A stretch of 64,000 bases of DNA from contig NZ_CP113865.1 of assembly GCF_026810225.1 (NCBI RefSeq), positions 783,001 through 847,000 of the forward strand, in the 5' to 3' direction. The notes below the pieces were generated by a model. It was given only the letters and a program-made list of their open reading frames with translations, was not told where the DNA came from and searched no databases. The position numbers were made by a program, and so were the translations under genes. Positions 1 through 64,000 of the stretch are shown here, piece after piece. The stretch's first letter is position 1. Each line of letters starts with the position of its first letter. Source of the stretch: Caldicellulosiruptor morganii (GTDB lineage Bacteria > Bacillota > Thermoanaerobacteria > Caldicellulosiruptorales > Caldicellulosiruptoraceae).

Positions 1-1
1 C

Positions 2-923
2 ATGCATACAATTCAAACGTTTGTAAATTTTTTAATTAATTCAGACAATATTTGTAATTATAACTGTGACCTTTTTCCTTATGAGGATGATACCCGGTGG
101 ACCTTTTACAGGTGAAAAAACTTTGCCCGAGCAAATTTTAAAGAACCTGAACGAAAAATATGGTCTTAATCAACCCGTTTGGATTCAGTATACAAAGTAT
201 CTGAAAAGCCTTTTGCATGGTGACCTGGGAATTTCAATGAGAAATCAAGGACAAACAGTAAATGAAATTATTGCAGAGACTTTCCCTGTTTCTGCAAAGG
301 TTGGTATTCTTGCGATAGTTGTGAGCTTGTTGATAGGGATTCCTCTGGGTATCTGGTCGGCTGTCTATCAAGGAAAATGGCAGGATAATCTTTCTATGGT
401 TCTGGCTACAATATTTATAACGATCCCGAGCTTTGTTCTTGCAGTGCTTTTGATGTATATCTTTGGTGTAAAGCTGCAACTTGTTCCCATAATGGGCTTG
501 GATGAGCCCAGAAGTTATATTCTGCCGGTGATAACCCTGGCAGCATACCCAATATCTTTTATAGCGAGGCTTATTCGAAGCAGCATGCTTGAAAGTTTGG
601 CACAGGACTATATAAGAACGGCAAAAGCAAAAGGGCTTTCTAATTTTGTGGTAATATACAAGCATGCACTGAAGAATTCTTTGATACCAGTTGTGACATA
701 TTTGGGACCGTTGATTGCAGGGGTTTTAACAGGTAGTTTTGTGGTTGAAAAGATTTTCTCAATCCCCGGTATGGGAAGATTTTATGTTGATAGTATTTCA
801 AATAGGGACTATTCACTTGTTATGGGAACCACCATATTCTATGCAGCCTTTTTGATATTTATGAATCTAATTGTTGATATCATATATGTATTTATAGATC
901 CGCGTATTAAACTTGAGGATTGA
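2..923 (+). pseudogene. oppB: Oligopeptide ABC transporter permease OppB, frameshifted near its N-terminus
   Basis: Inner-membrane permease of a dipeptide/oligopeptide importer. From position 66 the frame reads as a typical OppB/DppB permease with several hydrophobic segments and the late EAA-type loop (LIRSSMLESLAQDYIRTAKA). The expected family N-terminus is split: the frame from position 2 gives TIQTFVNFLI, then coding continues in another frame as TIFVIITVTFFLMRMIPGG, with stops in between. One extra base near 42-46 would explain this. Family members begin with an uninterrupted first membrane helix, so initiation inside it at 66 is unlikely to give a normal protein. The window edge cuts the true start, so pseudogene status is inference. 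An IS110 element follows at once and separates it from oppC. Confidence 0.7.
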
Positions 924-1099
924 TTTTAAGACCAGCTAATTAAAGTCAAGAGTTTTTTTAAAAAATTTTGACACCATTTTATGGTATAAGATTCTTTAAA
1001 GAGGGCGCAAAAAGGTAAGCCATCCATTAGAAGTTGACATAACATATGGAGGCTGAGTAGTGTTATTGTTAACTAATGTTTCGTAAACAGAACAATTGT

Positions 1100-2392
1100 T
1101 TATGCACTACAAACTGCAGTTTTATTAAAGTATTTTTGAATATGTTCTTCTGGAGTTCTAAGTTCAAAAGGTTTTTTATCGCGCATAACAGCAAAGATAA
1201 TACAAATAATTTTTCTCATAACAGCACCTAATGCAACTTTTTTGGGCTTTTGTTGGCACTTTTTCTGATAGTATTCGAATAATACAGGATTACAAGGTTT
1301 AGAATTTCTTTTTGTTCTGATATTGGCAAGAGCAATTGTAAATAAGATTCTTCGCAAGATTTTAGAACCACGTTTAGACATTTTATTTTTTGTGCCAACA
1401 AATTGCCCCGATTGATTTACGGAAGGATCTACACCAAAGAAAGCAACAAGCTTGTTGGGTTTTGAAAATTTTTCGAAATCACCTATTTCAGCAAGGATAG
1501 TTGCAGCGGATAGAAAACCTATGCCGGGGATAGATTGAAGGAGGTTAATATTTTCCATGAGTGAAGGCTGAGATTGCGAAGATTGCTGAACAAGTTGATT
1601 TATGGCTTCAAAAATTTTGTCGATATTCTGCTGTAAATTCAGGACCATGTTAATATAGACTTTAAGCATAGTAACAGTTGCTAAGTCTGATATAGAAAAA
1701 GGTTGAAACTGTTTAGCTTTTGCGACAAGTAATTCATATTTTTCTTTGGCCCATTGATAGCTTTTTTTAGAGGTTAGCTGAATGATGGAAATAAGTTTTT
1801 CGCTGTCAGCGCCTAAGATATCGGTTGGAGTTGGGTAGTTTTCAAGTATAGCCAAGGATGTTTTAGAACAAATGTCAGGGAAGACCTCTTTGAAATTGAG
1901 CATAATTTGATCGACGACAGAAGTAAGTCTGTATTTGTAAGAGGTTAGTTCATCACTGAGGTTGTAATACTGGCGGCATAGGTTTTTCAAGCAGTCGAGG
2001 ATTTCAGATGAAGGTTGTACTACAGTAGAGTCAGTAAGTCTAAAAGTTAATGCAATCCACAGGGCATCGGTTTTATCATTTTTTACTTTTCTAACTCCCG
2101 CATTTTTGATAGAATTAGATTGGATGGGATTGATAATTGAAACATCCCAGCCATTAGAAGTAAAGAAGCGGGAGAGGATTTTGTGGTAATGCCCTGTGGC
2201 TTCCATGACGATGATAGGGCGTGCTGCGAAATCCTCTTCAACTTTTTTAAGGATTTCAATAGCCCTATCAAAATCAGAGGGATTATTGTGACGGATAGTC
2301 AAGCGGGCAATTATTTCATTTGTAGGAGATATAATCACCATTTCGCTGAAATACTTGGCTACATCAATCCCGGCAATAGGTTTTAGATTCAT
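1100..2392 (-). CDS. IS110-family transposase (DEDD recombinase)
   Basis: Recombinase of an IS110-type element, 430 aa. The N-terminal RuvC-like DEDD domain shows GIDVAKYFSEMVI (first Asp), VMEATGHYHK (Glu) and VKNDKTDALWIAL (Asp pair). The C-terminal Transposase_20 domain shows LLQSIPGIGFLSAATILAEI and the conserved Ser region around SVNQSGQFVGTKNKMSKRGS. The start at 2392 is chosen because GGGAGG precedes it at normal spacing and MNLKPIAGIDV is the usual family N-terminus; a longer frame to 2473 has no such support. It reads full length and intact, unlike the second IS110 copy near 31000-31716. It lies between oppB and oppC against the operon direction. IS110 elements usually lack terminal inverted repeats, so the exact ends cannot be fixed here. 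Confidence 0.93.
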   Translation of the reverse strand: MNLKPIAGIDVAKYFSEMVIISPTNEIIARLTIRHNNPSDFDRAIEILKKVEEDFAARPIIVMEATGHYHKILSRFFTSNGWDVSIINPIQSNSIKNAGVRKVKNDKTDALWIALTFRLTDSTVVQPSSEILDCLKNLCRQYYNLSDELTSYKYRLTSVVDQIMLNFKEVFPDICSKTSLAILENYPTPTDILGADSEKLISIIQLTSKKSYQWAKEKYELLVAKAKQFQPFSISDLATVTMLKVYINMVLNLQQNIDKIFEAINQLVQQSSQSQPSLMENINLLQSIPGIGFLSAATILAEIGDFEKFSKPNKLVAFFGVDPSVNQSGQFVGTKNKMSKRGSKILRRILFTIALANIRTKRNSKPCNPVLFEYYQKKCQQKPKKVALGAVMRKIICIIFAVMRDKKPFELRTPEEHIQKYFNKTAVCSA

Positions 2393-2830
2393 AGCAATTA
2401 AACCTCCCTGCAAGTGATTTTGAAATTGAATTAGGGCATGAGTTTTCCATTCCGAGCAAAGGTAAGTATACAACCTTGCACGTGATGCGAGGAACCAGCT
2501 TTGATTAGGATCTAAGCTGGCCTCAACCAGCCAAATAGTTTAGACTTACCTGGAATGGAATAATAATCTTTTTCACGGGTATACGGAAAGAAGTTCCGTT
2601 CCCAGGGGGCGCGTACAGGTAAATTCCATGCCCAGATAGAAAGAATTATATCAAAGTTAGAATGGCTGGCAAGAGGCCAGCGTTAAAGTGGCTAAAGATT
2701 AGAAGCCACAAGCAGCAGGAAGAGACTTTGCGCTGCTTTCCTCTCAAAGAGGTAGTATTTGAGATGTTATTTTAAGGATGAGACTCAAAATCTTATGTTA
2801 ACCGAAACTTTGGTTGTTATTTTATTAGAA
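2393..2830 (-). ncRNA. Candidate IS110 bridge-RNA region upstream of the recombinase
   Basis: This gene-free stretch is the 5' non-coding end of the IS110 element. It contains several short inverted repeats, for example GCTGG..CCAGC near 2516-2534, GGCTGGC..GCCAGC near 2663-2682 and CCTCTCAAAGAGG near 2740. IS110-group elements are known to encode a structured bridge RNA in this position that pairs with donor and target DNA. The location, length and fold potential fit; the RNA boundaries and guide loops were not derived, so this is inference. It also holds the transposase RBS near 2403-2408. The last part, close to 2830, should include the element end and the old oppB-oppC spacer. Confidence 0.45.
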
Positions 2831-2881
2831 TTTTTTTGATGTGTCTTACGAAAATAATTATACAAGGGGGCAAAGAAGGAA

Positions 2882-3858
2882 ATGGAGAATATATCCAGAG
2901 AGCTTTTTGTGCCGGTGTCAAAAGAAGAAAAAGAATATGAAACTATAGTGCGACCAAGCATGAGCTACTGGCAGGATGCGTGGCGAAGGCTCAAAATGAA
3001 TAAAGTTGCGATGGCTTCCATGTGGGCAATAGTAATTTTTATCCTGCTTGCAATAATTGGACCAATTGTTATGCCATACAGGTATGATCAGCAGATTCGA
3101 GGACACGAAGCGTTAGCACCATCTCTCAAACACCTGTTTGGGACTGACGAACTGGGCAGAGACCTTTTTGTAAGGTGTCTGTACGGTATGAGAATATCTC
3201 TTTCCATTGGGATAATTGCAACAATAATAAACATTGTAATCGGTGTGCTGTATGGCGGAATTTCAGGCTATATAGGTGGAAGAGTTGACAACATAATGAT
3301 GAGAATTGTTGATATTCTGTACAGTGTGCCTTTGATGATTTACGTTATACTTCTTTCGGTATCGTTAAAACCTGCGCTGGAGGAATTGTTTAAAAAATAT
3401 TTTTTTTTGAGCGGACTTCAAACGGTGGGTGCACCGCTTGTGTGTATATATATTGCTCTTGGTTTAACATACTGGATATCAATGGCAAGGATTGTTCGAG
3501 GTGAAATTTTAAGTTTAAAGCAGCAGGAATATGTGACAGCTGCAAAGACAATTGGTGCAAATGGCTGGAGAATTTTGCTCAGGCACCTTATTCCGAATGC
3601 TATGGGGTCAATTATTGTTACCGCTACGCTGCAAATTCCAAGCGCTATTTTACAGAATCTTTCCTGAGCTTTATAGGGCTTGGTGTTGATGCACCGGTTC
3701 CTTCATTGGGATCTTTGGCATCTAATGGTATAAATGGTTTTATATCATACCCTTATAAACTATTTTTCCCATCGCTTTTATTGTGTTTGATAATTCTGGC
3801 ATTTAACCTGTTTGGCGATGGACTGAGAGATGCACTTGATCCAAGAATGAGAAAATAG
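2882..3858 (+). pseudogene. oppC: Oligopeptide ABC transporter permease OppC, frameshifted
   Basis: Second permease of the Opp importer. The first 261 codons read as OppC, with an N-terminal membrane helix, a LFGTDELGRDLFVRCLYGMR segment and the loop GEILSLKQQEYVTAAKTIGA. The frame then ends in the sequence SAILQNLS. Adding one T to the T-run at 3648-3651 restores the family continuation SAIFTESFLSFIGLGVDAP and an open frame through to TAG at 3856-3858, ending DALDPRMRK. The last two helices are therefore lost from the reading frame. The RBS is GGGGGCAAAGAAGGA before ATG 2882. The deletion is in a homopolymer, so a sequencing error is a real alternative, but other lesions in the same operon favour decay. 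Confidence 0.85.
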
Positions 3859-3900
3859 CCAGATTTAACAAACAGATTTATGAATTTGAGGTGAAGTAAA

Positions 3901-4917
3901 TTGGCTAATAAACTGCTTGAAGTCAAGAACTTGAAAACTTCATTTTTTACGCATGTTGGCGAAGTAAAAGCAGTAAACGATGTATCGTTTGATGTATATG
4001 AAGGTCAGACAGTTGGTATTGTAGGAGAATCTGGAAGTGGCAAAAGCGTAACATCCATGTCTATAATGAGGCTTATTGCTCCACCGGGGAAGATTGTGGA
4101 TGGTCAGATTATATTTGAAGGAAAGGATCTTTTAAAACTGTCTGAGAAAGAGATGAGAGATATAAGAGGAAACAAGATAAGCATGATATTTCAGGACCCG
4201 ATGACTTCTTTAAATCCGGTTTTTACAATTGGAAATCAATTAGTTGAAGCGATAAAGATTCACAACAGGGTCTCTAAAGCAGAAGCCAAAAAGAGAGCTT
4301 TAGATATGCTTCGACTTGTTGGAATTCCAAGCCCGGAGAGAAGGCTTTCCCAGTATCCTCATGAGTTTTCAGGTGGTATGCGCCAGAGAGTAATGATTGC
4401 AATGGCGCTTTCATGCAATCCAAAACTTTTGATAGCAGATGAACCGACAACTGCGCTGGATGTTACAATACAGGCACAGATATTAGACCTTTTGAAAAAA
4501 CTCCAACAGCAGCTGAAAATGTCAATTATACTCATTACTCATGACCTGGGTGTTGTGGCAGATATATGTCAAAAGGTAATTGTGATGTACGGTGGAATTA
4601 TTGTTAAAGAAGGCACTGTTGATGACATATTTTACAATCCAAAACATCCATATACGTGGGGGCTTTTGAGGTCTGTTCCAAAGATGCATTTGGGACTTAA
4701 GAAAAGACTGGTGCCGATTGAGGGCCAGCCACCTGATCTTCTAAAGCCGCCGAAAGGATGTCCGTTTGCACCAAGGTGTGAATATGCGATGAAGGTATGC
4801 TTAGAGGCAAGACCACCGCTTTTCGAAGTTGGAGATGGCCACAGGTCAAGATGCTGGCTGAATCACCAGTATGCTCCACAGAGCTTGCTGGAAAGAGCAA
4901 AAGTGGCAAACGAGTAA
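3901..4917 (+). CDS. oppD: Oligopeptide ABC transporter ATP-binding protein OppD
   Basis: Cytoplasmic ATPase subunit of the Opp/Dpp importer, 338 aa, intact. Visible motifs: Walker A GESGSGKS (residues about 42-49), Q-loop MIFQDPMTSLNP, ABC signature FSGGMRQR, Walker B LLIADEPTTALD, and the C-terminal oligopeptide extension with CPFAPRCEYAMKVC, a Cys-rich motif typical of OppD/DppD. The start is TTG at 3901, seven bases after a GAGGTGA ribosome binding site; no ATG fits better. It lies between two broken subunit genes (oppC, oppF) and is one of only two intact structural genes left in this operon. Without a working OppF and permease pair it may have no partner, unless paralogues elsewhere supply them. 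Confidence 0.95.
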   Translation: MANKLLEVKNLKTSFFTHVGEVKAVNDVSFDVYEGQTVGIVGESGSGKSVTSMSIMRLIAPPGKIVDGQIIFEGKDLLKLSEKEMRDIRGNKISMIFQDPMTSLNPVFTIGNQLVEAIKIHNRVSKAEAKKRALDMLRLVGIPSPERRLSQYPHEFSGGMRQRVMIAMALSCNPKLLIADEPTTALDVTIQAQILDLLKKLQQQLKMSIILITHDLGVVADICQKVIVMYGGIIVKEGTVDDIFYNPKHPYTWGLLRSVPKMHLGLKKRLVPIEGQPPDLLKPPKGCPFAPRCEYAMKVCLEARPPLFEVGDGHRSRCWLNHQYAPQSLLERAKVANE

Positions 4918-4940
4918 TTAAGCTGTAATTCAAGAGGCAG

Positions 4941-5915
4941 GTGGAGAAGTTGAGTGAGGTTTTAATTGAAGTAAAAAACTTAAGAAAGTACTTTCCGGTT
5001 AAAATGGGACTGGTGAAAAAAGCATATATAAAAGCAGTGGATGATGTGAGCTTTTTCATAAAAAAGGGTGAAACATTGGGGCTTGTTGGTGAAAGCGGAT
5101 GTGGCAAGTCTACCACAGGAAGAACTATTATAAGACTTTATGAGCCGACAAGCGGTCAGATTATTTTCAAAGGAGAGGATATAACAAAAAAGGACATGCA
5201 GCCTTACAGAAAATCAATGCAGATGATTTTTCAGGACCCGTATGCTTCTTAAAATCCAAGAATAACAGTTGGTGATATTATAGGTGAGCCTCTGGAAATT
5301 CACAACATTGCAAAAGGCAATGAGAAAAAAGAAAGGGTTCAGGAACTGTTAAGGCTTGTTGGTCTCAACAGTGAACATGCAAACAGATACCCCCATGAAT
5401 TTTCTGGCGGGCAGAGGCAGAGAATTGGAATTGCAAGAGCTCTGGCTGTTGAGCCCGAGTTTATCATATGTGATGAGCCAATATCGGCGCTTGATGTGTC
5501 AATTCAGGCTCAGATTGTAAACATGCTTGAAGATCTCCAAAAGCAACTTGGGCTTACTTATTTGTTTATTGCACATGATCTTTCGATGGTAAAACATATA
5601 AGCAATAGAGTTGGCGTAATGTATCTGGGCAAGCTTGTAGAGCTTGCAGAAAGCAATGAGCTTTATGAAAGACCTTTGCATCCTTACACACAGGCATTGC
5701 TTTCGGCAATACCTATTCCTGACCCGAAGATTTCAAGACAGCGTACAAGGATTATACTGGAGGGCGATGTTCCAAGCCCGTTAAATCCACCGAGTGGATG
5801 CAGATTCAGAACAAGGTGCAAGTATGCATTTGACAGGTGCAAAGAGGAAGAGCCACAGCTAAAAGATGTTGGAGGCGGTCATTACGTGGCTTGTCATCTA
5901 ATGGATAGAAAGTAG
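4941..5915 (+). pseudogene. oppF: Oligopeptide ABC transporter ATP-binding protein OppF, in-frame stop
   Basis: Second ATPase of the Opp importer. Walker [10 protein letters not shown] and the Q-loop FQDPYAS are present, then TAA at 5250-5252 interrupts the frame exactly where the family has Leu in DPYASLNPR (TTA to TAA, one base). The same frame continues open for 220 more codons with the signature [15 protein letters not shown], Walker [13 protein letters not shown] and the C-terminal [19 protein letters not shown]. This is a single nonsense change in an otherwise complete 324-codon gene. The start is probably GTG 4941 after AAGAGGCAG. A protein restarting at 5496 would lack the nucleotide-binding core. 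A sequencing error is possible but would have to coincide with the oppB and oppC lesions. Confidence 0.9.
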
Positions 5916-6224
5916 ATGGCAGGCTGCGAAAAGATATAAAAAATTTTATTAGGCGTTTGCAAAATAGATGAAAATGTGAGCAATAAAATGGAAATGAAGT
6001 AATAGAGAACAAGGCAGATGATAAGTATAAGTATTTACAGATGCCATTATATAGCATTGCAAACAATAAAAGCATATACCAGACAAATGGTAAGTAATAC
6101 CAAACTAAAAGAAGACAAAGTAATCCTAAACCCTTTTGAAAGTGATTGTTAAAGGGCTTTTAGATGAAGAAGAAAGTTTATGCAGAATAAGCAAAAAGGA
6201 ATTTGTTAGAAGCTGAAGTTAGGC
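5916..6224. other. Gene-free spacer between oppF and the downstream IS
   Basis: About 300 bases with no convincing gene. Short open stretches have no RBS or recognisable protein similarity. Part of it probably belongs to the end of the insertion sequence whose transposase stops at 6225. I could not find a terminal inverted repeat or target duplication to mark the junction. Confidence 0.4.
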
Positions 6225-7604
6225 TTACGCTATAAGTTTTTTAAGTTTTTGAAGTTTTTTGTAAGTAATGTTTTTATGAGATTCTAAGATAAAGTAAGAG
6301 AGAATAAAAATCAAAAGCATACAGATGGCGGAGAGCAAGAGGTCAGAAAAAAGTGAAGTATGGTCATAGGAGAATAATGTATCATGACCGAGGAAAGACT
6401 TTAACTGGAAGATAGTTTGCTCTATAGTAACTCTTGATTTGTAAAGTTTTTCAAATTCATTAGAATTTCTGTCTATGCCAGGGAAGTTGCGCAGGTCAGA
6501 GTCCGGGTAGGTATAAAACATTCTACCAGATTTAGAAGAAGTACAGGGATGAGGGCAGTTGCAAAAGCGTTTACCATCTTTAATTTGAGAGCAAGGGCAA
6601 CGCCACTTGATACGTGGTAAGCGATTTTTGCCATTACACAAGCCTTCACGGATAAAAGGCTTGTTAAGCTTATTACAAAAGGGCACACCTTCTGGAGAAA
6701 TAGAGATATTTGGGTCGGAAGTAGGCGAGGTTGAATTTGATTTTGAGCCCCTTGGGTTTATAGGGATAATAGCTTTAGAGAATTTAAAGTTATTTATTAA
6801 AGTAGAGTAAATTGCATATGAGTCGAGAGCGCTATCAGCAATGAAGGTTGAGAAAGGGTTTTGGAAGTTCTTATTCAAATTAATTAGAGCAGGGATAAGA
6901 GCTTTTGAATCGGAGATAGCTTTAGCACAGGATGGGTCAGATGTATCAGCTTGAGGGAAAGTAAAAGCAGGAGAGATTACAAGAGGGATACCAAAGCCAT
7001 TGGTTAGGATAGAGAATTTATAAGCATAGCAGAAATGACCATTAGCGAACATACGAGTGATATATGGTGAAGCAGAAGCAGTTTGAGGGAGATTAGAATA
7101 TGTAAGAGAATAGACAAGATGAGATTGTAGGTCAGGGTTTTGTGACTTAGTTTTTTTAAGTTGTGATTGAATGAATTTAGGATTATTTTCTTTGACCCTG
7201 GGTTCTAAAGCGGTAGTATCGAAGATGATAGTAGAAGCAAGGTCAGGGTTTATTTTAAGGGCGATATTATGGGCATAGTTTGCGATATTGTAGAAAAGTT
7301 TTTCAATCTCATGGCAGAAGATTTTTCTGAATCTTGAGAAGGTAAAGATGGAAGGTATTTTATTGAAGTTGCAAAAGATTCTGAGCTGATAAGAGTTGAT
7401 CAGGATAGCGCGCAGCCAAGTTAATGTAGTGAGTTTGAGGATTTTTTGTACAAAGAAAGCACGGAGCATAGATTGCAAAGAGAAATCTCTTTGTCTTCCG
7501 AAGTATTTGTAGTAAATTTTGAAGAAGGATGCAGGTATGAACTGGTTTAAATCGATGAAATTGCTGAAAAAGCCGAGCAAAGTGTGAGGGCTGCTAAGAA
7601 GCAA
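6225..7604 (-). CDS. DDE-type transposase (IS4/IS5 superfamily), probably frameshifted at the N-terminus
   Basis: Transposase of an insertion sequence sitting between oppF and oppA. The 459-aa frame has an N-terminal helical region (HTLLGFFSNFIDLNQFIP), a first catalytic Asp probably in TIIFDTTALEPR, a second in TFIADSALDSYAIY, a Cys-rich insert (CPCSQIKDGKRFCNCPHPC) and the late Glu region YKSRVTIEQTIFQLKSFLGHD. This frame has only a TTG start at 7604 and no RBS. A good RBS (GAGGAGGAAG) and ATG lie at 7665 in another frame, giving MFKNQNKQLSFLDLYEHVKN before a stop. The two pieces together look like one family N-terminus, so a frameshift near 7605-7612 is likely. It could be decay or recoding. 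Confidence 0.8.
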   Translation of the reverse strand: MLLSSPHTLLGFFSNFIDLNQFIPASFFKIYYKYFGRQRDFSLQSMLRAFFVQKILKLTTLTWLRAILINSYQLRIFCNFNKIPSIFTFSRFRKIFCHEIEKLFYNIANYAHNIALKINPDLASTIIFDTTALEPRVKENNPKFIQSQLKKTKSQNPDLQSHLVYSLTYSNLPQTASASPYITRMFANGHFCYAYKFSILTNGFGIPLVISPAFTFPQADTSDPSCAKAISDSKALIPALINLNKNFQNPFSTFIADSALDSYAIYSTLINNFKFSKAIIPINPRGSKSNSTSPTSDPNISISPEGVPFCNKLNKPFIREGLCNGKNRLPRIKWRCPCSQIKDGKRFCNCPHPCTSSKSGRMFYTYPDSDLRNFPGIDRNSNEFEKLYKSRVTIEQTIFQLKSFLGHDTLFSYDHTSLFSDLLLSAICMLLIFILSYFILESHKNITYKKLQKLKKLIA

Positions 7605-7670
7605 CGTTTTTAACGTGCTCGTAGAGATCTAAAAAAGATAGTTGTTTGTTTTGGTTTTTGAACATTTTAT

Positions 7671-7732
7671 CTTCCTCCTCATAGAAAGTATGTTTTATAT
7701 AGATAAATTTTACACTATCTATAAGGAGGAAG
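7671..7732 (-). promoter_or_regulatory. Stem burying the transposase RBS (foldback arms)
   Basis: Two 14-base arms, 7671-7684 and 7719-7732, are complementary in a minus-strand transcript with one G-U pair (CTTCCTCCTTATAG with CTATGAGGAGGAAG). The downstream arm contains the GAGGAGG ribosome binding site for the ATG at 7665. Only transcripts entering from outside the element carry both arms; one starting in the 34-base loop would leave the RBS free. This matches the known foldback protection of transposase genes from read-through translation. Confidence 0.6.
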
Positions 7733-7833
7733 GAAGACTTTTTTAGAAGTTTTGAAGAGCTTGATAACGCTCATCTTGAGCGTTTATGCAAAAGGCTAAT
7801 ATAAAAAATTTTATAAAAGGGAGGAGAGCTTTT

Positions 7834-9444
7834 ATGAAAAAGCGTCTTATTGCTGCGTTTATTTTGGTAATGTTTCTTGTAACAGGTCTTTTTATTAACT
7901 CCAATTACAAGTCAACAGAGGCAGCTTCAAAGCAGGTTCTAACCTATATCAATGGTGCAGAGCCAAGATATTTGGACCCTGCTTTGAATAATGCAGCAGA
8001 TGGTGCAAATATTATAATCAATGTCTTTGAAGGTTTGACAAAGGTTGATGTTAAAAGTAAAAAAACTGTGCCTGGTATGGCTGAAAAATGGACAGTTTCA
8101 AAAGATGGCCTTACTTACACATTCTATCTAAGGAAAAATGCAAAGTGGTCAGATGGCAAACCTGTTACAGCATATGATTTTGAGTATGCATGGAAGAGAG
8201 CTTTAGATCCAAAAACAGCATCAGAATATGCTTATCAGCTTTTCTACATCAAGAATGGTAGAAAGTTTAATGAAGGGAAAGCCAAAGCATCTGATGTTGG
8301 TGTAAAAGCTCTGAATGAAACAACATTGCAGGTTAAATTGGAATCACCAACACCATATTTTATTGATTTGACAAACTTCCCAACATACTTCCCTGTAAGA
8401 AAAGATATTGTAGAAAAATATGGTGAGAAATGGCAAACTGATCCAAAGACATATATTGGAAATGGACCTTTTAAGATGACAAAATGGGTTCATAATTCAT
8501 ATACTGAACTTGTGAAGAATCCTAATTATTGGGATGCTAAGTCGATCACTCTTGAAAAAATAGTTTTTAAACTCTCAGAAGATGAAAGATCTAACCTTCT
8601 TGCTTATGAAGCAAGACAAGTTGATGGTGCAGAAGGTATACCCACCGATGAGATTGATAGACTGAAGAAGAATGGCGAACTCAAGACAGCTCCTTTACTT
8701 GGAACATACTACTATCTTGTCAACTGTAAGATGAAACCATTTAATGATCCAAGAGTAAGACGTGCTCTATCTCTTGCAATTGACAGAAAATACATTGTTG
8801 ATAAGATTGGCAAGCTCAATCAGAAACCAGCAACAGGTTTTGTTCCATATGATATAAAAGGTATTAGTAAAGATTTTAGAATAGAAAGTGGCAGCTTTCT
8901 GCCAGAAAAGGCAGATTTGGCAACAGCTAAGAAGCTTTTAGCTGAAGCGGGTTATCCAAATGGGAAAGGATTTCCTGAAGTAGAGATAATCTACAATACC
9001 AGCGAAGGGCATAAGAAGATTGCTGAAGCAATTCAAAATATGTGGCAACAACTTGGACTCAAAGTTAAGATTTCCAATATGGAATGGAAAGTTTTGCTCC
9101 AGAGAAGACAGAATAAAGACTTCATGGTTGCGCGTGATGGTTGGGTGGGCGACTACATGGATCCCATGACTTTCTTGGATTTATTTACATCATACAGTGA
9201 GAACAATAATACAAACTGGAGCGATAAAAAATACGATTCGCTGATTGATTTGGCTAAAAAGACAGTTGATCCCAAGCAAAGAATGAAATATTTAATGCAA
9301 GCTGAAAAGATTTTGATGGATCAAAGTGTTGTGATTCCAATATACTTCTACACAAAAGGGTATCTGTTAAGAGATTATGTTAAGAATTATTATATTTCTC
9401 CACTTGGATTCAACTACTTCATGTACGCAAAGATTGTAAAGTAA
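7834..9444 (+). CDS. oppA: Oligopeptide ABC transporter substrate-binding protein OppA
   Basis: Extracytoplasmic peptide-binding protein of the SBP_bac_5 family, 536 aa. It begins MKKRLIAAFILVMFLVTGLF, a clear signal sequence. The family signature region follows (YTFYLRKNAKWSDGKPVTAYDFEYAWKRAL, given here as its key feature WSDGKPVTAYDFEYAWKRAL), with later DPRVRRALSLAIDRK and AKKLLAEAGYPNGKGFP. ATG 7834 is chosen over 7786 because AGGGAGGAG precedes it. No Cys lies near the signal cleavage region, so a lipid anchor is not visible, which is unusual for a Gram-positive member. It is intact although most transport subunits upstream are broken and an IS separates it from oppF, so it would need its own promoter or one read from the IS. 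Confidence 0.93.
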   Translation: MKKRLIAAFILVMFLVTGLFINSNYKSTEAASKQVLTYINGAEPRYLDPALNNAADGANIIINVFEGLTKVDVKSKKTVPGMAEKWTVSKDGLTYTFYLRKNAKWSDGKPVTAYDFEYAWKRALDPKTASEYAYQLFYIKNGRKFNEGKAKASDVGVKALNETTLQVKLESPTPYFIDLTNFPTYFPVRKDIVEKYGEKWQTDPKTYIGNGPFKMTKWVHNSYTELVKNPNYWDAKSITLEKIVFKLSEDERSNLLAYEARQVDGAEGIPTDEIDRLKKNGELKTAPLLGTYYYLVNCKMKPFNDPRVRRALSLAIDRKYIVDKIGKLNQKPATGFVPYDIKGISKDFRIESGSFLPEKADLATAKKLLAEAGYPNGKGFPEVEIIYNTSEGHKKIAEAIQNMWQQLGLKVKISNMEWKVLLQRRQNKDFMVARDGWVGDYMDPMTFLDLFTSYSENNNTNWSDKKYDSLIDLAKKTVDPKQRMKYLMQAEKILMDQSVVIPIYFYTKGYLLRDYVKNYYISPLGFNYFMYAKIVK

Positions 9445-9464
9445 AAAAGATAGGAGTAAAATAT

Positions 9465-9502
9465 AAAGGGAAGGGCTATTAAATTGGCTCTTCCCTTTTT
9501 AA
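9465..9502 (+). terminator. Intrinsic terminator after oppA
   Basis: AAAGGGAAG (9465-9473) pairs with CTTCCCTTT (9490-9498), followed by TTTAATT. It lies 20 bases after the oppA stop. Confidence 0.8.
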
Positions 9503-9565
9503 TTAAAGAACACGAAATGACATTATGTTTTATTATTATGTAAAGAAAAGGCAGGTGGTGTATGA

Positions 9566-10156
9566 ATGATTAGAACAAATCTTAAAAAAACTCTGGTTTT
9601 GATCATTCTCATGGGTTTTGCTGCATTTTTGCTACAGGGGTGTTCAAATACTACAGATGATATTAACAAAAAAGTAAGAATTGTTCTTGTTGGCAATTTC
9701 ATTGGCGATGAAAATGCTCAAAAACTTGTCTCTGAGCTTGAAAAAAAGTCGAAAGACAAAGTTTACATTGACCAGATTCTCTACACAGGAGAGACTCCCA
9801 AATCTGAGCAAGAGTTTGCATTTATGCAAAAACTCATGGTAATGCTTGCCGCCGGTGAGGGTGATATCTATGTCCTTGATAAAAAGCTATTTACAAACTA
9901 TGCTCAAAATGGAGCGTTTTATTCTTTAAAATCTTTTGTGAGTAAAAACAGGTTAAATAAGTTTATTGATGATACATGTTATGTTAAAGAAAAAGATAAA
10001 TCTTCAAAGGATTTATATGGTATTAAAGCCGACAGTTCTGAAATACTCAAAAAGTATGGATTTGATACCACAAATAAATATCTGACAGTTTACATCAGAA
10101 GCAATAAATTTGCAAGAGCACAGAAAGTGTTGCTTGCCCTTCTAAATGGCAAGTAA
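9566..10156 (+). CDS. Small lipoprotein of unknown function
   Basis: A 196-aa exported lipoprotein. The N-terminus MIRTNLKKTLVLIILMGFAA is a signal sequence ending in the lipobox LLQGC, so the mature protein should be anchored at its Cys, about residue 26. The rest (KVRIVLVGNFIGDENAQKLV, then MLAAGEGDIYVLDKKLF) resembles the first lobe of an extracellular solute-binding protein but is too short for a whole one, so it may be a shortened relative. Start ATG 9566 follows GGCAGGTGGTG. Its 3' end overlaps the convergent M20 gene by 15 bases. It follows the oppA terminator and so is probably a separate unit. No function is assigned. Confidence 0.75.
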   Translation: MIRTNLKKTLVLIILMGFAAFLLQGCSNTTDDINKKVRIVLVGNFIGDENAQKLVSELEKKSKDKVYIDQILYTGETPKSEQEFAFMQKLMVMLAAGEGDIYVLDKKLFTNYAQNGAFYSLKSFVSKNRLNKFIDDTCYVKEKDKSSKDLYGIKADSSEILKKYGFDTTNKYLTVYIRSNKFARAQKVLLALLNGK

Positions 10157-11269
10157 GTAATTTACAATAAGGTATATTCCATAAAAAATGCTTTTTTCAG
10201 AAGCATCAAAGAAAGGTGAGTGCAAAGGATTTTCTCCTTTGCCATTTTCTTTTATTCCAAGCCTGAAATAAAAAGAGGGAACTTCTTTGCAGTAAAAAGC
10301 AAAATCCTCGGCTGTAAAGCTGATTTGTGCATTCAGCACATTTTTGCTACCAAGCAGCCTTTTTGATAAATTTGAAAACTCTTCAGCAACCTGAGAATTA
10401 TTTATTAAAAGTGGATATTGGAAATAGTAATTGATATTGACATCACAGTTGAACTTTTCAGCCGAGAACTTTGCCAATTTTTGTAGGTTTGTGTATACAA
10501 ATTTTTGAATCTCATCGTCGAATGTTCTTACAGTGCCTTTTATTTTGCATGTGTTTGCAATGACGTTATAGGTTTCACCGCTTAAAATAGATGAAAAAGA
10601 TACATGAAACGGAGATGTCTTTTTTGAGTATGCATTTAAAAAATTGTTCATGCTTTGAATAAAGTCTATTGCCGGGTAGATTGGATTTCTTGTGAGCTCT
10701 GGCATTGCAGCATGCCCGCCTTTTCCAATAAATTCTATTTCAAAGTCATCCACGCTTGCCATAATGGCACCATTTGATACTTCAATCATTCCTACATCGA
10801 GATTGGGCCATACATGAAATCCTATCATCTTTTTAACATCTGGATTTTTAAGCCCTCCTTCTTCAATAACTTTTTTTGCACCTCCGGGCCCTTCTTCTGC
10901 AGGTTGAAATATAAACTTCACACATTTTTTGTATCCAATATCAACCAGCGTTTTTGCCACTCCCAGCACAATTGCCATGTGAAAGTCATGACCGCAGGCA
11001 TGTTTGGGTTTTCCATCCACAAGGATGGCATCCATATCAGCTCTGATTGCAATACACTCTTCAGATCTGTTGAGAAGTCCAATTACTCCTGTTCTGGCAA
11101 CAGGGTAGTTTTCTATTCCCCATTCGGTTAGCGTTTTTATTATGAACTCCTGTGTTTTATATTCCTCAAAAGAAAGCTCAGCTATGTTGTGCAGCTGTCT
11201 TTGAATATTCTCAAACATTTTCAGATTTTTTTGGATTGCTTCTGCAATCCTGTTTTGTTTCAAATCCAT
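10142..11269 (-). CDS. M20-family amidohydrolase (N-acyl-amino-acid hydrolase type)
   Basis: Metal-dependent cytoplasmic hydrolase of the M20D / amidohydrolase family, 375 aa, full length. Motifs: RADMDAI, the metal ligand run KHACGHDFHMAIVLG, FQPAEEGPGGAKKVIEEGG (catalytic and metal Glu pair), and the dimerisation lid beginning EIEFIGKGGHAAMP. Members remove acyl groups from amino acids or related amides; the substrate cannot be read from the sequence. It begins at ATG 11269 after AAAAGGAGTG. It lies 18 bases downstream of the MocR/PdxR-like regulator on the same strand, so they are probably cotranscribed. That pairing could mean the regulator also controls this hydrolase, or simple read-through. 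Confidence 0.88.
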   Translation of the reverse strand: MDLKQNRIAEAIQKNLKMFENIQRQLHNIAELSFEEYKTQEFIIKTLTEWGIENYPVARTGVIGLLNRSEECIAIRADMDAILVDGKPKHACGHDFHMAIVLGVAKTLVDIGYKKCVKFIFQPAEEGPGGAKKVIEEGGLKNPDVKKMIGFHVWPNLDVGMIEVSNGAIMASVDDFEIEFIGKGGHAAMPELTRNPIYPAIDFIQSMNNFLNAYSKKTSPFHVSFSSILSGETYNVIANTCKIKGTVRTFDDEIQKFVYTNLQKLAKFSAEKFNCDVNINYYFQYPLLINNSQVAEEFSNLSKRLLGSKNVLNAQISFTAEDFAFYCKEVPSFYFRLGIKENGKGENPLHSPFFDASEKSIFYGIYLIVNYLLAI

Positions 11270-11287
11270 TGTATATTCACACTCCTT

Positions 11288-12664
11288 TTATGAGATTGAG
11301 TTTAAAACATCTCTTATCTTTTCTACTCCGGTTTTAAGCTCAAGATTGCTACAGTTCAGAAAACTTACTCTGAAGAAGTTAACAGAATCTGGCTTGTGGT
11401 AAAAACATGTATGAGGTTGTATGAGTACCTTTTCGGCTTTTAGCCTGTTGTAAATATATGCCGAAGAAATTTTTGATGGCAGCCAGAATGATACAAAAAT
11501 ACCTTTTGGCTGTTGAGTAAACAGTCTTTTTAAGAGATTATACTCTTTCATCAAGTCTAAAAATAGTTTCTGCTTTTCCTGAATGTATAATTTCAAATTT
11601 TGGATATACATGTCAAAGTAATTTTTCAAAAAATGCGCAAAAGATACCTGAATGAACAGCGATGTTGAAATATCAGCAGTAGATTTAAAATATGCAACCT
11701 CATCAGAAAACTCTCGTGGTGCCACCACAAAACCAATTCTCAGAGCCGGCATGGTTATTGTTGAAAAGCTTTTTATATAGAAAACTCTATCTGCTTTATC
11801 ATAAGCCTTCACAGGAAAACTTTCTTCATCCACATCACTTAAAAAATCATCCTCAATGATGTAAAATTTATATTTTTCAGCAATCTCACATAAATATCTC
11901 TTATATTCCTCGGTATATGAAATCCCGGTTGGATTTTGAGAAAACGGAATTATATAAATTGCTTTCGGAGAAAATTTTTTAATATAGAGTTCAATTTGCT
12001 CCATCTGGTCTATATCAATTCCGACAATGTTCAGATGCATATTGCTGAAGATATGATATGCTCCCAAATACGAAGGATTTTCCATAAACACTGTATCGCC
12101 CGGCTTTAGGAAGCTTTTTGTCACAATTTCTATCCCCTGCTGAGCACCCGAGACAATTGTTATATTTGAGGATTCAGTGTATATTTTGAATTTTTTTAAG
12201 TATTCTTCAACAAGATATTCCTTCAAAGGGTTTTTGAAAGGCTCAGTATAATCAAAAATTTGTGGACCAAAGCTTTCAATTGCAGCATTTATTGATGATT
12301 TAAACTCTTCAATGGGATACAAGTTATATGGCAGTTTTGAAGATGAAAGGTTTATGGCTTCAGCCACAAGGGTCCCCGGTATCTCTTCTTCAAATATCAC
12401 TTTATCCTGATATTCATTGTACACAACATAGTATCCACTGCCTGCAACTGCCTTAACATATCCCTCAAGCTGAAGCTGATTTAAGGCTTTTGTCACAGTA
12501 GAGAGGTTGATATTTAAATCCCTGCAGAGTTTCCTGACAGGTGGGAGTTTGCTCATATAACCATACTCACCGGATAAAATCTTCTCTTTGATGGCTTCAT
12601 AGAGCTGAACATAAAGAGGTTTTTTTGAACTTTTATCAAGCTGTATCGATACAGACATAGCCAT
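11288..12664 (-). CDS. pdxR: MocR/GntR-type transcription regulator, PdxR-like
   Basis: A 458-aa regulator with an N-terminal winged helix of the GntR family ([20 protein letters not shown], then [20 protein letters not shown]) fused to a fold-type I aminotransferase domain ([47 protein letters not shown], and the PLP-Lys region [18 protein letters not shown]). MocR proteins of the PdxR branch sense pyridoxal phosphate and control pdxST, and this gene is divergent from pdxST, which makes that role very likely. ATG 12664 follows AAAGG; ATG 12658 or TTG 12679 are alternatives. A perfect 14-bp palindrome (12641-12654) lies inside its first codons, which suggests autoregulation. Confidence 0.9.
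12641..12654. promoter_or_regulatory. Candidate PdxR operator, palindrome CTGTATCGATACAG
   Basis: A perfect 14-bp palindrome at the start of the regulator gene, with the same core ATCGATAC found twice more near pdxS. It lies about 17 bases upstream of the pdxS -35 element. Assignment to PdxR is inference from position and repetition. Confidence 0.5.
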
Positions 12665-12670
12665 CCAGCC

Positions 12671-12698
12671 TTTACTCAAAGTTTATTTTAATTATAAT
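12671..12698 (+). promoter_or_regulatory. Predicted pdxST promoter
   Basis: TTTACT (12671-12676), a 16-base gap and TATAAT (12693-12698) face pdxS. Transcription would start near 12705, so the 12727 site would lie just inside the leader. Confidence 0.55.
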
Positions 12699-12726
12699 AA
12701 AATGGACAGAAAGATTCAACAAATTA

Positions 12727-12783
12727 TATCGATACGGAGGTGCAATTTTATGAGCGAAGTTGTAAACGTAAATGATCGATACG
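12727..12783. promoter_or_regulatory. Two further ATCGATACG sites around the pdxS start
   Basis: ATCGATACG occurs at 12728-12736, directly abutting the pdxS RBS (GGAGG), and again at 12775-12783 within the pdxS coding start, 47 bases apart. Together with the palindrome at 12641 they form a set of repeated sites in the pdxR-pdxS divergent region. The third copy is coding and could be coincidental. Confidence 0.4.
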
Positions 12784-13646
12784 AACTGAACAAAAACCTT
12801 GCACAGATGTTAAAAGGTGGTGTTATAATGGACGTGACATCACCACAGGAGGCAGAGATTGCTGAAAAAGCGGGCGCTGTTGCTGTTATGGCTCTTCAAA
12901 AAGTTCCGGCAGACCTGCGCAAAGAAGGCAAGGTTGCGAGGATGGCTGACCCAAAAATTATACTGGAAATTAAAAAGGCTGTCTCAATTCCTGTTATGGC
13001 AAAGGTGCGAATTGGTCATTTTGTTGAGGCACAGATTTTAGAAGCTCTTGGTATTGATTATATAGATGAGAGTGAAGTTTTGACACCTGCTGATGAGGAG
13101 CATCACATTGACAAATGGAAGTTTAAAGCGGCTTTTGTCTGTGGTGCAAGGGATTTGGGAGAGGCACTCAGGAGAATTCAGGAAGGAGCTTCTATGATAA
13201 GGACAAAAGGCGAAGCTGGCACAGGAAATGTGGTTGAAGCAGTAAGACACCTCAGAAGGATTAACAAACAGATTGCATATGCTGCATCTTTGAATGAGGA
13301 TGAACTTTTTGCATATGCAAAGCAGCTGGGTGTTTCATATGAACTTTTGAAGAAAACTGCTGAGCTTAAAAGACTTCCGGTTGTGAATTTTGCCGCAGGT
13401 GGAATTGCAACACCGGCTGATGCAGCGTTAATGATGCAGCTTGGAGCAGATGGTGTGTTTGTTGGCTCTGGAATATTTAAATCAAAAAATCCAGAAAAAA
13501 GAGCAAGAGCAATTGTCATGGCAACAACTTACTACAATGATCCAAAAATTTTAGCAGAGATTTCATATGACCTTGGTGAAGAAATGGAAGGAATTGATTT
13601 AAGAGGTCTTTCGCAAAATGAACTTTTGCAGTTCAGGGGGAATTAA
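12750..13646 (+). CDS. pdxS: Pyridoxal 5'-phosphate synthase, PdxS subunit
   Basis: Synthase subunit that makes pyridoxal phosphate from ribose 5-phosphate, glyceraldehyde 3-phosphate and ammonia supplied by PdxT; 298 aa, full length. It is a (beta/alpha)8 barrel with highly conserved segments [40 protein letters not shown] (active-site Lys in the VMAKVRIGH strand), [18 protein letters not shown] and [17 protein letters not shown] 12750 follows CGGAGGTG at good spacing; the in-frame upstream ATG at 12702 lies at the predicted transcription start and is not used. pdxT follows three bases after the stop. The upstream ATCGATAC sites and divergent MocR gene point to PLP-responsive control. Confidence 0.97.
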
Positions 13647-13649
13647 ACT

Positions 13650-14216
13650 TTGAAAAGGATTGGAGTTTTGGCATTTCAAGGTGGAGTTATAGAGCATGTA
13701 AAAAAGATTGATGAAGTGGGTTGTGTTCCGGTTCTGGTAAAGAAAAATGAAGATCTGGAAGGCGTGGATGGACTGATTTTGCCAGGTGGAGAGAGCACAA
13801 CCATAGGGAAGTTTTTAATAGAAACTGGACTCAAAGAGAAAATATTGAAATTGGCTGAAGAAGGTCTTCCTGTATGGGGGACATGTGCAGGTGCAATCCT
13901 TTTGTCAAAGAGTATAAAAAACCAGGGAAGCGGTGTTTTGCCACTTCTTGATATAGTGATTGAAAGGAATGCCTATGGCAGCCAGCTTGACAGCTTCAAA
14001 AAGGAAGTTTTTGTTCCGAGGTTAAATAAAGTATCAGAGTGTGTTTTTATAAGAGCTCCAAAGATAGTTGAGGTTTTCTCAAATGTTGAAGTTTTAGCAC
14101 AGCTTGACACTCCAATTGCAGTGCTGCAGGGTAAGATTCTTGCAACAACATTTCATCCTGAACTCACTTCTCAAAATTATTGGCATTCTTTCTTTGTTGA
14201 GAATGTGGTAAAATAA
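13650..14216 (+). CDS. pdxT: Pyridoxal 5'-phosphate synthase glutaminase, PdxT subunit
   Basis: Class I glutamine amidotransferase that hydrolyses glutamine and feeds ammonia to PdxS; 188 aa, the usual size. Catalytic Cys lies in VWGTCAGAILLS, with His and Glu in TTFHPELTS; LILPGGESTTIGKFL is the oxyanion/glutamine-binding region. The start is TTG 13650, preceded by CAGGGGGAA, and MKRIGVLAFQGGVIEHVKK is the standard family N-terminus. It is translationally close to pdxS and surely in the same transcript. No clear terminator follows, only the spacer with a long imperfect inverted repeat. Confidence 0.97.
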   Translation: MKRIGVLAFQGGVIEHVKKIDEVGCVPVLVKKNEDLEGVDGLILPGGESTTIGKFLIETGLKEKILKLAEEGLPVWGTCAGAILLSKSIKNQGSGVLPLLDIVIERNAYGSQLDSFKKEVFVPRLNKVSECVFIRAPKIVEVFSNVEVLAQLDTPIAVLQGKILATTFHPELTSQNYWHSFFVENVVK

Positions 14217-14303
14217 ATTTAAAGTTGTTCTCTTTCTTTTTCTTTATTTCTTTTAAAATTTTCTTCAGGTTCAAAAAATAAACAAAAAGCTGCGTTGTAT
14301 TTT

Positions 14304-14401
14304 GATGGTGGGCAGATATGAGTTTTTAAACAATATCCATCTTTTTGATACTTGCATGGCTACCAGCAGATAATAAAACTCATGTTTTGTCCCCTCCCAT
14401 C
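14304..14401. repeat. Imperfect long inverted repeat in the pdxT-acpS spacer
   Basis: The 252-base gene-free spacer holds two arms, about 14304-14328 and 14374-14401, sharing GATGG..ATGAGTTTTTA against its complement TAAAACTCAT..CCCATC. The tips pair well (10 bp of TAAAACTCAT with ATGAGTTTTA) and the middles are mismatched. It could be a transcription-end structure or a small repeat element; there is no U-run immediately after it. Confidence 0.4.
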
Positions 14402-14468
14402 TTTATTTTTTGCAGTTTTTCAAATAAAATTTAAGCAAATTTTTAACAGAAGGAGAAAATTTTAAAAT

Positions 14469-14840
14469 ATGGTATTCAATGTGGGGATTGATGTTGTTGA
14501 AATTGAGAGATTTAAAAACATGAAGAGATTTGATAAATTTTTAGAAAGAGTATTTACTCAGAGCGAACTTGAATATATAAGGTTAAAAAACTACAATATT
14601 CAGACCATAGCAGGGTATTTTGCTGCCAAGGAGGCTGTGGCAAAGGCACTTTCAACAGGCATTGTGTTTGGGTTCAAGGATATTGAAATACAAAAATATA
14701 AAAATGGATGTCCTAAGGTTGTGCTATATAACAGGGCAAAAGAGATCTGTGAAAGCTTAAAGATTAAAAACATTGTGGTAAGTATTTCTCATCAAAAAAT
14801 GGTGGCAGTTGCATGTGCAATTGCCGAAAAAGAGGGGTGA
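14469..14840 (+). CDS. acpS: Holo-[acyl-carrier-protein] synthase
   Basis: Transfers the phosphopantetheine arm of coenzyme A to a Ser of acyl carrier protein, 123 aa as usual for AcpS. Signature motifs: GIDVVEIERF at the N-terminus with the Mg-binding Asp, and GYFAAKEAVAKALSTGI with the catalytic Glu and Lys. The late VVSISHQKMVAVACAI completes the fold. ATG 14469 follows AGAAGGAGAAAA. It ends eight bases before the ATG of nnr, a common acpS-nnr-alr arrangement in Firmicutes, so one transcript is likely. Confidence 0.96.
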   Translation: MVFNVGIDVVEIERFKNMKRFDKFLERVFTQSELEYIRLKNYNIQTIAGYFAAKEAVAKALSTGIVFGFKDIEIQKYKNGCPKVVLYNRAKEICESLKIKNIVVSISHQKMVAVACAIAEKEG

Positions 14841-14847
14841 AATTTGC

Positions 14848-16383
14848 ATGTATGTATTAACTTCTGAACAGATGAAGCAAATAGATAAAAAAGCAACAAG
14901 CGAAATTGGAATTCCAGAAGTAGTGTTGATGGAGAATGCAGGTTTTTGCGTATTTGAGGAAATAAAAAGAGATTTCGGTGATTTAAAGCAAAAAAGGATT
15001 GCTGTTTTTTGTGGCAAAGGAAATAATGGGGGAGATGGTTTTGTAGTTGCGCGTTATCTTTTAAATGAATCAGACAATGTTCAGATTTTTATATTTGATG
15101 AGAATGTAAGTGTATCTTCAAGGGTTTTTTTAAACATATTAAAAAACTTAGGCGCAAACATTCAAGTGCTAAATGAAGATCTTGTGGCAAGACTTTATCG
15201 TGAAAGATTTGACATTATCGTTGATGGGATATTTGGAATAGGTCTTGTAAGAGATGTTGAGGGCTTGTACAGAAAGGTAATTGAGTATATAAATTCTTCG
15301 AAAGCCTATGTTTATTCTATCGACATTCCAAGTGGAGTTTGCTCTGACACAGGGCAGGTAAAAGGAGTTGCAGTGAAGGCAAACAAGACAATTACTTTCA
15401 TGTATCCTAAAATTGGGAACATCCTTTATCCAGGGGCTTATTTGTGTGGCAAACTTATAGTAAAAGACATTGGTATCCCTGAAAAGGTTGTAGAGAAGAT
15501 CAGTATAAAGATTTTAAGCAGAGAAGAGCTAAATATTGAAAAGCTTTACCGCTATCCCGATACACACAAAGGTGACTACGGGAAAGTGGGGGTTGTAGCA
15601 GGTTCAAAATTCTTTCCTGGTGCTTCTGTTCTCTGTGCAAATGCTTGCGTTAAAAGTGGGTGTGGGTTATGCTTTTTATTCTCACCAATTGAGAGTCTGA
15701 GTCTGCACAATTTTAGAAATCCAGAAATAATCACAATAGCGATTGAAAGCAAAGATGGAGTAATAACTTTTGAGGGTTTCAAACAGAAAGAAGAGTTTTT
15801 GAAAAGGTTAAATATCATTGCATTTGGATGTGGTCTTACCAGTTCGGTAGAAGTTGAAAAGATATTGATTCATATTTTAAAAAACTTTCAAATACCTATT
15901 GTAGTAGATGCAGATGGTTTGAATGTTTTGGCAAATAGTAAAGAAGCTCAAACACTTTTGCGTGAGTACAAAGCACCCAAGATATTGACTCCACATTACA
16001 AAGAGGCGTCAAGGATACTTAGCTGTGATGTTTCTGAAGTTGCTAAAAACCCACTTGACGCAGCTGTTCAGCTTTCAGAAAAGTTTAACTGTGTCTGCAT
16101 TTTAAAAAGTGCAAGGACTATAATTACAGATAGCAACAATATTTACATTAACATACTTGGTAATACCGGTATGGCAAAGGGCGGAAGCGGGGATGTCTTG
16201 ACTGGAATAGTTTCGGCAATGCTATCTCAGGGATATGATGCTTTGGATGCAGCAAAACTTGCTGTTTATTTGCATTCACTTTCTGCTGATATCTTGCTTG
16301 AGACAAAAACAGTGCAGACTATTTTACCTTCAGAAATAATTGAGAATCTTGACATTGCTTTTAGGAGAGTAATTGAGAGTTAG
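14848..16383 (+). CDS. nnr: Bifunctional NAD(P)H-hydrate repair enzyme
   Basis: Repairs hydrated NADH and NADPH. The N-terminal third is the NAD(P)HX epimerase (YjeF_N) with ENAGFCVFEE and VFCGKGNNGGDGFVVARYL; the C-terminal half is the ADP-dependent dehydratase of ribokinase-like fold with VVDADGLNVLA, ILTPHYKEASRIL and the phosphate/ADP loop NTGMAKGGSGDVLTGI. It is 511 aa, full length. ATG 14848 is chosen because AGAGGGGTG precedes it and MYVLTSEQMKQIDKKA is the usual start; the frame from 14809 overlaps acpS. It lies in the acpS-nnr-alr series. Confidence 0.95.
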   Translation: MYVLTSEQMKQIDKKATSEIGIPEVVLMENAGFCVFEEIKRDFGDLKQKRIAVFCGKGNNGGDGFVVARYLLNESDNVQIFIFDENVSVSSRVFLNILKNLGANIQVLNEDLVARLYRERFDIIVDGIFGIGLVRDVEGLYRKVIEYINSSKAYVYSIDIPSGVCSDTGQVKGVAVKANKTITFMYPKIGNILYPGAYLCGKLIVKDIGIPEKVVEKISIKILSREELNIEKLYRYPDTHKGDYGKVGVVAGSKFFPGASVLCANACVKSGCGLCFLFSPIESLSLHNFRNPEIITIAIESKDGVITFEGFKQKEEFLKRLNIIAFGCGLTSSVEVEKILIHILKNFQIPIVVDADGLNVLANSKEAQTLLREYKAPKILTPHYKEASRILSCDVSEVAKNPLDAAVQLSEKFNCVCILKSARTIITDSNNIYINILGNTGMAKGGSGDVLTGIVSAMLSQGYDALDAAKLAVYLHSLSADILLETKTVQTILPSEIIENLDIAFRRVIES

Positions 16384-16395
16384 GTATATAAGAAA

Positions 16396-16682
16396 ATGGT
16401 AAAAGTTAAAAAGTTTGCTCTTTTTGTTATGATGGCAATTTTTATACTCCGCAAATGATATTTTTTGAATACTACATTGATAAACTTATAAATAGCGAAA
16501 AATACTCTATGGTAAAGCAGGCAAAATCGACTATAATAACACTTGAATTGAAAGGTGATATCAGATATCTGCACTACTATTTTGAAGATGGAAATCTAAA
16601 AAAGATAGCTGTGATCTATCAGGATGAAAGACTAATTAAGACAATCTACCTGACAGAGTATAAAAAATACAGAAAGGGATGA
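16396..16682 (+). pseudogene. Small exported hypothetical protein, apparently frameshifted
   Basis: Two overlapping frames make up what looks like one gene between nnr and alr. ATG 16396 gives MVKVKKFALFVMMAIFILRK, signal-peptide-like, and stops at 16458. A second frame covers 16455-16682 (75 aa, ending IKTIYLTEYKKYRKG). Adding one T to the five-T run at 16439-16443 joins them into a single protein of about 95 aa with an N-terminal signal and the mature part YTPQMIFFEYYIDKLIN onward. Alternatively they are two genes coupled by an ATGA overlap at 16455-16458, but the second has no RBS of its own. Function unknown. The lesion is of the same type as the one in oppC. Confidence 0.6.
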
Positions 16683-16689
16683 ACAAAAA

Positions 16690-17853
16690 TTGTCTTTGTA
16701 CAGCCGTGTGTGGGCAGAGATAAACCTTGACAATCTTGTATACAATGTAAACAACATCAAAAAGAAGATTTTGCCGGATACACAGATTATGGCTGTTGTC
16801 AAAGCTGATGCGTATGGTCATGGCGCAATAGAGGTGTCAAGGGTTTTAGTGAAAAATGGCATTAATATGCTTGCTGTTGCAATAATTGATGAGGCCATGC
16901 AGCTGAGGCACTACAATTTTGATGTTCCAATTTTGATACTGGGGTTTACTCCTTTTGAGCTTTCTGAGCAGGTTGTTGAAAATGATATAAGTCAAACAGT
17001 CTATACATTTGAGCAGGCGTATTATTTAAATGAGGCTGCCAGAAAGTTAGGGAAAAAGGCAAAGATACATATCAAAGTTGATACTGGCATGGGAAGGATT
17101 GGTTTTCTGTGCAACCAGGAGAGTATAGCCACCGTAATAAAGATTGCCAGCCTTTCTAACATTGAACTTGAGGGCATATTTTCTCATTTTTCCTCGGCGG
17201 ATGATCCGCAGTCTGATGATTTTACTTCTGAACAATTTTTAAAATTTGAAAACTTTGTGAAAGAACTAAATAAAAATGGGGTATACTTTAAATATAAACA
17301 TATTGCAAATAGCAGTGCGGCAATCCGTTTCCCCCGGTATCAACTTGATATAGTAAGGCTTGGTCTTGTGCTTTATGGGCTTTATCCGAGCGAAGCTGTA
17401 AAACAAGAGATAAATTTGAAACCTGTTATGTCTGTAAAGGCAAAGGTGATCAATGTCAAGGAAGTACCAGAAGGGTATCCTATAAGCTATAGCAGAAAAT
17501 ATATAACACCGTGTAAAAGCAGGATTGCTACAATACCCATTGGCTATGCTGATGGTTTTACAAGGGTTGGAAGTGAGAAAAGATATGTTCTTATCAATGG
17601 AGAGTATGCCAAGGTTGTAGGGAATGTGTGCATGGACCAGTGCATGGTGGATGTAACTCACATAAAAGATGTTAGGATTGGTGATGAGGTTGTAATTATA
17701 GGAGAGCAGGGTGATAGAGAAATTACAGCAGATGATCTGGCAGCGCAAATTGGCACCATAAACTACGAGGTTATATGTTCTGTGAGCAAGAGAATTCCAA
17801 GAGTTTATATCAAGGATGGGCGGGTTGTCAAAATATTAAACTACATCTTATGA
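16690..17853 (+). CDS. alr: Alanine racemase
   Basis: PLP enzyme that makes D-alanine for the cell wall, 387 aa, full length. The PLP-Lys is in AVVKADAYGHGAIEVSR; further motifs are VDTGMGRIGF, LGLVLYGLYPS, and the C-terminal domain with IPIGYADGFTR and NVCMDQCMVDVT. The start is TTG 16690 (SLYSRVWAEINLDNL), ten bases after AAAGGGATGA. In Bacillus the gene order alr followed by the mazEF-type ndoAI/ndoA pair is common, and the same order is seen here with 107 bases between. Confidence 0.96.
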   Translation: MSLYSRVWAEINLDNLVYNVNNIKKKILPDTQIMAVVKADAYGHGAIEVSRVLVKNGINMLAVAIIDEAMQLRHYNFDVPILILGFTPFELSEQVVENDISQTVYTFEQAYYLNEAARKLGKKAKIHIKVDTGMGRIGFLCNQESIATVIKIASLSNIELEGIFSHFSSADDPQSDDFTSEQFLKFENFVKELNKNGVYFKYKHIANSSAAIRFPRYQLDIVRLGLVLYGLYPSEAVKQEINLKPVMSVKAKVINVKEVPEGYPISYSRKYITPCKSRIATIPIGYADGFTRVGSEKRYVLINGEYAKVVGNVCMDQCMVDVTHIKDVRIGDEVVIIGEQGDREITADDLAAQIGTINYEVICSVSKRIPRVYIKDGRVVKILNYIL

Positions 17854-17960
17854 AAAATTTACATTGATTTGAGCTACCCAAAAAATTTATAATGGTAATA
17901 AGCTCATCCGCTATTCTGTTTTGATTGTCTTTATATTTTGTTTTGCAAGGGGGAAATCAG

Positions 17961-18278
17961 ATGCCGCAGATACGAATAATGAAATATCTTTTGCAATATA
18001 GCGGTGATTTATATGACAATGGTTTTTTGAAACCTTTTGCACAGCGAAGGATGCTCAGAAAAATTGAGAGGGATCTGGAAAGTTGCTATAAAAAATATGC
18101 GGATTTAAATAGGGCAATTGCGAATGAATGGTTGGCACTTGACTTTGAGGGGCTTGTCAAGTATGAGAATATAATATTTGAGGAATTTAACTATGATTTT
18201 TATAAATTTGAAGAAAGTAGGATAGCGGAGAGTGGAGAAAGTGCTGCAACAAAATCAAAACCAAAATCAGATATTTGA
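17961..18278 (+). CDS. Probable antitoxin partner of MazF
   Basis: A 105-aa protein directly upstream of and overlapping mazF by 47 bases. Its C-terminal half ([27 protein letters not shown]) resembles the helix by which EndoAI/MazE antitoxins of Firmicutes bind the toxin (the YxEMAKINLxIAxE pattern), followed by a charged tail [10 protein letters not shown]. The N-terminal part [19 protein letters not shown] does not show an obvious ribbon-helix-helix, so DNA binding is uncertain. ATG 17961 follows AAGGGGGAAA. The antitoxin call rests mainly on position and this weak C-terminal pattern. Confidence 0.55.
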
Positions 18279-18678
18279 AATTAAAAGAGGGGATATATTC
18301 TATGCCGACCTTGCTCCGCATGTTGGGTCCGAGCAGGGCGGTATAAGACCTGTTCTGGTTATTCAGAATGATATTGGTAATAAATACAGTCCAACGGTAA
18401 TTGTTGCTGCGATAACTTCACAGATTAGTAAAGCAAAGTTTCCAACCCATGTTGAGATTCATGCAGGTGAATTTGGACTCACCAAGGATTCTGTTATTTT
18501 GCTTGAGCAGATAAGGACAATAGACAAAGTCAGGCTTAAAAACAGGGTTGGAAAGCTCTCTGATGAGGTCATGGAGAAGGTAAATAGGGCAATACTTATT
18601 AGTCTCGGGCTGATAGAATGGACAACGGAGGGATATGATTGGAAAAAGAAAGAAGGCGCTGGTATAAAAAAGGCTTAA
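18232..18678 (+). CDS. mazF: MazF/PemK-family endoribonuclease toxin
   Basis: mRNA interferase of the NdoA/MazF family, 148 aa. Core motifs: [20 protein letters not shown] (GDI and G-QGG loop), [37 protein letters not shown] and [16 protein letters not shown]. The likely start is GTG 18232, inside the upstream antitoxin frame; an N-terminal Gln/Asn stretch ([10 protein letters not shown]) precedes the domain, so a later start is conceivable. The overlap with the upstream gene indicates translational coupling, normal for toxin-antitoxin pairs. In Bacillus-type genomes this chromosomal copy next to alr is a conserved stress-related endoribonuclease. Confidence 0.92.
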
Positions 18679-19286
18679 ATCTAATAGTAGTAGCTATTTT
18701 GTTGCTGGCGATAGGCAGTGGAGTAATTTTTGCATCTAACCAGTCAATTGACAAGGACGCGCTAATAACATATGGTTTTTTCAAAAAGCAAATTGACCAG
18801 TTGAGAAGTTACATAGATGCAAAGATAAACGAATTGAATACAAAAATTAACAAAATGAGCAACACCACATTGAGCAATGCTGATGTTGCCCAGCTTCAAA
18901 AACAGCTTTCTACTTTGAATTCAGAACTGGAAAAACTAAAAAAACAGGTTTCTGATCTGGAGACCAAGACAAAATTACAAACTCAGAATCAAAACCAGCC
19001 AAAAAGTGGCTTTATTTTTACAAAAGGATATGAGGTAATTAAGGTGCCCAGGGATAAGGTTATTGTATTTGACCAATCAACAGAGTTTATTGTAAGGGTG
19101 GGGAAAGCAATATCGGTGGTTTCCCAGGGTACCTTTATAATTGACCTGACAGCAGCAAAGGATATTGGGAATAATGTGCAGCTACCTGTCAACCATTTAT
19201 TACTGGTACCAAGAAATGATGGGAGGGGGTTTAAAGCTTTAAGTGATGTATGGGTAATAATAAATGGAGGGTATAGAATAAAATAG
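18639..19286 (+). CDS. Membrane-anchored coiled-coil protein of unknown function
   Basis: A 215-aa protein beginning with basic residues and one hydrophobic segment ([20 protein letters not shown]), then a coiled coil ([35 protein letters not shown]) and a C-terminal beta-rich part ([20 protein letters not shown]). It is probably membrane-anchored or secreted with most of it outside. The start TTG 18639 follows GGAGGGATATGA and overlaps the mazF end by 40 bases, so it is translated from the same mRNA. I do not recognise a family. The pairing of coiled coil and small beta domain suggests a structural or assembly role, but nothing more can be said. Confidence 0.75.
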
Positions 19287-19302
19287 CAGGAGAGTATGAG
19301 AG

Positions 19303-19950
19303 ATGAACATAAGTGTGATTTCAGCTGTTGTGGCAGGTTTTCTATCGTTTTTCTCCCCGTGTATTCTTCCTCTTGTGCCAGTTTATATACTTTATATATT
19401 TTCACAAAGAGGAAGCAAGATAAAAAATAGTTTTTTATTTATACTGGGGTTCAGTTTAGTATTTGTTGCGTTTGGGATTATGGCGGCAGTGCTTGGGAGT
19501 CTGTTTTCCCAGTATAAATGGACAATTACAAAAATAGCTGCGATAATCTTGATTTTGATGGGTCTGGTGATGCTTGATCTGTCTCCAGATTTTTTAAAAA
19601 GACTTTTAATACCTATAGAGGGTAAAGGTAATGTTCAAAAAGAGAGGACTCCTCTAATTTTAGGAATGGTTTTGAGTGTTAGCTGGACACCCTGTATAGG
19701 ACCGGTGTTGACGTCAATTTTGAGTCTGGCTGCAGTGCAAAAGACTTTTATAAGAGGGGGAATGCTTCTTATCTTTTATTCTATTGGTTTTGCCATTCCA
19801 TTTTTATTGACTGCTATTTTTATGCATAAGTTAAAAAGCTTTTTTGGTTTTATAAACAGACATGTCAAAGTTGTGGAGTATCTGACAGGAATTTTAATGA
19901 TAATTTTTGGCGCTCTTGTATTTTTCGACAGGGTAAATATTCTTAGATAA
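19303..19950 (+). CDS. ccdA: CcdA-type thiol-disulfide transmembrane transporter
   Basis: Integral membrane protein of the DsbD/CcdA family, 215 aa with about six helices. It carries reducing equivalents across the membrane through two conserved Cys in Pro-flanked helices: FFSPCILPLVPVYILYI in the first and SWTPCIGPVLTSIL in the fourth, both present. Its partner is normally a thioredoxin-like protein such as the TlpA homologue encoded 25 bases downstream. ATG 19303 follows CAGGAGAG. Gene order ccdA-tlpA supports a role in keeping extracytoplasmic Cys reduced, in cytochrome c maturation or in another metal-centre assembly; no cytochrome gene is seen nearby. Confidence 0.92.
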   Translation: MNISVISAVVAGFLSFFSPCILPLVPVYILYIFSQRGSKIKNSFLFILGFSLVFVAFGIMAAVLGSLFSQYKWTITKIAAIILILMGLVMLDLSPDFLKRLLIPIEGKGNVQKERTPLILGMVLSVSWTPCIGPVLTSILSLAAVQKTFIRGGMLLIFYSIGFAIPFLLTAIFMHKLKSFFGFINRHVKVVEYLTGILMIIFGALVFFDRVNILR

Positions 19951-19975
19951 AAATAATAGTCAGGGGTGAATTTTT

Positions 19976-20479
19976 ATGTTGAATCAAAAGGCAAAAAGTG
20001 TTATCTTTATAATTGTTACAGCTATTCTTGTAGGGCTTTTAATTTATCAATTTGTGCCGCAAACAAAGTCAAAAGTAAAAACCAATGGTGCCATTGAGTT
20101 TACACTTAAATCTGTTGATGGTAAAGAGTATTCAATTTCAAACTTCAGAGGGAGAATTGTGATTTTGAACTTTTTTGCTACCTGGTGTCCACCGTGCAGA
20201 GCTGAAATTCCCGATTTTGAAAGGTTTCATGAGAATAACAGAGACATTGTTGTGGTTGGAATCAATATTCAAGAAGACAGAAATACAGTCAAAGACTTTT
20301 TAAAATCAATGGGTGTGACTTATCTTGTTTTACTGGACAGAGATGGAAATATCTCCTCGCAGTTTGGGATAGACGGAATACCTACTACCTTTTTATTAGA
20401 TGAAAGTGGAAAAGTAATAGCAAAAAAGGTTGGAATGATGACATATGATGAACTTGAGAATTTTGTAAAACAAAGATAA
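19976..20479 (+). CDS. TlpA/ResA-like membrane-anchored thioredoxin
   Basis: Extracytoplasmic thiol-disulfide oxidoreductase, 167 aa. An N-terminal membrane anchor (VIFIIVTAILVGLLIYQFV) is followed by an AhpC/TSA-type thioredoxin fold with the redox centre NFFATWCPPCRAEIPDFERF and cis-Pro region FGIDGIPTTFLLDESG. ATG 19976 follows CAGGGGTGA. It lies directly after ccdA, the expected electron donor. In Bacillus the counterpart ResA reduces apocytochrome c; here the client is unknown. The next gene, a GcvH-like protein, starts 15 bases later in the same direction. Confidence 0.92.
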   Translation: MLNQKAKSVIFIIVTAILVGLLIYQFVPQTKSKVKTNGAIEFTLKSVDGKEYSISNFRGRIVILNFFATWCPPCRAEIPDFERFHENNRDIVVVGINIQEDRNTVKDFLKSMGVTYLVLLDRDGNISSQFGIDGIPTTFLLDESGKVIAKKVGMMTYDELENFVKQR

Positions 20480-20494
20480 AGGGATTGAAGAGAG

Positions 20495-20815
20495 ATGCTT
20501 TACAATGAAAGGCTTTTTTACGGTGATATATGGGTTGAGGTAAATGGGTCATTGGCCTCGATAGGTATTACCAGAAATCTTGAAAGAGAACTTGGAGACA
20601 TTGTTATATTTGAATTTTTAAAGACAGACGGTTATCTTCAACAGGGTGAAGAGTTTGCAAGGCTTGAAACAATTTATAAAACATACACATTAAAATCTCC
20701 GGTAAGTGGTTTTATAAGACGCACCAACTATAAGCTTTGTTATGATCCCACGGTATTAAATTTATTTCCAGAAGAGACAGAAATAATTAGTATAGACATA
20801 GAGCAACTTGTGTGA
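20495..20815 (+). CDS. Glycine-cleavage H-protein-like protein lacking the standard lipoyl Lys position
   Basis: A 106-aa single-domain biotinyl/lipoyl-type protein resembling GcvH: MLYNERLFYGDIWVEVNGSL, then GDIVIFEFLKTDGYLQQGEE, and the modification hairpin region LETIYKTYTLKSPVSGFI. In GcvH the hairpin reads ESVKAVSDLYSPVSG with lipoylated Lys as the fourth residue after E is counted as one. Here that position is Tyr and a Lys follows one place later. It may be lipoylated on the shifted Lys or not at all. No P, T or L protein of glycine cleavage is nearby; it sits between a thiol-redox pair and an ABC importer. ATG 20495 follows AAAGGGATTGAAGAGAG. Confidence 0.8.
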   Translation: MLYNERLFYGDIWVEVNGSLASIGITRNLERELGDIVIFEFLKTDGYLQQGEEFARLETIYKTYTLKSPVSGFIRRTNYKLCYDPTVLNLFPEETEIISIDIEQLV

Positions 20816-20863
20816 TATAATAGTTCAAGCAAAATATTACAAATAAAGGGGTTGAAAACGCTG

Positions 20864-21808
20864 ATGAGGATATCTAAAAAGGTTGTTGCTATTGTTGTAT
20901 TGATTGCACTTGCGATAGGTTTGTTGCCACTTTATTCACATGCTGCTGATTTTCCTGTTACAGTAAAAGATGGGAAAGGCAACAATATTACGGTAAAACA
21001 AAAACCTCAGAGAATTCTTTCGCTTGCACTTCAAACTGATGAAATTCTTTTAAGCATGGTTTCAACAAGCAGGATTGTAGGTCTTTCTGTATTTGCTGAT
21101 GATAAGAACAATTCGAATGTTGTGAATTTAGCTAAAAATGTAAAGGGCAGATATTCGAGCAATGATATTGAGAAGATAATTGCTGCAAATCCTGACCTTG
21201 TGATAGTGCCCTATTACATTGACAGATCCAAATATGACATTTTAAAGAAAGGTTTAAAATGTCCGATATATGTGAGCTTAAATCCAAATTCATTTGCAAA
21301 CATCAAACAGGAGATTATCAATCTTTCAAAGCTTACGGGTGAGATTCAAAAAGGACAGGCTATTGTAAAGTATATGGATGAAAAAATAAATGCTGTTCAA
21401 AAGAAGGTAAAATATCTCAGAAAGAAAAAATATGTTCTTTTCTACACATATTACTTTAACTCAACATATGGCAAAAACACCACTCAACATGAAATAGCAA
21501 AATATGCAGGGGTTATAAATATAGCTGCTGTAGCAGGCTTGAAAGGGTGGCCAACAATTACAAAAGAGCAGATTTTAGAGTGGGATCCGGACATGATTAT
21601 TATTCCTTCAGCTTCATACAATCCCAAGGAAACATCACAGCAATATATAGAAAAGTTTAAAAAAGATCCGGCTTTCAAGAACTTGAAGGCTGTTAAAAAC
21701 AATGCAGTAATTATACTTGACGACAGGCACATTCAGACAGTTTCACACTACATTGTGGAAGGTGTTTACGACCTGGCAAAAGCCGCTTATCCTTATTTGT
21801 TTAAGTAA
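20864..21808 (+). CDS. Metal-chelate/cobalamin-type ABC transporter substrate-binding protein
   Basis: Extracytoplasmic binding protein of the FhuD/BtuF (Peripla_BP_2) class, about 314 aa. It has a signal sequence (KKVVAIVVLIALAIGLLPLY) ending near SHA-A, then the family pattern: FPVTVKDGKGNNITVKQKPQ, RILSLALQTDEILLSM, IEKIIAANPDLVIVP, and the second lobe WPTITKEQILEWDPDMIII. No lipobox Cys is seen, so anchoring is uncertain. The start is ATG 20864 or TTG 20852; AAAGGGG at about 20845 is closer to the latter but almost touching it. Followed by FecCD permease and ATPase genes, so it is part of an importer for iron-siderophore, haem or cobinamide; the ligand cannot be told. Confidence 0.88.
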   Translation: MRISKKVVAIVVLIALAIGLLPLYSHAADFPVTVKDGKGNNITVKQKPQRILSLALQTDEILLSMVSTSRIVGLSVFADDKNNSNVVNLAKNVKGRYSSNDIEKIIAANPDLVIVPYYIDRSKYDILKKGLKCPIYVSLNPNSFANIKQEIINLSKLTGEIQKGQAIVKYMDEKINAVQKKVKYLRKKKYVLFYTYYFNSTYGKNTTQHEIAKYAGVINIAAVAGLKGWPTITKEQILEWDPDMIIIPSASYNPKETSQQYIEKFKKDPAFKNLKAVKNNAVIILDDRHIQTVSHYIVEGVYDLAKAAYPYLFK

Positions 21809-21845
21809 AGTAAATCAAGAAGCCTGAAATGAAGTGGTGGTAGTA

Positions 21846-22856
21846 TTGAGAAAAGTTTTTTTGGTGCTATCTATAATGCTTTTAATGGTATTTGTGATAT
21901 CAATAGGGGTGGGAAGTGTATTTATCCCTCCCCTTCGTGTTTTAAAGGCACTTATTTCATTTGCCGGTTTTAAAGTAGCCGGAGCTAACCAGATGGACCT
22001 GACAATTATAGGGCAGATAAGACTTCCACGGATAATAATTGCTATGATTGTTGGTATGAGTCTGTCTGTTGCAGGGGCACTTGTGCAGGGACTTTACAGA
22101 AATCCTATGGCGGACCCGGGCATAATTGGAACGTCAAGCGGTGCAAGCCTGGGAGCCATCCTGTGTATTGCCCTTTCGCTCAATACCATAAATATTTTTT
22201 ATTTACCGCTGTTTTCATTTGCCGGTGCTCTTTTGGTTTCTTTTTTGGTCTACAGGCTTGCAACAAGAAGTAGAAAAACGCCTATCTTGAATCTGATTCT
22301 AATTGGTATTGCTGTGTCTACTTTTATATCCTCAATAAATTCGCTTATCCTCTCAAATATAAGTCAGTATCAGGTGAGTGAATATATATTCTGGATGCTT
22401 GGTGGACTTGATGGTCGCAGCTGGACACATGTAAAAATAAGTTTTGTGCCCCTTGTTATTCTGATACTGTGTTCATTTATTTTTGCAAAGAGGATAAACA
22501 TTCTGATATTGGGTGAGGAAGAGAGCTACACAATTGGTGTTAATCCTGAGAGGCTGAAAAAACAGCTTTTGATTTTGGTTTCTCTCTTAACAGGAATAGC
22601 GGTTTCGGTATCCGGTGCGATTTCATTTGTTGGGCTTATAACACCTCATATTTTGAGGCTCATTGTCGGAAGTGATTACAGAAAACTCATTCCTGCTTCA
22701 ATTCTGGGCGGTGGAATCTTTTTGATTGTGTGTGACACCATTGCAAGAGTGCTGTTTTCACCGGTTGAGATAAAGGTTGGGATTATAACCTCAATTGTTG
22801 GTGCGCCTTACTTTTTGTACCTTTTAAAAAAGCGTGAAAATGAGGTGACAATCTAA
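21846..22856 (+). CDS. FecCD/BtuC-family ABC permease
   Basis: Multi-span membrane permease of the FecCD family, about 336 aa. Diagnostic segments: IRLPRIIIAMIVGMSLSVAG, GLYRNPMADPGIIGTSSGAS, YIFWMLGGLDGRSWTHV and AISFVGLITPHILRLIVG followed by HRKLIPAS-type sequence (DYRKLIPASILGG). These are classic for vitamin B12, haem and siderophore importers. The start is probably TTG 21846 after AAGTGGTGG; upstream GTG codons (21834, 21837) form part of that RBS. The ATPase begins six bases after its stop, so all three transport genes are one operon. Confidence 0.92.
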   Translation: MRKVFLVLSIMLLMVFVISIGVGSVFIPPLRVLKALISFAGFKVAGANQMDLTIIGQIRLPRIIIAMIVGMSLSVAGALVQGLYRNPMADPGIIGTSSGASLGAILCIALSLNTINIFYLPLFSFAGALLVSFLVYRLATRSRKTPILNLILIGIAVSTFISSINSLILSNISQYQVSEYIFWMLGGLDGRSWTHVKISFVPLVILILCSFIFAKRINILILGEEESYTIGVNPERLKKQLLILVSLLTGIAVSVSGAISFVGLITPHILRLIVGSDYRKLIPASILGGGIFLIVCDTIARVLFSPVEIKVGIITSIVGAPYFLYLLKKRENEVTI

Positions 22857-22861
22857 AAACT

Positions 22862-24115
22862 ATGCCTCTTTACGTAGAGAACCTGAAGTGTGGATATACA
22901 AAGCCTGTAGTTGAAGTTAAAGGAAAAATAAAGTTCGAAGAAGGGAAGGTCTACGGAATAATAGGACCGAACGGGAGTGGAAAAAGTACATTTATCAAAG
23001 CTCTGGCAGGCATTGCAAGGATTTTTGAAGGCAGGGTTTATTATAATCAGACCGACCTTTTATCGCTATCAGATCTGCAGCGGGCGAGAATAATTTCATA
23101 CATGCCCCAGAACGTATTTTCAAACTTTCCCTTTACAGTATTTGATGTTGTGATGATGGGAAGATACCCCCATGAAAAGAGCAAGTTTTTCAACGACAGA
23201 GAGAGCAAAAAAATAGCAGAAGAAAAAATAGAGGTGGTTAATCTAACAGATAAGAAGCAATCGAACATTCTGCAGATTTCAGGTGGAGAGAGGCAGAGAA
23301 CCTCATTTGCAAGGGTGCTTGCTCAGGAGAGCAAGGTTTTGCTTTTGGATGAGCCAAACTCGAACCTTGATATAACCCATCAGGAGAAAATTTTGGATAT
23401 TATAAAAGATGAAGTTGCAAAAGGTAAGATTGCAATAATGGCGCTTCACAATATAAAACTTGCAGCAAAGTTTTGCGATATTGTATTTTTGATGAAGCAT
23501 GGCAAAATTATAGCTTCTGGAAGACCGCAGGATGTGATAAATCAGGAGAACATAAAAAAGGTGTACAATGTGGATGCTATCATATATAAAAATTCGTTTG
23601 GAATATATGACATTGAACTAATTCAAAAGGAAGATGAAAAAGGTATTCACGTGCATGTTGTGGCAGGTGGTGGTACAGGCCAGGCAATTTACAGGATTTT
23701 AATTGAAATGGGGTTTAAAGTTACAACAGGTGTTCTTGCTACAAACGACACAGATTACGAAACTGCTCAGCTACTGTCTATTTACACAGTTTTTACAATG
23801 CCATTTATGCCAATTGGAGAAGAAGAATACTTTGAGAATGTTGAGCTAATAAAGAAAGCAGATTTTTGTATCCTGTGTGATATTTCTTTTGGAATACAGA
23901 ATTTTAAAAATCTTGAAGCACTGAAGTTTGCAAAGAAATTATTTATTATAGAACAAAATGACATCTCAGGTCGTGACTTTACAAATGGAATAGCAACAAA
24001 TCTTTACAATAGCCTTAAAGAAAAAGCTGTGGTCTTAAATAGCCTGGATGTTCTAAAACAAATGCTTCAAAAGGAGGTTGAAATAATTGAATCCAAACAA
24101 AAAATGGTGGATTGA
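22862..24115 (+). CDS. FecE-type ABC ATPase with a C-terminal extension of unknown function
   Basis: ATPase of the importer, 417 aa against about 255 for the family. Residues 1-250 show Walker A GPNGSGKSTF, Q-loop YMPQNVF, signature ISGGERQRTSFARVL, Walker B VLLLDEPNSNLD and the His switch MALHNIKLA. Residues about 257-400 form an added domain (HVHVVAGGGTGQAIYRILIE, GVLATNDTDYETAQLL, ADFCILCDISFGIQN) that looks like a Rossmann-type nucleotide- or corrinoid-handling fold; I do not recognise it. ATG 22862. Its 3' end overlaps the LUD-domain gene by 29 bases, which suggests coupled translation and a related role. Confidence 0.9.
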   Translation: MPLYVENLKCGYTKPVVEVKGKIKFEEGKVYGIIGPNGSGKSTFIKALAGIARIFEGRVYYNQTDLLSLSDLQRARIISYMPQNVFSNFPFTVFDVVMMGRYPHEKSKFFNDRESKKIAEEKIEVVNLTDKKQSNILQISGGERQRTSFARVLAQESKVLLLDEPNSNLDITHQEKILDIIKDEVAKGKIAIMALHNIKLAAKFCDIVFLMKHGKIIASGRPQDVINQENIKKVYNVDAIIYKNSFGIYDIELIQKEDEKGIHVHVVAGGGTGQAIYRILIEMGFKVTTGVLATNDTDYETAQLLSIYTVFTMPFMPIGEEEYFENVELIKKADFCILCDISFGIQNFKNLEALKFAKKLFIIEQNDISGRDFTNGIATNLYNSLKEKAVVLNSLDVLKQMLQKEVEIIESKQKMVD

Positions 24116-24728
24116 TACGAATATTGAAGTTTTAAAAAAGAATTTGGAAGCACGAAATTTTGAATGCTTTGTTGTAGAAAGAAAAGAGGATGTTGTTCCT
24201 TTGCTTGAAAGGATAGTAAAAGAAGGTTCGGTGGTATCATGCGGGGGCTCAATGACGCTTTTTGAGTGCGGAGTGATCGAGTTTTTGAGAAATGGAAAGT
24301 TTAACTTTTTGGACAGGTATAAAGAAGGTTTGAGTGGTGAAGAAATAGGTGAGATATACAGAAAGTCATTCTGGGCGGACTACTATTTAATGTCAGCAAA
24401 TGCCATAACTCTGGATGGCAAACTAATCAATATCGATGGCAATGGTAACAGACTTGCAGCTCTGATGTTTGGACCAAAGAATGTGATTGTAATTGTTGGG
24501 ATAAACAAACTGGTTCTGAATGAGCAGGAGGGTATTGATAGAGTGAGAAACATTGCATCGCCAATGAATGCCAGAAGACTTTCAAAAAACACACCATGTA
24601 GCTCTTCAGGCAGATGCCATGATTGCCTGAGCGATGATTGCATATGCAGCCATATTGTGGTTACAAGAAGACATCCGGTAAAAGGGCGTATAAAGGTTAT
24701 AGTGGTAAAAGAGGAGTTGGGATTTTAA
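24087..24728 (+). CDS. LUD-domain (LutC/YkgG-like) protein
   Basis: A 213-aa LUD-domain protein (lactate-utilisation LutC/YkgG superfamily). Family features: GSVVSCGGSMTLFECGVIEF, FWADYYLMSANAITLDGKLI, NIDGNGNRLAALMFGPKNVI and the tail with Cys-rich SSSGRCHDCLSDDCICSHIV. LUD proteins are linked to redox or ligand-binding roles; LutC is part of lactate oxidation with LutA and LutB, neither of which is present here. The start is TTG 24087 after AAGGAGG, inside the end of the ABC ATPase frame. The Cys cluster near the C-terminus may bind metal or an Fe-S centre; this is inference. The IS at 24739 inserted 10 bases after the stop. Confidence 0.85.
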   Translation: MNPNKKWWIDTNIEVLKKNLEARNFECFVVERKEDVVPLLERIVKEGSVVSCGGSMTLFECGVIEFLRNGKFNFLDRYKEGLSGEEIGEIYRKSFWADYYLMSANAITLDGKLINIDGNGNRLAALMFGPKNVIVIVGINKLVLNEQEGIDRVRNIASPMNARRLSKNTPCSSSGRCHDCLSDDCICSHIVVTRRHPVKGRIKVIVVKEELGF

Positions 24729-24784
24729 GCAAAGTAATTAAGTTGTTGAATAAATAATTCTACTATTAATGTAACTATATGGGA

Positions 24785-25732
24785 CTATAAATTATTCCAT
24801 GCATATTTAAAAGAAAATTTACAGTTTTCATTTTTTTGAATATAAAGCTCTATCAAATAAGTAACCATTATCCAGTCAACGTGTCTCTTATATGTTCTAA
24901 AACCTCTTAGCCGTACTTGTTCTAAATTATATTCTCCTTTCAGCTTCCCAAATAATCTTTCAATTTTTATCCTTTGTTTATATACTCTTTGTCCTTCTTT
25001 ACTTCTTAAAAATTCTATGTTTTGTGCTCTCAAAATATTTTTGACATTGTTAAAATCCTTAATATTTCTCTTATTTATACCCGCTACAAACTTTATTCCA
25101 AGTCTATCAGCCACATCAAACCACTTTGTACAATCATAACCTGCATCTGCTAATATTACATCAGGTCCAAATATCTTAGCTTCATACAAAAGTTCTACCG
25201 CTTTACTATCATGAATATTTGCACATGTCAACCACCATACTATCGGTATGACCTCATCTTCAACTGTTGCTAGCACATGTAATTTATACCCATTGTAAAA
25301 ACCTAAACTAACACATCTTCCTACTCCTGCTTCTCTATCACCCCTCGAGCTTCTCAAAGGTGTAGAATCTATAGCACAAACTCTTGTCTCGGGGTCTATT
25401 TCTCTTACTAAAATTCTTGCTATTGCTTCTATATATTCTTCTTCAATCATTTTAGCCCATTTTGAAAAATATGAATGATCGGGGCTCTTTTCTATTCCTA
25501 TGGTCTTTCTAAATTCTTCATCTTCATTTATCTTGTACTCTAATTCCCTAAAGCTGTTTATCCTATTTTTGACTTTATAAACAAAACAAGCTATTATATG
25601 GCTCAGCTTAAATTTCTTTGGTCTTCCTCTTTTGTAGTTTTTTATCTTCAATCCTAAATCTTTTATTACTTTTTCAATTGTCATAAATATCTTTAAAAAT
25701 TTTTGTTTTTGTGCTTTAATAAAATTAGTCAT
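24785..25732 (-). CDS. DDE transposase, IS5/IS4-like
   Basis: Transposase of the element at 24739-25853, about 315 aa. An N-terminal helical part with a basic patch (LKIKNYKRGRPKKFKLSHII) and FRELEYKINEDEEFRKTIGI precedes the catalytic domain: first Asp in RVCAIDSTPLRSSR, second in PDVILADAGYDCTKWF, Glu in KQRIKIERLFGKLKGEYNLE. All three catalytic residues are present and there is no stop, so it may be active. ATG 25732 is preferred to 25738 because the GGAGG motif lies right against 25738. Its RBS is in a long stem (separate entry). Confidence 0.92.
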   Translation of the reverse strand: MTNFIKAQKQKFLKIFMTIEKVIKDLGLKIKNYKRGRPKKFKLSHIIACFVYKVKNRINSFRELEYKINEDEEFRKTIGIEKSPDHSYFSKWAKMIEEEYIEAIARILVREIDPETRVCAIDSTPLRSSRGDREAGVGRCVSLGFYNGYKLHVLATVEDEVIPIVWWLTCANIHDSKAVELLYEAKIFGPDVILADAGYDCTKWFDVADRLGIKFVAGINKRNIKDFNNVKNILRAQNIEFLRSKEGQRVYKQRIKIERLFGKLKGEYNLEQVRLRGFRTYKRHVDWIMVTYLIELYIQKNENCKFSFKYAWNNL

Positions 25733-25733
25733 T

Positions 25734-25797
25734 GCCATCCTCCTTGCTTGGGTTTTTTAGTATTCTCTTCTTAAAATTTTATCTCAAGGAGGATGGC
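25734..25797 (-). promoter_or_regulatory. Perfect 13-bp stem hiding the transposase RBS and upstream ATG
   Basis: GCCATCCTCCTTG at 25734-25746 and its exact complement CAAGGAGGATGGC at 25785-25797 flank a 38-base loop. In a minus-strand transcript the 3' arm carries the AAGGAGG RBS. Only RNA that enters from outside the element contains both arms. A transcript starting in the loop, where GATAAAAT could be a -10, would have a free RBS. Confidence 0.65.
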
Positions 25798-25901
25798 TTT
25801 TTCCATTTATTAATTTATTACTTTTATGTCAATATGTTTTATTCAACAAGCTACAAAGTAATATTTTAGCAACATTTGTGTAACAATTTTGTAAAGAGAG
25901 G

Positions 25902-25930
25902 TTGACGTAATTTCGAATTTATAATAAAAT
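25902..25930 (+). promoter_or_regulatory. Predicted promoter of the ydaO leader
   Basis: TTGACG (25902-25907), a 17-base gap, then TAAAAT (25925-25930). It lies just outside the IS repeat and about 20 bases before the riboswitch begins, so the IS did not break it. Confidence 0.6.
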
Positions 25931-25951
25931 AATAACATCAAAATAATTAAC

Positions 25952-26106
25952 AATGGTGGCTGAATGCATGGGGCTTGTTTTGTAAAATTTGCTCCATGCA
26001 GCGGGAGAACCGACATTTAAGTGGGGTGAATCGGCAGGCTTTTGCTTGCCGTAGGGATGTCCTTCTTGTCCCGAACCCGTCAGCTAATCCCGTAAGCCCG
26101 AAGAAG
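25952..26106 (+). promoter_or_regulatory. ydaO/yuaA-type c-di-AMP riboswitch
   Basis: The leader has the conserved core of the ydaO aptamer: GCGGGAGAACCGAC near 26000, TGGGGTGAATCGG near 26022, a variable hairpin (GGCAGGCTTTTGCTTGCC), and the closing CCCGAACCCGTCAGCTAA followed by CCCGTAAGC. This class binds cyclic di-AMP and usually represses wall-hydrolase and osmolyte genes when the ligand is high. The next gene is an NlpC/P60 hydrolase, the classic target. There is no separate long terminator; the RBS follows within 15 bases, so control could be at translation or by a short hairpin at the end. Confidence 0.92.
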
Positions 26107-26120
26107 AAGGGAGTTTTTGT

Positions 26121-27071
26121 ATGAATTTTAAAGCTTTATTTGCAACACTTTTGCTGGCTCTTTTCTTATCTACTGGCACGACAGTTTTTGCAAAAACAGC
26201 ACAGGCTACAGCCACAATCAATATTAGAAGTAGCCCTTCTACTTCTGCAAAGATAGTGGGAGTTTTTCCAAAAGGCTTTAAAGCTCAGGTTATATCAACG
26301 TCTGGTGAATGGACCAAGATTTCATATGATGGTGTTGTTGGTTATGTTAAAACTGATTACATAATGATCACAAATGATAACAGCAAGGCAAATTCCAAAA
26401 AGGCATTGTCAACTTCAGATCAGGTTTTTTATCAAACGGCTGTTGTTTTAAAAGACAATGCAAGACTTAGAAGTGATAAGTCAACATCCTCAAAAATAGT
26501 AAAGACTTTATCAAAAGGCAGTAAAGTATATGTTCTGTCAAGGGAGCAAAACGGATGGATAAAGGTGAAAACTTCTGATGGTGTTATCGGTTATATGGCA
26601 TATTATCTTTTGAAAATAAACGGAGCATCTTCTTCAAAAACTGTGTCACGTGGCGGATATGATAGAGAAGATAAGATAAATTACAATGGGAGCTTGGCTG
26701 ATAGAATAATAGGATTTGCCAAGAACTTTCTGGGGATACGATATCGGTATGGTGGTTCATCTCCTTCAACAGGCTTTGACTGTTCAGGGTTTGTGCAGTA
26801 TGTGTTTAGAAATTTTGGGATTCACTTAGAGAGAACAGCAGCTGACATGGCAGCATCAAACGGTGTGAGAATTTCACCCGATGAGTTAAGACCCGGAGAT
26901 TTGGTATTTTTTGATACAGACGGTGGAAGAAACTATATAAACCATGTGGGCATTTATATTGGAAATGGAATGTATATTCATGCATCGAGTGCAAGAAGGT
27001 GTGTAACAATCTCAGACCTTACCTCAAAGTATGGCACGTCGTTTATGATGGCAAAAAGAGTAATAAGGTAA
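26121..27071 (+). CDS. Secreted SH3b-SH3b-NlpC/P60 peptidoglycan hydrolase
   Basis: Exported wall endopeptidase, 316 aa. Order: signal sequence (FKALFATLLLALFLSTGTTV), bacterial SH3 domain about 27-90 (ATINIRSSPSTSAKIVGVFP), second SH3 domain about 112-165 (ARLRSDKSTSSKIVKTLSKG), then NlpC/P60 about 190-316 with catalytic Cys in GFDCSGFVQYVFRNFG and His in NHVGIYIGNGMYIHASS. Such enzymes cut the D-Glu to diamino-acid bond of the peptide stem. ATG 26121 follows AAGAAGGGA. The c-di-AMP riboswitch upstream ties expression to wall stress or turgor. A strong bidirectional terminator follows two bases after the stop. Confidence 0.96.
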   Translation: MNFKALFATLLLALFLSTGTTVFAKTAQATATINIRSSPSTSAKIVGVFPKGFKAQVISTSGEWTKISYDGVVGYVKTDYIMITNDNSKANSKKALSTSDQVFYQTAVVLKDNARLRSDKSTSSKIVKTLSKGSKVYVLSREQNGWIKVKTSDGVIGYMAYYLLKINGASSSKTVSRGGYDREDKINYNGSLADRIIGFAKNFLGIRYRYGGSSPSTGFDCSGFVQYVFRNFGIHLERTAADMAASNGVRISPDELRPGDLVFFDTDGGRNYINHVGIYIGNGMYIHASSARRCVTISDLTSKYGTSFMMAKRVIR

Positions 27072-27072
27072 A

Positions 27073-27119
27073 AACAAAAGGGGGTTTTCTAACGTTGAAA
27101 AAGAAAACCCCCTTTTGTT
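27073..27119. terminator. Strong bidirectional terminator
   Basis: An 18-bp perfect stem, 27073-27090 with 27102-27119 (AACAAAAGGGGGTTTTCT), between convergent genes. The A-rich and T-rich flanks serve both strands. Confidence 0.88.
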
Positions 27120-27138
27120 CTGGGTGCTTGTTACAAAT

Positions 27139-28047
27139 TTAGTTTCTGTCTTTTTTCACAATCGGCAAGATCAGTCTTTTCACATCATCTTCAGATGAAA
27201 TCTTACCAGAGACCCTGTGAAGTTCCCACTCTTCATTGTGAATGATCTCACTGCCGGGAGCTAAATTATAAAGCGGGCTCAAAGTTTCCATCTCAAGCAT
27301 AAAATCTGTTGTATATGTTTCATACGAAGAACCAAAGTCAGGGTATTCAGCACCTTCTGTATGCCTGTAGTATTTTATGAAAAGATCACTTTCATTTAGA
27401 TAACAAGCCCAGCCATCTATGTTAGGATATCCAATTTTGAAAGCAGGCTTGCAATTTGGATCCTGCCTCAGGATAATAAAGCTTTCGCCCCATATAACTC
27501 TGTGGTCATTGAGTTTTGTATATGGCCACATAACAAGAGGATAGCTTGGCAAAAGTCCTGTGTCAATCTTTGGAATTGGCATAACTTCAACTCCGCCGGG
27601 TCTCATCACAGAAAGTGCCCATGCAGCAACTTTTACATCAAAAAGCCCGTTATTCTTTATTATGTATGTAACATATGCTTTTGGAAGATTTGAATCAAGC
27701 TTAAATTCAATTATTTTCTGGAGTTTTGTCCACTCTTCAGTCGGCTGGATTAATACAATACCGTCGGGCAGGATTTCATACTCAACAGGTGTGTTGTCAG
27801 GATAGTATGAACGTGGCATTGCCTCCGGACTGTGCCAGAGCCTTGTGCCGCCATATATTCTCCATTCATCTGACCCTTTTTTGCCGGCTTGTTCTTCCAC
27901 CACACAAAACACGTTTTTACCACCTTTGAAACCAAAGTAAATTATTCTTGGACCGACATCTGTTGTGACAATTGCCTCTAATCTGTTATTTGAAATCAAA
28001 AAGCAGTTTTCCCATCCTTTAAATTCGACCTTCCTGACCTCAACCAT
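27139..28047 (-). CDS. Galactose-mutarotase-like / DUF4380-type protein
   Basis: A 302-aa protein with no signal sequence that looks like a beta-sandwich of the aldose-epimerase type: NRLEAIVTTDVGPRIIYFGF near the N-terminus, GGTRLWHSPEAMPRSYYPDN, ILPDGIVLIQPTEEWTKLQK and a C-terminal GSEIIHNEEWELHRV. The GGTRLWHSPE segment is typical of a poorly studied family found beside carbohydrate genes. A sugar-binding or epimerase role is inference; key catalytic His residues of true mutarotases are not clearly placed. ATG 28047 follows GGAGGGAAATTAAAA on the minus strand. It is convergent with the hydrolase and divergent from the YqeG gene. Confidence 0.7.
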   Translation of the reverse strand: MVEVRKVEFKGWENCFLISNNRLEAIVTTDVGPRIIYFGFKGGKNVFCVVEEQAGKKGSDEWRIYGGTRLWHSPEAMPRSYYPDNTPVEYEILPDGIVLIQPTEEWTKLQKIIEFKLDSNLPKAYVTYIIKNNGLFDVKVAAWALSVMRPGGVEVMPIPKIDTGLLPSYPLVMWPYTKLNDHRVIWGESFIILRQDPNCKPAFKIGYPNIDGWACYLNESDLFIKYYRHTEGAEYPDFGSSYETYTTDFMLEMETLSPLYNLAPGSEIIHNEEWELHRVSGKISSEDDVKRLILPIVKKDRN

Positions 28048-28223
28048 TTTTTAATTTCCCTCCTGTTAAATTGTTTTTGAAAAAATTCCATTGTTAGAAT
28101 ATAATTTAATTATACTCTACAGAGAATCTTTGCTCAAATGAACTTTTAAAAAAGTTGTACTCTGTCAACTAATATATTTCAAAACTTGAACTAATTTCTT
28201 CTTTGGAGGAGAAAAAGGACCGA

Positions 28224-28733
28224 ATGTTAAAGCGTTTTAAACCGGACATGATATGCAATAGTATATATGATATTGACCTTGGAAAATTAAAGGAAAAGGG
28301 TATCAATTATCTTATCATTGACATTGACAATACACTGGTTGCATGGGGTGAATTTGAAGTAGATACCAGGGTTCTGTCATGGTTAGAGGCTGCCAAAAAG
28401 CTCGGGTTTAAAATATGCCTTGTTTCAAACAACCAGAGAGAAAGGGTAAAGAAGATTGAGAAGGCGCTTGGGCTTCCGGGTGTCTACAGTGCAAAAAAAC
28501 CTTTAAAGTCTGGTTTTTTAAAAGCATCTTATATTCTTCATGAAGGGAAAAAAAACCATCAAACAGCTGTGATTGGTGACCAGTTTTTCACGGATGTTAT
28601 AGGTGCCAAAAGGCTGAAACTTTTTGTGATTTTAGTAAGACCACTTAAAGAAAAAGAGTTTTTTTTAACACGAATAAACAGGATTTTTGAAAAGAGGATT
28701 TTGAAATACTACATGAAGGATGAGGAAGAATGA
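28224..28733 (+). CDS. YqeG-family HAD (IIIA) phosphatase
   Basis: A 169-aa HAD-superfamily phosphatase of the YqeG type. The nucleophile motif is LIIDIDNTLVAWGEFE, motif II is ICLVSNNQRERVKKIE, and motif III is AVIGDQFFTDVIGAKRL, with Lys in AKKPLKSGF. In Firmicutes this family is usually beside aroE or ribosome-assembly genes, and here aroE overlaps its stop by four bases (ATGA). Start: ATG 28224 with AAGGA; an in-frame TTG at 28203 has GGAGG only after it. Its physiological substrate is not known for certain; PGP phosphatase activity is reported for relatives. Confidence 0.9.
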   Translation: MLKRFKPDMICNSIYDIDLGKLKEKGINYLIIDIDNTLVAWGEFEVDTRVLSWLEAAKKLGFKICLVSNNQRERVKKIEKALGLPGVYSAKKPLKSGFLKASYILHEGKKNHQTAVIGDQFFTDVIGAKRLKLFVILVRPLKEKEFFLTRINRIFEKRILKYYMKDEEE

Positions 28734-29605
28734 AAAAGCTATATCTTATTGGAAAGAGTTTGAAACACTCTATCTCTCCTCTTATTCACAACAGGATCTT
28801 ATCTTTCTTAAAAATTGATGCTGTTTACTCCAACATTGAACTTCCAGATTATGACAGGCTCAAAGAGTTTGTTGAAATGGTAAAAAGAGATAAAGATGTT
28901 GTCGGGTTTAACATCACAATCCCCTATAAAGAAGATATTCTGGAATTTTGCGATGATTTCTCTGAAGATGTAAAAATAATTCAGGCAGCAAACACTGTAA
29001 AGAAAGAAAATGGCAGACTTAAGGCATATAACACTGATTGGCTGGGTTTTAAAAGAAGCCTGGAAGAAACAGGGATTGATATAAAAGAAAAAAGAATTTT
29101 AATCCTTGGTGCAGGTGGTGCTGCAAAAGCCTGTATTTATGGACTTTACAGAATGGGTGCAGAGGAAATTTTTGTTTTTAATAGGAATTCATGGAAGGTT
29201 CTGGAACTTAAAAGTCAGTTTGGGGATTTGGTTAAAATAGACCCAGTAACCATAGATACTGTTTTTGATTTTGAAATTGATATCATAATAAACGCAACAC
29301 CGATTGGGATGAATGGTCACAGCGAAGGACAGGTGCCTTTTGGTATGGATAGGTTTATTCCTGAGAGACGAAATCAATTAGTGCTGGTATATGATACTAT
29401 TTACAATCCTCTTACGACTAAGCTTCTTTCAATAGCAAAGGAGAATGATATTTTGGTTCAAAATGGATTAAAAATGCTTGTTTATCAGGCAATGTTTGCT
29501 AATATGATATGGTTTGAAAACAAAATGGAAATATCTTTAAGGTTTATACAGCAAATAACAGAAATGGCCAGCGACTATATTATTCAATTAGAAACTCAGA
29601 GTTAA
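28730..29605 (+). CDS. aroE: Shikimate dehydrogenase
   Basis: NADP-dependent reduction of 3-dehydroshikimate in aromatic amino acid synthesis, 291 aa. N-terminal substrate domain: LIGKSLKHSISPLIHNRIL (shikimate-binding Ser pair) and GFNITIPYKEDIL with the catalytic Lys, then AANTVKKENGRLKAYNTDWLGF with Asn and Asp. NADP domain: ILILGAGGAAKACIYGLYRM and NATPIGM. ATG 28730 overlaps the yqeG stop. It is full length and should be active. After it the DNA becomes non-coding and full of IS remnants. Confidence 0.96.
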   Translation: MKKLYLIGKSLKHSISPLIHNRILSFLKIDAVYSNIELPDYDRLKEFVEMVKRDKDVVGFNITIPYKEDILEFCDDFSEDVKIIQAANTVKKENGRLKAYNTDWLGFKRSLEETGIDIKEKRILILGAGGAAKACIYGLYRMGAEEIFVFNRNSWKVLELKSQFGDLVKIDPVTIDTVFDFEIDIIINATPIGMNGHSEGQVPFGMDRFIPERRNQLVLVYDTIYNPLTTKLLSIAKENDILVQNGLKMLVYQAMFANMIWFENKMEISLRFIQQITEMASDYIIQLETQS

Positions 29606-29748
29606 AAAGTAGTTTCTGAATTGCAATATTAAATGCAATAATTTTTTGATGAAACTGGAAATTATAACTTGATTAAAGCAACAACTGTGTATGATATTAG
29701 TTGCCAATATATGCCAGCTTTCCTATAGGAAAGCTGGCAAATGCCATT

Positions 29749-30424
<676 letters not shown>

Positions 30425-30786
30425 TTAATTTTTGGATTGAATTACCTATAATAGATATGCATAACATTTAATGTATGCTTGAAAAAGCTAAAAAGGTGAG
30501 AATTCAGAATACCCACCTTACTACTTGACAAAGAGCAAAAGTTTTTTTGATTCTATGGGACATATCCTGTATTTGCAGTATTGCTAATAGTAATCAAATT
30601 ACTCATAATGGATAATAATCACCATGAAAACTTTGCAGAAAGTCCAAAGGAATAATTTTCTGTAAGATTTGGTATTGATAATATTTATAATTATTGATTT
30701 CAAATAACATAGCAAAATTGTTTTAAAATTTTGCAAAAAAATTATAGAATATTTTAAAAGATTAATTTAATCTCAAATTGTAAGAA

Positions 30787-30930
30787 ATGTTCAAAAGCAA
30801 TTGTGAACCTGTAAAGGATTTAGACAAAAATTCAAGAAGACAAACGGTAAAATGTCAAGAGTGTTTTAAAGAGGAATTTTTTAGATTATTAGACAAAAAA
30901 GGCAATGAAATAACTGACCGTACAACATAG
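30787..30930 (+). other. Short open reading frame, possibly a zinc-ribbon fragment
   Basis: A 47-codon frame starting ATG 30787 gives MFKSNCEPVKDLDKNSRRQT, then VKCQECFKEEFFRLLD and a stop at 30930. A CxxC pair (KCQEC) suggests a metal-binding ribbon. There is no clear RBS and the surroundings are decayed, so it is probably a gene fragment. The rest of 30421-30984 shows nothing I can name. Confidence 0.3.
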
Positions 30931-30999
30931 TAAAATTTAAATGGCAGCTTGTTCAGAGAAAATTATTAAACTAAAAGTTTGAGATTAACTAAATATTGT

Positions 31000-31716
31000 A
31001 AACGTCACCTTTTTCTTGATATATTTGACCAAGGATAGAGCATTGCAAAGATCAGAGGAATTAAGCTTATAGCTAGTTTTAACGAGGGCACGTTTATGCT
31101 GATGGCAGGTAAATCTCTGAGAACTTCTTGCTGTAAAAAGCTTTGTAGCGAACTGTGGGCTACAGTCCACAGTTAGCAGCTTCAACAAGATAGAGAATTT
31201 TAAGGTATATGAGAACAAGAAGCTCTGTTTTTTTCACGAGTTAGATTATGAACAAGGTGGTAGCGCATAAAGGTCAAGACGTTGCTGTGCAGCATATTTA
31301 AAGTCTGGTAAAGGTGTTGGATTTAGTTTGCTGAACCTGGCACATTCAGCGATAATGATGGCATCGATGTTTATCTGTTTTAGGCAAGAGAGTGTAGATT
31401 TTTTTGAATCCTTTGACGATGCTTGGGTTAAGTACGTAGAAGGTTGGTTTGTAAGGTAGTAGTTCAGAAGAAGAAGCAAGATGAAGGTGAAGATGCCATG
31501 TGTAATGTGAAGTTGCTTCCATGCCAAACTTTACAAAGGATAGATTGTACTGATTGAGGCAATTGATAACTCTTTAGATTAATTCGTTAGCCCCTTGTTG
31601 GTCGTTTGGCAAAGAAAAAGGTTTTTTGATTAAATGATTTCCGGCATCATCGATGAAGAGGATGGAATTTGACTGACTACTGATATCAATGCCCACGATT
31701 AATGTATTAGGCAATT
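31000..31716 (-). pseudogene. Degenerate second IS110-family transposase
   Basis: Minus-strand pieces read as an IS110 recombinase in order: LIVGIDISSQSNSILFIDDA (first catalytic Asp) at about 31640-31710, a stop, then VKFGMEATSHYTWHLHLHL (Glu) at about 31490-31540, LNPSIVKGFKKS, then AECARFSKLNPTPLPDFKYA, and further down LKFSILLKLLTVDCSPQFAT near 31150-31210. Stops and frame changes break it, and the C-terminal Transposase_20 half is missing. It differs from the intact copy at 1100-2392 (family branch with GMEATS), so it is not a recent duplicate. Start would be TTG near 31714 after AAAGGAGG. Confidence 0.85.
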
Positions 31717-32010
31717 TTAAAGCCTCCTTTCTTAAAGTATGGTGTTAGAAAAAAGAGTTAAGCCCTTTATCCCGGTGGATTACATATCAATAGCAGCCTC
31801 GCCGATATTAGAGCTACGAAGCAGTTTATGCTGTAGCACACATCGGATATGCTCAAATCAGATGTGGTAAACTGACCGTGCTTAAGCCTTCGAGTAAACA
31901 CTACTTATGCGATCCTTTGGGACTGAAGTCTTTCGCAAGCTGTGGCGTACAGTTATCAAAGCACGTCCAGCAGGGGGAAGCCAAAAATATCCAACAAACT
32001 AAAACCAGGC
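31717..32010 (-). other. Non-coding end of the dead IS110 element, possible bridge-RNA relic
   Basis: About 290 bases upstream of the dead recombinase hold no gene but look structured, with GC-richer blocks such as GCCTCGCCGATATTAGAGC and AGCCTTCGAGTAAACACTAC. Their position matches the bridge-RNA locus of IS110-group elements. The sequence does not obviously match the 2393-2830 region, as expected for a different branch. Confidence 0.35.
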
Positions 32011-32138
32011 TTAACTTTTTTCTGATTTTAGTTTACCAAAGATAAAGGGCAAATTTAAGCTGCAGCAAATTTTAATATTCAATTTTTGAAAAGTGAGTGT
32101 TTAGAGAGGAGAATTTAATTTAACAAATTTCCGGTAAT

Positions 32139-32170
32139 CAATTGGTACTGACAATTAGATGTACCAATTG
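32139..32170. promoter_or_regulatory. 10-bp inverted repeat upstream of the GH74-GH44 gene
   Basis: CAATTGGTAC (32139-32148) and GTACCAATTG (32161-32170) are perfect complements with a 12-base gap, 51 bases before the start codon. It may be an operator for a carbohydrate-responsive regulator or a leader hairpin. The regulator is unknown. Confidence 0.5.
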
Positions 32171-32220
32171 AGATATGAAGTTTTAATTAATTTGATAATT
32201 ATATGAGGAGGTAATATTTT

Positions 32221-35200
32221 ATGAAACGGTTAATTTCATTATTTTCTATTTTGTTGATATTGAGCTTTCTTATAGTAGGATTTTTACAGGTTAGTGCAAA
32301 GGCTGATACAGGCATTGCTGTTCAGCCTTATGTGTGGAAGAATGTTAAAATTGAAGGTGGAGGAGGTTTTATTACTGGAATTGTGTTTAATCCGAAAGAG
32401 AAAAATCTGGTTTACGTTAGGACAGACATAGGAGGGGCTTATCGCAGCACAGACGGTGGTAATACATGGACACAACTTATGGACTGGGTTAGTTTTGATG
32501 ATTGGAATTTGCTGGGTGTAGAGAGCATTGCAACAGATCCTGTTGATCCCAATCGACTGTACATTGCGGCAGGCACTTATACAAATTGGTGGACAGAAAG
32601 TAACGGTGCTATTTTGCGTTCTACTGACAAAGGAAATACTTTTGAAATCACTCCACTTCCCTTTAAATTGGGTGGAAACATGCCGGGGAGAAATATGGGA
32701 GAAAGGTTAGCTATTGATCCAAACAATAATAAAATATTATACTTGGGAACAAGAGAAGGAAATGGGTTATGGAAAAGTGAAGATTATGGAGTATTGTGGA
32801 AGAAAGTAACAAGTTTTCCTAATCCCGGCACATATATTGAGGATCCAAACGATCCCTATGATTATCTGAACCATATAACGGGCGTAGTATGGGTGGTATT
32901 TGATCCTACAAGTGGTAAACCTGGTGAAGGAAGCAAGATAATTTATGTGGGTGTTGCCGATAAATCTACAAGTATTTATTATACAAAAGACGGTGGTCAG
33001 ACATGGCAAGCATTGCCAGGACAACCAACCGGGCTACTTCCACAGCGTGCAAAATTAAGTTCTGATGGGATGTTATATATAACTTATAGTAACACTCAGG
33101 GGCCGTATAATGGTGATTATGGTGAAGTATGGAGATACAATACTAAGACCGGAGAGTGGAAAAATATAAGTCCAATGGCTGCCAAAGATACTTATTTTGG
33201 ATATGGTGGATTGGCTGTAGATGCCAATAATCCTAAGGTAGTAATGGTAGCAGCCCTTAGCTCATGGTGGCCAGATACCTATATTTGGAGAAGCACCGAT
33301 GGTGGAGAAACGTGGAAATGTATTTGGGAATGGAATGGATATCCTAATAGAACTTTGCATTACAACATGGATATTTCTGCAGCTCCTTGGCTAAACTTTG
33401 GAATTACTAATCCCACACCACCTGAAGTAAGTCCAAAACTTGGCTGGATGGTTGGAACACTTGAAATAGACCCATTTAATTCAGATAGAATGCTTTATGG
33501 AACAGGAGCTACATTGTATGGATGCGATGATTTGACAAATTGGGACAAAGGGCAAAATATCAACATTAAAGTCAAGGCTATAGGAATTGAAGAAACTTCA
33601 GTCCAGGCACTGATAAGTCCACCAGTGGGACCTCATTTATTTAGTGCACTGGCAGATATAGCAGGATTTAGACATGACGACCTGGAGAAAGCACCTAATT
33701 GGACATATGTTCAGCCCAATATGGGGACTACAACTGATATTGATTTTGCAGAGTTAAATCCAAATTTTATGGTTCGTGTAGGGAATGTTGATAAACAGTG
33801 GAATCCGAATACTAATAGAATTGGTTTTTCATATGATGGTGGTAAGTCATGGTTTCAGGGAAATACAGAACCTCAAGGAACAAAGGAAGGCGGTACAGTT
33901 GCAGCTGCTGCAGATGGAAGTGCTGTTGTTTGGGCGCCAAAAGGAGCCAAAGTATGCTATTCTACAGATAACGGAAACAAATGGATTGAATGTGCTAACG
34001 TACCTTCAGAAGCTATTGTATATTCTGACAGAGTAAATTCAAATAAATTCTACGCATTTAAGAATGGCAAGTTTTATATAAGCGCTGATAAAGGGAAAAC
34101 ATTTGTTGAGAGTCCTGCCACTGGTTTACCAACATCAGGAAATTTCAAAGCTGTTCCAGGAATAGAAGGTGATATCTGGCTGGTTGGTAATAATGGGATG
34201 TGGCACTCAACTGATGGTGGATATTCGTTTGTAAAAATTTCAGGTGTTGAGGATGCCGCTAGTATAGGATTTGGTAAACCTGCTGAAGGGAAAACATATC
34301 CTGCAATTTATACCTATGCAAAAATTAATGGGGTAAGAGGTATATTTAGATCTGATGACTGCGGTAAAACGTGGATAAGAATAAATGATGACAAACATCA
34401 GTTTGGATGTGCAAATGCAGACATAACTGGAGATCCACGCGTGTACGGTCGAGTATTTGTTGCAACAAACGGCCTGGGTATAAAATGGGGTGAAATTGCT
34501 GATTCAAATATTTTGCCATCTGCAACTCCAACATCAACACCGGGTTCCAGCCCTACACCGACTCCAACAGCAACTATTACATCCACACCTGCACCAACAT
34601 CAACAGCAACACCAACCCCGACCCCAACACCGACGGTGACAGTTACCCCAACACCAACGCCAACCCCGACCCCGACGGGTGCACCTGGTACGGGAAGTGG
34701 ATTGAAGGTACTGTACAAGAACAATGAGACGAGTGCGAGTGCGGCATCAATAAGGGCATGGTTTAAGATAGTGAATGGAGGCAGCAGCAGTGTTGATCTT
34801 AGCAGGGTTAAGATAAGATACTGGTACACGGTGGATGGTGACAAGCCGCAGAGTGCGGTATGTGACTGGGCACAGATAGGAGCAAGCAATGTGACATTCA
34901 ACTTTGTGAAGCTGAGCAGCGCTGTGAGTGGAGCGGATTATTACTTGGAGGTAGGGTTTAGCAGTGGAGCTGGGCAGCTGCAGCCTGGTAAGGACACAGG
35001 GGATATACAGGTAAGGTTTAACAAGAATGACTGGAGCAATTACAATCAGGCAGACGACTGGTCATGGATGCAGAGCATGACGAATTATGGAGAAAATACG
35101 AAGGTAACGCTGTATGTAGATGGAGTTCTGGTATGGGGGCAGGAGCCGGGAGGAGCGACACCTGCACCGACAAGCACAGCAACACCAACGCCAACGCCGA

Positions 35201-37899
35201 CAGTAACAGTAACACCAACTTCAACACCTACACCCACACCTACAGCGACAGCGACCCCGACACCGACAGTGAGTGTAATGCCAACACCGGCACCGACGGC
35301 ATCACCGGCAGGTGGGAGTTACTGGACACCGAGTGAAAGTTACGGTGCGCTGAAGGTATGGTATGCGAATGGTAATTTGAGCAGTACGACGAATGTATTG
35401 AATCCGAAGATAAAGATAGAGAATGTAGGGACGACGGCGGTAGATCTTAGCAGGGTTAAGGTAAGATACTGGTACACGATAGATGGAGAGGCGACGCAGA
35501 GTGTAAGTGTAGCAAGCAGCATAAATCCTGCGTATATAGATGTGAAGTTTGTGAAGCTTAGGGCGAATGCAGGCGGAGCGGACTATTATGTAGAGGTAGG
35601 TTTTAAGAGTGGAGCAGGTGTTTTGGCAGCGGGTCAGAGCACGAGGGAGATAAGGCTAAGCATACAGAAGAGCAGTGGCAGCTACAATCAGTCGAATGAC
35701 TATTCGGTAAGAAGTGTGACGAGCTATATAGAGAACGAGAAGGTAACAGGGTATATAGATGATGTACTTGTATGGGGTAAAGAGCCGAGCAGGAACGCCC
35801 AGATCAAGGTATGGTATGCGAATGGTATTATAAGCAGCACGACGAATGTATTGAATCCGAAGATAAAGATAGAGAATGTAGGGACGACGGCGGTAGATCT
35901 TAGCAGGGTTAAGGTAAGATACTGGTACACGATAGATGGAGAGGCGACGCAGAGTGTAAGTGTAGCAAGCAGCATAAATCCTGCATATATAGATGTGAAG
36001 TTTGTGAAGCTTGGGTCAAATGCAGGCGGAGCGGACTATTATGTAGAGGTAGGTTTTAAGAGTGGAGCAGGTGTTTTGGCAGCGGGTCAGAGCACGAAGG
36101 AGATAAGGCTAAGCATACAGAAGAGCAGCGGCAGCTACAATCAGTCAAATGACTATTCGGTAAGAAGTGTGACGAGCTATATAGAGAACGAGAAGGTAAC
36201 GGGGTATATAGATGATGTACTTGTATGGGGAAGAGAGCCGGGCAGGGGTACAAAGCCGGCGGGTGGAGTGACACCGACACCGGCACCGGCGCCGACAGCA
36301 ACAACTACCCCAACTCCAACGCCTGCGGTGACCCCCGATGTTAAAATATCGATCGATACGTCCAGTGGAAGAACAAAAATAAGCCCGTATATTTATGGAG
36401 CAAATCAGGATGTTCAGGGTGTTGTTCACCCTGCAAGACGACTTGGTGGGAACAGATTGACGGGTTACAACTGGGAGAACAATATGTCCAATGCAGGGAG
36501 TGACTGGTATCATTCGAGCGATGATTATATGTGTTATATTATGGGTATAACAGGGAATGATAAGAACGTTCCAGCAGCTGTTGTAAGCAAATTTCACGAA
36601 CAGTCAATAAAACAAAATGCATATTCAGCCATCACATTGCAGATGGCAGGTTATGTAGCAAAAGATGGTAATGGTACAGTGAGCGAGTCGGAGACAGCAC
36701 CTTCACCGAGATGGGCTGAAGTCAAGTTTAAAAAAGATGGTGCACTGTCATTGCAGCCTGACGTTAATGATAACTATGTATATATGGATGAGTTTATTAA
36801 CTATTTGATTAACAAGTATGGCAAAGCATCGTCTGCGACGGGAATTAAAGGATATATACTTGACAACGAGCCGGATTTATGGTCGGCTACTCATCCGCGA
36901 ATTCATCCACAGAAGGTAACCTGCAGTGAATTGATAAATAAATCGGTGGAGCTGGCGAAGGTAATAAAGACACTTGATCCGGATGCAGAAGTTTTTGGAC
37001 CTGCATCGTATGGTTTTGCGGGATATTTAACATTGCAGGATGCACCTGACTGGAATCAGGTTAAAGGAAATCACAGATGGTTTTTGAGCTGGTATCTTGA
37101 GCAGATGAAGAAGGCATCGGATAGTTTTGGTAAGAGGTTATTGGATGTGCTTGACATACACTGGTACCCGGAGGCACAGGGTGGCGGTGTGCGAATATGC
37201 TTTGACGGTGAAAATAATACTTCAAGGGATGTGGCAATAGCGAGGATGCAGGCACCGAGAACGCTATGGGATCCGACATATAAAACTGCACAGAAGGGTC
37301 AGATAACAGCGGGAGAAAATAGCTGGATAAATCAATGGTTTCCGGAATATCTACCACTGCTTCCAAATATAAAGGCAGATATAGACAAGTATTATCCTGG
37401 TACCAGACTTGCTATAACTGAGTTTGATTATGGAGGGAAGGACCACATATCGGGAGGAATAGCTTTAGCAGATGTCTTAGGGATATTCGGCAAGTATGGA
37501 GTATACATGGCAGCAAGATGGGGAGATTCGGGGAGCTATGCACAGGCGGCGTACAACATTTATCTCAACTATGATGGGAAAGGTTCGAGATACGGTTCAA
37601 CGTGTGTGAGCGCTGAGACAACTGACGTTGAGAACATGCCGGTATATGCTTCAATTGAGGGAGAAGATGATTCAATTGTGCATATTATATTAATTAACAG
37701 GAATTATGACAGGAAACTGAAGGCAGAGATAAAGATGAATAATACCAGGGTATACACAGGTGGAGAGATATACGGGTTTGACAGTACAAGCTCTCAAATT
37801 AGGAAGATGGGTGTGCTCAGCAATATACAAAACAACACAATCACCATAGAAGTTCCGAATCTGACGGTATACCACATTGTTTTAACCTCTTCAAAGTAG
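32221..37899 (+). CDS. Secreted multimodular GH74 xyloglucanase - CBM3 x3 - GH44 glucanase
   Basis: A 1892-aa extracellular enzyme. Order: signal peptide 1-29; GH74 about 33-760, a two-propeller xyloglucanase/endoglucanase fold with repeated Asp-box-like STDGGNTW and SADKGKTF motifs, likely catalytic Asp 69 ([10 protein letters not shown]) and Asp 479 ([12 protein letters not shown]); Thr-Pro linker to about 822; CBM3 about 824-978; linker; two further CBM3 modules about 1036-1190 and 1193-1340 joined with no linker; short linker; GH44 about 1373-1892 with acid/base Glu 1550 (ILDNEPDLW) and nucleophile Glu 1734 (ITEFDYGG). The pairing attacks xyloglucan and cellulose or mannan from one chain while the CBMs hold crystalline cellulose. 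GAGGAGG precedes ATG 32221. Confidence 0.96.
34560..36290. repeat. CBM3-linker block, copy 1 of a long near-identical repeat
   Basis: The DNA from about 34560 to 36290 in the GH74-GH44 gene recurs, with few changes, at about 40105-41830 in the PL11-PL9 gene. Stretches of tens of bases are identical, including within linkers. Inside each copy the second and third CBM3 modules also share long identical runs, for example 35390-35530 and 35845-35985. Confidence 0.9.
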
Positions 37900-37917
37900 A
37901 AAAAGGATAAAAATGGA

Positions 37918-37966
37918 GACACTGCTGCATGGTAAAAGTTGATATGTGCAGCAGTGTCATATTTTA
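37918..37966 (+). terminator. Terminator after the GH74-GH44 gene
   Basis: GACACTGCTGCA (37918-37929) pairs with TGCAGCAGTGTC (37947-37958), then ATATTTT. The following 180 bases to the next gene hold only its RBS and presumably a promoter. Confidence 0.85.
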
Positions 37967-38142
37967 CATTGTTGGGTTGGGAAGAAAGCAATATCTTTTT
38001 ATCCTTTTCAAAATGCATTTACAATTTTTGATAAGCAAAAAAATGAAAAACAAAAAATGCATATGATAAACTCAAAGCTTGCAATAAAGTTTTTGTATTT
38101 ATTACAATTGAATGTTAAGAAACTGTTTTGGAGGTGAATTTA

Positions 38143-41100
38143 ATGTTTGTAAAGAAAAAGAGAAGAATAAATGTGTATTTAGCATTAATTATTTTTGTTG
38201 TCAATATTGTCTTATTTAATGGACAGGTAAATATAAACAAAAATAATTTAGCAATGGCAGCAACTGAAAGTCAAATTGAGAAGTTAAATCGAGGACTGAT
38301 AGCTGTTAAAGTGACAAATGGAGTATTTTTGAGCTGGAGAATGTTTGGGTCAGATCCAGCAAATATTGGGTTTAATATTTACAGGAATGGAGTGAAGATA
38401 ACTAAAACACCTATTCAGGACAGCACAAATTACATTGATGCTGATGGAACAACCGGTTCGAGATATTATGTAAGAGCAGTAATAAATGGGGTAGAGGTAG
38501 AACAATCTGAAGAAGTAAGTGTGCTTAATAACAATTATATTGAAATTAAATTAAATAAACCAGCGAATTCTCCCCTTGGTGCTTCATATTCGCCAAATGA
38601 TGCAAGTGTGGGCGATTTGGATGGTGATGGAGAATATGAGATTGTTTTAAAATGGGATCCAAGTGATTCAAAGGACAACTCGCAATCTGGATATACAAGC
38701 AATGTGTATTTAGACGCTTACAAATTAAATGGCAAATTTTTATGGAGAATTGATTTGGGTAAAAATATAAGAGCAGGGGCACATTATACACAATTTATAG
38801 TATATGATTTAGATGGTGACGGAAAAGCAGAGGTTGTATGTAAAACGGCTGATGGGACAATAGATGGACGGGGAAATGTTATAGGTGATCCTAATGCTGA
38901 TTGGAGAAATTCAAGTGGTTACATTTTATCAGGTCCTGAATATTTGACAGTATTTGAAGGTGCAACAGGAAGGGCATTGAAAACTGTTAATTATATTCCT
39001 CCGCGGGGAAATGTTTCATCATGGGGAGATTCATATGGGAACAGAGTTGATAGATTTTTGGCTGCAGTGGCTTATCTGGATGGGAAAAGGCCAAGTCTTA
39101 TTATGTGCCGAGGATATTATACAAAGACATATATAGTTGCCTGGAATTGGCAAAATGGCGAGTTAACAAAGTTATGGCAATTTGATACAGGTGAAACTAA
39201 TGATGGATACAGAGATGATTATGAAGGACAGGGGAATCATAATCTGAGTGTAGCTGATGTTGACAATGACGGTAAAGACGAGATCATTTATGGTGCGATG
39301 GCAGTAGATGATAATGGAGCTCCACTGTATACAACCAAATTGGGGCATGGGGATGCCATGCACGTAACTGATATTGATCCGGACAGACCTGGATTGGAAG
39401 TCTGGCAATGTCATGAAGGAAGCACAGGAGCTAGTTTGCGTGATGCAAGAACAGGGCAGATACTGGTGAGAGTTTTGACATCTGGAGATTGTGGACGTGC
39501 ATTGGCGGCAGACGTTGATCCGAGGTATAAGGGGTTAGAAATGTGGGCAGCAGGGATAAGTATTAGAGATTGTAAGGGAAATGTAATCAGCAGTGCGACA
39601 CCACCAATTAACTTTGCAATTTGGTGGGATGGAGATTTAGGAAGAGAATTATTAGATAAGACATATATTTACAAATGGGATTATAACAATAACAAAACAA
39701 ACACAATATTTACAGCAAGTGGGTGTTCATCTAATAATGGTACAAAAGCAACACCATGCTTGAGTGCGGACATACTTGGAGATTGGAGAGAAGAGGTTAT
39801 ATTTAGAACCAGTGATGACAGTGCTATCAGGATATATACAACTACGACTTTGACAAATTATAAGATTCCTACACTTATGCACAACAGACAATACAGGGAG
39901 TCCATAGCATGGCAGAATGTAGCATATAATCAACCGCCACATCTAAGTTTTTATTTGGGATATGAGACAAACATAAATGAAATATACAAATATTTTGAGG
40001 GATACGGTGACCAAACAAGTAACCCATCACCAACTCCAACACCAACGGCTACAGCAACAGCAACGCCAAGGCCAACATCCACAGCAACGCCAACGCCTAC
40101 ACCGACTCCAACAGCAACTATTACATCCACACCTGCACCAACATCGACAGCAACACCAACCCCGACCCCAACACCGACGGTGACAGTTACCCCAACACCA
40201 ACGCCAACCCCGACACCGACGGGTGCACCTGGTACGGGAAGTGGATTTAAGGTACTGTACAAGAACAATGAGACGAGTGCGAGTGCGGCATCAATAAGGC
40301 CATGGTTTAAGATAGTGAATGGAGGCAGCAGCAGTGTTGATCTTAGCAGGGTTAAGATAAGATACTGGTACACGGTGGATGGTGACAAGCCGCAGAGTGC
40401 GGTATGTGACTGGGCACAGATAGGAGCAAGCAATGTGACATTCAACTTTGTGAAGCTGAGCAGCGGAGTGAGTGGAGCGGATTATTACTTAGAGGTAGGG
40501 TTTAGCAGTGGAGCTGGGCAGCTGCAGCCTGGAAAGGACACAGGGGATATACAGGTAAGGTTTAACAAGAATGACTGGAGCAATTACAATCAGGCAGACG
40601 ACTGGTCATGGATGCAGAGCATGACGAATTATGGAGAGAATACGAAGGTAACGCTGTATGTAGATGGAGTTCTGGTATGGGGGCAGGAGCCGGGAGGAGC
40701 GACACCTGCACCGACAAGCACAGCAACACCAACGCCAACGCCGACAGTAACATCAACACCAACTTCAACACCTACACCTACACCGACAGCGACCCCGACA
40801 CCGACAGTGAGTGTAACGCCAACACCGGCACCGACGGCATCACCGGTAGGTGGGAGTTACTGGACACCGAGTGACAGTTACGGTGCGCTGAAGGTATGGT
40901 ATGCGAATGGTAATTTGAGCAGCACGACGAATGTATTGAATCCGAAGATAAAGATAGAGAATGTAGGGACGACGGCGGTAGATCTTAGCAGGGTTAAGGT
41001 AAGATACTGGTACACGATAGATGGAGAGGCGACACAGAGTGTAAGTGTAGCAAGCAGCATAAATCCTGCGTATATAGATGTGAAGTTTGTGAAGCTTGGG

Positions 41101-43188
41101 GCGAATGCAGGCGGAGCGGACTATTATGTAGAGATAGGGTTTAAGAGTGGAGCAGGTGTTTTGGCAGCAGGTCAGAGCACGAAAGAGATAAGGCTAAGCA
41201 TACAGAAGAGCAGTGGCAGCTACAATCAGTCAAATGATTATTCGGTAAGAAGTGTGACGAGCTATATAGAGAACGAGAAGGTAACAGGGTATATAGATGA
41301 TGTACTTGTATGGGGTAAAGAGCCGAGCAAGAACGCCCAGATCAAGGTATGGTATGCGAATGGTATTATAAGCAGCACGACGAATGTATTGAATCCGAAG
41401 ATAAAGATAGAGAATGTAGGGACGACGGCGGTAGATCTTAGCAGGGTTAAGGTAAGATACTGGTACACGATAGATGGAGAGGCGACGCAGAGTGTAAGTG
41501 TAGCAAGCAGCATAAATCCTGCGTATATAGATGTGAAGTTTGTGAAGCTTGGGTCAAATGCAGGCGGAGCGGACTATTATGTAGAGGTAGGGTTTAAGAG
41601 TGGAGCAGGTGTTTTGGCAGCGGGTCAGAGCACGAAGGAGATAAGGCTAAGCATACAGAAGAGCAGCGGCAGCTACAATCAGTCAAATGACTATTCGGTA
41701 AGAAGTGCAAATAGCTATATAGAGAACGAGAAGGTAACGGGGTATATAGATGATGCGATAGTATGGGGTAAAGAGCCGAGCAGGGGTACAAAGCCGGCGG
41801 GAGGAGTGACACCGACACCGGCACCGACGCCGACGGCAACTCCTACTCCGACACCGACAACCACACCTACGCCCACATCGGTTTCATCATCCACTCCTAC
41901 ACCTACAGCAACGCCAACACCTACTTCAACGCCTATACAGAGTGCGACACCAACACCAACGCAAACTCCAGCAGTAACACCTACTCCAACTCCAACAGCA
42001 GTTCCAACTCCTGCACCGACGCCTGTTCCTGGTGAGAATGCTATTTATGTGGCGCCAGAAGGTAACCAAAATAATCCTGGTACCATTGATAAACCAACTA
42101 CATTGGAAAAGGCAATTGCTATTGTAAAACCCGGACAGGTAATCTACATGAGAGGTGGGACTTATAAGTATTCTGTGCAGATTACAATCGGAAGAGATAA
42201 TAACGGCACAAGCAGTGCAAGAAAATGCATATATGCGTTTCCAAATGAAAGACCAATATTAGACTTTTCATCTCAACCGTATGGAAATGTAGATTCAAAT
42301 CCAAGAGGTTTACAAATTAACGGAAGTTACTGGCATATTAAAGGGTTAGAAATAATGGGAGCTGCAGACAATGGGATCTTTGTTGGTGGTAATTATAATA
42401 TAATTGAACAATGTGAAATTCATCATAACAGAGACTCAGGTTTGCAGATAGGCAGGTATAGTAGTTCAGCAACCAAAGATGAGTGGCCCAGTTACAATTT
42501 AATTTTGAATTGTACATCACATGATAATATGGATCCAGATAACGGCGAAGATGCAGATGGTTTTGCATGCAAATTAACAGTAGGTCCGGGGAATGTATTT
42601 AAGGGTTGTGTGTCATATTTCAATGTGGATGATGGCTGGGATCTGTACACTAAAACTGACACGGGGCCAATAGGAGAGGTATTAATTGAAGATTGTGTGG
42701 CATTTAGCAATGGACAAACATCAGATGGGAGTGCTACATCTAACAGTGATGGGAATGGTTTCAAACTTGGAGGCAGTAATATAAAGGTCAATCATACAGT
42801 GCGGAGATGTATTGCGTTTAACAACAAGAAACATGGTTTTACTTATAATAGCAATCCTGGAAGCATAACTTTAGAAAATTGTACAGGATATAACAACGGC
42901 TTGAAGGTAAGTGCTAGGAACTTCTATTTTGGAGAAGGTACGCACGTGCTGAAAAATTGCTTATCATACAAAGAAGGTGCATCGAGTGATGTAATCAGCG
43001 GAACGGTAGTTAATAGTGTTTTATGGAGTAACGGTAAGGCGGTAAAGCCAAATGGGCAGCTGGTGACAGATAATGACTTTTACAGCTTAACACCGACCAT
43101 AACGAGGGATAATGATGGGAGTTTGAATTTAGGAGACTTTTTAAAACCCAAGCCTGGAAGTGGTTTGGAGGGAATAGGAGCAAGGTGA
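38143..43188 (+). CDS. Secreted multimodular PL11 rhamnogalacturonan lyase - CBM3 x3 - PL9 pectate lyase
   Basis: A 1681-aa extracellular pectin-degrading enzyme. Order: long signal/anchor ([18 protein letters not shown]); PL11 about 42-620 with FnIII-like start and Ca-binding propeller repeats ([47 protein letters not shown]); Thr-Pro linker; CBM3 about 697-851; linker; tandem CBM3 about 905-1063 and 1065-1213; a long linker of about 80 residues; PL9 about 1300-1681, a right-handed beta-helix with [24 protein letters not shown] and [11 protein letters not shown] (catalytic Lys). ATG 38143 follows GGAGGTG. It should cut both rhamnogalacturonan I and homogalacturonan, exposing cellulose for the neighbour enzyme. 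Confidence 0.95.
40105..41830. repeat. CBM3-linker block, copy 2 of a long near-identical repeat
   Basis: Matches about 34560-36290. Codon use here (GCG, ACG, AGC, GAG) is richer in GC than the flanking catalytic domains of the same gene, so the block has its own compositional signature, consistent with spread or homogenisation as a unit. Confidence 0.9.
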
Positions 43189-43196
43189 TTACCTTA

Positions 43197-43235
43197 CCCT
43201 CTCCGCTTGAAAATAGAAAAGTCAAGCGGAGAGGG
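43197..43235. terminator. Stem-loop after the PL11-PL9 gene
   Basis: CCCTCTCCGCTTGA (43197-43210) pairs with TCAAGCGGAGAGGG (43222-43235). There is no U-run after it, so it may be a 3'-end stabilising or Rho-independent-like structure. Confidence 0.6.
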
Positions 43236-43377
43236 TGTACAGTAAAAGTTGTTAATAAAATTAGGAAGATGGAAGTGTTTAATAAATTGAGTTTAAAGGA
43301 AGATTTTATTTATTATACTTGAGTATAATAATTGTGAGAAAACATTATTTACAGAAATTAGTTTGCATAAAAAGTGT

Positions 43378-43455
43378 CAAAACCAGCGAAGCTTTTAATA
43401 GATGATTTTGAGGATGGCAACACGGATGGGTGGTCGACATTGGATTGTAGTTGAA
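43378..43455 (+). pseudogene. Remnant of a secreted carbohydrate-active protein
   Basis: A short frame reads PAKLLIDDFEDGNTDGWSTL followed by DCS and a stop. The IDDFEDGxxDGWS pattern is the usual opening of a jelly-roll carbohydrate-binding domain in glycoside hydrolases. No start codon, signal peptide or downstream continuation is present, so another enzyme gene was probably deleted from this locus. The rest of 43236-43518 has nothing recognisable. Confidence 0.6.
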
Positions 43456-43518
43456 CAGTAGTAGATGGAATAAGGTTTTGAAGCGGGCCAATATACATTT
43501 TGCAGAGAAAGTATATAG

Positions 43519-43593
43519 GATAACATAAAGGATTTGAACAAGAGTTTGAACTTTAGTTTATCGTTCAAAAATAATTATAGCCTTTATGTTATC
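43519..43593. repeat. Inverted repeat overlapping the end of the cyclase gene
   Basis: GATAACATAAAGG (43519-43531) and CCTTTATGTTATC (43581-43593) pair exactly; TTTGAAC..GTTCAAA extends the pairing inward. It covers the last codon and stop of the minus-strand cyclase gene. It could be that gene's transcription-end hairpin or the end of a small repeat element. Confidence 0.5.
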
Positions 43594-46500
43594 ATAAGAG
43601 ATTTTTGATTTTTAATATTTCTAAGTTGATGCTAACTTCGTCATCAAAATGCTTGCTTGTTTTTTCTGCTAACTCAATGAAATACTTTGCCCGGGTTTTC
43701 TCTGATATATTTATATAAACCTTTGCCAGTATCACGTAGCACTTTGCAAGCTCTAATAAAAAACCACTTTCTTCACAGAGTTTAATTGCATCAGAAAGAC
43801 AGTCTATAGCTTCATTGTACTTTTCAGCACCAAACATTATTTCGCTTTTTTTTCTAAGTGATTCTATCTGTTTGAATGTAATTTTGTTTGATAATTCAAG
43901 TGCCAGCTCTATTTCTTTTTCTGCCTGCGAAAGATTATTTATTTGCAAAAGGAAATCTGCTTTTGTCAGATGATATTCATACTCAATGTCTGTATCTTTA
44001 ACCTCTTCAATCAGCAATTCTGATTTGCTCAGAAAATCTTCGCATGCTTTAAAGTTTTTCATGAGGCTCAAAACTTTTGCAAGGTATATATAACCCAGTA
44101 TCTTTTCTGCTGTAAACATTTTCTCCTCGCTGATATTAAGTGATGCTAAAAACAGTTCATAAGCATTAAAAAACAAGCCTTTTTCAATATAAACCTCGCC
44201 AATGTTTAGCAGACACAAACATTCTTCATACAACAAACTCCATTTTTTAGAATTCTCATAAGCCTGGTTTAGATACTCATATGCTTTTTTGAGCAATCCT
44301 TTCTTGGCATGAATTATTCCTAAGTTTATCAAAATATCAATTTGTGTGTGTTTGTCATAAATTTTTTTGCTGTCTTCAAAAGCTGATAACAAATTATGAA
44401 TTGCCTTATTTGTGTTTCCGATCTGAAAATATAGAATGCCAAAGTTTGCAGTAGTTTTGCTTCGCAAAAATATGTTGTTGACTCTGGTTGCAAGTCCTCT
44501 TGCTTTTTGCAGAAAGCTTACCGCTTTTTTAATGTTGCCATGATATCTAAAAAGGGAATAAGAAGTAATGTTTAGAGCCTTGATTAAAATTTCAATTTCG
44601 CTTTCAAGTGGGGAAAGGGATTCAATCTCCTTGAGGATTTCATCAATTTCCAGTGATGCTGTGTAGCTGTGATAAAGGCTTTTTAAATATATAAGTGTTA
44701 AATATAGAGGATGATTTTTGCCAATTTGCTTTTCAAGTTGGACAATAATTTCACGGGCATTGTCAAAGTCAGCAGTTAAAATAAAACATTCACACATATG
44801 ACATTTAATAAAAAGCTGTTTTTCAGCATCTGCGTGTTCATACAATATCTGCAAATAACTTATTGCATCAGTGTAATTACCCATTTGTTTTTCTAAAATT
44901 GAGAGTTCCTCAAGTGCCTCTACAAAAAAACGATGTTTGGTTTGATTGCATTTAGTTAATATTTCAAGTGCAAGTTTGAAGTATTTTACAGAATATCTGT
45001 ATAGAAGTTGCCTTTTGTAATTGTGTGCAAGCAAAATACAGTATTTAGTGGCATTTAGAAAGTCTTCGGCTTCCATATAGTGATATATTAAAAGGTCGAA
45101 GTAATTGTTTATAGCATCTTTAAATAGTTTTTCAATTGAATTTGCAATTCTGTAATGAATGTTTGCTTTTATTTTTTTGGGTATAGATTTTAAAATTGCT
45201 TCGAAGACAAAATTATTTGTAAATTCAAAGATTTTATCTGCTGTGGTGTTTTGATACACAATGTCAACAAGTTTGATAAAATTATTCTTTGTAAGAATAA
45301 GAATGATATCATTTTCTGGTTTTGAAGGTTTTAAAATATCTGATATAACCCTGAAACTAAATCTTTTTCCATATACCGCTGCAATTTTTAAAAACTCAAT
45401 CAGCTCTTTATCAAATTTAGAAATTCTATGTTCAGTAATTCTATCAAATATTTCCAAAGAATTTGAATTTTCAAAGTTTATAAGATATAGAATGTTATTT
45501 CTGACAGATAATTTATTACTTATCTGAAGCCATTTGCAAATTTCCTGAATATACGCAATTTTACCATCAGAAATATCGGATACAAGCTCTGTAAAATCCC
45601 TATCAACACTATTTACATTAAAAACAGCTTTTAGTATTTCTTCGATTTTTTCAGGTGAAAGTTTTTGTATATAAATTGTTTCTTGAAAATTTAGTTTGAT
45701 GTTTTCATTGTCTGATGTTATGACAAATATGCCTTTGTCAGGCGCTAAATTGGCTTTAATGTATTCAATTACCTTGATTGATTCAATATCAGCAAACTGA
45801 ATATCGTCTATTAAAAAGATAGAAAAACTGGATGATAAAAATGTATCGAAAAAGAGAAAAGTGCTTTGTATAATTTCTCGTTCAATATCTTCTGGCGTCA
45901 TTGAAGAAAAAATGTACCTGAATTCTTCCTCAGGATTCAGTTGCAGAATAACAGAGAGAAAATTTAAACAGTTTGACTTTTTCTCAAAATCATCTTTGAA
46001 CAAAAAATCAAGAAATGAAACCAATCGATGGTATTTTATACCTGGTACATCTTCAGGGCTTATATTCAAAATTCTGCAGATTATCTGAGATATCAATAAA
46101 TAGGGGCGAGAATAAATATTGGGGCTGCATTTGATATAATAAGTTCTTATACTGTTTGAAAGCAAATGTGAGGACAATCTTTCTAACAATGTTGTTTTGC
46201 CAGTACCACCCGGTCCGACCAGAAGTATACCATTTTCCTTTTTTGATGCAATCAAATTGAACAATTTTGATAAATATTGATCCTGGATATTTGAAAATGG
46301 TTCCAAAAAGTTGGTTTCACTTATAACTTTTAAAGGCATATAGCACCTTATTGGCTCGCTTTTATTTTTCACATATATTTCTTTAGCTTCAGAATACAGG
46401 ATGGAATCAAAGGTTTCTCTGTAGATACTTTCTGACACATAAATACCATTTTCAGGCGCGACAGATTGCAATCTTTGAGCCACATTGACCACATCACCTA

Positions 46501-47050
46501 TGACAGTGTAGTCTTTTTCGTAGTATCCGCCCACTTTACCGACAGCCACTATTCCATAGTTTATACCTATCCTGATTGAAATTTTCAAATTTCTTTCTTC
46601 AGAAAACTCATTGCAAAGCTTTAACATCTCAAGAGCACACAGAACAGCACGCTTTGGATCATCCAGATGAGAGGTCTTTGTCCCAAAAAGTATCATTACA
46701 CAATCGCCTATGAATTTGTCTATACTTCCCTCAAAATAATAAACAGGTTTTAAAATAAATTCAAAAAACTCGTTTATAAGGTCATTTACTCTGTCAGGAC
46801 TTGTCTTTTCAGAAAGCCTTGTGAATCCTGATATGTCTGCAAACATCACAGCTACTTTTTTAAGTTCTTCAACTGTTTGGCGCACATCTCCACTTTTCTT
46901 TACAAATTCACCACAATTTGGACAAAAATTAACAAAAGCAGGAAGCAGCCAACTGCACGAAGGGCAGACATCTTTGAATTTCATACCACAGAATATACAC
47001 CTGTCAGCATCCAATGAGTATATTTTATTTCCGCAGTTATAACAGATCAT
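43592..47050 (-). CDS. Zinc-ribbon class III nucleotide cyclase with AAA ATPase and TPR regions
   Basis: A 1152-aa cytoplasmic signalling protein. Order: two zinc ribbons (MICYNCGNKI, CIFCGMKF, CPSCSWLLP, CPNCGEFV) about 1-50; class III adenylate/guanylate cyclase about 65-240 (VAVMFADISGFTRLSE and FIGDCVMILFG with metal Asp residues, YTVIGDVVNVAQRLQSVAPE); AAA/NACHT-like ATPase from about 275 (Walker A LVGPGGTGKTTLLERL, Walker B FSIFLIDDIQFAD); then a long helical part with TPR-like repeats to the end. Such proteins sense through TPRs and make cAMP. ATG 47050 is chosen because the zinc ribbon starts there; the TTG at 47101 has no RBS. It is divergent from the c-di-GMP riboswitch. Confidence 0.88.
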   Translation of the reverse strand: MICYNCGNKIYSLDADRCIFCGMKFKDVCPSCSWLLPAFVNFCPNCGEFVKKSGDVRQTVEELKKVAVMFADISGFTRLSEKTSPDRVNDLINEFFEFILKPVYYFEGSIDKFIGDCVMILFGTKTSHLDDPKRAVLCALEMLKLCNEFSEERNLKISIRIGINYGIVAVGKVGGYYEKDYTVIGDVVNVAQRLQSVAPENGIYVSESIYRETFDSILYSEAKEIYVKNKSEPIRCYMPLKVISETNFLEPFSNIQDQYLSKLFNLIASKKENGILLVGPGGTGKTTLLERLSSHLLSNSIRTYYIKCSPNIYSRPYLLISQIICRILNISPEDVPGIKYHRLVSFLDFLFKDDFEKKSNCLNFLSVILQLNPEEEFRYIFSSMTPEDIEREIIQSTFLFFDTFLSSSFSIFLIDDIQFADIESIKVIEYIKANLAPDKGIFVITSDNENIKLNFQETIYIQKLSPEKIEEILKAVFNVNSVDRDFTELVSDISDGKIAYIQEICKWLQISNKLSVRNNILYLINFENSNSLEIFDRITEHRISKFDKELIEFLKIAAVYGKRFSFRVISDILKPSKPENDIILILTKNNFIKLVDIVYQNTTADKIFEFTNNFVFEAILKSIPKKIKANIHYRIANSIEKLFKDAINNYFDLLIYHYMEAEDFLNATKYCILLAHNYKRQLLYRYSVKYFKLALEILTKCNQTKHRFFVEALEELSILEKQMGNYTDAISYLQILYEHADAEKQLFIKCHMCECFILTADFDNAREIIVQLEKQIGKNHPLYLTLIYLKSLYHSYTASLEIDEILKEIESLSPLESEIEILIKALNITSYSLFRYHGNIKKAVSFLQKARGLATRVNNIFLRSKTTANFGILYFQIGNTNKAIHNLLSAFEDSKKIYDKHTQIDILINLGIIHAKKGLLKKAYEYLNQAYENSKKWSLLYEECLCLLNIGEVYIEKGLFFNAYELFLASLNISEEKMFTAEKILGYIYLAKVLSLMKNFKACEDFLSKSELLIEEVKDTDIEYEYHLTKADFLLQINNLSQAEKEIELALELSNKITFKQIESLRKKSEIMFGAEKYNEAIDCLSDAIKLCEESGFLLELAKCYVILAKVYINISEKTRAKYFIELAEKTSKHFDDEVSINLEILKIKNLL

Positions 47051-47194
47051 ATTTATCCACAGCCTCAAAAAATTTTTTATAAAACCTCTTGAAATTTTCA
47101 AAATTTGTGCGATAATATAATTGTAAAAAGTCGATATACAAATATTATATCATGAAAATTGTATTTCAAAAAACAAAAAAATAAAAAGTGCAGA

Positions 47195-47297
47195 GCATAT
47201 GTCGAAAAAGGCAAACCTGTCGAAAGACAGGGGCGCAAAGCCATGGGCCTGTCGGAAGAGAAGCTTCCTATGGTCGCCAGGTTGCCGAAACATATGC
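47195..47297 (+). ncRNA. Cyclic di-GMP-I riboswitch aptamer (GEMM-I)
   Basis: The aptamer is closed by GCATATG (47195-47201) with CATATGC (47291-47297). Conserved parts follow in order: AAGGCAAACC, the P2 stem CCTGTC-GAAA-GACAGG with a GNRA tetraloop, GGCGCAAAGCC, GGGCCTG, a second hairpin with TATGGTC and the closing GCCAGGTTGCCGAAA. These are the hallmarks of the GEMM-I class that binds c-di-GMP. A terminator lies 50 bases downstream and a small exported protein after that. A diguanylate cyclase gene lies less than 1 kb away. Confidence 0.95.
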
Positions 47298-47347
47298 CGA
47301 AGGTTTCTGTGTGAAAAGCATGAGAGTTTGTGTTTTACCTTTGGCAA

Positions 47348-47383
47348 AAAAGGCACCTGGCAGATGTCAGGTGCCTTTTAGTT
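47348..47383 (+). terminator. Riboswitch expression-platform terminator
   Basis: AAAAGGCACCTG (47348-47359) pairs with CAGGTGCCTTTT (47368-47379). The aptamer's own 3' segment CCAGGTTGCC (47277-47286) can instead pair with GGCACCTGG (47352-47360) with one bulged T. That makes it a credible antiterminator: ligand binding would lock it in the aptamer and let the terminator form, an OFF switch. Confidence 0.75.
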
Positions 47384-47391
47384 GTGGAAAT

Positions 47392-47412
47392 GAGCAGGAA
47401 TTTTTCCTGCTC
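47392..47412 (+). promoter_or_regulatory. Perfect 9-bp hairpin just before the small gene's RBS
   Basis: GAGCAGGAA, loop TTT, TTCCTGCTC. It lies between the riboswitch terminator and the RBS (GAGAGGTG), with no U-run after it. It may stabilise the mRNA 5' end or mark a processing site. Confidence 0.45.
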
Positions 47413-47437
47413 ACAAAGAAAGAGAGGTGTTTTTAAA

Positions 47438-47821
47438 ATGAAACCTCTGTTTTCTAAAAAGTGGTTGATGTTAGCAGTCATAATGTTTATTTTTTCAACA
47501 GCTTTTGGCAGTTTGGCTTTTGCAAAAGACGAAACTCCAGTTCAATTCAGTGGCAGTTTTACTGTTACAAATGAAGGAGGAAAATTCCAGGTAGGTTTTG
47601 TACAGATTGATTTCAAAAAAGACTCACTGCCTGATGGAATAGACTCTATCACATTCAATGCACAGATATATGCAGAAAATGGAGTTGTATATATTGAATT
47701 TTCACCTGATGCTAAATTCAAGAAGGATGTTCATCTGAAATGTGAAGGTTACGAAGGTTACATCTACGACAGGTCTGCGGGGATTAATATTTATGTTAAG
47801 CTCAAAAAAACAGCAGCTTAA
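47438..47821 (+). CDS. Small exported protein under c-di-GMP riboswitch control
   Basis: A 127-aa secreted protein. A signal peptide (KKWLMLAVIMFIFSTAFGSL ending ..AFA, cut before KDETPV) precedes a mature part of about 95 residues rich in beta-forming alternation (VQFSGSFTVTNEGGKFQVGF, GIDSITFNAQIYAENGVVYI, AGINIYVKLKKTAA). No lipobox, wall-sorting signal or SLH motif is seen. I do not recognise a family. ATG 47438 follows AGAGAGGTG; the longer frame from 47330 runs through the terminator and is not real. Being the only gene behind the riboswitch, it is the direct c-di-GMP output here; surface attachment or matrix roles are typical of such targets, but that is inference. Confidence 0.88.
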   Translation: MKPLFSKKWLMLAVIMFIFSTAFGSLAFAKDETPVQFSGSFTVTNEGGKFQVGFVQIDFKKDSLPDGIDSITFNAQIYAENGVVYIEFSPDAKFKKDVHLKCEGYEGYIYDRSAGINIYVKLKKTAA

Positions 47822-47908
47822 AACAGACCATTTTTCAAGGTTTGCATGGGCAAGATAATCCCTCTATCCTCATAACCCCTCGAACTCCTTAAAAATAATA
47901 AATTTTTT

Positions 47909-47946
47909 GCCCCTCTTTTAAATTTTAAGAGGGGCTGCTTTTTTTA
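47909..47946 (+). terminator. Terminator after the small exported protein
   Basis: GCCCCTCTT (47909-47917) pairs with AAGAGGGGC (47927-47935), followed by TGCTTTTTTT. It overlaps the last codons of the convergent diguanylate cyclase gene. Confidence 0.8.
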
Positions 47947-49145
47947 TCTCTTTTCATCCTGTACATTTTTTCATCAGCTAATTTAATTAAATCTTCAGAG
48001 GTTAAATCCAATTCTGGAGAATATTCGGCAAAGCCATAGCTTATACTTATTTTATATGGCTTTGCTTCTGAGGAATTAAACTTTTCAATTTTTTCCTGAA
48101 TTCTTGACAGAACAGTATTTGCTTCTTTTACTGTAGCTTTTGAAAGAACCAGAACAAATTCATCTCCGCCAAACCTGAATGCGATATCATAACTTCTGAT
48201 GCTTTCCTTTAAAATTTGACAGAAATTCTTCAAAAGATCATCACCGGTTTGGTGTCCAAAAGTGTCGTTTACTGATTTCAAACCGTCAACATCTATAAAG
48301 CATACAACGAAATGTGACTCGTTCATTTTTGAAAGCTGAATTTGCTTTTCCAGATAAACCATTCCTTCATTTCTTGTAAAAAGTCCTGTTAGGGCATCCA
48401 GAGTGGCAAACTTCTTGAATTCTTCCTGTTCAATTAAAATATCTTCGCTGAGGTTGGCAATTACCTGTTTCATGGAATTAAACAGGCTAATTAAAGCATA
48501 CCTTGTATTTGCGATATTCTTTTCAATCCTCTGATAAAGATGTATTCTTTCGATTAGAAGTGATGCCTGGGATGCCAGAGACAGAATAATTTCTTCATCT
48601 TCTTTTGTGTACTCTAAAATATTCTGCTTTATATTTTCTGAAGAAAGTTTTATTTCTTTGTTTTTCTTTTTATTAACAAGCTGGAGAACTCCAATGACAT
48701 TTCCCTGATAATCAATCATTGGAATTGCCATTGTGTTTACTGTAACATAGTTCAAAGAATCATCAAAAAGTCTAAATTGTGAAAATTGAGTTTTTTGCAG
48801 GTTCTGCACATTATTTATTGTTACAGGTATAGCATTTTTTGCAACAAATCCTGCTATGCTGTTTTCATCTACCGGGATTCTGTATCCTGCAAAGTCGAAA
48901 TTGACAGAAAAGTTTTTAGCAAATGTAATTACAAGGTACTTTTTTCCCTCAAACTCCTTTACAACATAGAGTGTACCACCATCGCTGTTTGTAATATCAA
49001 TGCTTTCGTTTAGAATCATCTCAAGTATGGAGTCAATATTCTTTTCACGCGAAATTGCAATCCCAATTTTACTCAGTTTCCTTATAAGTTTTTTTAAGTC
49101 ATGTGATACAATTTGTTCATTCATCCTCTTTATACCTTCCTTCAA
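47925..49145 (-). CDS. GAF-GGDEF diguanylate cyclase
   Basis: A 406-aa cytoplasmic enzyme that should make c-di-GMP from two GTP. The N-terminal GAF domain spans about 20-200 (SDGGTLYVVKEFEGKKYLVI, YVTVNTMAIPMIDYQGNVIG), followed by a helical linker and GGDEF about 240-400 (TLDALTGLFTRNEG, FIDVDGLKSVNDTFGHQTGD, active site FRFGGDEFVLVLS). The inhibitory I-site RxxD is present as RSYD, five residues before GGDEF, so feedback inhibition is expected. Start 49145 (MKEGIKRM) overlaps the metallo-beta-lactamase gene by four bases; ATG 49124 is an alternative. It is the last gene of a three-gene operon and convergent with the riboswitch-controlled gene, a likely sensor of its product. Confidence 0.93.
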   Translation of the reverse strand: MKEGIKRMNEQIVSHDLKKLIRKLSKIGIAISREKNIDSILEMILNESIDITNSDGGTLYVVKEFEGKKYLVITFAKNFSVNFDFAGYRIPVDENSIAGFVAKNAIPVTINNVQNLQKTQFSQFRLFDDSLNYVTVNTMAIPMIDYQGNVIGVLQLVNKKKNKEIKLSSENIKQNILEYTKEDEEIILSLASQASLLIERIHLYQRIEKNIANTRYALISLFNSMKQVIANLSEDILIEQEEFKKFATLDALTGLFTRNEGMVYLEKQIQLSKMNESHFVVCFIDVDGLKSVNDTFGHQTGDDLLKNFCQILKESIRSYDIAFRFGGDEFVLVLSKATVKEANTVLSRIQEKIEKFNSSEAKPYKISISYGFAEYSPELDLTSEDLIKLADEKMYRMKRDKKSSPS

Positions 49146-49861
49146 ATCTGTATTTGTTCTGGAATTTGGAATCCCAAACTTAAAGCAAGCTTAAAATCAA
49201 AATTGCTGTCCAAATGGATGCAAAATACGCGGTTTCTCTTTTCTGAAGGAATAAGTAAGCTCAGTTCCTCAAGTGACAGATGAGGTCCTGTGCCATTGTG
49301 ATTTTCCGAGCAGGTATCTTGATATAAAAATTTTATCTCATCTTTTAAGAACCTATCAATTATAATTTCATCAATTGTTTTTGCATCGCCACTGTAAAAA
49401 AAGTTACTTTCTTCTGTTTCAATTAAATACCCAAAACAGGGAATGTCCGTAACATGAATTTGTCTTACAGGTATTATCGTGATTTTATCTTCGTAGATTA
49501 AACTATTTTTTAATGGTATCAAGTCAAATGTTTTTTCAGCAACACCAATGCTGCTTAAAAACGAGAGAATAAGAGATTCTTCCGGGAAGAGGATTCTTGC
49601 CTTTTTGTTAAGTTCATAAAAACAGTAAAGAATAAGATGCCCCAGGGTTGCGACATGGTCCGGGTGAGTGTGTGTAATTAAAATATTGATATTTGGATAC
49701 TTTTGAAGAAGTTTCATTTTATAGAGGGTTTCGAATATTCCCTCTCCACAATCTATTAAAAACAGACTATCTTCGTGTTCAAAGTAAGCAGAGGTGTTAT
49801 TGAAATTTGTATTAAACGCACTTCCAATACCCAGAAAGTTAAGTACAGGGTGGTTTTTCAT
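49142..49861 (-). CDS. Metallo-beta-lactamase-fold hydrolase, RNase Z / cyclic-nucleotide phosphodiesterase-like
   Basis: A 239-aa cytoplasmic MBL-fold protein. The zinc motif HTHPDHVATLGHLI is intact (HxHxDH), with FLGIGSAFNTNF at the start, LFLIDCGEGIFETL, a later metal Asp in FFYSGDAKTIDEII and a C-terminal His in VFCIHLDSNF. This arrangement matches the RNase Z/ElaC group and class II cyclic-nucleotide phosphodiesterases. It is not the housekeeping tRNase Z by length (about 300) and lacks the exosite arm. Its place between two GAF/GGDEF genes, with four-base overlaps on both sides, suggests a link to nucleotide signalling; that is inference. Confidence 0.82.
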   Translation of the reverse strand: MKNHPVLNFLGIGSAFNTNFNNTSAYFEHEDSLFLIDCGEGIFETLYKMKLLQKYPNINILITHTHPDHVATLGHLILYCFYELNKKARILFPEESLILSFLSSIGVAEKTFDLIPLKNSLIYEDKITIIPVRQIHVTDIPCFGYLIETEESNFFYSGDAKTIDEIIIDRFLKDEIKFLYQDTCSENHNGTGPHLSLEELSLLIPSEKRNRVFCIHLDSNFDFKLALSLGFQIPEQIQI

Positions 49862-51033
49862 TTTAGAGTTTCACCATCGCTTTCGTTCACCTTTTTTTGA
49901 AGGAAACAGAGTATTTCTTCGATACTTTTTTCTTCATCGGGTTTGAGTTCATAAAAACTCCATGTGAAATTCAATGTGGAAACTGATATATCATTTAAAC
50001 GAAGTTTTTCTAAAGTCTTTCTTTCTATTCTCTTTGCAATCATACCCGCTTTTATGATATCCACATTGTGAAAAAAAATAACATATTCATCTTCTTTAAC
50101 TTTTACAGGAATATCATAAGGTCTTATTTCAGTAGATATTACTTCGTGCAAAGTATTAACAATTTTAGTGTCAGTATCTTTGTTTTTTATATAAGCTATG
50201 GTGGTGATTGTTTCGGTAATCTTTGTAAGCTCATATTCTTTTTTGAAAAGTTCAATTCCTTCTTTGAGTGAATACAGCTTTTCCTTATTCTCAATCTGCA
50301 AAGCCTCTATAAATTTTTGTTGACCATTAATCAAAATATCATTTAAAGTAGAAATGGACTTTTTAATTGACTCAAACACATTGTATAGCATTTTCTGGGT
50401 ATTGGATATGGAAAGTTCATTTTTTTCATAGGTTCTGAATCTGTCAATAATAAGCCCCAGTAGAGCAGCAACAGCCAGTACAATTTTGATGTCCGTTTCT
50501 GTATAATTTATTGTAAGAAGTGAGGCATTGTTTTCGTCAATTTTTATACTGGGTTTTGCTTTTTTGTTAATTACCTGAACTACTCCTAAAAGGTCATTTT
50601 CAAAGTCGAATACAGGTACAGAAATAGTGTTGATTGTGACATAATGCAGGCTTTTATCAAAGAACTTGAATTGTCTGAACTCGTGATTTTCGGGAAGGTT
50701 CAGAGTGTCACTTATAACAACAGGTTTTTTATGTAAAGCCGTGTATCCACACAGGCTAATTGCAGAGATTGGAATTGAATATCCCAGATAAAACTCAAAA
50801 TTAACAGACAGGTTTTTTGTTGCTTTTATAACCAGTTTTTCCTCCTTATCCACTACTTCTTTTAGATAAACTGTAGCACCGTCGCTTCCAGTCAAATTTA
50901 TGCAGGTATCAACTGCTAAAGCAAAAATCTCATCCAAATCTTTTTCTGTTGATGCATTTATGATAAAGCTGCTGAATTGTTCAATGGTATTTTTTAATCT
51001 TGTAATTTGTTCATATGCTTCAAACATGCTCAT
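49858..51033 (-). CDS. GAF protein with a degenerate GGDEF domain that keeps the I-site
   Basis: A 391-aa paralogue of the cyclase two genes downstream. The GAF domain (SDGATVYLKEVVDKEEKLVI, YVTINTISVPVFDFENDLLG) is clearly related, as is the helical linker. In the C-terminal domain the active site is KEDEY instead of GGDEF, and the usual FDxDxFKxxND strand is absent, so it should not make c-di-GMP. An RxxD motif (RPYD) is kept exactly five residues before it, as in IRPYDIPVKVKEDEYVIFF. That fits a c-di-GMP receptor or a regulatory partner of the active cyclase. Start ATG 51033 (MSMFEAYEQ) or 51027. First gene of the operon. Confidence 0.87.
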   Translation of the reverse strand: MSMFEAYEQITRLKNTIEQFSSFIINASTEKDLDEIFALAVDTCINLTGSDGATVYLKEVVDKEEKLVIKATKNLSVNFEFYLGYSIPISAISLCGYTALHKKPVVISDTLNLPENHEFRQFKFFDKSLHYVTINTISVPVFDFENDLLGVVQVINKKAKPSIKIDENNASLLTINYTETDIKIVLAVAALLGLIIDRFRTYEKNELSISNTQKMLYNVFESIKKSISTLNDILINGQQKFIEALQIENKEKLYSLKEGIELFKKEYELTKITETITTIAYIKNKDTDTKIVNTLHEVISTEIRPYDIPVKVKEDEYVIFFHNVDIIKAGMIAKRIERKTLEKLRLNDISVSTLNFTWSFYELKPDEEKSIEEILCFLQKKVNESDGETLK

Positions 51034-51220
51034 TTCACCATTAACCTTAAGTTGTAGAATTCTTTAGAAAAATTATCTCAAAAATCTGCCTTCCTTTCAA
51101 TGCAAAGCAGAATACAAATTTACTTAAATTTGTAACAATATCATAATGTAAATTACATATATATTGGCTATAATGTTAATATGTAAAAATCAATATATTA
51201 GAAAGGAGTTCGAGAAAAAG

Positions 51221-52948
51221 ATGAAAAAAAGGAGTTTTAAACTACTGACAGGTCTACTGGTAATGCTGTTTATCTTTAATCTATTTAACCTTGTCTCGTT
51301 TTCTCAGGAACAATCGACACCAATCTTTTCTGACCTTCCTCAGAATCACTGGGCTTACAATGCTGTAAAGTTTATGGTTGAAAGAGGAATTATAACAGGA
51401 TATCCAGATGGTACTTTCAGACCGGACAATCCTGTGACACGTGCTGAATTTGCAAGAATCATGGTGATTGCATTGAACCTTCCATTCAAAGTGACAGATA
51501 ATCCTTCATTCAAAGATGTCCCCAGAGATCACTGGGCTTATCCATACGTTGAAACCGCCAAATACTTTTTAACAGGTTTTAGAACTTCCAGTGGTGACTA
51601 TTTTAAACCATCAGATTATGCAGTGAGAGAAGATATGGCAGTTGCCCTTGTTAAGGCAAAAGGGTTGCAAAATGAAAATGTTGATGTAAATATTTTGAAC
51701 AATTACATTGACAGAGAACAGATATCAAAAAACCTAACAAAATATGTCGCAATTGCTATTGCAAAAGGTATTATGGTGGGAAGTCCTGTTCCCAATTCGA
51801 ATCAGCTCAAGTTTGAACCGCAAGGGATTTTAACGCGTGCTCAAGCAGCTATGCTTTTGTACAATGTGATTTCGACTCAGTCTAATGAGGAAAAAGTTAC
51901 TTATGATGACAGTTCATCTACAGGCACTAATCAACAGTATAATTACGCTGCTCCAAATGTTAGTGGATATACAAAGGGTGATAAAGTTGTGCTTGTATGG
52001 AATAAGATAAACGACAGAAGATTGAAGGGCTATGCGATAGTAGTGTCAAAAAATAACAGCCAGCCTGTATATCCACAGGACGGTTACTTAAAAATACTTG
52101 GCAATAAAGATGCTACGTATATAGAGATTGGTGTAAATTCAAAATATAACGGTGGTGACGTTGGAGCATATATAAAGAGCGGGGAAGAATATTATTTTGG
52201 TGTTACGGCAATCTACGAAGGCAATGTTTATGTAAAAGGGAATGCTGTAAGACTCAAGGTGCCTGTAATACCTGATTATTACGAAAAGCCTTCTGTTAAG
52301 TATGAGTATAAAGATAATAAATTCTTATTGAGCTGGCAGAAGATAGATGATTCACGCCTTGTCGGGTACAGGGTGGTTATATCAAAAAAGAATAAGAAAC
52401 CTAAATATCCTGAAAGTGGTTACCTTGTCTTCATCAATGATAGAAGTACAACTCAAATGGTGATAGACAATACAATACCTTATAAAGGTGGAGACTTTGG
52501 TGAATATCTAAAAGATGGAGAGGAGTATTATTTCAGTGTCACAGCACAGTATCAGGATAGGCTTGTTGCTGGTAATAGCGTAAAAGCTGAGTTTTATTCA
52601 AATTTGGAGATAAAAGCTTTGAGGCCCAAGCTTCAAGCGAAGACAATCAAATATTTTGGAAACTGGTATATAAACTTGAAATGGGACAAAATTAATAACG
52701 AGAAATTGCAGGGATATAAAGTAGTTGTATCTGACAAAAATTCAGCGCCCGACTACAATAAGGATGGAATTGTTGCAATTATCACAGACAAAAATATTAC
52801 ATCAATAAATATAAGAGCAAAAGACAAATATTTTCTAAATGGTGAATATAAGGAGCTGAAAAAAGGTCAGTATTATTACTTTACAGTATATGCCGTTTAT
52901 ACAGATAAAATAGTTGGTGGAAATGTGATAAGAGAAAAAATTCCATGA
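51221..52948 (+). CDS. S-layer-homology (SLH) protein with three fibronectin-III-like repeats
   Basis: A 575-aa cell-surface protein. Signal peptide (SFKLLTGLLVMLFIFNLFNL), then SLH motifs at about 32-75 (FSDLPQNHWAYNAVKFMVER and ITGYPDGTFRPDNPVTRAEF), about 94-140 (FKDVPRDHWAYPYVETAKYF) and about 150-215, which bind secondary wall polymers. After a Ser/Thr-rich hinge come three repeats of about 110 residues (VVLVWNKINDRRLKGYAIVV; FLLSWQKIDDSRLVGYRVVI; INLKWDKINNEKLQGYKVVV), each with a G(E/Q)xYYFxVTA end, a FnIII-like pattern. ATG 51221 follows GAAAGGAG. It is divergent from the GGDEF operon. No catalytic domain is seen, so it is probably structural or adhesive. Confidence 0.93.
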   Translation: MKKRSFKLLTGLLVMLFIFNLFNLVSFSQEQSTPIFSDLPQNHWAYNAVKFMVERGIITGYPDGTFRPDNPVTRAEFARIMVIALNLPFKVTDNPSFKDVPRDHWAYPYVETAKYFLTGFRTSSGDYFKPSDYAVREDMAVALVKAKGLQNENVDVNILNNYIDREQISKNLTKYVAIAIAKGIMVGSPVPNSNQLKFEPQGILTRAQAAMLLYNVISTQSNEEKVTYDDSSSTGTNQQYNYAAPNVSGYTKGDKVVLVWNKINDRRLKGYAIVVSKNNSQPVYPQDGYLKILGNKDATYIEIGVNSKYNGGDVGAYIKSGEEYYFGVTAIYEGNVYVKGNAVRLKVPVIPDYYEKPSVKYEYKDNKFLLSWQKIDDSRLVGYRVVISKKNKKPKYPESGYLVFINDRSTTQMVIDNTIPYKGGDFGEYLKDGEEYYFSVTAQYQDRLVAGNSVKAEFYSNLEIKALRPKLQAKTIKYFGNWYINLKWDKINNEKLQGYKVVVSDKNSAPDYNKDGIVAIITDKNITSINIRAKDKYFLNGEYKELKKGQYYYFTVYAVYTDKIVGGNVIREKIP

Positions 52949-52962
52949 TAGTAAATACCAAA

Positions 52963-53003
52963 AAAGAGGCACACAGGTCTAAAGCTGTGCGCCTCTTCTT
53001 TTT
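52963..53003. terminator. Bidirectional terminator between SLH gene and uracil-DNA glycosylase gene
   Basis: AAAGAGGC-ACACAG (52963-52976) pairs with CTGTGC-GCCTCTT (52985-52997), with T-rich sequence after it on the plus strand and T-rich complement on the minus strand. Confidence 0.85.
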
Positions 53004-53020
53004 CATGATTTGATACAAAT

Positions 53021-53584
53021 TTATTCTCTGGCAACTTCTTGCAACTTCTCCTTTACACTTTTCAAATCTCTGTAAAAATCTTCTCTTTTGCCCGGGTCTC
53101 TTAAAAGTGCTGCCGGGTGGTATGTAGCCATAATATAAAATTCTCCTTTTTCAAACCATTTACCCCTGTCCTGTGTAATTTTCAGATTTTTCCCGAGGAT
53201 ATATTTCATTGCAGTTGCTCCAAGGCAAACTATTATTCTGGGCTTGATAAGCTTTACCTGTGCACGCAAATAAGGAAGACAGTTTTGAGCCTCAAACTCT
53301 GTTGGAACACGATTGTTCGGTGGTCTGCACTTTAAAATATTGCAAATATAAAAATCATTTTCGCGTGAAAGTTCAAGAGCATTCAATGCAAGCTCAAGAA
53401 GCTTTCCTGCTCTTCCCACAAAAGGTTTGCCCTGCTTGTCTTCTTCCTCACCGGGTGCCTCGCCAATAAACATAAGTTTTGCATTTTTATTGCCATCCCC
53501 AATCACAACGTTTGTCCTGTCTTTTGAAATGGGACATTTTGTGCATGAAAGACAGGCATTTTCAAGCTCTTCCCATGTTGTCAT
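53021..53584 (-). CDS. Type-4 uracil-DNA glycosylase
   Basis: Removes uracil from DNA, a common repair enzyme of thermophiles; 187 aa. The Fe-S cluster Cys are seen in [14 protein letters not shown] and later in [10 protein letters not shown] and NCLPYLRAQ. Motif A is [20 protein letters not shown] and motif B is [16 protein letters not shown]. Thermophile type-4 enzymes have this four-Cys cluster. The start 53584 ([14 protein letters not shown]) lies 23 bases inside the argD end, so translation is coupled with argD. Confidence 0.93.
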
Positions 53585-54767
53585 ACCTTTTCACCACTTC
53601 TTTGAAAATTTCTATTGCTCTGTCAATGTGATGTTTTTCAACAATCAAAGGTGGAGCAAACCTTATTACATTGCCACCACCACATGAACTTGTTAAAAGC
53701 CCATTCAGTGCAAGCTCTTTTACTAAGTCTTTCACCGGGAAGGAAAATTCTACGCCAATCAAAAGTCCCAACCCACGAACATCCGCTATAAAATTGAAAG
53801 TTTCTTTTAATTCTGAAAGCCTTTGTTTTAGGTAGCTGCTCATCCTATTTACATTTTCAATTATATTCTCTTCTTCAATTATATTCAACACCTCCAGGGC
53901 AGCCCTTGTTGCCAGAAGGTTACCGCCAAAAGTAGACCCGTGCTCACCGGGTTCAAAGCTTGTAACCTCTTTTTTGCAGAGCATTGCACCAATTGGAATA
54001 CCGTTTCCCAGTCCTTTTGCAAGTGTGATTATATCCGGGACAATTCCATACTGTTCAAAGCAAAACAGGCTTCCACATCTACCGATTCCGGTTTGCACCT
54101 CATCAATTATAAAGAAAATACCATTGTCCTTACAAAGGTCATAGATTTTGCCTACAAATTCTTTTTCAAGAACTTTGATTCCACCTTCTGCCTGGACAAG
54201 TTCTATCATTACGGCTGCTGTTTTGTCATCTATTGCTTCTTTTATCATATCAATGTCGGCTTCTACATTCAAAAAACCCTCTGGCATAGGCTCAAATGGT
54301 TTTTGATATTTCTTTTGCCCTGTTGCAGCGGTTGTTGCTAAAGTTCTCCCGTGGAATGAGTTTAAAAGTGTTATGATTTTGTATCGACTGCTTCCTTTTT
54401 TATAAAAGTAATTTCTTGCAAGTTTTATGGCAGCTTCATTCGCCTCAGCTCCGGAGTTGCAGAAAAATACCCTGTCAAAAGGTGAAATCTCACAGAGTTT
54501 TTTTGCCAAAAGTGCCTGGTTTTCTATATAAAAAAGGCTTGAGGTGTGAAGAAGCTTTTCAACCTGATCTTTCAGAGCCTCAACAAATTTAGGATGACCA
54601 TGACCCAGGTTGCAAACAGAGATTCCAGAGATAAAGTCAAGATATTCTCTGCCTTCTGTATCGTAAAGTATACAACCTTTTCCCTTTTCAAATGCCAGAG
54701 GTATTCTGTCTCCAAATACATTTATATAATACTGTTTATCAAGACTAATTATTTCCTCTATTTTCAT
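53562..54767 (-). CDS. argD: Acetylornithine aminotransferase
   Basis: Class III PLP aminotransferase for arginine synthesis, 401 aa. Motifs: [70 protein letters not shown] and the PLP-Lys strand [18 protein letters not shown]. The C-terminus has GLLIGVEF and [11 protein letters not shown] 54767 follows GGTGGTG upstream on the minus strand. Ornithine or 4-aminobutyrate aminotransferase are related alternatives, but length and LGHGHP motif favour ArgD. No other arg gene is seen next to it. Confidence 0.92.
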
Positions 54768-54820
54768 TTTATGAACACCACCAGTTTAAATTTTTTATAA
54801 TTATACACCATCGTAAATAT

Positions 54821-55447
54821 TTATTCAATATCAGCTCTTTTTTTGCGCCCAAAAAGTTTTGCAGCCACATATAGAAGGATTGCAATTATCAGAATAACCA
54901 GAATAAAGTAATCCAAACCTTTTAAATGTTCTTCAATTGTTCTCCAGTTATCTCCAAGCTTTTTGCCAAGATAGACAAAAAGCAAGCACCACGGGAATGA
55001 CCCCAGGATTGTGTACGCTGAAAACTTAATAAAATTCATTTTTGCAATTCCAGCAGGGAGAGATATGAAGGTCCTTATAACGGGCAAAAGGCGACTTACA
55101 AATATTGTTATCTCTCCTCTTTTTTGAAAGAATCTTTCTGCTCTTTCAAAGTCATGTTTTGATATAAAAAGGTATTTACCGTACTTTAGAATAAAAGGTC
55201 TTCCACCAAAATAACCAGCTACATATGCTATTACAGAGCCTGCGTAACATCCAAGTGTTGCAACAAGTGTCATTGAAAATATACTTCCAATACCTCTGTA
55301 AACCAGATACCCGCCAAGTGGCAGAATTATTTCAGAAGGAATGGGAATGCATGCAGACTCAAGTGTCATTCCTATAAATATCCCTATGTGGCCAAATTGT
55401 GTTAAATATTCAGCTATGGATATAAATATCTGTTTTAAAGACTCCAT
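54821..55447 (-). CDS. DedA-family membrane protein
   Basis: A 208-aa integral membrane protein of the DedA/SNARE-associated family. Key segments: GHIGIFIGMTLESACIPIPS (family E..PIPSE motif), YFGGRPFILKYGKYLFISKH, FFQKRGEITIFVSRLLPVIR (the conserved F.R.(I/L)P motif), TFISLPAGIAKMNFIKFSAY and WCLLFVYLGKKLG. DedA proteins are now linked to undecaprenyl-phosphate or phospholipid flipping. The next gene on the same strand, uppP, handles undecaprenyl pyrophosphate, so functional linkage is plausible. ATG 55447. Confidence 0.93.
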   Translation of the reverse strand: MESLKQIFISIAEYLTQFGHIGIFIGMTLESACIPIPSEIILPLGGYLVYRGIGSIFSMTLVATLGCYAGSVIAYVAGYFGGRPFILKYGKYLFISKHDFERAERFFQKRGEITIFVSRLLPVIRTFISLPAGIAKMNFIKFSAYTILGSFPWCLLFVYLGKKLGDNWRTIEEHLKGLDYFILVILIIAILLYVAAKLFGRKKRADIE

Positions 55448-55637
55448 TTTGATTTTGCCTCCAGAAAATCAATATTTACATTGTATTAGAATAAACATAA
55501 AAATTTTATTATACTTTCAAATCAAGACTTTCAAATTTTACAATTTTCTGTCTTAATAAGTTCAAAAATTTGTTGAGAATCCTTTTGTTCTTTCATGGTC
55601 TATATTGATATTGGAGTAATTTTGGTAATACTTGTGT

Positions 55638-56432
55638 CTACATTCGTAAGAAGAAAACAACAAAAATGATGGTTGCAAGTACAAATCTGTAGTATGCAAA
55701 TATCTTAAATCCACTTTTTCTCACAATTTCAAGTAAAAAGTGTATAGCTAAAAACCCAACTACTGCTGATGTAAAAAAACCTGTGGCAAAACTTGAAAAC
55801 TGACTTGTAACATTGTGTATATTTTTCATAAGCGATACAGCTCCTGCACCTAAAATGATTGGTGCTGACATCAAAAAAGAGAATTTTGCAGCGGTTTCTT
55901 TTTTAAGCCCCAGCAAAAGTCCTGTTGTCATTGTGATACCCGATCGCGATATTCCCGGGAAAAGAGCAAATGCCTGCGATATTCCTATCAATGTTGCATG
56001 TATGATATTCATCTCTGACATGCCTATTTTACTTTTAGCATTTTTATCAACATAGTACAGAACAATACCAAAGAGTGCAAGTACAATAGCTATTAGAAGG
56101 TATTGCTTCCTGAATACATTTTCAACAGTATTTTCAAAAAGATACCCAAAAAGTGCTCCGGGGATTGTAGCAACAACTATAAACCAGAGAAGTTTTCCTT
56201 TTTCTGAAGATGGGTGTGTTATTCCCTTTACGATAATCTCGAAATAGTCCCTCCAGAAATAAACAAGCACAGCCAAAAGTGTGCCCAGATGGAGTGCCAC
56301 GTCAAACACAAGCGAGTGTTCCTTCCAGCCAAAAAGCCACGGGAAGATAATAAGATGGGCAGAACTTGAAATTGGCAAAAATTCACCAAGCCCCTGCAGA
56401 GCACCCAGAAAAATTGCCTGAAAAATGCTCAA
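55638..56432 (-). CDS. uppP: Undecaprenyl-diphosphate phosphatase
   Basis: Membrane enzyme that recycles the lipid carrier for wall synthesis, 264 aa, BacA/UppP family. Motif 1 is [18 protein letters not shown] with catalytic Glu; motif 2 is [20 protein letters not shown] with Arg and Ser. About eight helices. Start ATG 56432 follows GGAGGCG. Located upstream of dedA on the same strand with a 190-base spacer (55448-55637) in which I see no gene. Confidence 0.95.
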
Positions 56433-56575
56433 AAGCCACGCCTCCTTTGAAAATTTTAATAGACTCTTATATTATACCAGAATATTAGCCTGAGTTTATT
56501 AAAAAAGTGTTAAAAATTTGATATAATAAAAAAGCTAATTTTGAAGACTTTTTTTGAAGGAGATGCAAGCAAGAT

Positions 56576-57586
56576 ATGTTTGTACTTGGTATAGAAACAT
56601 CATGTGATGAAACAGCAGCAGCTATTGTAAAAGATGGCAGAGAGGTTTTATCAAACATTGTATATTCCCAGGTTGAGATTCACACTTCGTTTGGTGGGGT
56701 TGTTCCTGAAATAGCTTCAAGAAAGCACGTAGAAAAAATTTCATATGCAGTTGAAGCTGCTTTGAACCAAGCAAATATGGAGATTGATAAAATAGATGCT
56801 ATTGCAGCAACATATGGACCAGGACTTGTTGGATCTCTTCTTGTTGGGCTTTCGTTTGCCAAAGCTCTTTCGTATGCAAAAAAGATTCCCTTTGTTGCCG
56901 TAAATCACATAGAGGGACATATATACGCTAATTTTATTACCTATCCTGAACTCAAACCACCTTTGGTAGTTCTGGTTGTTTCAGGTGGACATACAAATTT
57001 AATTGTATTAGAAGACTTTGATAAATACGAAGTTGTGGGCAAAACAAGAGATGATGCAGCGGGTGAGGCGTTTGATAAAATAGCAAGGTATCTGGGCCTG
57101 GGGTATCCTGGTGGTCCTGCTATAGATAGAGTTTCAAAGTTTGGGGATGAAGAAAAATATAAGTATCCTGTGGCTGCTGTGGAAGGTTACAATTTTAGTT
57201 TTAGCGGCTTAAAATCTGCTGTTATAAACCATGTGCACACGTTAAAACAAAAAAAAGAGAATTTTAAAGTAGAAGACATAGCTGCATCGTTCCAGAAGGC
57301 GGTTGTCGACACCCTGGTAGAAAAGACGGTTAAGCTTTCGCTGGAAACAAATATAAAAAGGGTTGCAATTGCAGGTGGAGTTGCTGCCAATTCAAAACTC
57401 AGAGAAAAGCTTGTGGAAAGATGTACACAGCATCAAATAGAACTTTACGTGCCTGATTTTAAATACTGTACAGACAATGCAGCCATGGTAGCCTCAGCCG
57501 GGTATTTTAGACTGGTAAAAGGGCAAACTTCAAGCTATAGCATAAATGCAATACCATATATTGGGCTTGTAAGCAAAAAAGAATGA
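56576..57586 (+). CDS. tsaD: tRNA N6-threonylcarbamoyladenosine synthase, TsaD subunit
   Basis: Catalytic subunit for the universal t6A37 modification of ANN-decoding tRNAs, 336 aa. Motifs: GIETSCDETAAAIVKDG, the metal-binding NHIEGHIYANF with two His, VSGGHTNLIVLED, DDAAGEAFDKIARYLGLGYPGG, NFSFSGLKSAV and the C-terminal CTDNAAMVASAGY with a metal Asp. ATG 56576 follows GAAGGAGATG. Standalone here, divergent from uppP and convergent with the HD-GYP gene. TsaB/TsaE/TsaC are not in the window. Confidence 0.97.
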   Translation: MFVLGIETSCDETAAAIVKDGREVLSNIVYSQVEIHTSFGGVVPEIASRKHVEKISYAVEAALNQANMEIDKIDAIAATYGPGLVGSLLVGLSFAKALSYAKKIPFVAVNHIEGHIYANFITYPELKPPLVVLVVSGGHTNLIVLEDFDKYEVVGKTRDDAAGEAFDKIARYLGLGYPGGPAIDRVSKFGDEEKYKYPVAAVEGYNFSFSGLKSAVINHVHTLKQKKENFKVEDIAASFQKAVVDTLVEKTVKLSLETNIKRVAIAGGVAANSKLREKLVERCTQHQIELYVPDFKYCTDNAAMVASAGYFRLVKGQTSSYSINAIPYIGLVSKKE

Positions 57587-57606
57587 AACGCTGTATTGGT
57601 AATTTA

Positions 57607-58659
57607 TCAATAATTTATGACATCAATAATTTCTCTTTTTTGATCCTGGGCAAGGTCTATGAAGTAGGGGGTGAGTACTGGCGGTCCTTCTTTTCGTGCA
57701 ACCACTTTGACAACAGGTCTTGTTTTGTTGAAGGGATTTTCTTCGTACACAATTGCAATCTCACCTGTGTTGAGAACAACAAAGCAGCCAACCGGATACG
57801 TTACTACCATCTTCAAAAACCTTTGAACAATCTCTTTATCAAACTGAATTCCGGCGTATTTCAAAAGATAATCAGCAGCCTTTGTGGGGACCACCTTTTT
57901 CTTGTAAACTCTGTCGGCAGTAAGAGCATCGTACACATCTGCAATTGCCACAATTCTTGCAAAAAGAGGAATCCTGTCACCTTTTAGTTTTAGCGGATAA
58001 CCCGACCCATCAAGCCTTTCATGGTGCAAGAGTGCCACCTCGGCAATCTGTTCTGTAACCCCATCCATATTTTTGACAATCTGATATCCATAAATTGTGT
58101 GTTTTTTCATCTCTTCAAACTCTTCGTCTGTAAGTTTTGCCGGTTTGTTCAGAATTTCTGGCGGAACTTTCATTTTACCAAAATCATGAAGCAAAGCTGC
58201 CAGTGCCAGATCTTCTATTTTTTTTCTGTCAAATCCCAGAAGCTTTCCTATTATTGCAGAGAAGATACTGACATCCACTGAGTGAAAGAATGTATAATTG
58301 TCCACATCTCTGAATCCCACAATTTTTAAAAATACATCCTCTTCCTTGATAATCTCGGTAACAATATCATTGACAATTTCACGGGCAACAAAAGGGTCAA
58401 CAACTTCACCTGCTTTTGCAGAAAGCATCAGATCTTGAATTGCTACAAATGTTTCATGGTAAATAACCTCTTCCTTTACGTAATCATTGGATATTTCATC
58501 TTCTACATAGACACTGTCGATGTTGTATTCTCTCAATTTTTCAATAAATGAAGGCTTTATAATAAATCCCTCGGGCAATAAAAGCTTACCGTTTTCGGTC
58601 AAAACATCTCTTGCAAGTTTCATGCCCTCTTGTAGCTCATCAACGCTGACTTTTCTCAT
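57607..58659 (-). CDS. HD-GYP domain c-di-GMP phosphodiesterase
   Basis: A 350-aa protein. The N-terminal part resembles DUF3391-type beta domain (VDELQEGMKLARDVLTENGK, LPEGFIIKPSFIEKLREYNI). The HD-GYP domain about 125-290 has the metal residues LLHDFGKMKVP, the HxxxG/HH pair in ALLHHERLDGSGYPLKL with the GYP signature and IVAIADVYDALTADRVYKK. C-terminal about 295-350 is a beta domain (YPVGCFVVLNTGEIAIVYEE). It should hydrolyse c-di-GMP. No sensory or membrane domain is visible. ATG 58659 follows AAAGGAGTAA. It lies within 10 kb of the cyclase and riboswitch, completing a synthesis-sensing-degradation set in one region. Confidence 0.93.
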   Translation of the reverse strand: MRKVSVDELQEGMKLARDVLTENGKLLLPEGFIIKPSFIEKLREYNIDSVYVEDEISNDYVKEEVIYHETFVAIQDLMLSAKAGEVVDPFVAREIVNDIVTEIIKEEDVFLKIVGFRDVDNYTFFHSVDVSIFSAIIGKLLGFDRKKIEDLALAALLHDFGKMKVPPEILNKPAKLTDEEFEEMKKHTIYGYQIVKNMDGVTEQIAEVALLHHERLDGSGYPLKLKGDRIPLFARIVAIADVYDALTADRVYKKKVVPTKAADYLLKYAGIQFDKEIVQRFLKMVVTYPVGCFVVLNTGEIAIVYEENPFNKTRPVVKVVARKEGPPVLTPYFIDLAQDQKREIIDVINY

Positions 58660-58918
58660 TTAAATTACTCCTTTTTGAAATGCTGTTGGTAATGCAAAAA
58701 ACAGAATGTGTCTAATTAAAATTCTAAAGGAATACTTTTATTAAATCAACAGTGTTTTTGTATAATCTTATAAAGTGAGATTTATTTAAGATTTTAAGTT
58801 TTTTCGAAAGTATCTAAAAAGATGTTGAGTTTTAAAAGGATTTTTATCTTCTGTGTAGAATATCTTTATTAATATTCTTTATTGCTTTTAGATGTTCAAA
58901 ATCAAGGGGGAATGTGGT

Positions 58919-61003
58919 ATGAAAGAATATGCTCCACAGTATATAAAAAATGTGGTGTTGCTTGGGCACGGAGGGGATGGCAAAACAATTTTGACAGACA
59001 GCATGCTTTTCAATGCAAGGTGTATTGACAGGATAGGCAAAATAGAGGATGGCACAACTACTTCGGATTTTGACCCTGAGGAGATAAAAAGACGAATTTC
59101 TATTTCAATGACGGTTGAGCCGCTTGAGTGGGGGGATTATAAAATAAACATTCTTGACACTCCGGGCTATTTTGACTTTGTGGGAGAGGTTTGTGAAGCT
59201 GTTCATGTGGCAGATGCTGCAATCCTGGTGGTTGGTGCTAAAACAAATGTTCAGGTCGGGGCAGAAAAAGGATGGGAATTAGCAGAAAAGCAAAAACTTC
59301 CAGTCCTGATTTTTGTAAATAAAATGGATGAAGAGAATGCTGACTTTGAAAAGGCACTAGAAAAGATTAATGATGTTTTGAGCCCCAGAGCAATTCCCAT
59401 TCAGTATCCTATCATTGAAAATGGAAGGTTTGTGGGCTTTATAGATATCATCTCCAAAAAAGCATATGTATATGAGAACAACTCCGCAAAGGAAGTTCCT
59501 GTTCCGAGCGGATTGAGTGATAGAGTTGAAGAGATCAGGAATAGCTTGATAGAAGCTTCTGTGGAAAATGATGATGAGCTTATGGAAAAGTACTTTGCAG
59601 GTGAGGAGATTTCAACAGAGGAAATCTGCAGAGGATTGAAAATAGGAGTAAGTTCAAGGTCAGTATTTCCTGTCATGTGCGGTGCTACTTCTAAAAATTT
59701 GGGCGTAAAAGAACTTCTGGATGCAATCATTAAACTTCTTCCATCTTCACAGGAAAAGCAGTTTAGAGCTATGGATATAAAAAGCGGTAGCGAAACCATG
59801 CTAAAGCCAGATCCTAATCTTCCAGCCTGCGCGTTTGTATTCAAAACAGTTGCCGATCCGTTTGTTGGTAGAATTACATTTCTCAAGGTTATAAGTGGTG
59901 TTTTAAAACCGGATATGACTCTCTATAATACTTCGTCTGAGAGGCAGGAGAAGATTTCTCAAATTTTTATCATAAGAGGTAAAAAGCAAATTCCTGTTCC
60001 AGAGCTCAAAGCAGGTGATATAGGTGTTGTTACAAAGCTTCAAACAACCTTTACCAATAACACTTTGTGTGATCCATCACGACCTTTGCAGGTTGAAGCA
60101 ATTGAATTTCCACGCCCATGGCTTATGCTTGCAATTGAACCAAAAGCCAAGGGTGATGAGGAGAAGATTTCAAACGGGCTTCACAGATTAATGGAAGAAG
60201 ACCTGACTTTCAGGATTGAAAAGAATAATGAAACCGGGCAGAACATAATCTATGGTATTGGTGAGCTTCATATTGATGTTATTGTCAATAAACTGAAAAA
60301 TAAATTTGGTGTGTCGGTTGTCCTTTCTGATCCAAAGGTACCATACAGGGAGACAATCAAAAAGAAGGTAAAGAGTGAAGGAAAATACAAAAAGCAAACA
60401 GGCGGGCACGGTCAGTATGGTCATGTATTTATTGAATTTGAACCAGGCGAGAGCGAAGATTTGGTTTTCGAGGAAAAGATTTTTGGAGGAGCTGTGCCAA
60501 AGCAATATATTCCAGCCGTTGAGAAAGGATTGAGAGAGTGTATTAAAAAAGGTGTTCTGGCAGGTTATCCTGTTATGAACCTGAAAGCCACACTTGTTGA
60601 TGGGTCATATCACCCTGTTGACTCGTCAGAGCTTGCTTTTAAGGTTGCAACCTCACTTGCGTACAAAAAAGGCTTAGCACAGGCAAATCCGGTGCTGCTT
60701 GAACCTATCATGAACGTCAGGGTAATGGTACCAGAAAATTATACAGGGGATATAATGGGCGATCTGAACAGGCGAAGAGGCAGGGTTCTGGGTATGGAGC
60801 CGATTGGTAGGAACATGGAGATGATAGAAGCGGAGGTACCACTTGCTGAAATGTTCAGGTATGCAACAGACCTGAGGTCTATGACCCAGGGAAGAGGCTC
60901 ATTTACCATGGAATTTGTTAGATATGAAGAGGTACCGCTGCACATTGCTCAAAAGGTGATTGAGGCGGCAAAGGCTCAGATGACCGAGGAAGAGAAGGAG
61001 TAA
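58919..61003 (+). CDS. EF-G-like translational GTPase (paralogue)
   Basis: A 694-aa translational GTPase of the EF-G family. The G1 loop is LLGHGGDGKTILTDSML instead of the AHIDAGKT of canonical EF-G, a mark of the EF-G-2/FusA-like paralogue group. Other motifs: RRISISMTVEPLEW (G2), NILDTPGYFDFVGE (G3), FVNKMDEENADFEKAL (G4), later domains IV and V with TGGHGQYGHVFIEFEP, GSYHPVDSSELAFKVATSLA and EPIMNVRVMVPENYTGDIMG. Start ATG 58919 follows AAGGGGGAATG. It lies apart from str operon genes, so it is probably not the main EF-G; a role in recycling or stress is possible. Confidence 0.9.
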   Translation: MKEYAPQYIKNVVLLGHGGDGKTILTDSMLFNARCIDRIGKIEDGTTTSDFDPEEIKRRISISMTVEPLEWGDYKINILDTPGYFDFVGEVCEAVHVADAAILVVGAKTNVQVGAEKGWELAEKQKLPVLIFVNKMDEENADFEKALEKINDVLSPRAIPIQYPIIENGRFVGFIDIISKKAYVYENNSAKEVPVPSGLSDRVEEIRNSLIEASVENDDELMEKYFAGEEISTEEICRGLKIGVSSRSVFPVMCGATSKNLGVKELLDAIIKLLPSSQEKQFRAMDIKSGSETMLKPDPNLPACAFVFKTVADPFVGRITFLKVISGVLKPDMTLYNTSSERQEKISQIFIIRGKKQIPVPELKAGDIGVVTKLQTTFTNNTLCDPSRPLQVEAIEFPRPWLMLAIEPKAKGDEEKISNGLHRLMEEDLTFRIEKNNETGQNIIYGIGELHIDVIVNKLKNKFGVSVVLSDPKVPYRETIKKKVKSEGKYKKQTGGHGQYGHVFIEFEPGESEDLVFEEKIFGGAVPKQYIPAVEKGLRECIKKGVLAGYPVMNLKATLVDGSYHPVDSSELAFKVATSLAYKKGLAQANPVLLEPIMNVRVMVPENYTGDIMGDLNRRRGRVLGMEPIGRNMEMIEAEVPLAEMFRYATDLRSMTQGRGSFTMEFVRYEEVPLHIAQKVIEAAKAQMTEEEKE

Positions 61004-61024
61004 AAAATTTTTTTCAATTTGCTA

Positions 61025-61053
61025 TTTACAAATTGAGAAAATGGGGTTATAAT
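61025..61053 (+). promoter_or_regulatory. Predicted promoter of the zinc-ribbon gene
   Basis: TTTACA (61025-61030), a 17-base gap and TATAAT (61048-61053). Transcription should start near 61060, exactly where a hairpin begins. Confidence 0.6.
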
Positions 61054-61059
61054 TAAAAA

Positions 61060-61092
61060 GACGTTGGTTGTTCATGGTGAACAATAGACGTC
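61060..61092 (+). promoter_or_regulatory. 5'-end hairpin of the zinc-ribbon mRNA
   Basis: GACGT..TTGTTCA-TGG-TGAACAA..ACGTC folds into a two-part stem with a three-base internal loop and TGG apical loop. It begins at the predicted transcription start, so it could protect the mRNA end or act in regulation. Confidence 0.5.
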
Positions 61093-61130
61093 GGAAAAAT
61101 CTAAATCCATGAAGTGAGGGGAATTTTAGA

Positions 61131-61427
61131 ATGTATCAAGACAAGGTGTTAGTTTGCAAGGATTGTGGAAGAGAGTTTGTGTTCACAGCAGGTGAACAGG
61201 AATTCTACGCACAAAAAGGCTTCAAGAACGAGCCTACAAGGTGCAAAGAGTGCAGAGACCAGAGAAAGGCTATGCAAAGAAGAGATTCAAGACAGGAAAG
61301 AAGACGTGAACTTTTCGATGCAGTTTGCAGTGCATGCGGAAAAGAGACAAAGGTTCCGTTCAAGCCGAGAAATGACAGGCCCATATACTGCAGTGATTGC
61401 TTCTCAAAGATAAAAGCAACAAGATAA
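61131..61427 (+). CDS. Zinc-ribbon protein (probable zinc-ribbon domain / CxxC pair protein)
   Basis: A 98-aa basic protein with two zinc ribbons. The first is VCKDCGREFVFTAGEQEFYA with RCKECRDQRK, the well-known 'probable zinc-ribbon domain' pattern; the second is CSACGKETKVPFKPRNDRPI with YCSDCFSKIK. A short Arg-rich helix (QRRDSRQERRREL) joins them. Four CxxC pairs would bind two zinc ions. Similar small proteins are highly expressed in Firmicutes and may bind RNA or ribosomes, though no function is proven. ATG 61131 follows GTGAGGGG. It is probably a single-gene unit ending at the bidirectional terminator. Confidence 0.92.
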   Translation: MYQDKVLVCKDCGREFVFTAGEQEFYAQKGFKNEPTRCKECRDQRKAMQRRDSRQERRRELFDAVCSACGKETKVPFKPRNDRPIYCSDCFSKIKATR

Positions 61428-61462
61428 AAAGCTGCAGGTTAAAATAAAAATGGGTAAAAAAG

Positions 61463-61497
61463 AAGCCGCATCAGTTTGAAGATGCGGCTTTTATTTT
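61463..61497. terminator. Bidirectional terminator
   Basis: AAGCCGCATC (61463-61472) pairs with GATGCGGCTT (61481-61490), then TTATTTT; the other strand ends in TTCTTTTTTACCC. It overlaps the last codon of the convergent deacetylase gene. Confidence 0.85.
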
Positions 61498-62409
61498 GAA
61501 TTGTAACGGTTTTGACATTTTATCTACTGTTTCAAATACATATCCCTGTTTTTTAAATTCCTTGATTATATAGGACAGAGCTTCAATGACATTTTTCTTT
61601 ACAGGGCTGTCATGCATGAGCAGGACTATCTCATTTTTGTTCTTTGCTGTGGAAAAAGTTATTTTGATTATCTCTTTGTAGGTGAGTTTTTCATGATTCT
61701 TTGCTGAATCACCGGTTATAGCATTCCAGTCAATGTATGTTATCCTGTTTTTATCAAGAAACTCTTTTATTTGAGGTGATACCCTGTTTAAAGACCCGCC
61801 GGGGAATCTATAGTATTTTGGTTTTTTACCAGTAATTTTATAAATCACATACTCAGCCCTGTTAAAATCTTCAACAAAGTTTTTAAAACTTTTGTAGATA
61901 AACTTATAACTGTGCGAATATGAATGATTACCAATTAAATGTCCTTTTTGAGAAATCTGCTTGAGAAAATTCGGATATTTGATACAATTATAACCAACCA
62001 CAAAAAAAGAGGCTTTTATTTTCTCTTTATCCAGAATCTCGAGTATTTTTGGTGTTTCAGGTGACGGACCATCATCTATTGTGAGGTATACCACCTTTTC
62101 AGATGGCTTTTGAATATTTAGCTTATCTTTTTGATAGGTATTTGAATTTGTGGTGTTATTATCATAATAAACCTGTTTTGAGACATTTTCAGTATTTCTT
62201 TGTGAAGGTTTTGAAAGACCAGTTACATTTTGCTTCTTTTTCGATATAATAAAAGAGGACCGGGGTTTTCTTTCTGGACCAGGGTTTTTTAGCTGAGTAT
62301 TTAGAATTATATGTGGGAGTATTTGCTCAGTTTTGACTGAAAAAAACTTAACTATTAAAAAGGCAGCAAAAATGAGAAAAATAATTGCCAAGATCTTCTT
62401 TGCTTTCAA
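61471..62409 (-). CDS. Membrane-anchored polysaccharide deacetylase (NodB domain)
   Basis: A 312-aa protein with an N-terminal membrane helix (ILAIIFLIFAAFLIVKFFSV), a low-complexity stretch of about 80 residues, then a NodB deacetylase from about 105: VVYLTIDDGPSPETPKILEI (metal and catalytic Asp pair), IGNHSYSHSYKFI (metal His pair), YRFPGGSLNRV (catalytic groove Arg) and EIVLLMHDSPVKKNVIEAL (late His). It should deacetylate wall N-acetylglucosamine or N-acetylmuramic residues outside the cell, like PdaA. ATG 62409 on the minus strand. Convergent with the zinc-ribbon gene. Confidence 0.93.
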   Translation of the reverse strand: MKAKKILAIIFLIFAAFLIVKFFSVKTEQILPHIILNTQLKNPGPERKPRSSFIISKKKQNVTGLSKPSQRNTENVSKQVYYDNNTTNSNTYQKDKLNIQKPSEKVVYLTIDDGPSPETPKILEILDKEKIKASFFVVGYNCIKYPNFLKQISQKGHLIGNHSYSHSYKFIYKSFKNFVEDFNRAEYVIYKITGKKPKYYRFPGGSLNRVSPQIKEFLDKNRITYIDWNAITGDSAKNHEKLTYKEIIKITFSTAKNKNEIVLLMHDSPVKKNVIEALSYIIKEFKKQGYVFETVDKMSKPLQFKIKAASSN

Positions 62410-62487
62410 GTTCTTTAGTCCTTTCGTTTTGGAGTTTTATACAAAACATTATAATATATTTATAGCATTTTCACAACAAGAAATGCC

Positions 62488-62516
62488 TTGACACTTTAAT
62501 AGTAAGGTGTTAAAAT
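62488..62516 (+). promoter_or_regulatory. ctsR operon promoter
   Basis: TTGACA (62488-62493), 17 bases, TAAAAT (62511-62516). A sigma-A type promoter; the CtsR operator begins 10 bases after the -10 element, over the start site. Confidence 0.85.
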
Positions 62517-62526
62517 ATAATTGCAA

Positions 62527-62543
62527 GGTCAAAGATAGTCAAA
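62527..62543 (+). promoter_or_regulatory. CtsR operator
   Basis: GGTCAAAGATAGTCAAA matches the CtsR heptad direct repeat (GGTCAAA-N3-GGTCAAA) with one change. Placed over the transcription start, it should let CtsR repress its own operon until heat shock. Confidence 0.92.
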
Positions 62544-62575
62544 GTCAGTTTGCTATTGAGGCGGGGGAGGTTTTT

Positions 62576-63034
62576 ATGCCAAGGTTATCTGATATCATCG
62601 AGGAGTTTATAAAGCAGCTGATTGAAAAAAAAGACGGTGAAATTGAGATTCAGCGAAATGAGCTTGCAAACTTTTTTAACTGCGCACCATCACAGATAAA
62701 TTACGTTTTATCAACGCGTTTTACAATTGAAAGAGGGTATTATATAGAAAGTAAGCGTGGCGGTGGTGGTTCAATTCGTATTGTTAAAATAAAGTTTGAA
62801 AATAGCTCAAACCTGCTTGAAAATATCCTCAATAATATAAATTCACCTGTTACTCAGCATCAGGCAAATGAAATTGTTGAGTGTTTGTTAGAAAACGGCG
62901 TTATAAACCAAAGAGAGGCAAATTTGATGAAGGCAGCGCTGAATGATAAGTCTTTACCTGTAAATCAACCACTTAAAGACACTTTGAGGATGTTGATTTT
63001 GAAAGCCATGATAATTTCTCTTATGAATGGGTAA
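62576..63034 (+). CDS. ctsR: Heat-shock repressor CtsR
   Basis: Class III heat-shock repressor, 152 aa, full length. The winged helix is MPRLSDIIEEFIKQLIEKKD, then RNELANFFNCAPSQINYVLS and TRFTIERGYYIESKRGGGGS with the Gly-rich wing that senses temperature. The C-terminal half is the dimerisation domain (NEIVECLLENGVINQREANL). ATG 62576 follows GGGGGAGG. It is first in the ctsR-mcsA-mcsB(-clpC) operon, and a CtsR box lies 33 bases upstream of the start codon. McsB phosphorylates Arg residues in the wing to inactivate it. Confidence 0.97.
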   Translation: MPRLSDIIEEFIKQLIEKKDGEIEIQRNELANFFNCAPSQINYVLSTRFTIERGYYIESKRGGGGSIRIVKIKFENSSNLLENILNNINSPVTQHQANEIVECLLENGVINQREANLMKAALNDKSLPVNQPLKDTLRMLILKAMIISLMNG

Positions 63035-63078
63035 TATTTATAAAGAAGAGGTTTTTGTAAAGGATGGTGATCTTTATA

Positions 63079-63591
63079 ATGATGTGTGAAAATTGTGGCA
63101 AGCGTCCAGCAACTGTCCATTACACTCAGATTATTAACGGTGTTAAAACTGAGATGCATCTCTGTGAGGTATGCGCAAAACAAAAAGGGACAATAGAGTT
63201 TGATGCACCCTTTTCTGTTACCAACTTTCTGGCAGGATTTTTGGAGCCGGCTTTTGGAGCACAAATTATAAAGCCAGCTTTTGAGACACAAATTACATGC
63301 AAGGGTTGTGGAATGACTTTTGAAGAGTTCAAACGCAGTGGAAGGTTTGGCTGCGCAATGTGCTATAACTCATTTTCTGAAAAGCTCTATCCGATTTTAA
63401 GAAGAATCCACGGCAATACAAAGCATGTTGGGAAAATTCCTACCAAAATGGGTGAGAACTTAGCAATCAAAAGAGAGATTGACAGGCTAAAGATAGAGTT
63501 AAATGTAGCCATAAAAAACGAAGAGTTTGAAAAGGCGGCCGAAATTAGAGATAAAATCAGGGAACTTGAAAAGAAACTTTCTCGGGAGTGA
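63079..63591 (+). CDS. mcsA: McsA, zinc-finger activator of McsB
   Basis: A 170-aa adaptor that activates the protein-arginine kinase McsB. Four CxxC zinc pairs are seen: CENCGKRP, CEVCAKQK, CKGCGMTF and CAMCYNSF. The C-terminus is a UVR domain (EEFEKAAEIRDKIRELEKKL). Start ATG 63079 or 63082 after AAGGATGGTG; the frame from 63064 is also open. It lies 44 bases after ctsR and nine before mcsB, in the usual order. Confidence 0.95.
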   Translation: MMCENCGKRPATVHYTQIINGVKTEMHLCEVCAKQKGTIEFDAPFSVTNFLAGFLEPAFGAQIIKPAFETQITCKGCGMTFEEFKRSGRFGCAMCYNSFSEKLYPILRRIHGNTKHVGKIPTKMGENLAIKREIDRLKIELNVAIKNEEFEKAAEIRDKIRELEKKLSRE

Positions 63592-63599
63592 TTTGAAAG

Positions 63600-64000
63600 A
63601 TGGATGATGTTGTTGTAACAAGCAGGATTCGGCTTGCTCGAAACCTTTCAGACGTGCCATTTACCATAAAAATGAACGATTATGATGCAGGGCTTGTAAT
63701 AGACAGAGTAAGGGATGTGATTTCTAAGAACAGCCAGTACAGGTTTGATTTTTATGAAATTAGAAAATTACCTTTTTTAAAAAGGCAGGTCTTAATTGAG
63801 AAACATTTAATTTCACCTGCACTGGTCTCATCCAAAATAAAAAGTGCTGTTGCAATAGACCAGAATGAAAATATAAGCATAATGATAAACGAAGAAGATC
63901 ATTTGCGAATTCAGGTACTGTACAGGGGGCAAAATATCCAGAAAGCGTGGGAAGATGCAAACAGGATTGATGACTTTCTGGAGGAGCAGCTACCTTATGC
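63600..64000 (+). CDS. mcsB: Protein-arginine kinase McsB (5' part, cut by window end)
   Basis: The first 133 codons of McsB, which phosphorylates arginine residues on CtsR and on proteins to be degraded by ClpCP. VVTSRIRLARNLSDVPFTIK is the family's opening motif (SSRIRLARN), and NISIMINEEDHLRIQVLYRG is the start of the phosphagen-kinase catalytic region. Start ATG 63600 (MDDVVVTSR) lacks about 15-20 residues usually found before this motif; no in-frame upstream start exists because a stop precedes it, so the short N-terminus is probably real. The gene continues beyond 64000; clpC would be expected next. Confidence 0.95.
   Translation, partial: MDDVVVTSRIRLARNLSDVPFTIKMNDYDAGLVIDRVRDVISKNSQYRFDFYEIRKLPFLKRQVLIEKHLISPALVSSKIKSAVAIDQNENISIMINEEDHLRIQVLYRGQNIQKAWEDANRIDDFLEEQLPY

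Follow-up and report, generated by a model that had tools for sequence, protein, structure and literature searches.

Gene organization of the locus

The window is the whole 64,000-nt stretch of Caldicellulosiruptor morganii DNA analysed here. The locus centres on a GEMM-I (c-di-GMP-I) aptamer at 47201-47290 (+), with a P1 stem extendable over 47195-47297. Downstream on the same strand lie the ORF of a small exported ZU5-like protein (47438-47821) and a C-rich 3′ element (47857-47889). A class III nucleotidyl cyclase gene (43592-47101, −) diverges from the riboswitch, and three minus-strand genes converge on the ORF. The initial annotation described the riboswitch, the small protein and the convergent operon, but its inventory missed the C-rich element and the divergent cyclase.

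The operon ends 103 nt from the small ORF, in agreement with the earlier statement that the two converge less than 150 bases apart. Its product nearest the ORF, a GAF-GGDEF diguanylate cyclase (47925-49145, −), has intact GGDEF and RxxD I-site motifs (domain E 4e-39, conserved RSYD-x5-GGDEF) and is predicted to be active, as proposed. The second gene encodes the expected MBL-fold hydrolase (49142-49861, −) with an intact HxHxDH motif. The third encodes a GAF protein with a degenerate GGDEF domain (49858-51033, −), 30-36% identical to the active copy, and its description as a catalytically dead paralogue appears correct. RxxD (here RxYD) is kept and GGDEF lost in 11/11 genomes, making it a candidate I-site c-di-GMP receptor, presumably comparable to the PelD/PopA-type degenerate GGDEF receptors with retained I-site. 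It shares with them the absent GGDEF signature and retained RxxD; it differs in that this GAF-GGDEF paralogue is in one operon with an active sibling and an MBL enzyme. Four-base overlaps had been reported throughout the operon. That between the MBL and degenerate GGDEF genes is present (49858-49861), but that between the GGDEF and MBL genes requires a TTG start at 49145. The likely start is ATG 49124, the equivalent of which is used in relatives, often leaving a gap to the MBL gene.

The locus is not strain-specific: 10 of the 11 other genus genomes keep it, in the order cyclase / GEMM-I / small gene / GGDEF-MBL-degenerate GGDEF, and the sister genus retains most of it. The order is thus not unique to one strain, nor was the small protein found away from a c-di-GMP element. 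The proposal of a sense-make-degrade-respond unit gains from this conserved order and from the pairing with GEMM-I, but two of its parts did not hold. The HD-GYP gene at 57607 does encode an HD domain, but it lies 6.6 kb off, past unrelated genes, and we rejected it as a member because it is part of a collinear backbone in 9/9 relatives checked. The local GGDEF gene is dispensable: it is absent in genome G002 and split in G007, yet both keep the riboswitch and the small gene, indicating that local synthesis is not required.

Divergent cyclase and MBL-fold hydrolase

The divergent cyclase carries AAA/STAND and TPR domains and is of the adenylate type as judged by its residues. It adjoins GEMM-I in all loci with the small gene, across two lineages, and this association is more constant than that of GGDEF or MBL. 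A Pycsar defence system was considered and rejected, because the PycC matches fall on the generic cyclase domain. The nearest solved structure to the MBL protein is 7fct, followed by Apyc1-type phosphodiesterases. Profile similarity to Apyc1 was 8.8e-21. The protein resembles Apyc1 and class II MBL phosphodiesterases (PMC9117128) in its MBL fold and HxHxDH motif, but the uncharacterised 7fct is much closer. We do not regard it as a true Apyc1, because the catalytic E74 (SBSphiJ numbering) is G here and the Pfam Apyc1 score (35 bits) is under the cut-off of 50.

These genes raise the possibility of a two-messenger junction, in which the adenylate-type cyclase makes cAMP, the MBL protein hydrolyses cyclic mononucleotides, the GGDEF/GEMM-I half reports c-di-GMP, and the locus couples both. 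The constancy of the cyclase beside GEMM-I and the structural neighbours of the MBL protein point in this direction. However, MBL is missing from the locus in the distant lineage and stands alone in G181, E74 is replaced by G, and the cyclic-mononucleotide substrate is putative. We consider such a junction improbable. It would be compatible with the OFF-switch explanation set out below.

The riboswitch and its expression platform

The aptamer matched RF01051 with 83.5 bits (gathering score 35) and was the sole match in the 2.475-Mb genome, which bears out the original identification. The top match in the Rfam clan was the c-di-GMP-I-GGC variant (RF03167; 74.5 bits, E 8e-16). This assignment was dropped because position 47 is A rather than G (CGCAAA vs CGCGAA), which indicates an ordinary GEMM-I. 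The ligand-contact nucleotides, which we take to be G20, A47 and C92 (Vc2 numbering), are all present as read from the covariance alignment (AGGC, CGCAAA and GCCG). The GEMM-I of sister-genus genome G012 has A at the G20 position.

A promoter-like site for the riboswitch transcript (47089-47118, +; TTGAAA - 16 - GATAAT with TG) was recognized by consensus match. The aptamer had been said to have its own terminator, and an intrinsic terminator, GGCACCUG...CAGGUGCC UUUU, was located from sequence at 47352-47379 (+). Its 5′ arm (47352-47361) is complementary to the aptamer 3′ strand GCCAGGUUGCC (47276-47286, +) in every homologue; these are the two halves of an antiterminator, and antiterminator and terminator are mutually exclusive. 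In 13/13 leaders, the antiterminator was 7-13 kcal/mol more stable than the ligand-free aptamer. Three differing terminators, GGCACCUGGC, GGCGUCUGGC and GGCAUCUGGC, are each complementary to GCCAGGYUGCC, with 0-7/500 shuffles equal. By its predicted architecture, the leader is a well-supported transcriptional OFF riboswitch. As to the sign of regulation, we infer that c-di-GMP raises termination.

The small exported protein

The 127-aa ORF of the window strain is frameshifted. It has A7 at 47804-47810 where relatives have A6, and the extra A puts the conserved C-terminus (..QQLKTDHFSRFxWxR) out of frame; the conserved frame would stop at 47856-47858. In relatives the protein has about 139 aa, and HFSR is kept even in distant homologues. 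The initial annotation was therefore right about an exported ORF without Pfam family, but the length that it gave reflects the frameshift. The Pfam search, ZU5 profile included, gave no match, and a PDB sequence search found no family. In the structural model (pLDDT 86), the top three PDB folds were all ZU5 (best E 0.008, prob 1.00, TM about 0.5). The protein is thus modelled as a beta-sandwich that is ZU5-like only, being a fold match without a sequence-profile match.

The small protein is encoded beside GEMM-I in 11/11 genus genomes having the gene, and with GEMM-I also in the sister genus and one distant lineage. A search of the wider contig collection, from which near relatives are apparently left out, gave no match. 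A weak match in G020 was dropped, as it vanished with profile search.

This association fits a reading in which a local c-di-GMP unit has the small protein as its output and the C-rich tail is secondary: GGDEF would make the messenger, degenerate GGDEF would sense it via RxxD, and MBL would degrade a cyclic nucleotide or dinucleotide. The gene order conserved across the genus, and in part in the sister genus, the constant company of GEMM-I even in the distant lineage, and RxxD retained in 11/11 degenerate paralogues and in the active cyclase are all in keeping with it. It is at odds with the missing or split GGDEF gene of G002 and G007 and with the distant lineage, whose locus has a GAF-PAS-kinase but lacks MBL. 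It also fits poorly with the fate of the small gene itself: the window strain and G011 carry broken copies and G006 has lost it, whereas the C-rich element is invariant. We regard this reading as rather unlikely. In particular, the earlier proposal that the protein is the only output finds no support: G006 without the gene retains riboswitch, terminator and C-rich element, and the C-rich motif also follows GEMM-I before celA with no intervening ORF.

A conserved C-rich element downstream of GEMM-I

The C-rich element AAUCCCUCUAUCCUCAUAACCCCUCGAACUCCU (33 nt, +) lies directly 3′ of the conserved stop of the small gene. It is present once in each of 12/12 genus genomes and is invariant at 33/33 nt, vs 20/128 nt downstream. 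The terminator that follows (47909-47945, +) keeps its hairpin and U-tract, although its sequence diverges among genomes. In G006, the small ORF and its neighbours are lost; the aptamer, expression platform including terminator, element, following terminator, and ORF patch 47771-47783 are retained. A sister motif occurs between GEMM-I and the cellulase gene celA in cellulolytic relatives. The shared motif CTATCCYC(N)TAACCCC has 19 copies in the 12 genomes and none in the reversed control, and each of the 19 lies 3′ of a GEMM-I and shares its strand. Conservation of the element and its strict tie to GEMM-I are therefore well supported. An Rfam search with the element found no family, and its 18-mer had one unrelated, likely chance match in the wider contig collection, where near relatives may be left out.

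A regulatory RNA over the element would account for these observations. Two other candidates were rejected: an internal promoter at 47832 as the source of a separate RNA (neither its spacing nor its −10 is conserved), and a minus-strand mini-ORF across the element (length not conserved, absent from the celA motif). The element might instead be a DNA site for protein binding, replication or integration, or a relic, its association with GEMM-I being hitch-hiking. Invariance alone is no proof of RNA function, and the G006 deletion could be recent (flanks 93% identical to relatives). However, the motif is found at two different loci, in every case 3′ of a GEMM-I and in its orientation, and a terminator-like hairpin comes after it; at the small-gene locus the sequence of this hairpin has diverged. 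We consider a DNA site or relic very unlikely.

A nucleotide-conserved patch inside the ORF, AGGUCUGCGGGGA (47771-47783, +), is predicted to pair with the element and may sequester part of it. Such pairing would suit an action in cis on the element's own mRNA, by 3′-UTR to Shine-Dalgarno pairing or 3′-end protection, for which S. aureus icaR provides a precedent (PMC3868564). However, the small gene's own Shine-Dalgarno sequence is variable and pairs weakly (−8 kcal/mol), the element is kept without the ORF in G006, and the sister motif precedes celA with no intervening ORF. An action in cis thus seems doubtful, and less probable than the two-messenger junction.

Predicted pairing with SLH-Fn3 and celA

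The Shine-Dalgarno region AAGGAGUUCGAG (51203-51214, +) of a gene for an SLH-Fn3 surface protein (51221-52948, +), the predicted target, is a perfect complement of 47879-47890. This 12-bp Watson-Crick match to the element is the second longest among 1409 ribosome-binding sites in the 1.6 Mb of genome sequence gathered for the survey. The SLH-Fn3 site ranked first in strength in 9/10 local gene sets and came second in the other; the run on G004 yielded no intact SLH-Fn3 gene call. By energy, the site was in the top 0.1-3% for 7 variants, but only 41st of 1409 in the window strain. In shuffle tests, 1/1000 sequences paired as well for the window and 2-132/1000 for the other variants (two at 10-13%). 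Genome-wide, sites of at least 11 bp were marginally enriched (4 observed vs 1.2 expected, p about 0.05). Composition thus explains much of the pairing between the element and Shine-Dalgarno sequences. G006 retains the element but lacks the SLH-Fn3 neighbour, and the search for a close ortholog gave none.

The celA site formed 11 bp in G001, G005 and G008, where 2/1409 sites were as strong, and celA pairing was unremarkable in G003, G004, G007 and G011. A search across the genus for the target GRGGGGTTRTG gave other conserved start-site candidates and no clean regulon. SLH-Fn3 is a moderately supported target, through its predicted pairing with the element.

Discussion

The best reading, which we put forward tentatively, is that an OFF switch responding to c-di-GMP controls a C-rich RNA that acts as an anti-Shine-Dalgarno. 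One GEMM-I-gated transcript would encode the small ZU5-like protein and end in the C-rich element. At low c-di-GMP, the aptamer 3′ strand would pair with the terminator 5′ arm and the transcript would be completed; its C-rich tail, as a 3′-UTR-derived sRNA or part of the mRNA, would cover target Shine-Dalgarno regions, first that of the neighbouring SLH-Fn3 gene. At high c-di-GMP, the ligand would lock the aptamer, the terminator would form, no RNA would be made, and the SLH-Fn3 surface protein would be released. The switch would thereby be a NOT gate turning surface and attachment genes on. Cellulolytic relatives would have another GEMM-I-gated C-rich RNA, located before celA.

It is possible, though less probable than this reading of the locus, that Caldicellulosiruptor has a family of c-di-GMP-riboswitch-gated C-rich sRNAs acting as NOT gates. 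By shutting off the RNA, c-di-GMP would allow surface and cellulose-degrading proteins to be translated (SLH-Fn3 and, in cellulolytic species, CelA), and attachment signals would feed directly into cellulase output. In this genus, c-di-GMP tracks biofilm formation (PMC4342205), and the OFF-switch reading, if true, explains how an OFF switch raises attachment functions at high c-di-GMP. The celA region of this biomass-conversion genus would gain a regulatory input; a regulon study in C. bescii described a cellulase locus without a dedicated transcription factor (PMC8579813).

The leader resembles other RF01051 riboswitches in aptamer fold, ligand-contact nucleotides and terminator-based expression platform. 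It differs in that an RNA element is the conserved downstream partner in 19/30 genus cases. Among open papers, we found no example of a c-di-GMP riboswitch gating a regulatory RNA; vitamin B12 cases are known, namely the riboswitch-gated regulatory RNAs Rli55 of Listeria and AspocR (PMC6794450). In these, a noncoding regulatory RNA is under the control of an OFF riboswitch and lies beside its target genes, so that the ligand turns neighbouring genes on. The present system is similar in having a conserved noncoding element downstream of the riboswitch on the same strand (19/19 copies), with RNA action predicted. It differs in its ligand, c-di-GMP, in its predicted anti-Shine-Dalgarno C-rich RNA, where the known cases use a protein decoy or an antisense RNA, and in the presence of an ORF on the RNA at one of the loci. 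With the C-rich (UCCC) sRNAs of Gram-positive bacteria (RNAIII, RsaA, LhrC type) and the icaR 3′-UTR UCCCCUG element, it shares a C-rich motif near the 3′ end, here predicted to pair with Shine-Dalgarno regions; it differs from them in its direct riboswitch control and belongs to no common sequence family with them, as judged by Rfam.

Organization and conservation of the riboswitch locus

The window genome (one contig, 2.475 Mb) has a single GEMM-I aptamer, a clear match at 47201-47290 (+), followed first by a terminator at 47352-47379 and then by a small ORF for an exported protein (47438-47821, +). Gene content, such as the GH9-CBM3-GH48 cellulase of relatives, suggests that the genus is Caldicellulosiruptor. 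Genes for a GAF-GGDEF cyclase, an MBL hydrolase (49142-49861, -) and a GAF protein whose GGDEF domain is degenerate (49858-51033, -; the dead paralogue) run convergently to this ORF. The top clan match for the aptamer was the 'GGC' variant family; this was rejected because the nucleotide defining the variant is absent, and the aptamer should be read as an ordinary GEMM-I on its sequence. The initial annotation overlooked an adenylate-type class III cyclase that carries AAA and TPR domains and is divergent from the riboswitch (43592-47101), and it included in the possible unit an HD-GYP protein encoded 6.6 kb away within collinear backbone. Elsewhere in the window, a c-di-AMP (ydaO) riboswitch (25948-26113; 84.6 bits) lies immediately upstream of an ORF at 26121.

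Of 12 genus genomes, 11 have the small gene; it also occurs in the sister genus (G012) and in a distant lineage (G094), and nowhere else among ~400 sampled genomes of the phylum; the G094 contig carrying it recurs as the same contig in a contaminated bin, G036. Every genome with the small gene has a GEMM-I aptamer upstream of it and a divergent cyclase on the other side of the aptamer. GGDEF, MBL and dead GGDEF genes come next in most genus genomes. The GGDEF gene is missing in G002 and split in G007, the dead paralogue is missing in the sister genus, and the distant lineage has a GAF-PAS-kinase and no MBL. In comparisons with L080-L089, one set of relatives clusters with the window cyclase (~65% identity) and another with the window MBL and dead GGDEF proteins (64-72% identity), a split that would point to recombination inside this locus.

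In the dead paralogue the GGDEF motif is gone though RxxD is retained in 11 of 11 genomes, which fits a candidate c-di-GMP receptor. The MBL protein has an intact metal site; its nearest relatives are 7fct and, second, Apyc1-type phosphodiesterases, but it lacks the catalytic glutamate of Apyc1.

Wherever a relative has an intact gene, the small protein has ~139 aa and ends in ...QQLKTDHFSRFxWxR or a close variant, HFSR being retained in G012 and G094. AlphaFold predicted a confident beta-sandwich whose three best PDB matches were all ZU5 domains; a sequence-profile match to ZU5 was not obtained. The window copy has one additional A in an A7 tract (47804-47810), which shifts the frame and truncates the product, and a profile search located the missing C-terminal part in the next frame. 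The additional A may reflect a true mutation, slippage or an error of sequencing. Together with other breaks in this locus in G011 and G007, it suggests that the cluster is partly decaying in several strains.

A putative OFF switch upstream of an invariant C-rich element

In every leader, the 3' strand of the aptamer (GCCAGGYUGCC) is predicted to be able to pair with the terminator 5' arm, and a variable hairpin would bring these two segments close to each other. The computed antiterminator was favoured over the ligand-free aptamer by 7-13 kcal/mol. Other GEMM-I copies in the genus have three different terminator sequences, and the antiterminator pairing is kept in all of them. The leader has the architecture of a transcriptional OFF switch; we infer the sign of regulation.

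The C-rich element AATCCCTCTATCCTCATAACCCCTCGAACTCCT (47857-47889, +) begins at the conserved stop codon of the small gene. All 33 of its 33 nt are invariant in 12 genomes; the following 128 nt have 20 invariant positions. In contrast to the element, more than half of the codons with an invariant amino acid vary synonymously. The terminator 3' of the element varies in sequence and maintains its hairpin. Each genome has exactly one copy of the element, and G012 keeps its core, AACCCCTCAAACTCCTT. In G006 the ORF, the GGDEF operon and the gene for the SLH-Fn3 surface protein are gone; this genome keeps the aptamer, the terminator, a 13-nt ORF patch with predicted pairing to the element, the element itself and the final terminator. 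Because this deletion may be recent, the G006 evidence is supportive and not decisive. This orphan GEMM-I of G006 (L132; G006:C1:930000-943800) lies right after a type IV pilus operon, in place of the cyclase.

GEMM-I copies at celA

Several relatives have extra GEMM-I copies, some of them located before a pseudopilin-like gene. In seven genomes a copy precedes celA, which encodes a GH9-CBM3-GH48 cellulase. The celA-type copy (L094, L095, L096, L100, L103, L104 and L105) lies 560-610 nt upstream of celA and is absent from the window genome. Between it and celA is a sister of the C-rich element, GCTATCCCCTAACCCCCTC, 129-167 nt past the aptamer and >430 nt before the ATG. The shared motif occurred 19 times in 12 genomes, compared with 0 in the reversed control, and in 19/19 occurrences it was downstream of GEMM-I in the same orientation. 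What constantly accompanies this subset of GEMM-I copies thus appears to be the C-rich RNA and not the small protein. The parts proposed initially for a local c-di-GMP circuit are real, but the small exported protein was the wrong constant.

celA has promoter-like sequences of its own close to the gene, and the longest 5' UTR among the carbohydrate operons mapped in a C. bescii start-site study was 329 bp. These findings suggest, without proving, that GEMM-I is outside the celA mRNA. The copies located 116-196 nt before the pseudopilin-like gene near celA (L094:8712-8801, L100:2002-2091, L104:1714-1803 and others) have an OFF-type platform. Further copies were observed upstream of an HD-domain gene (L099) and of an exported protein (L097, L098). 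The G012 GEMM-I (L016:1968-2053) has A at the G20 position, the change associated with cGAMP recognition in GEMM-Ib.

Predicted targets of the element

Positions 47879-47890 of the element region are predicted to pair perfectly over 12 bp with the Shine-Dalgarno region (51203-51214) of the SLH-Fn3 gene (51221-52948, +). Among 1409 start regions drawn from two thirds of the window genome, this site ranked second for length of the helix and 41st for energy. The site differs in relatives, yet it was strongest or second strongest in the local gene set of each of the 10 genomes with an intact SLH-Fn3 call (G004 was run, and SLH-Fn3 was not called intact). By energy it was in the top 0.1-3%. Compared with shuffled elements, the match was special in four distinct variants (1-13 per 1000) and not in the remaining ones (97-132 per 1000). 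The celA Shine-Dalgarno had a predicted 11-bp match in G001, G005 and G008 and weaker ones in four others. The genome-wide excess of long complementary sites was marginal. The target searches were run with the element already in view, so these targets stand as a moderately supported hypothesis. Further strong matches at start sites in the element's own genome (L233:6978, -; L263:8024 and 10125, +; L168), among them a 13-bp one before an unknown Ser/Asn-rich protein and sites before secreted-looking proteins, are possible further targets.

At its core, the reading best supported here is that a c-di-GMP OFF switch gates an RNA element rich in C. Action of this element on Shine-Dalgarno regions, that of the SLH-Fn3 gene first, would be the most likely but unproven mechanism. 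In the open literature searched, we found no case of such a riboswitch-gated RNA with c-di-GMP as ligand. The logic is similar to that of Listeria Rli55/AspocR (PMC6794450), and the chemistry of the element to that of C-rich sRNAs and the icaR 3' UTR (PMC3868564).
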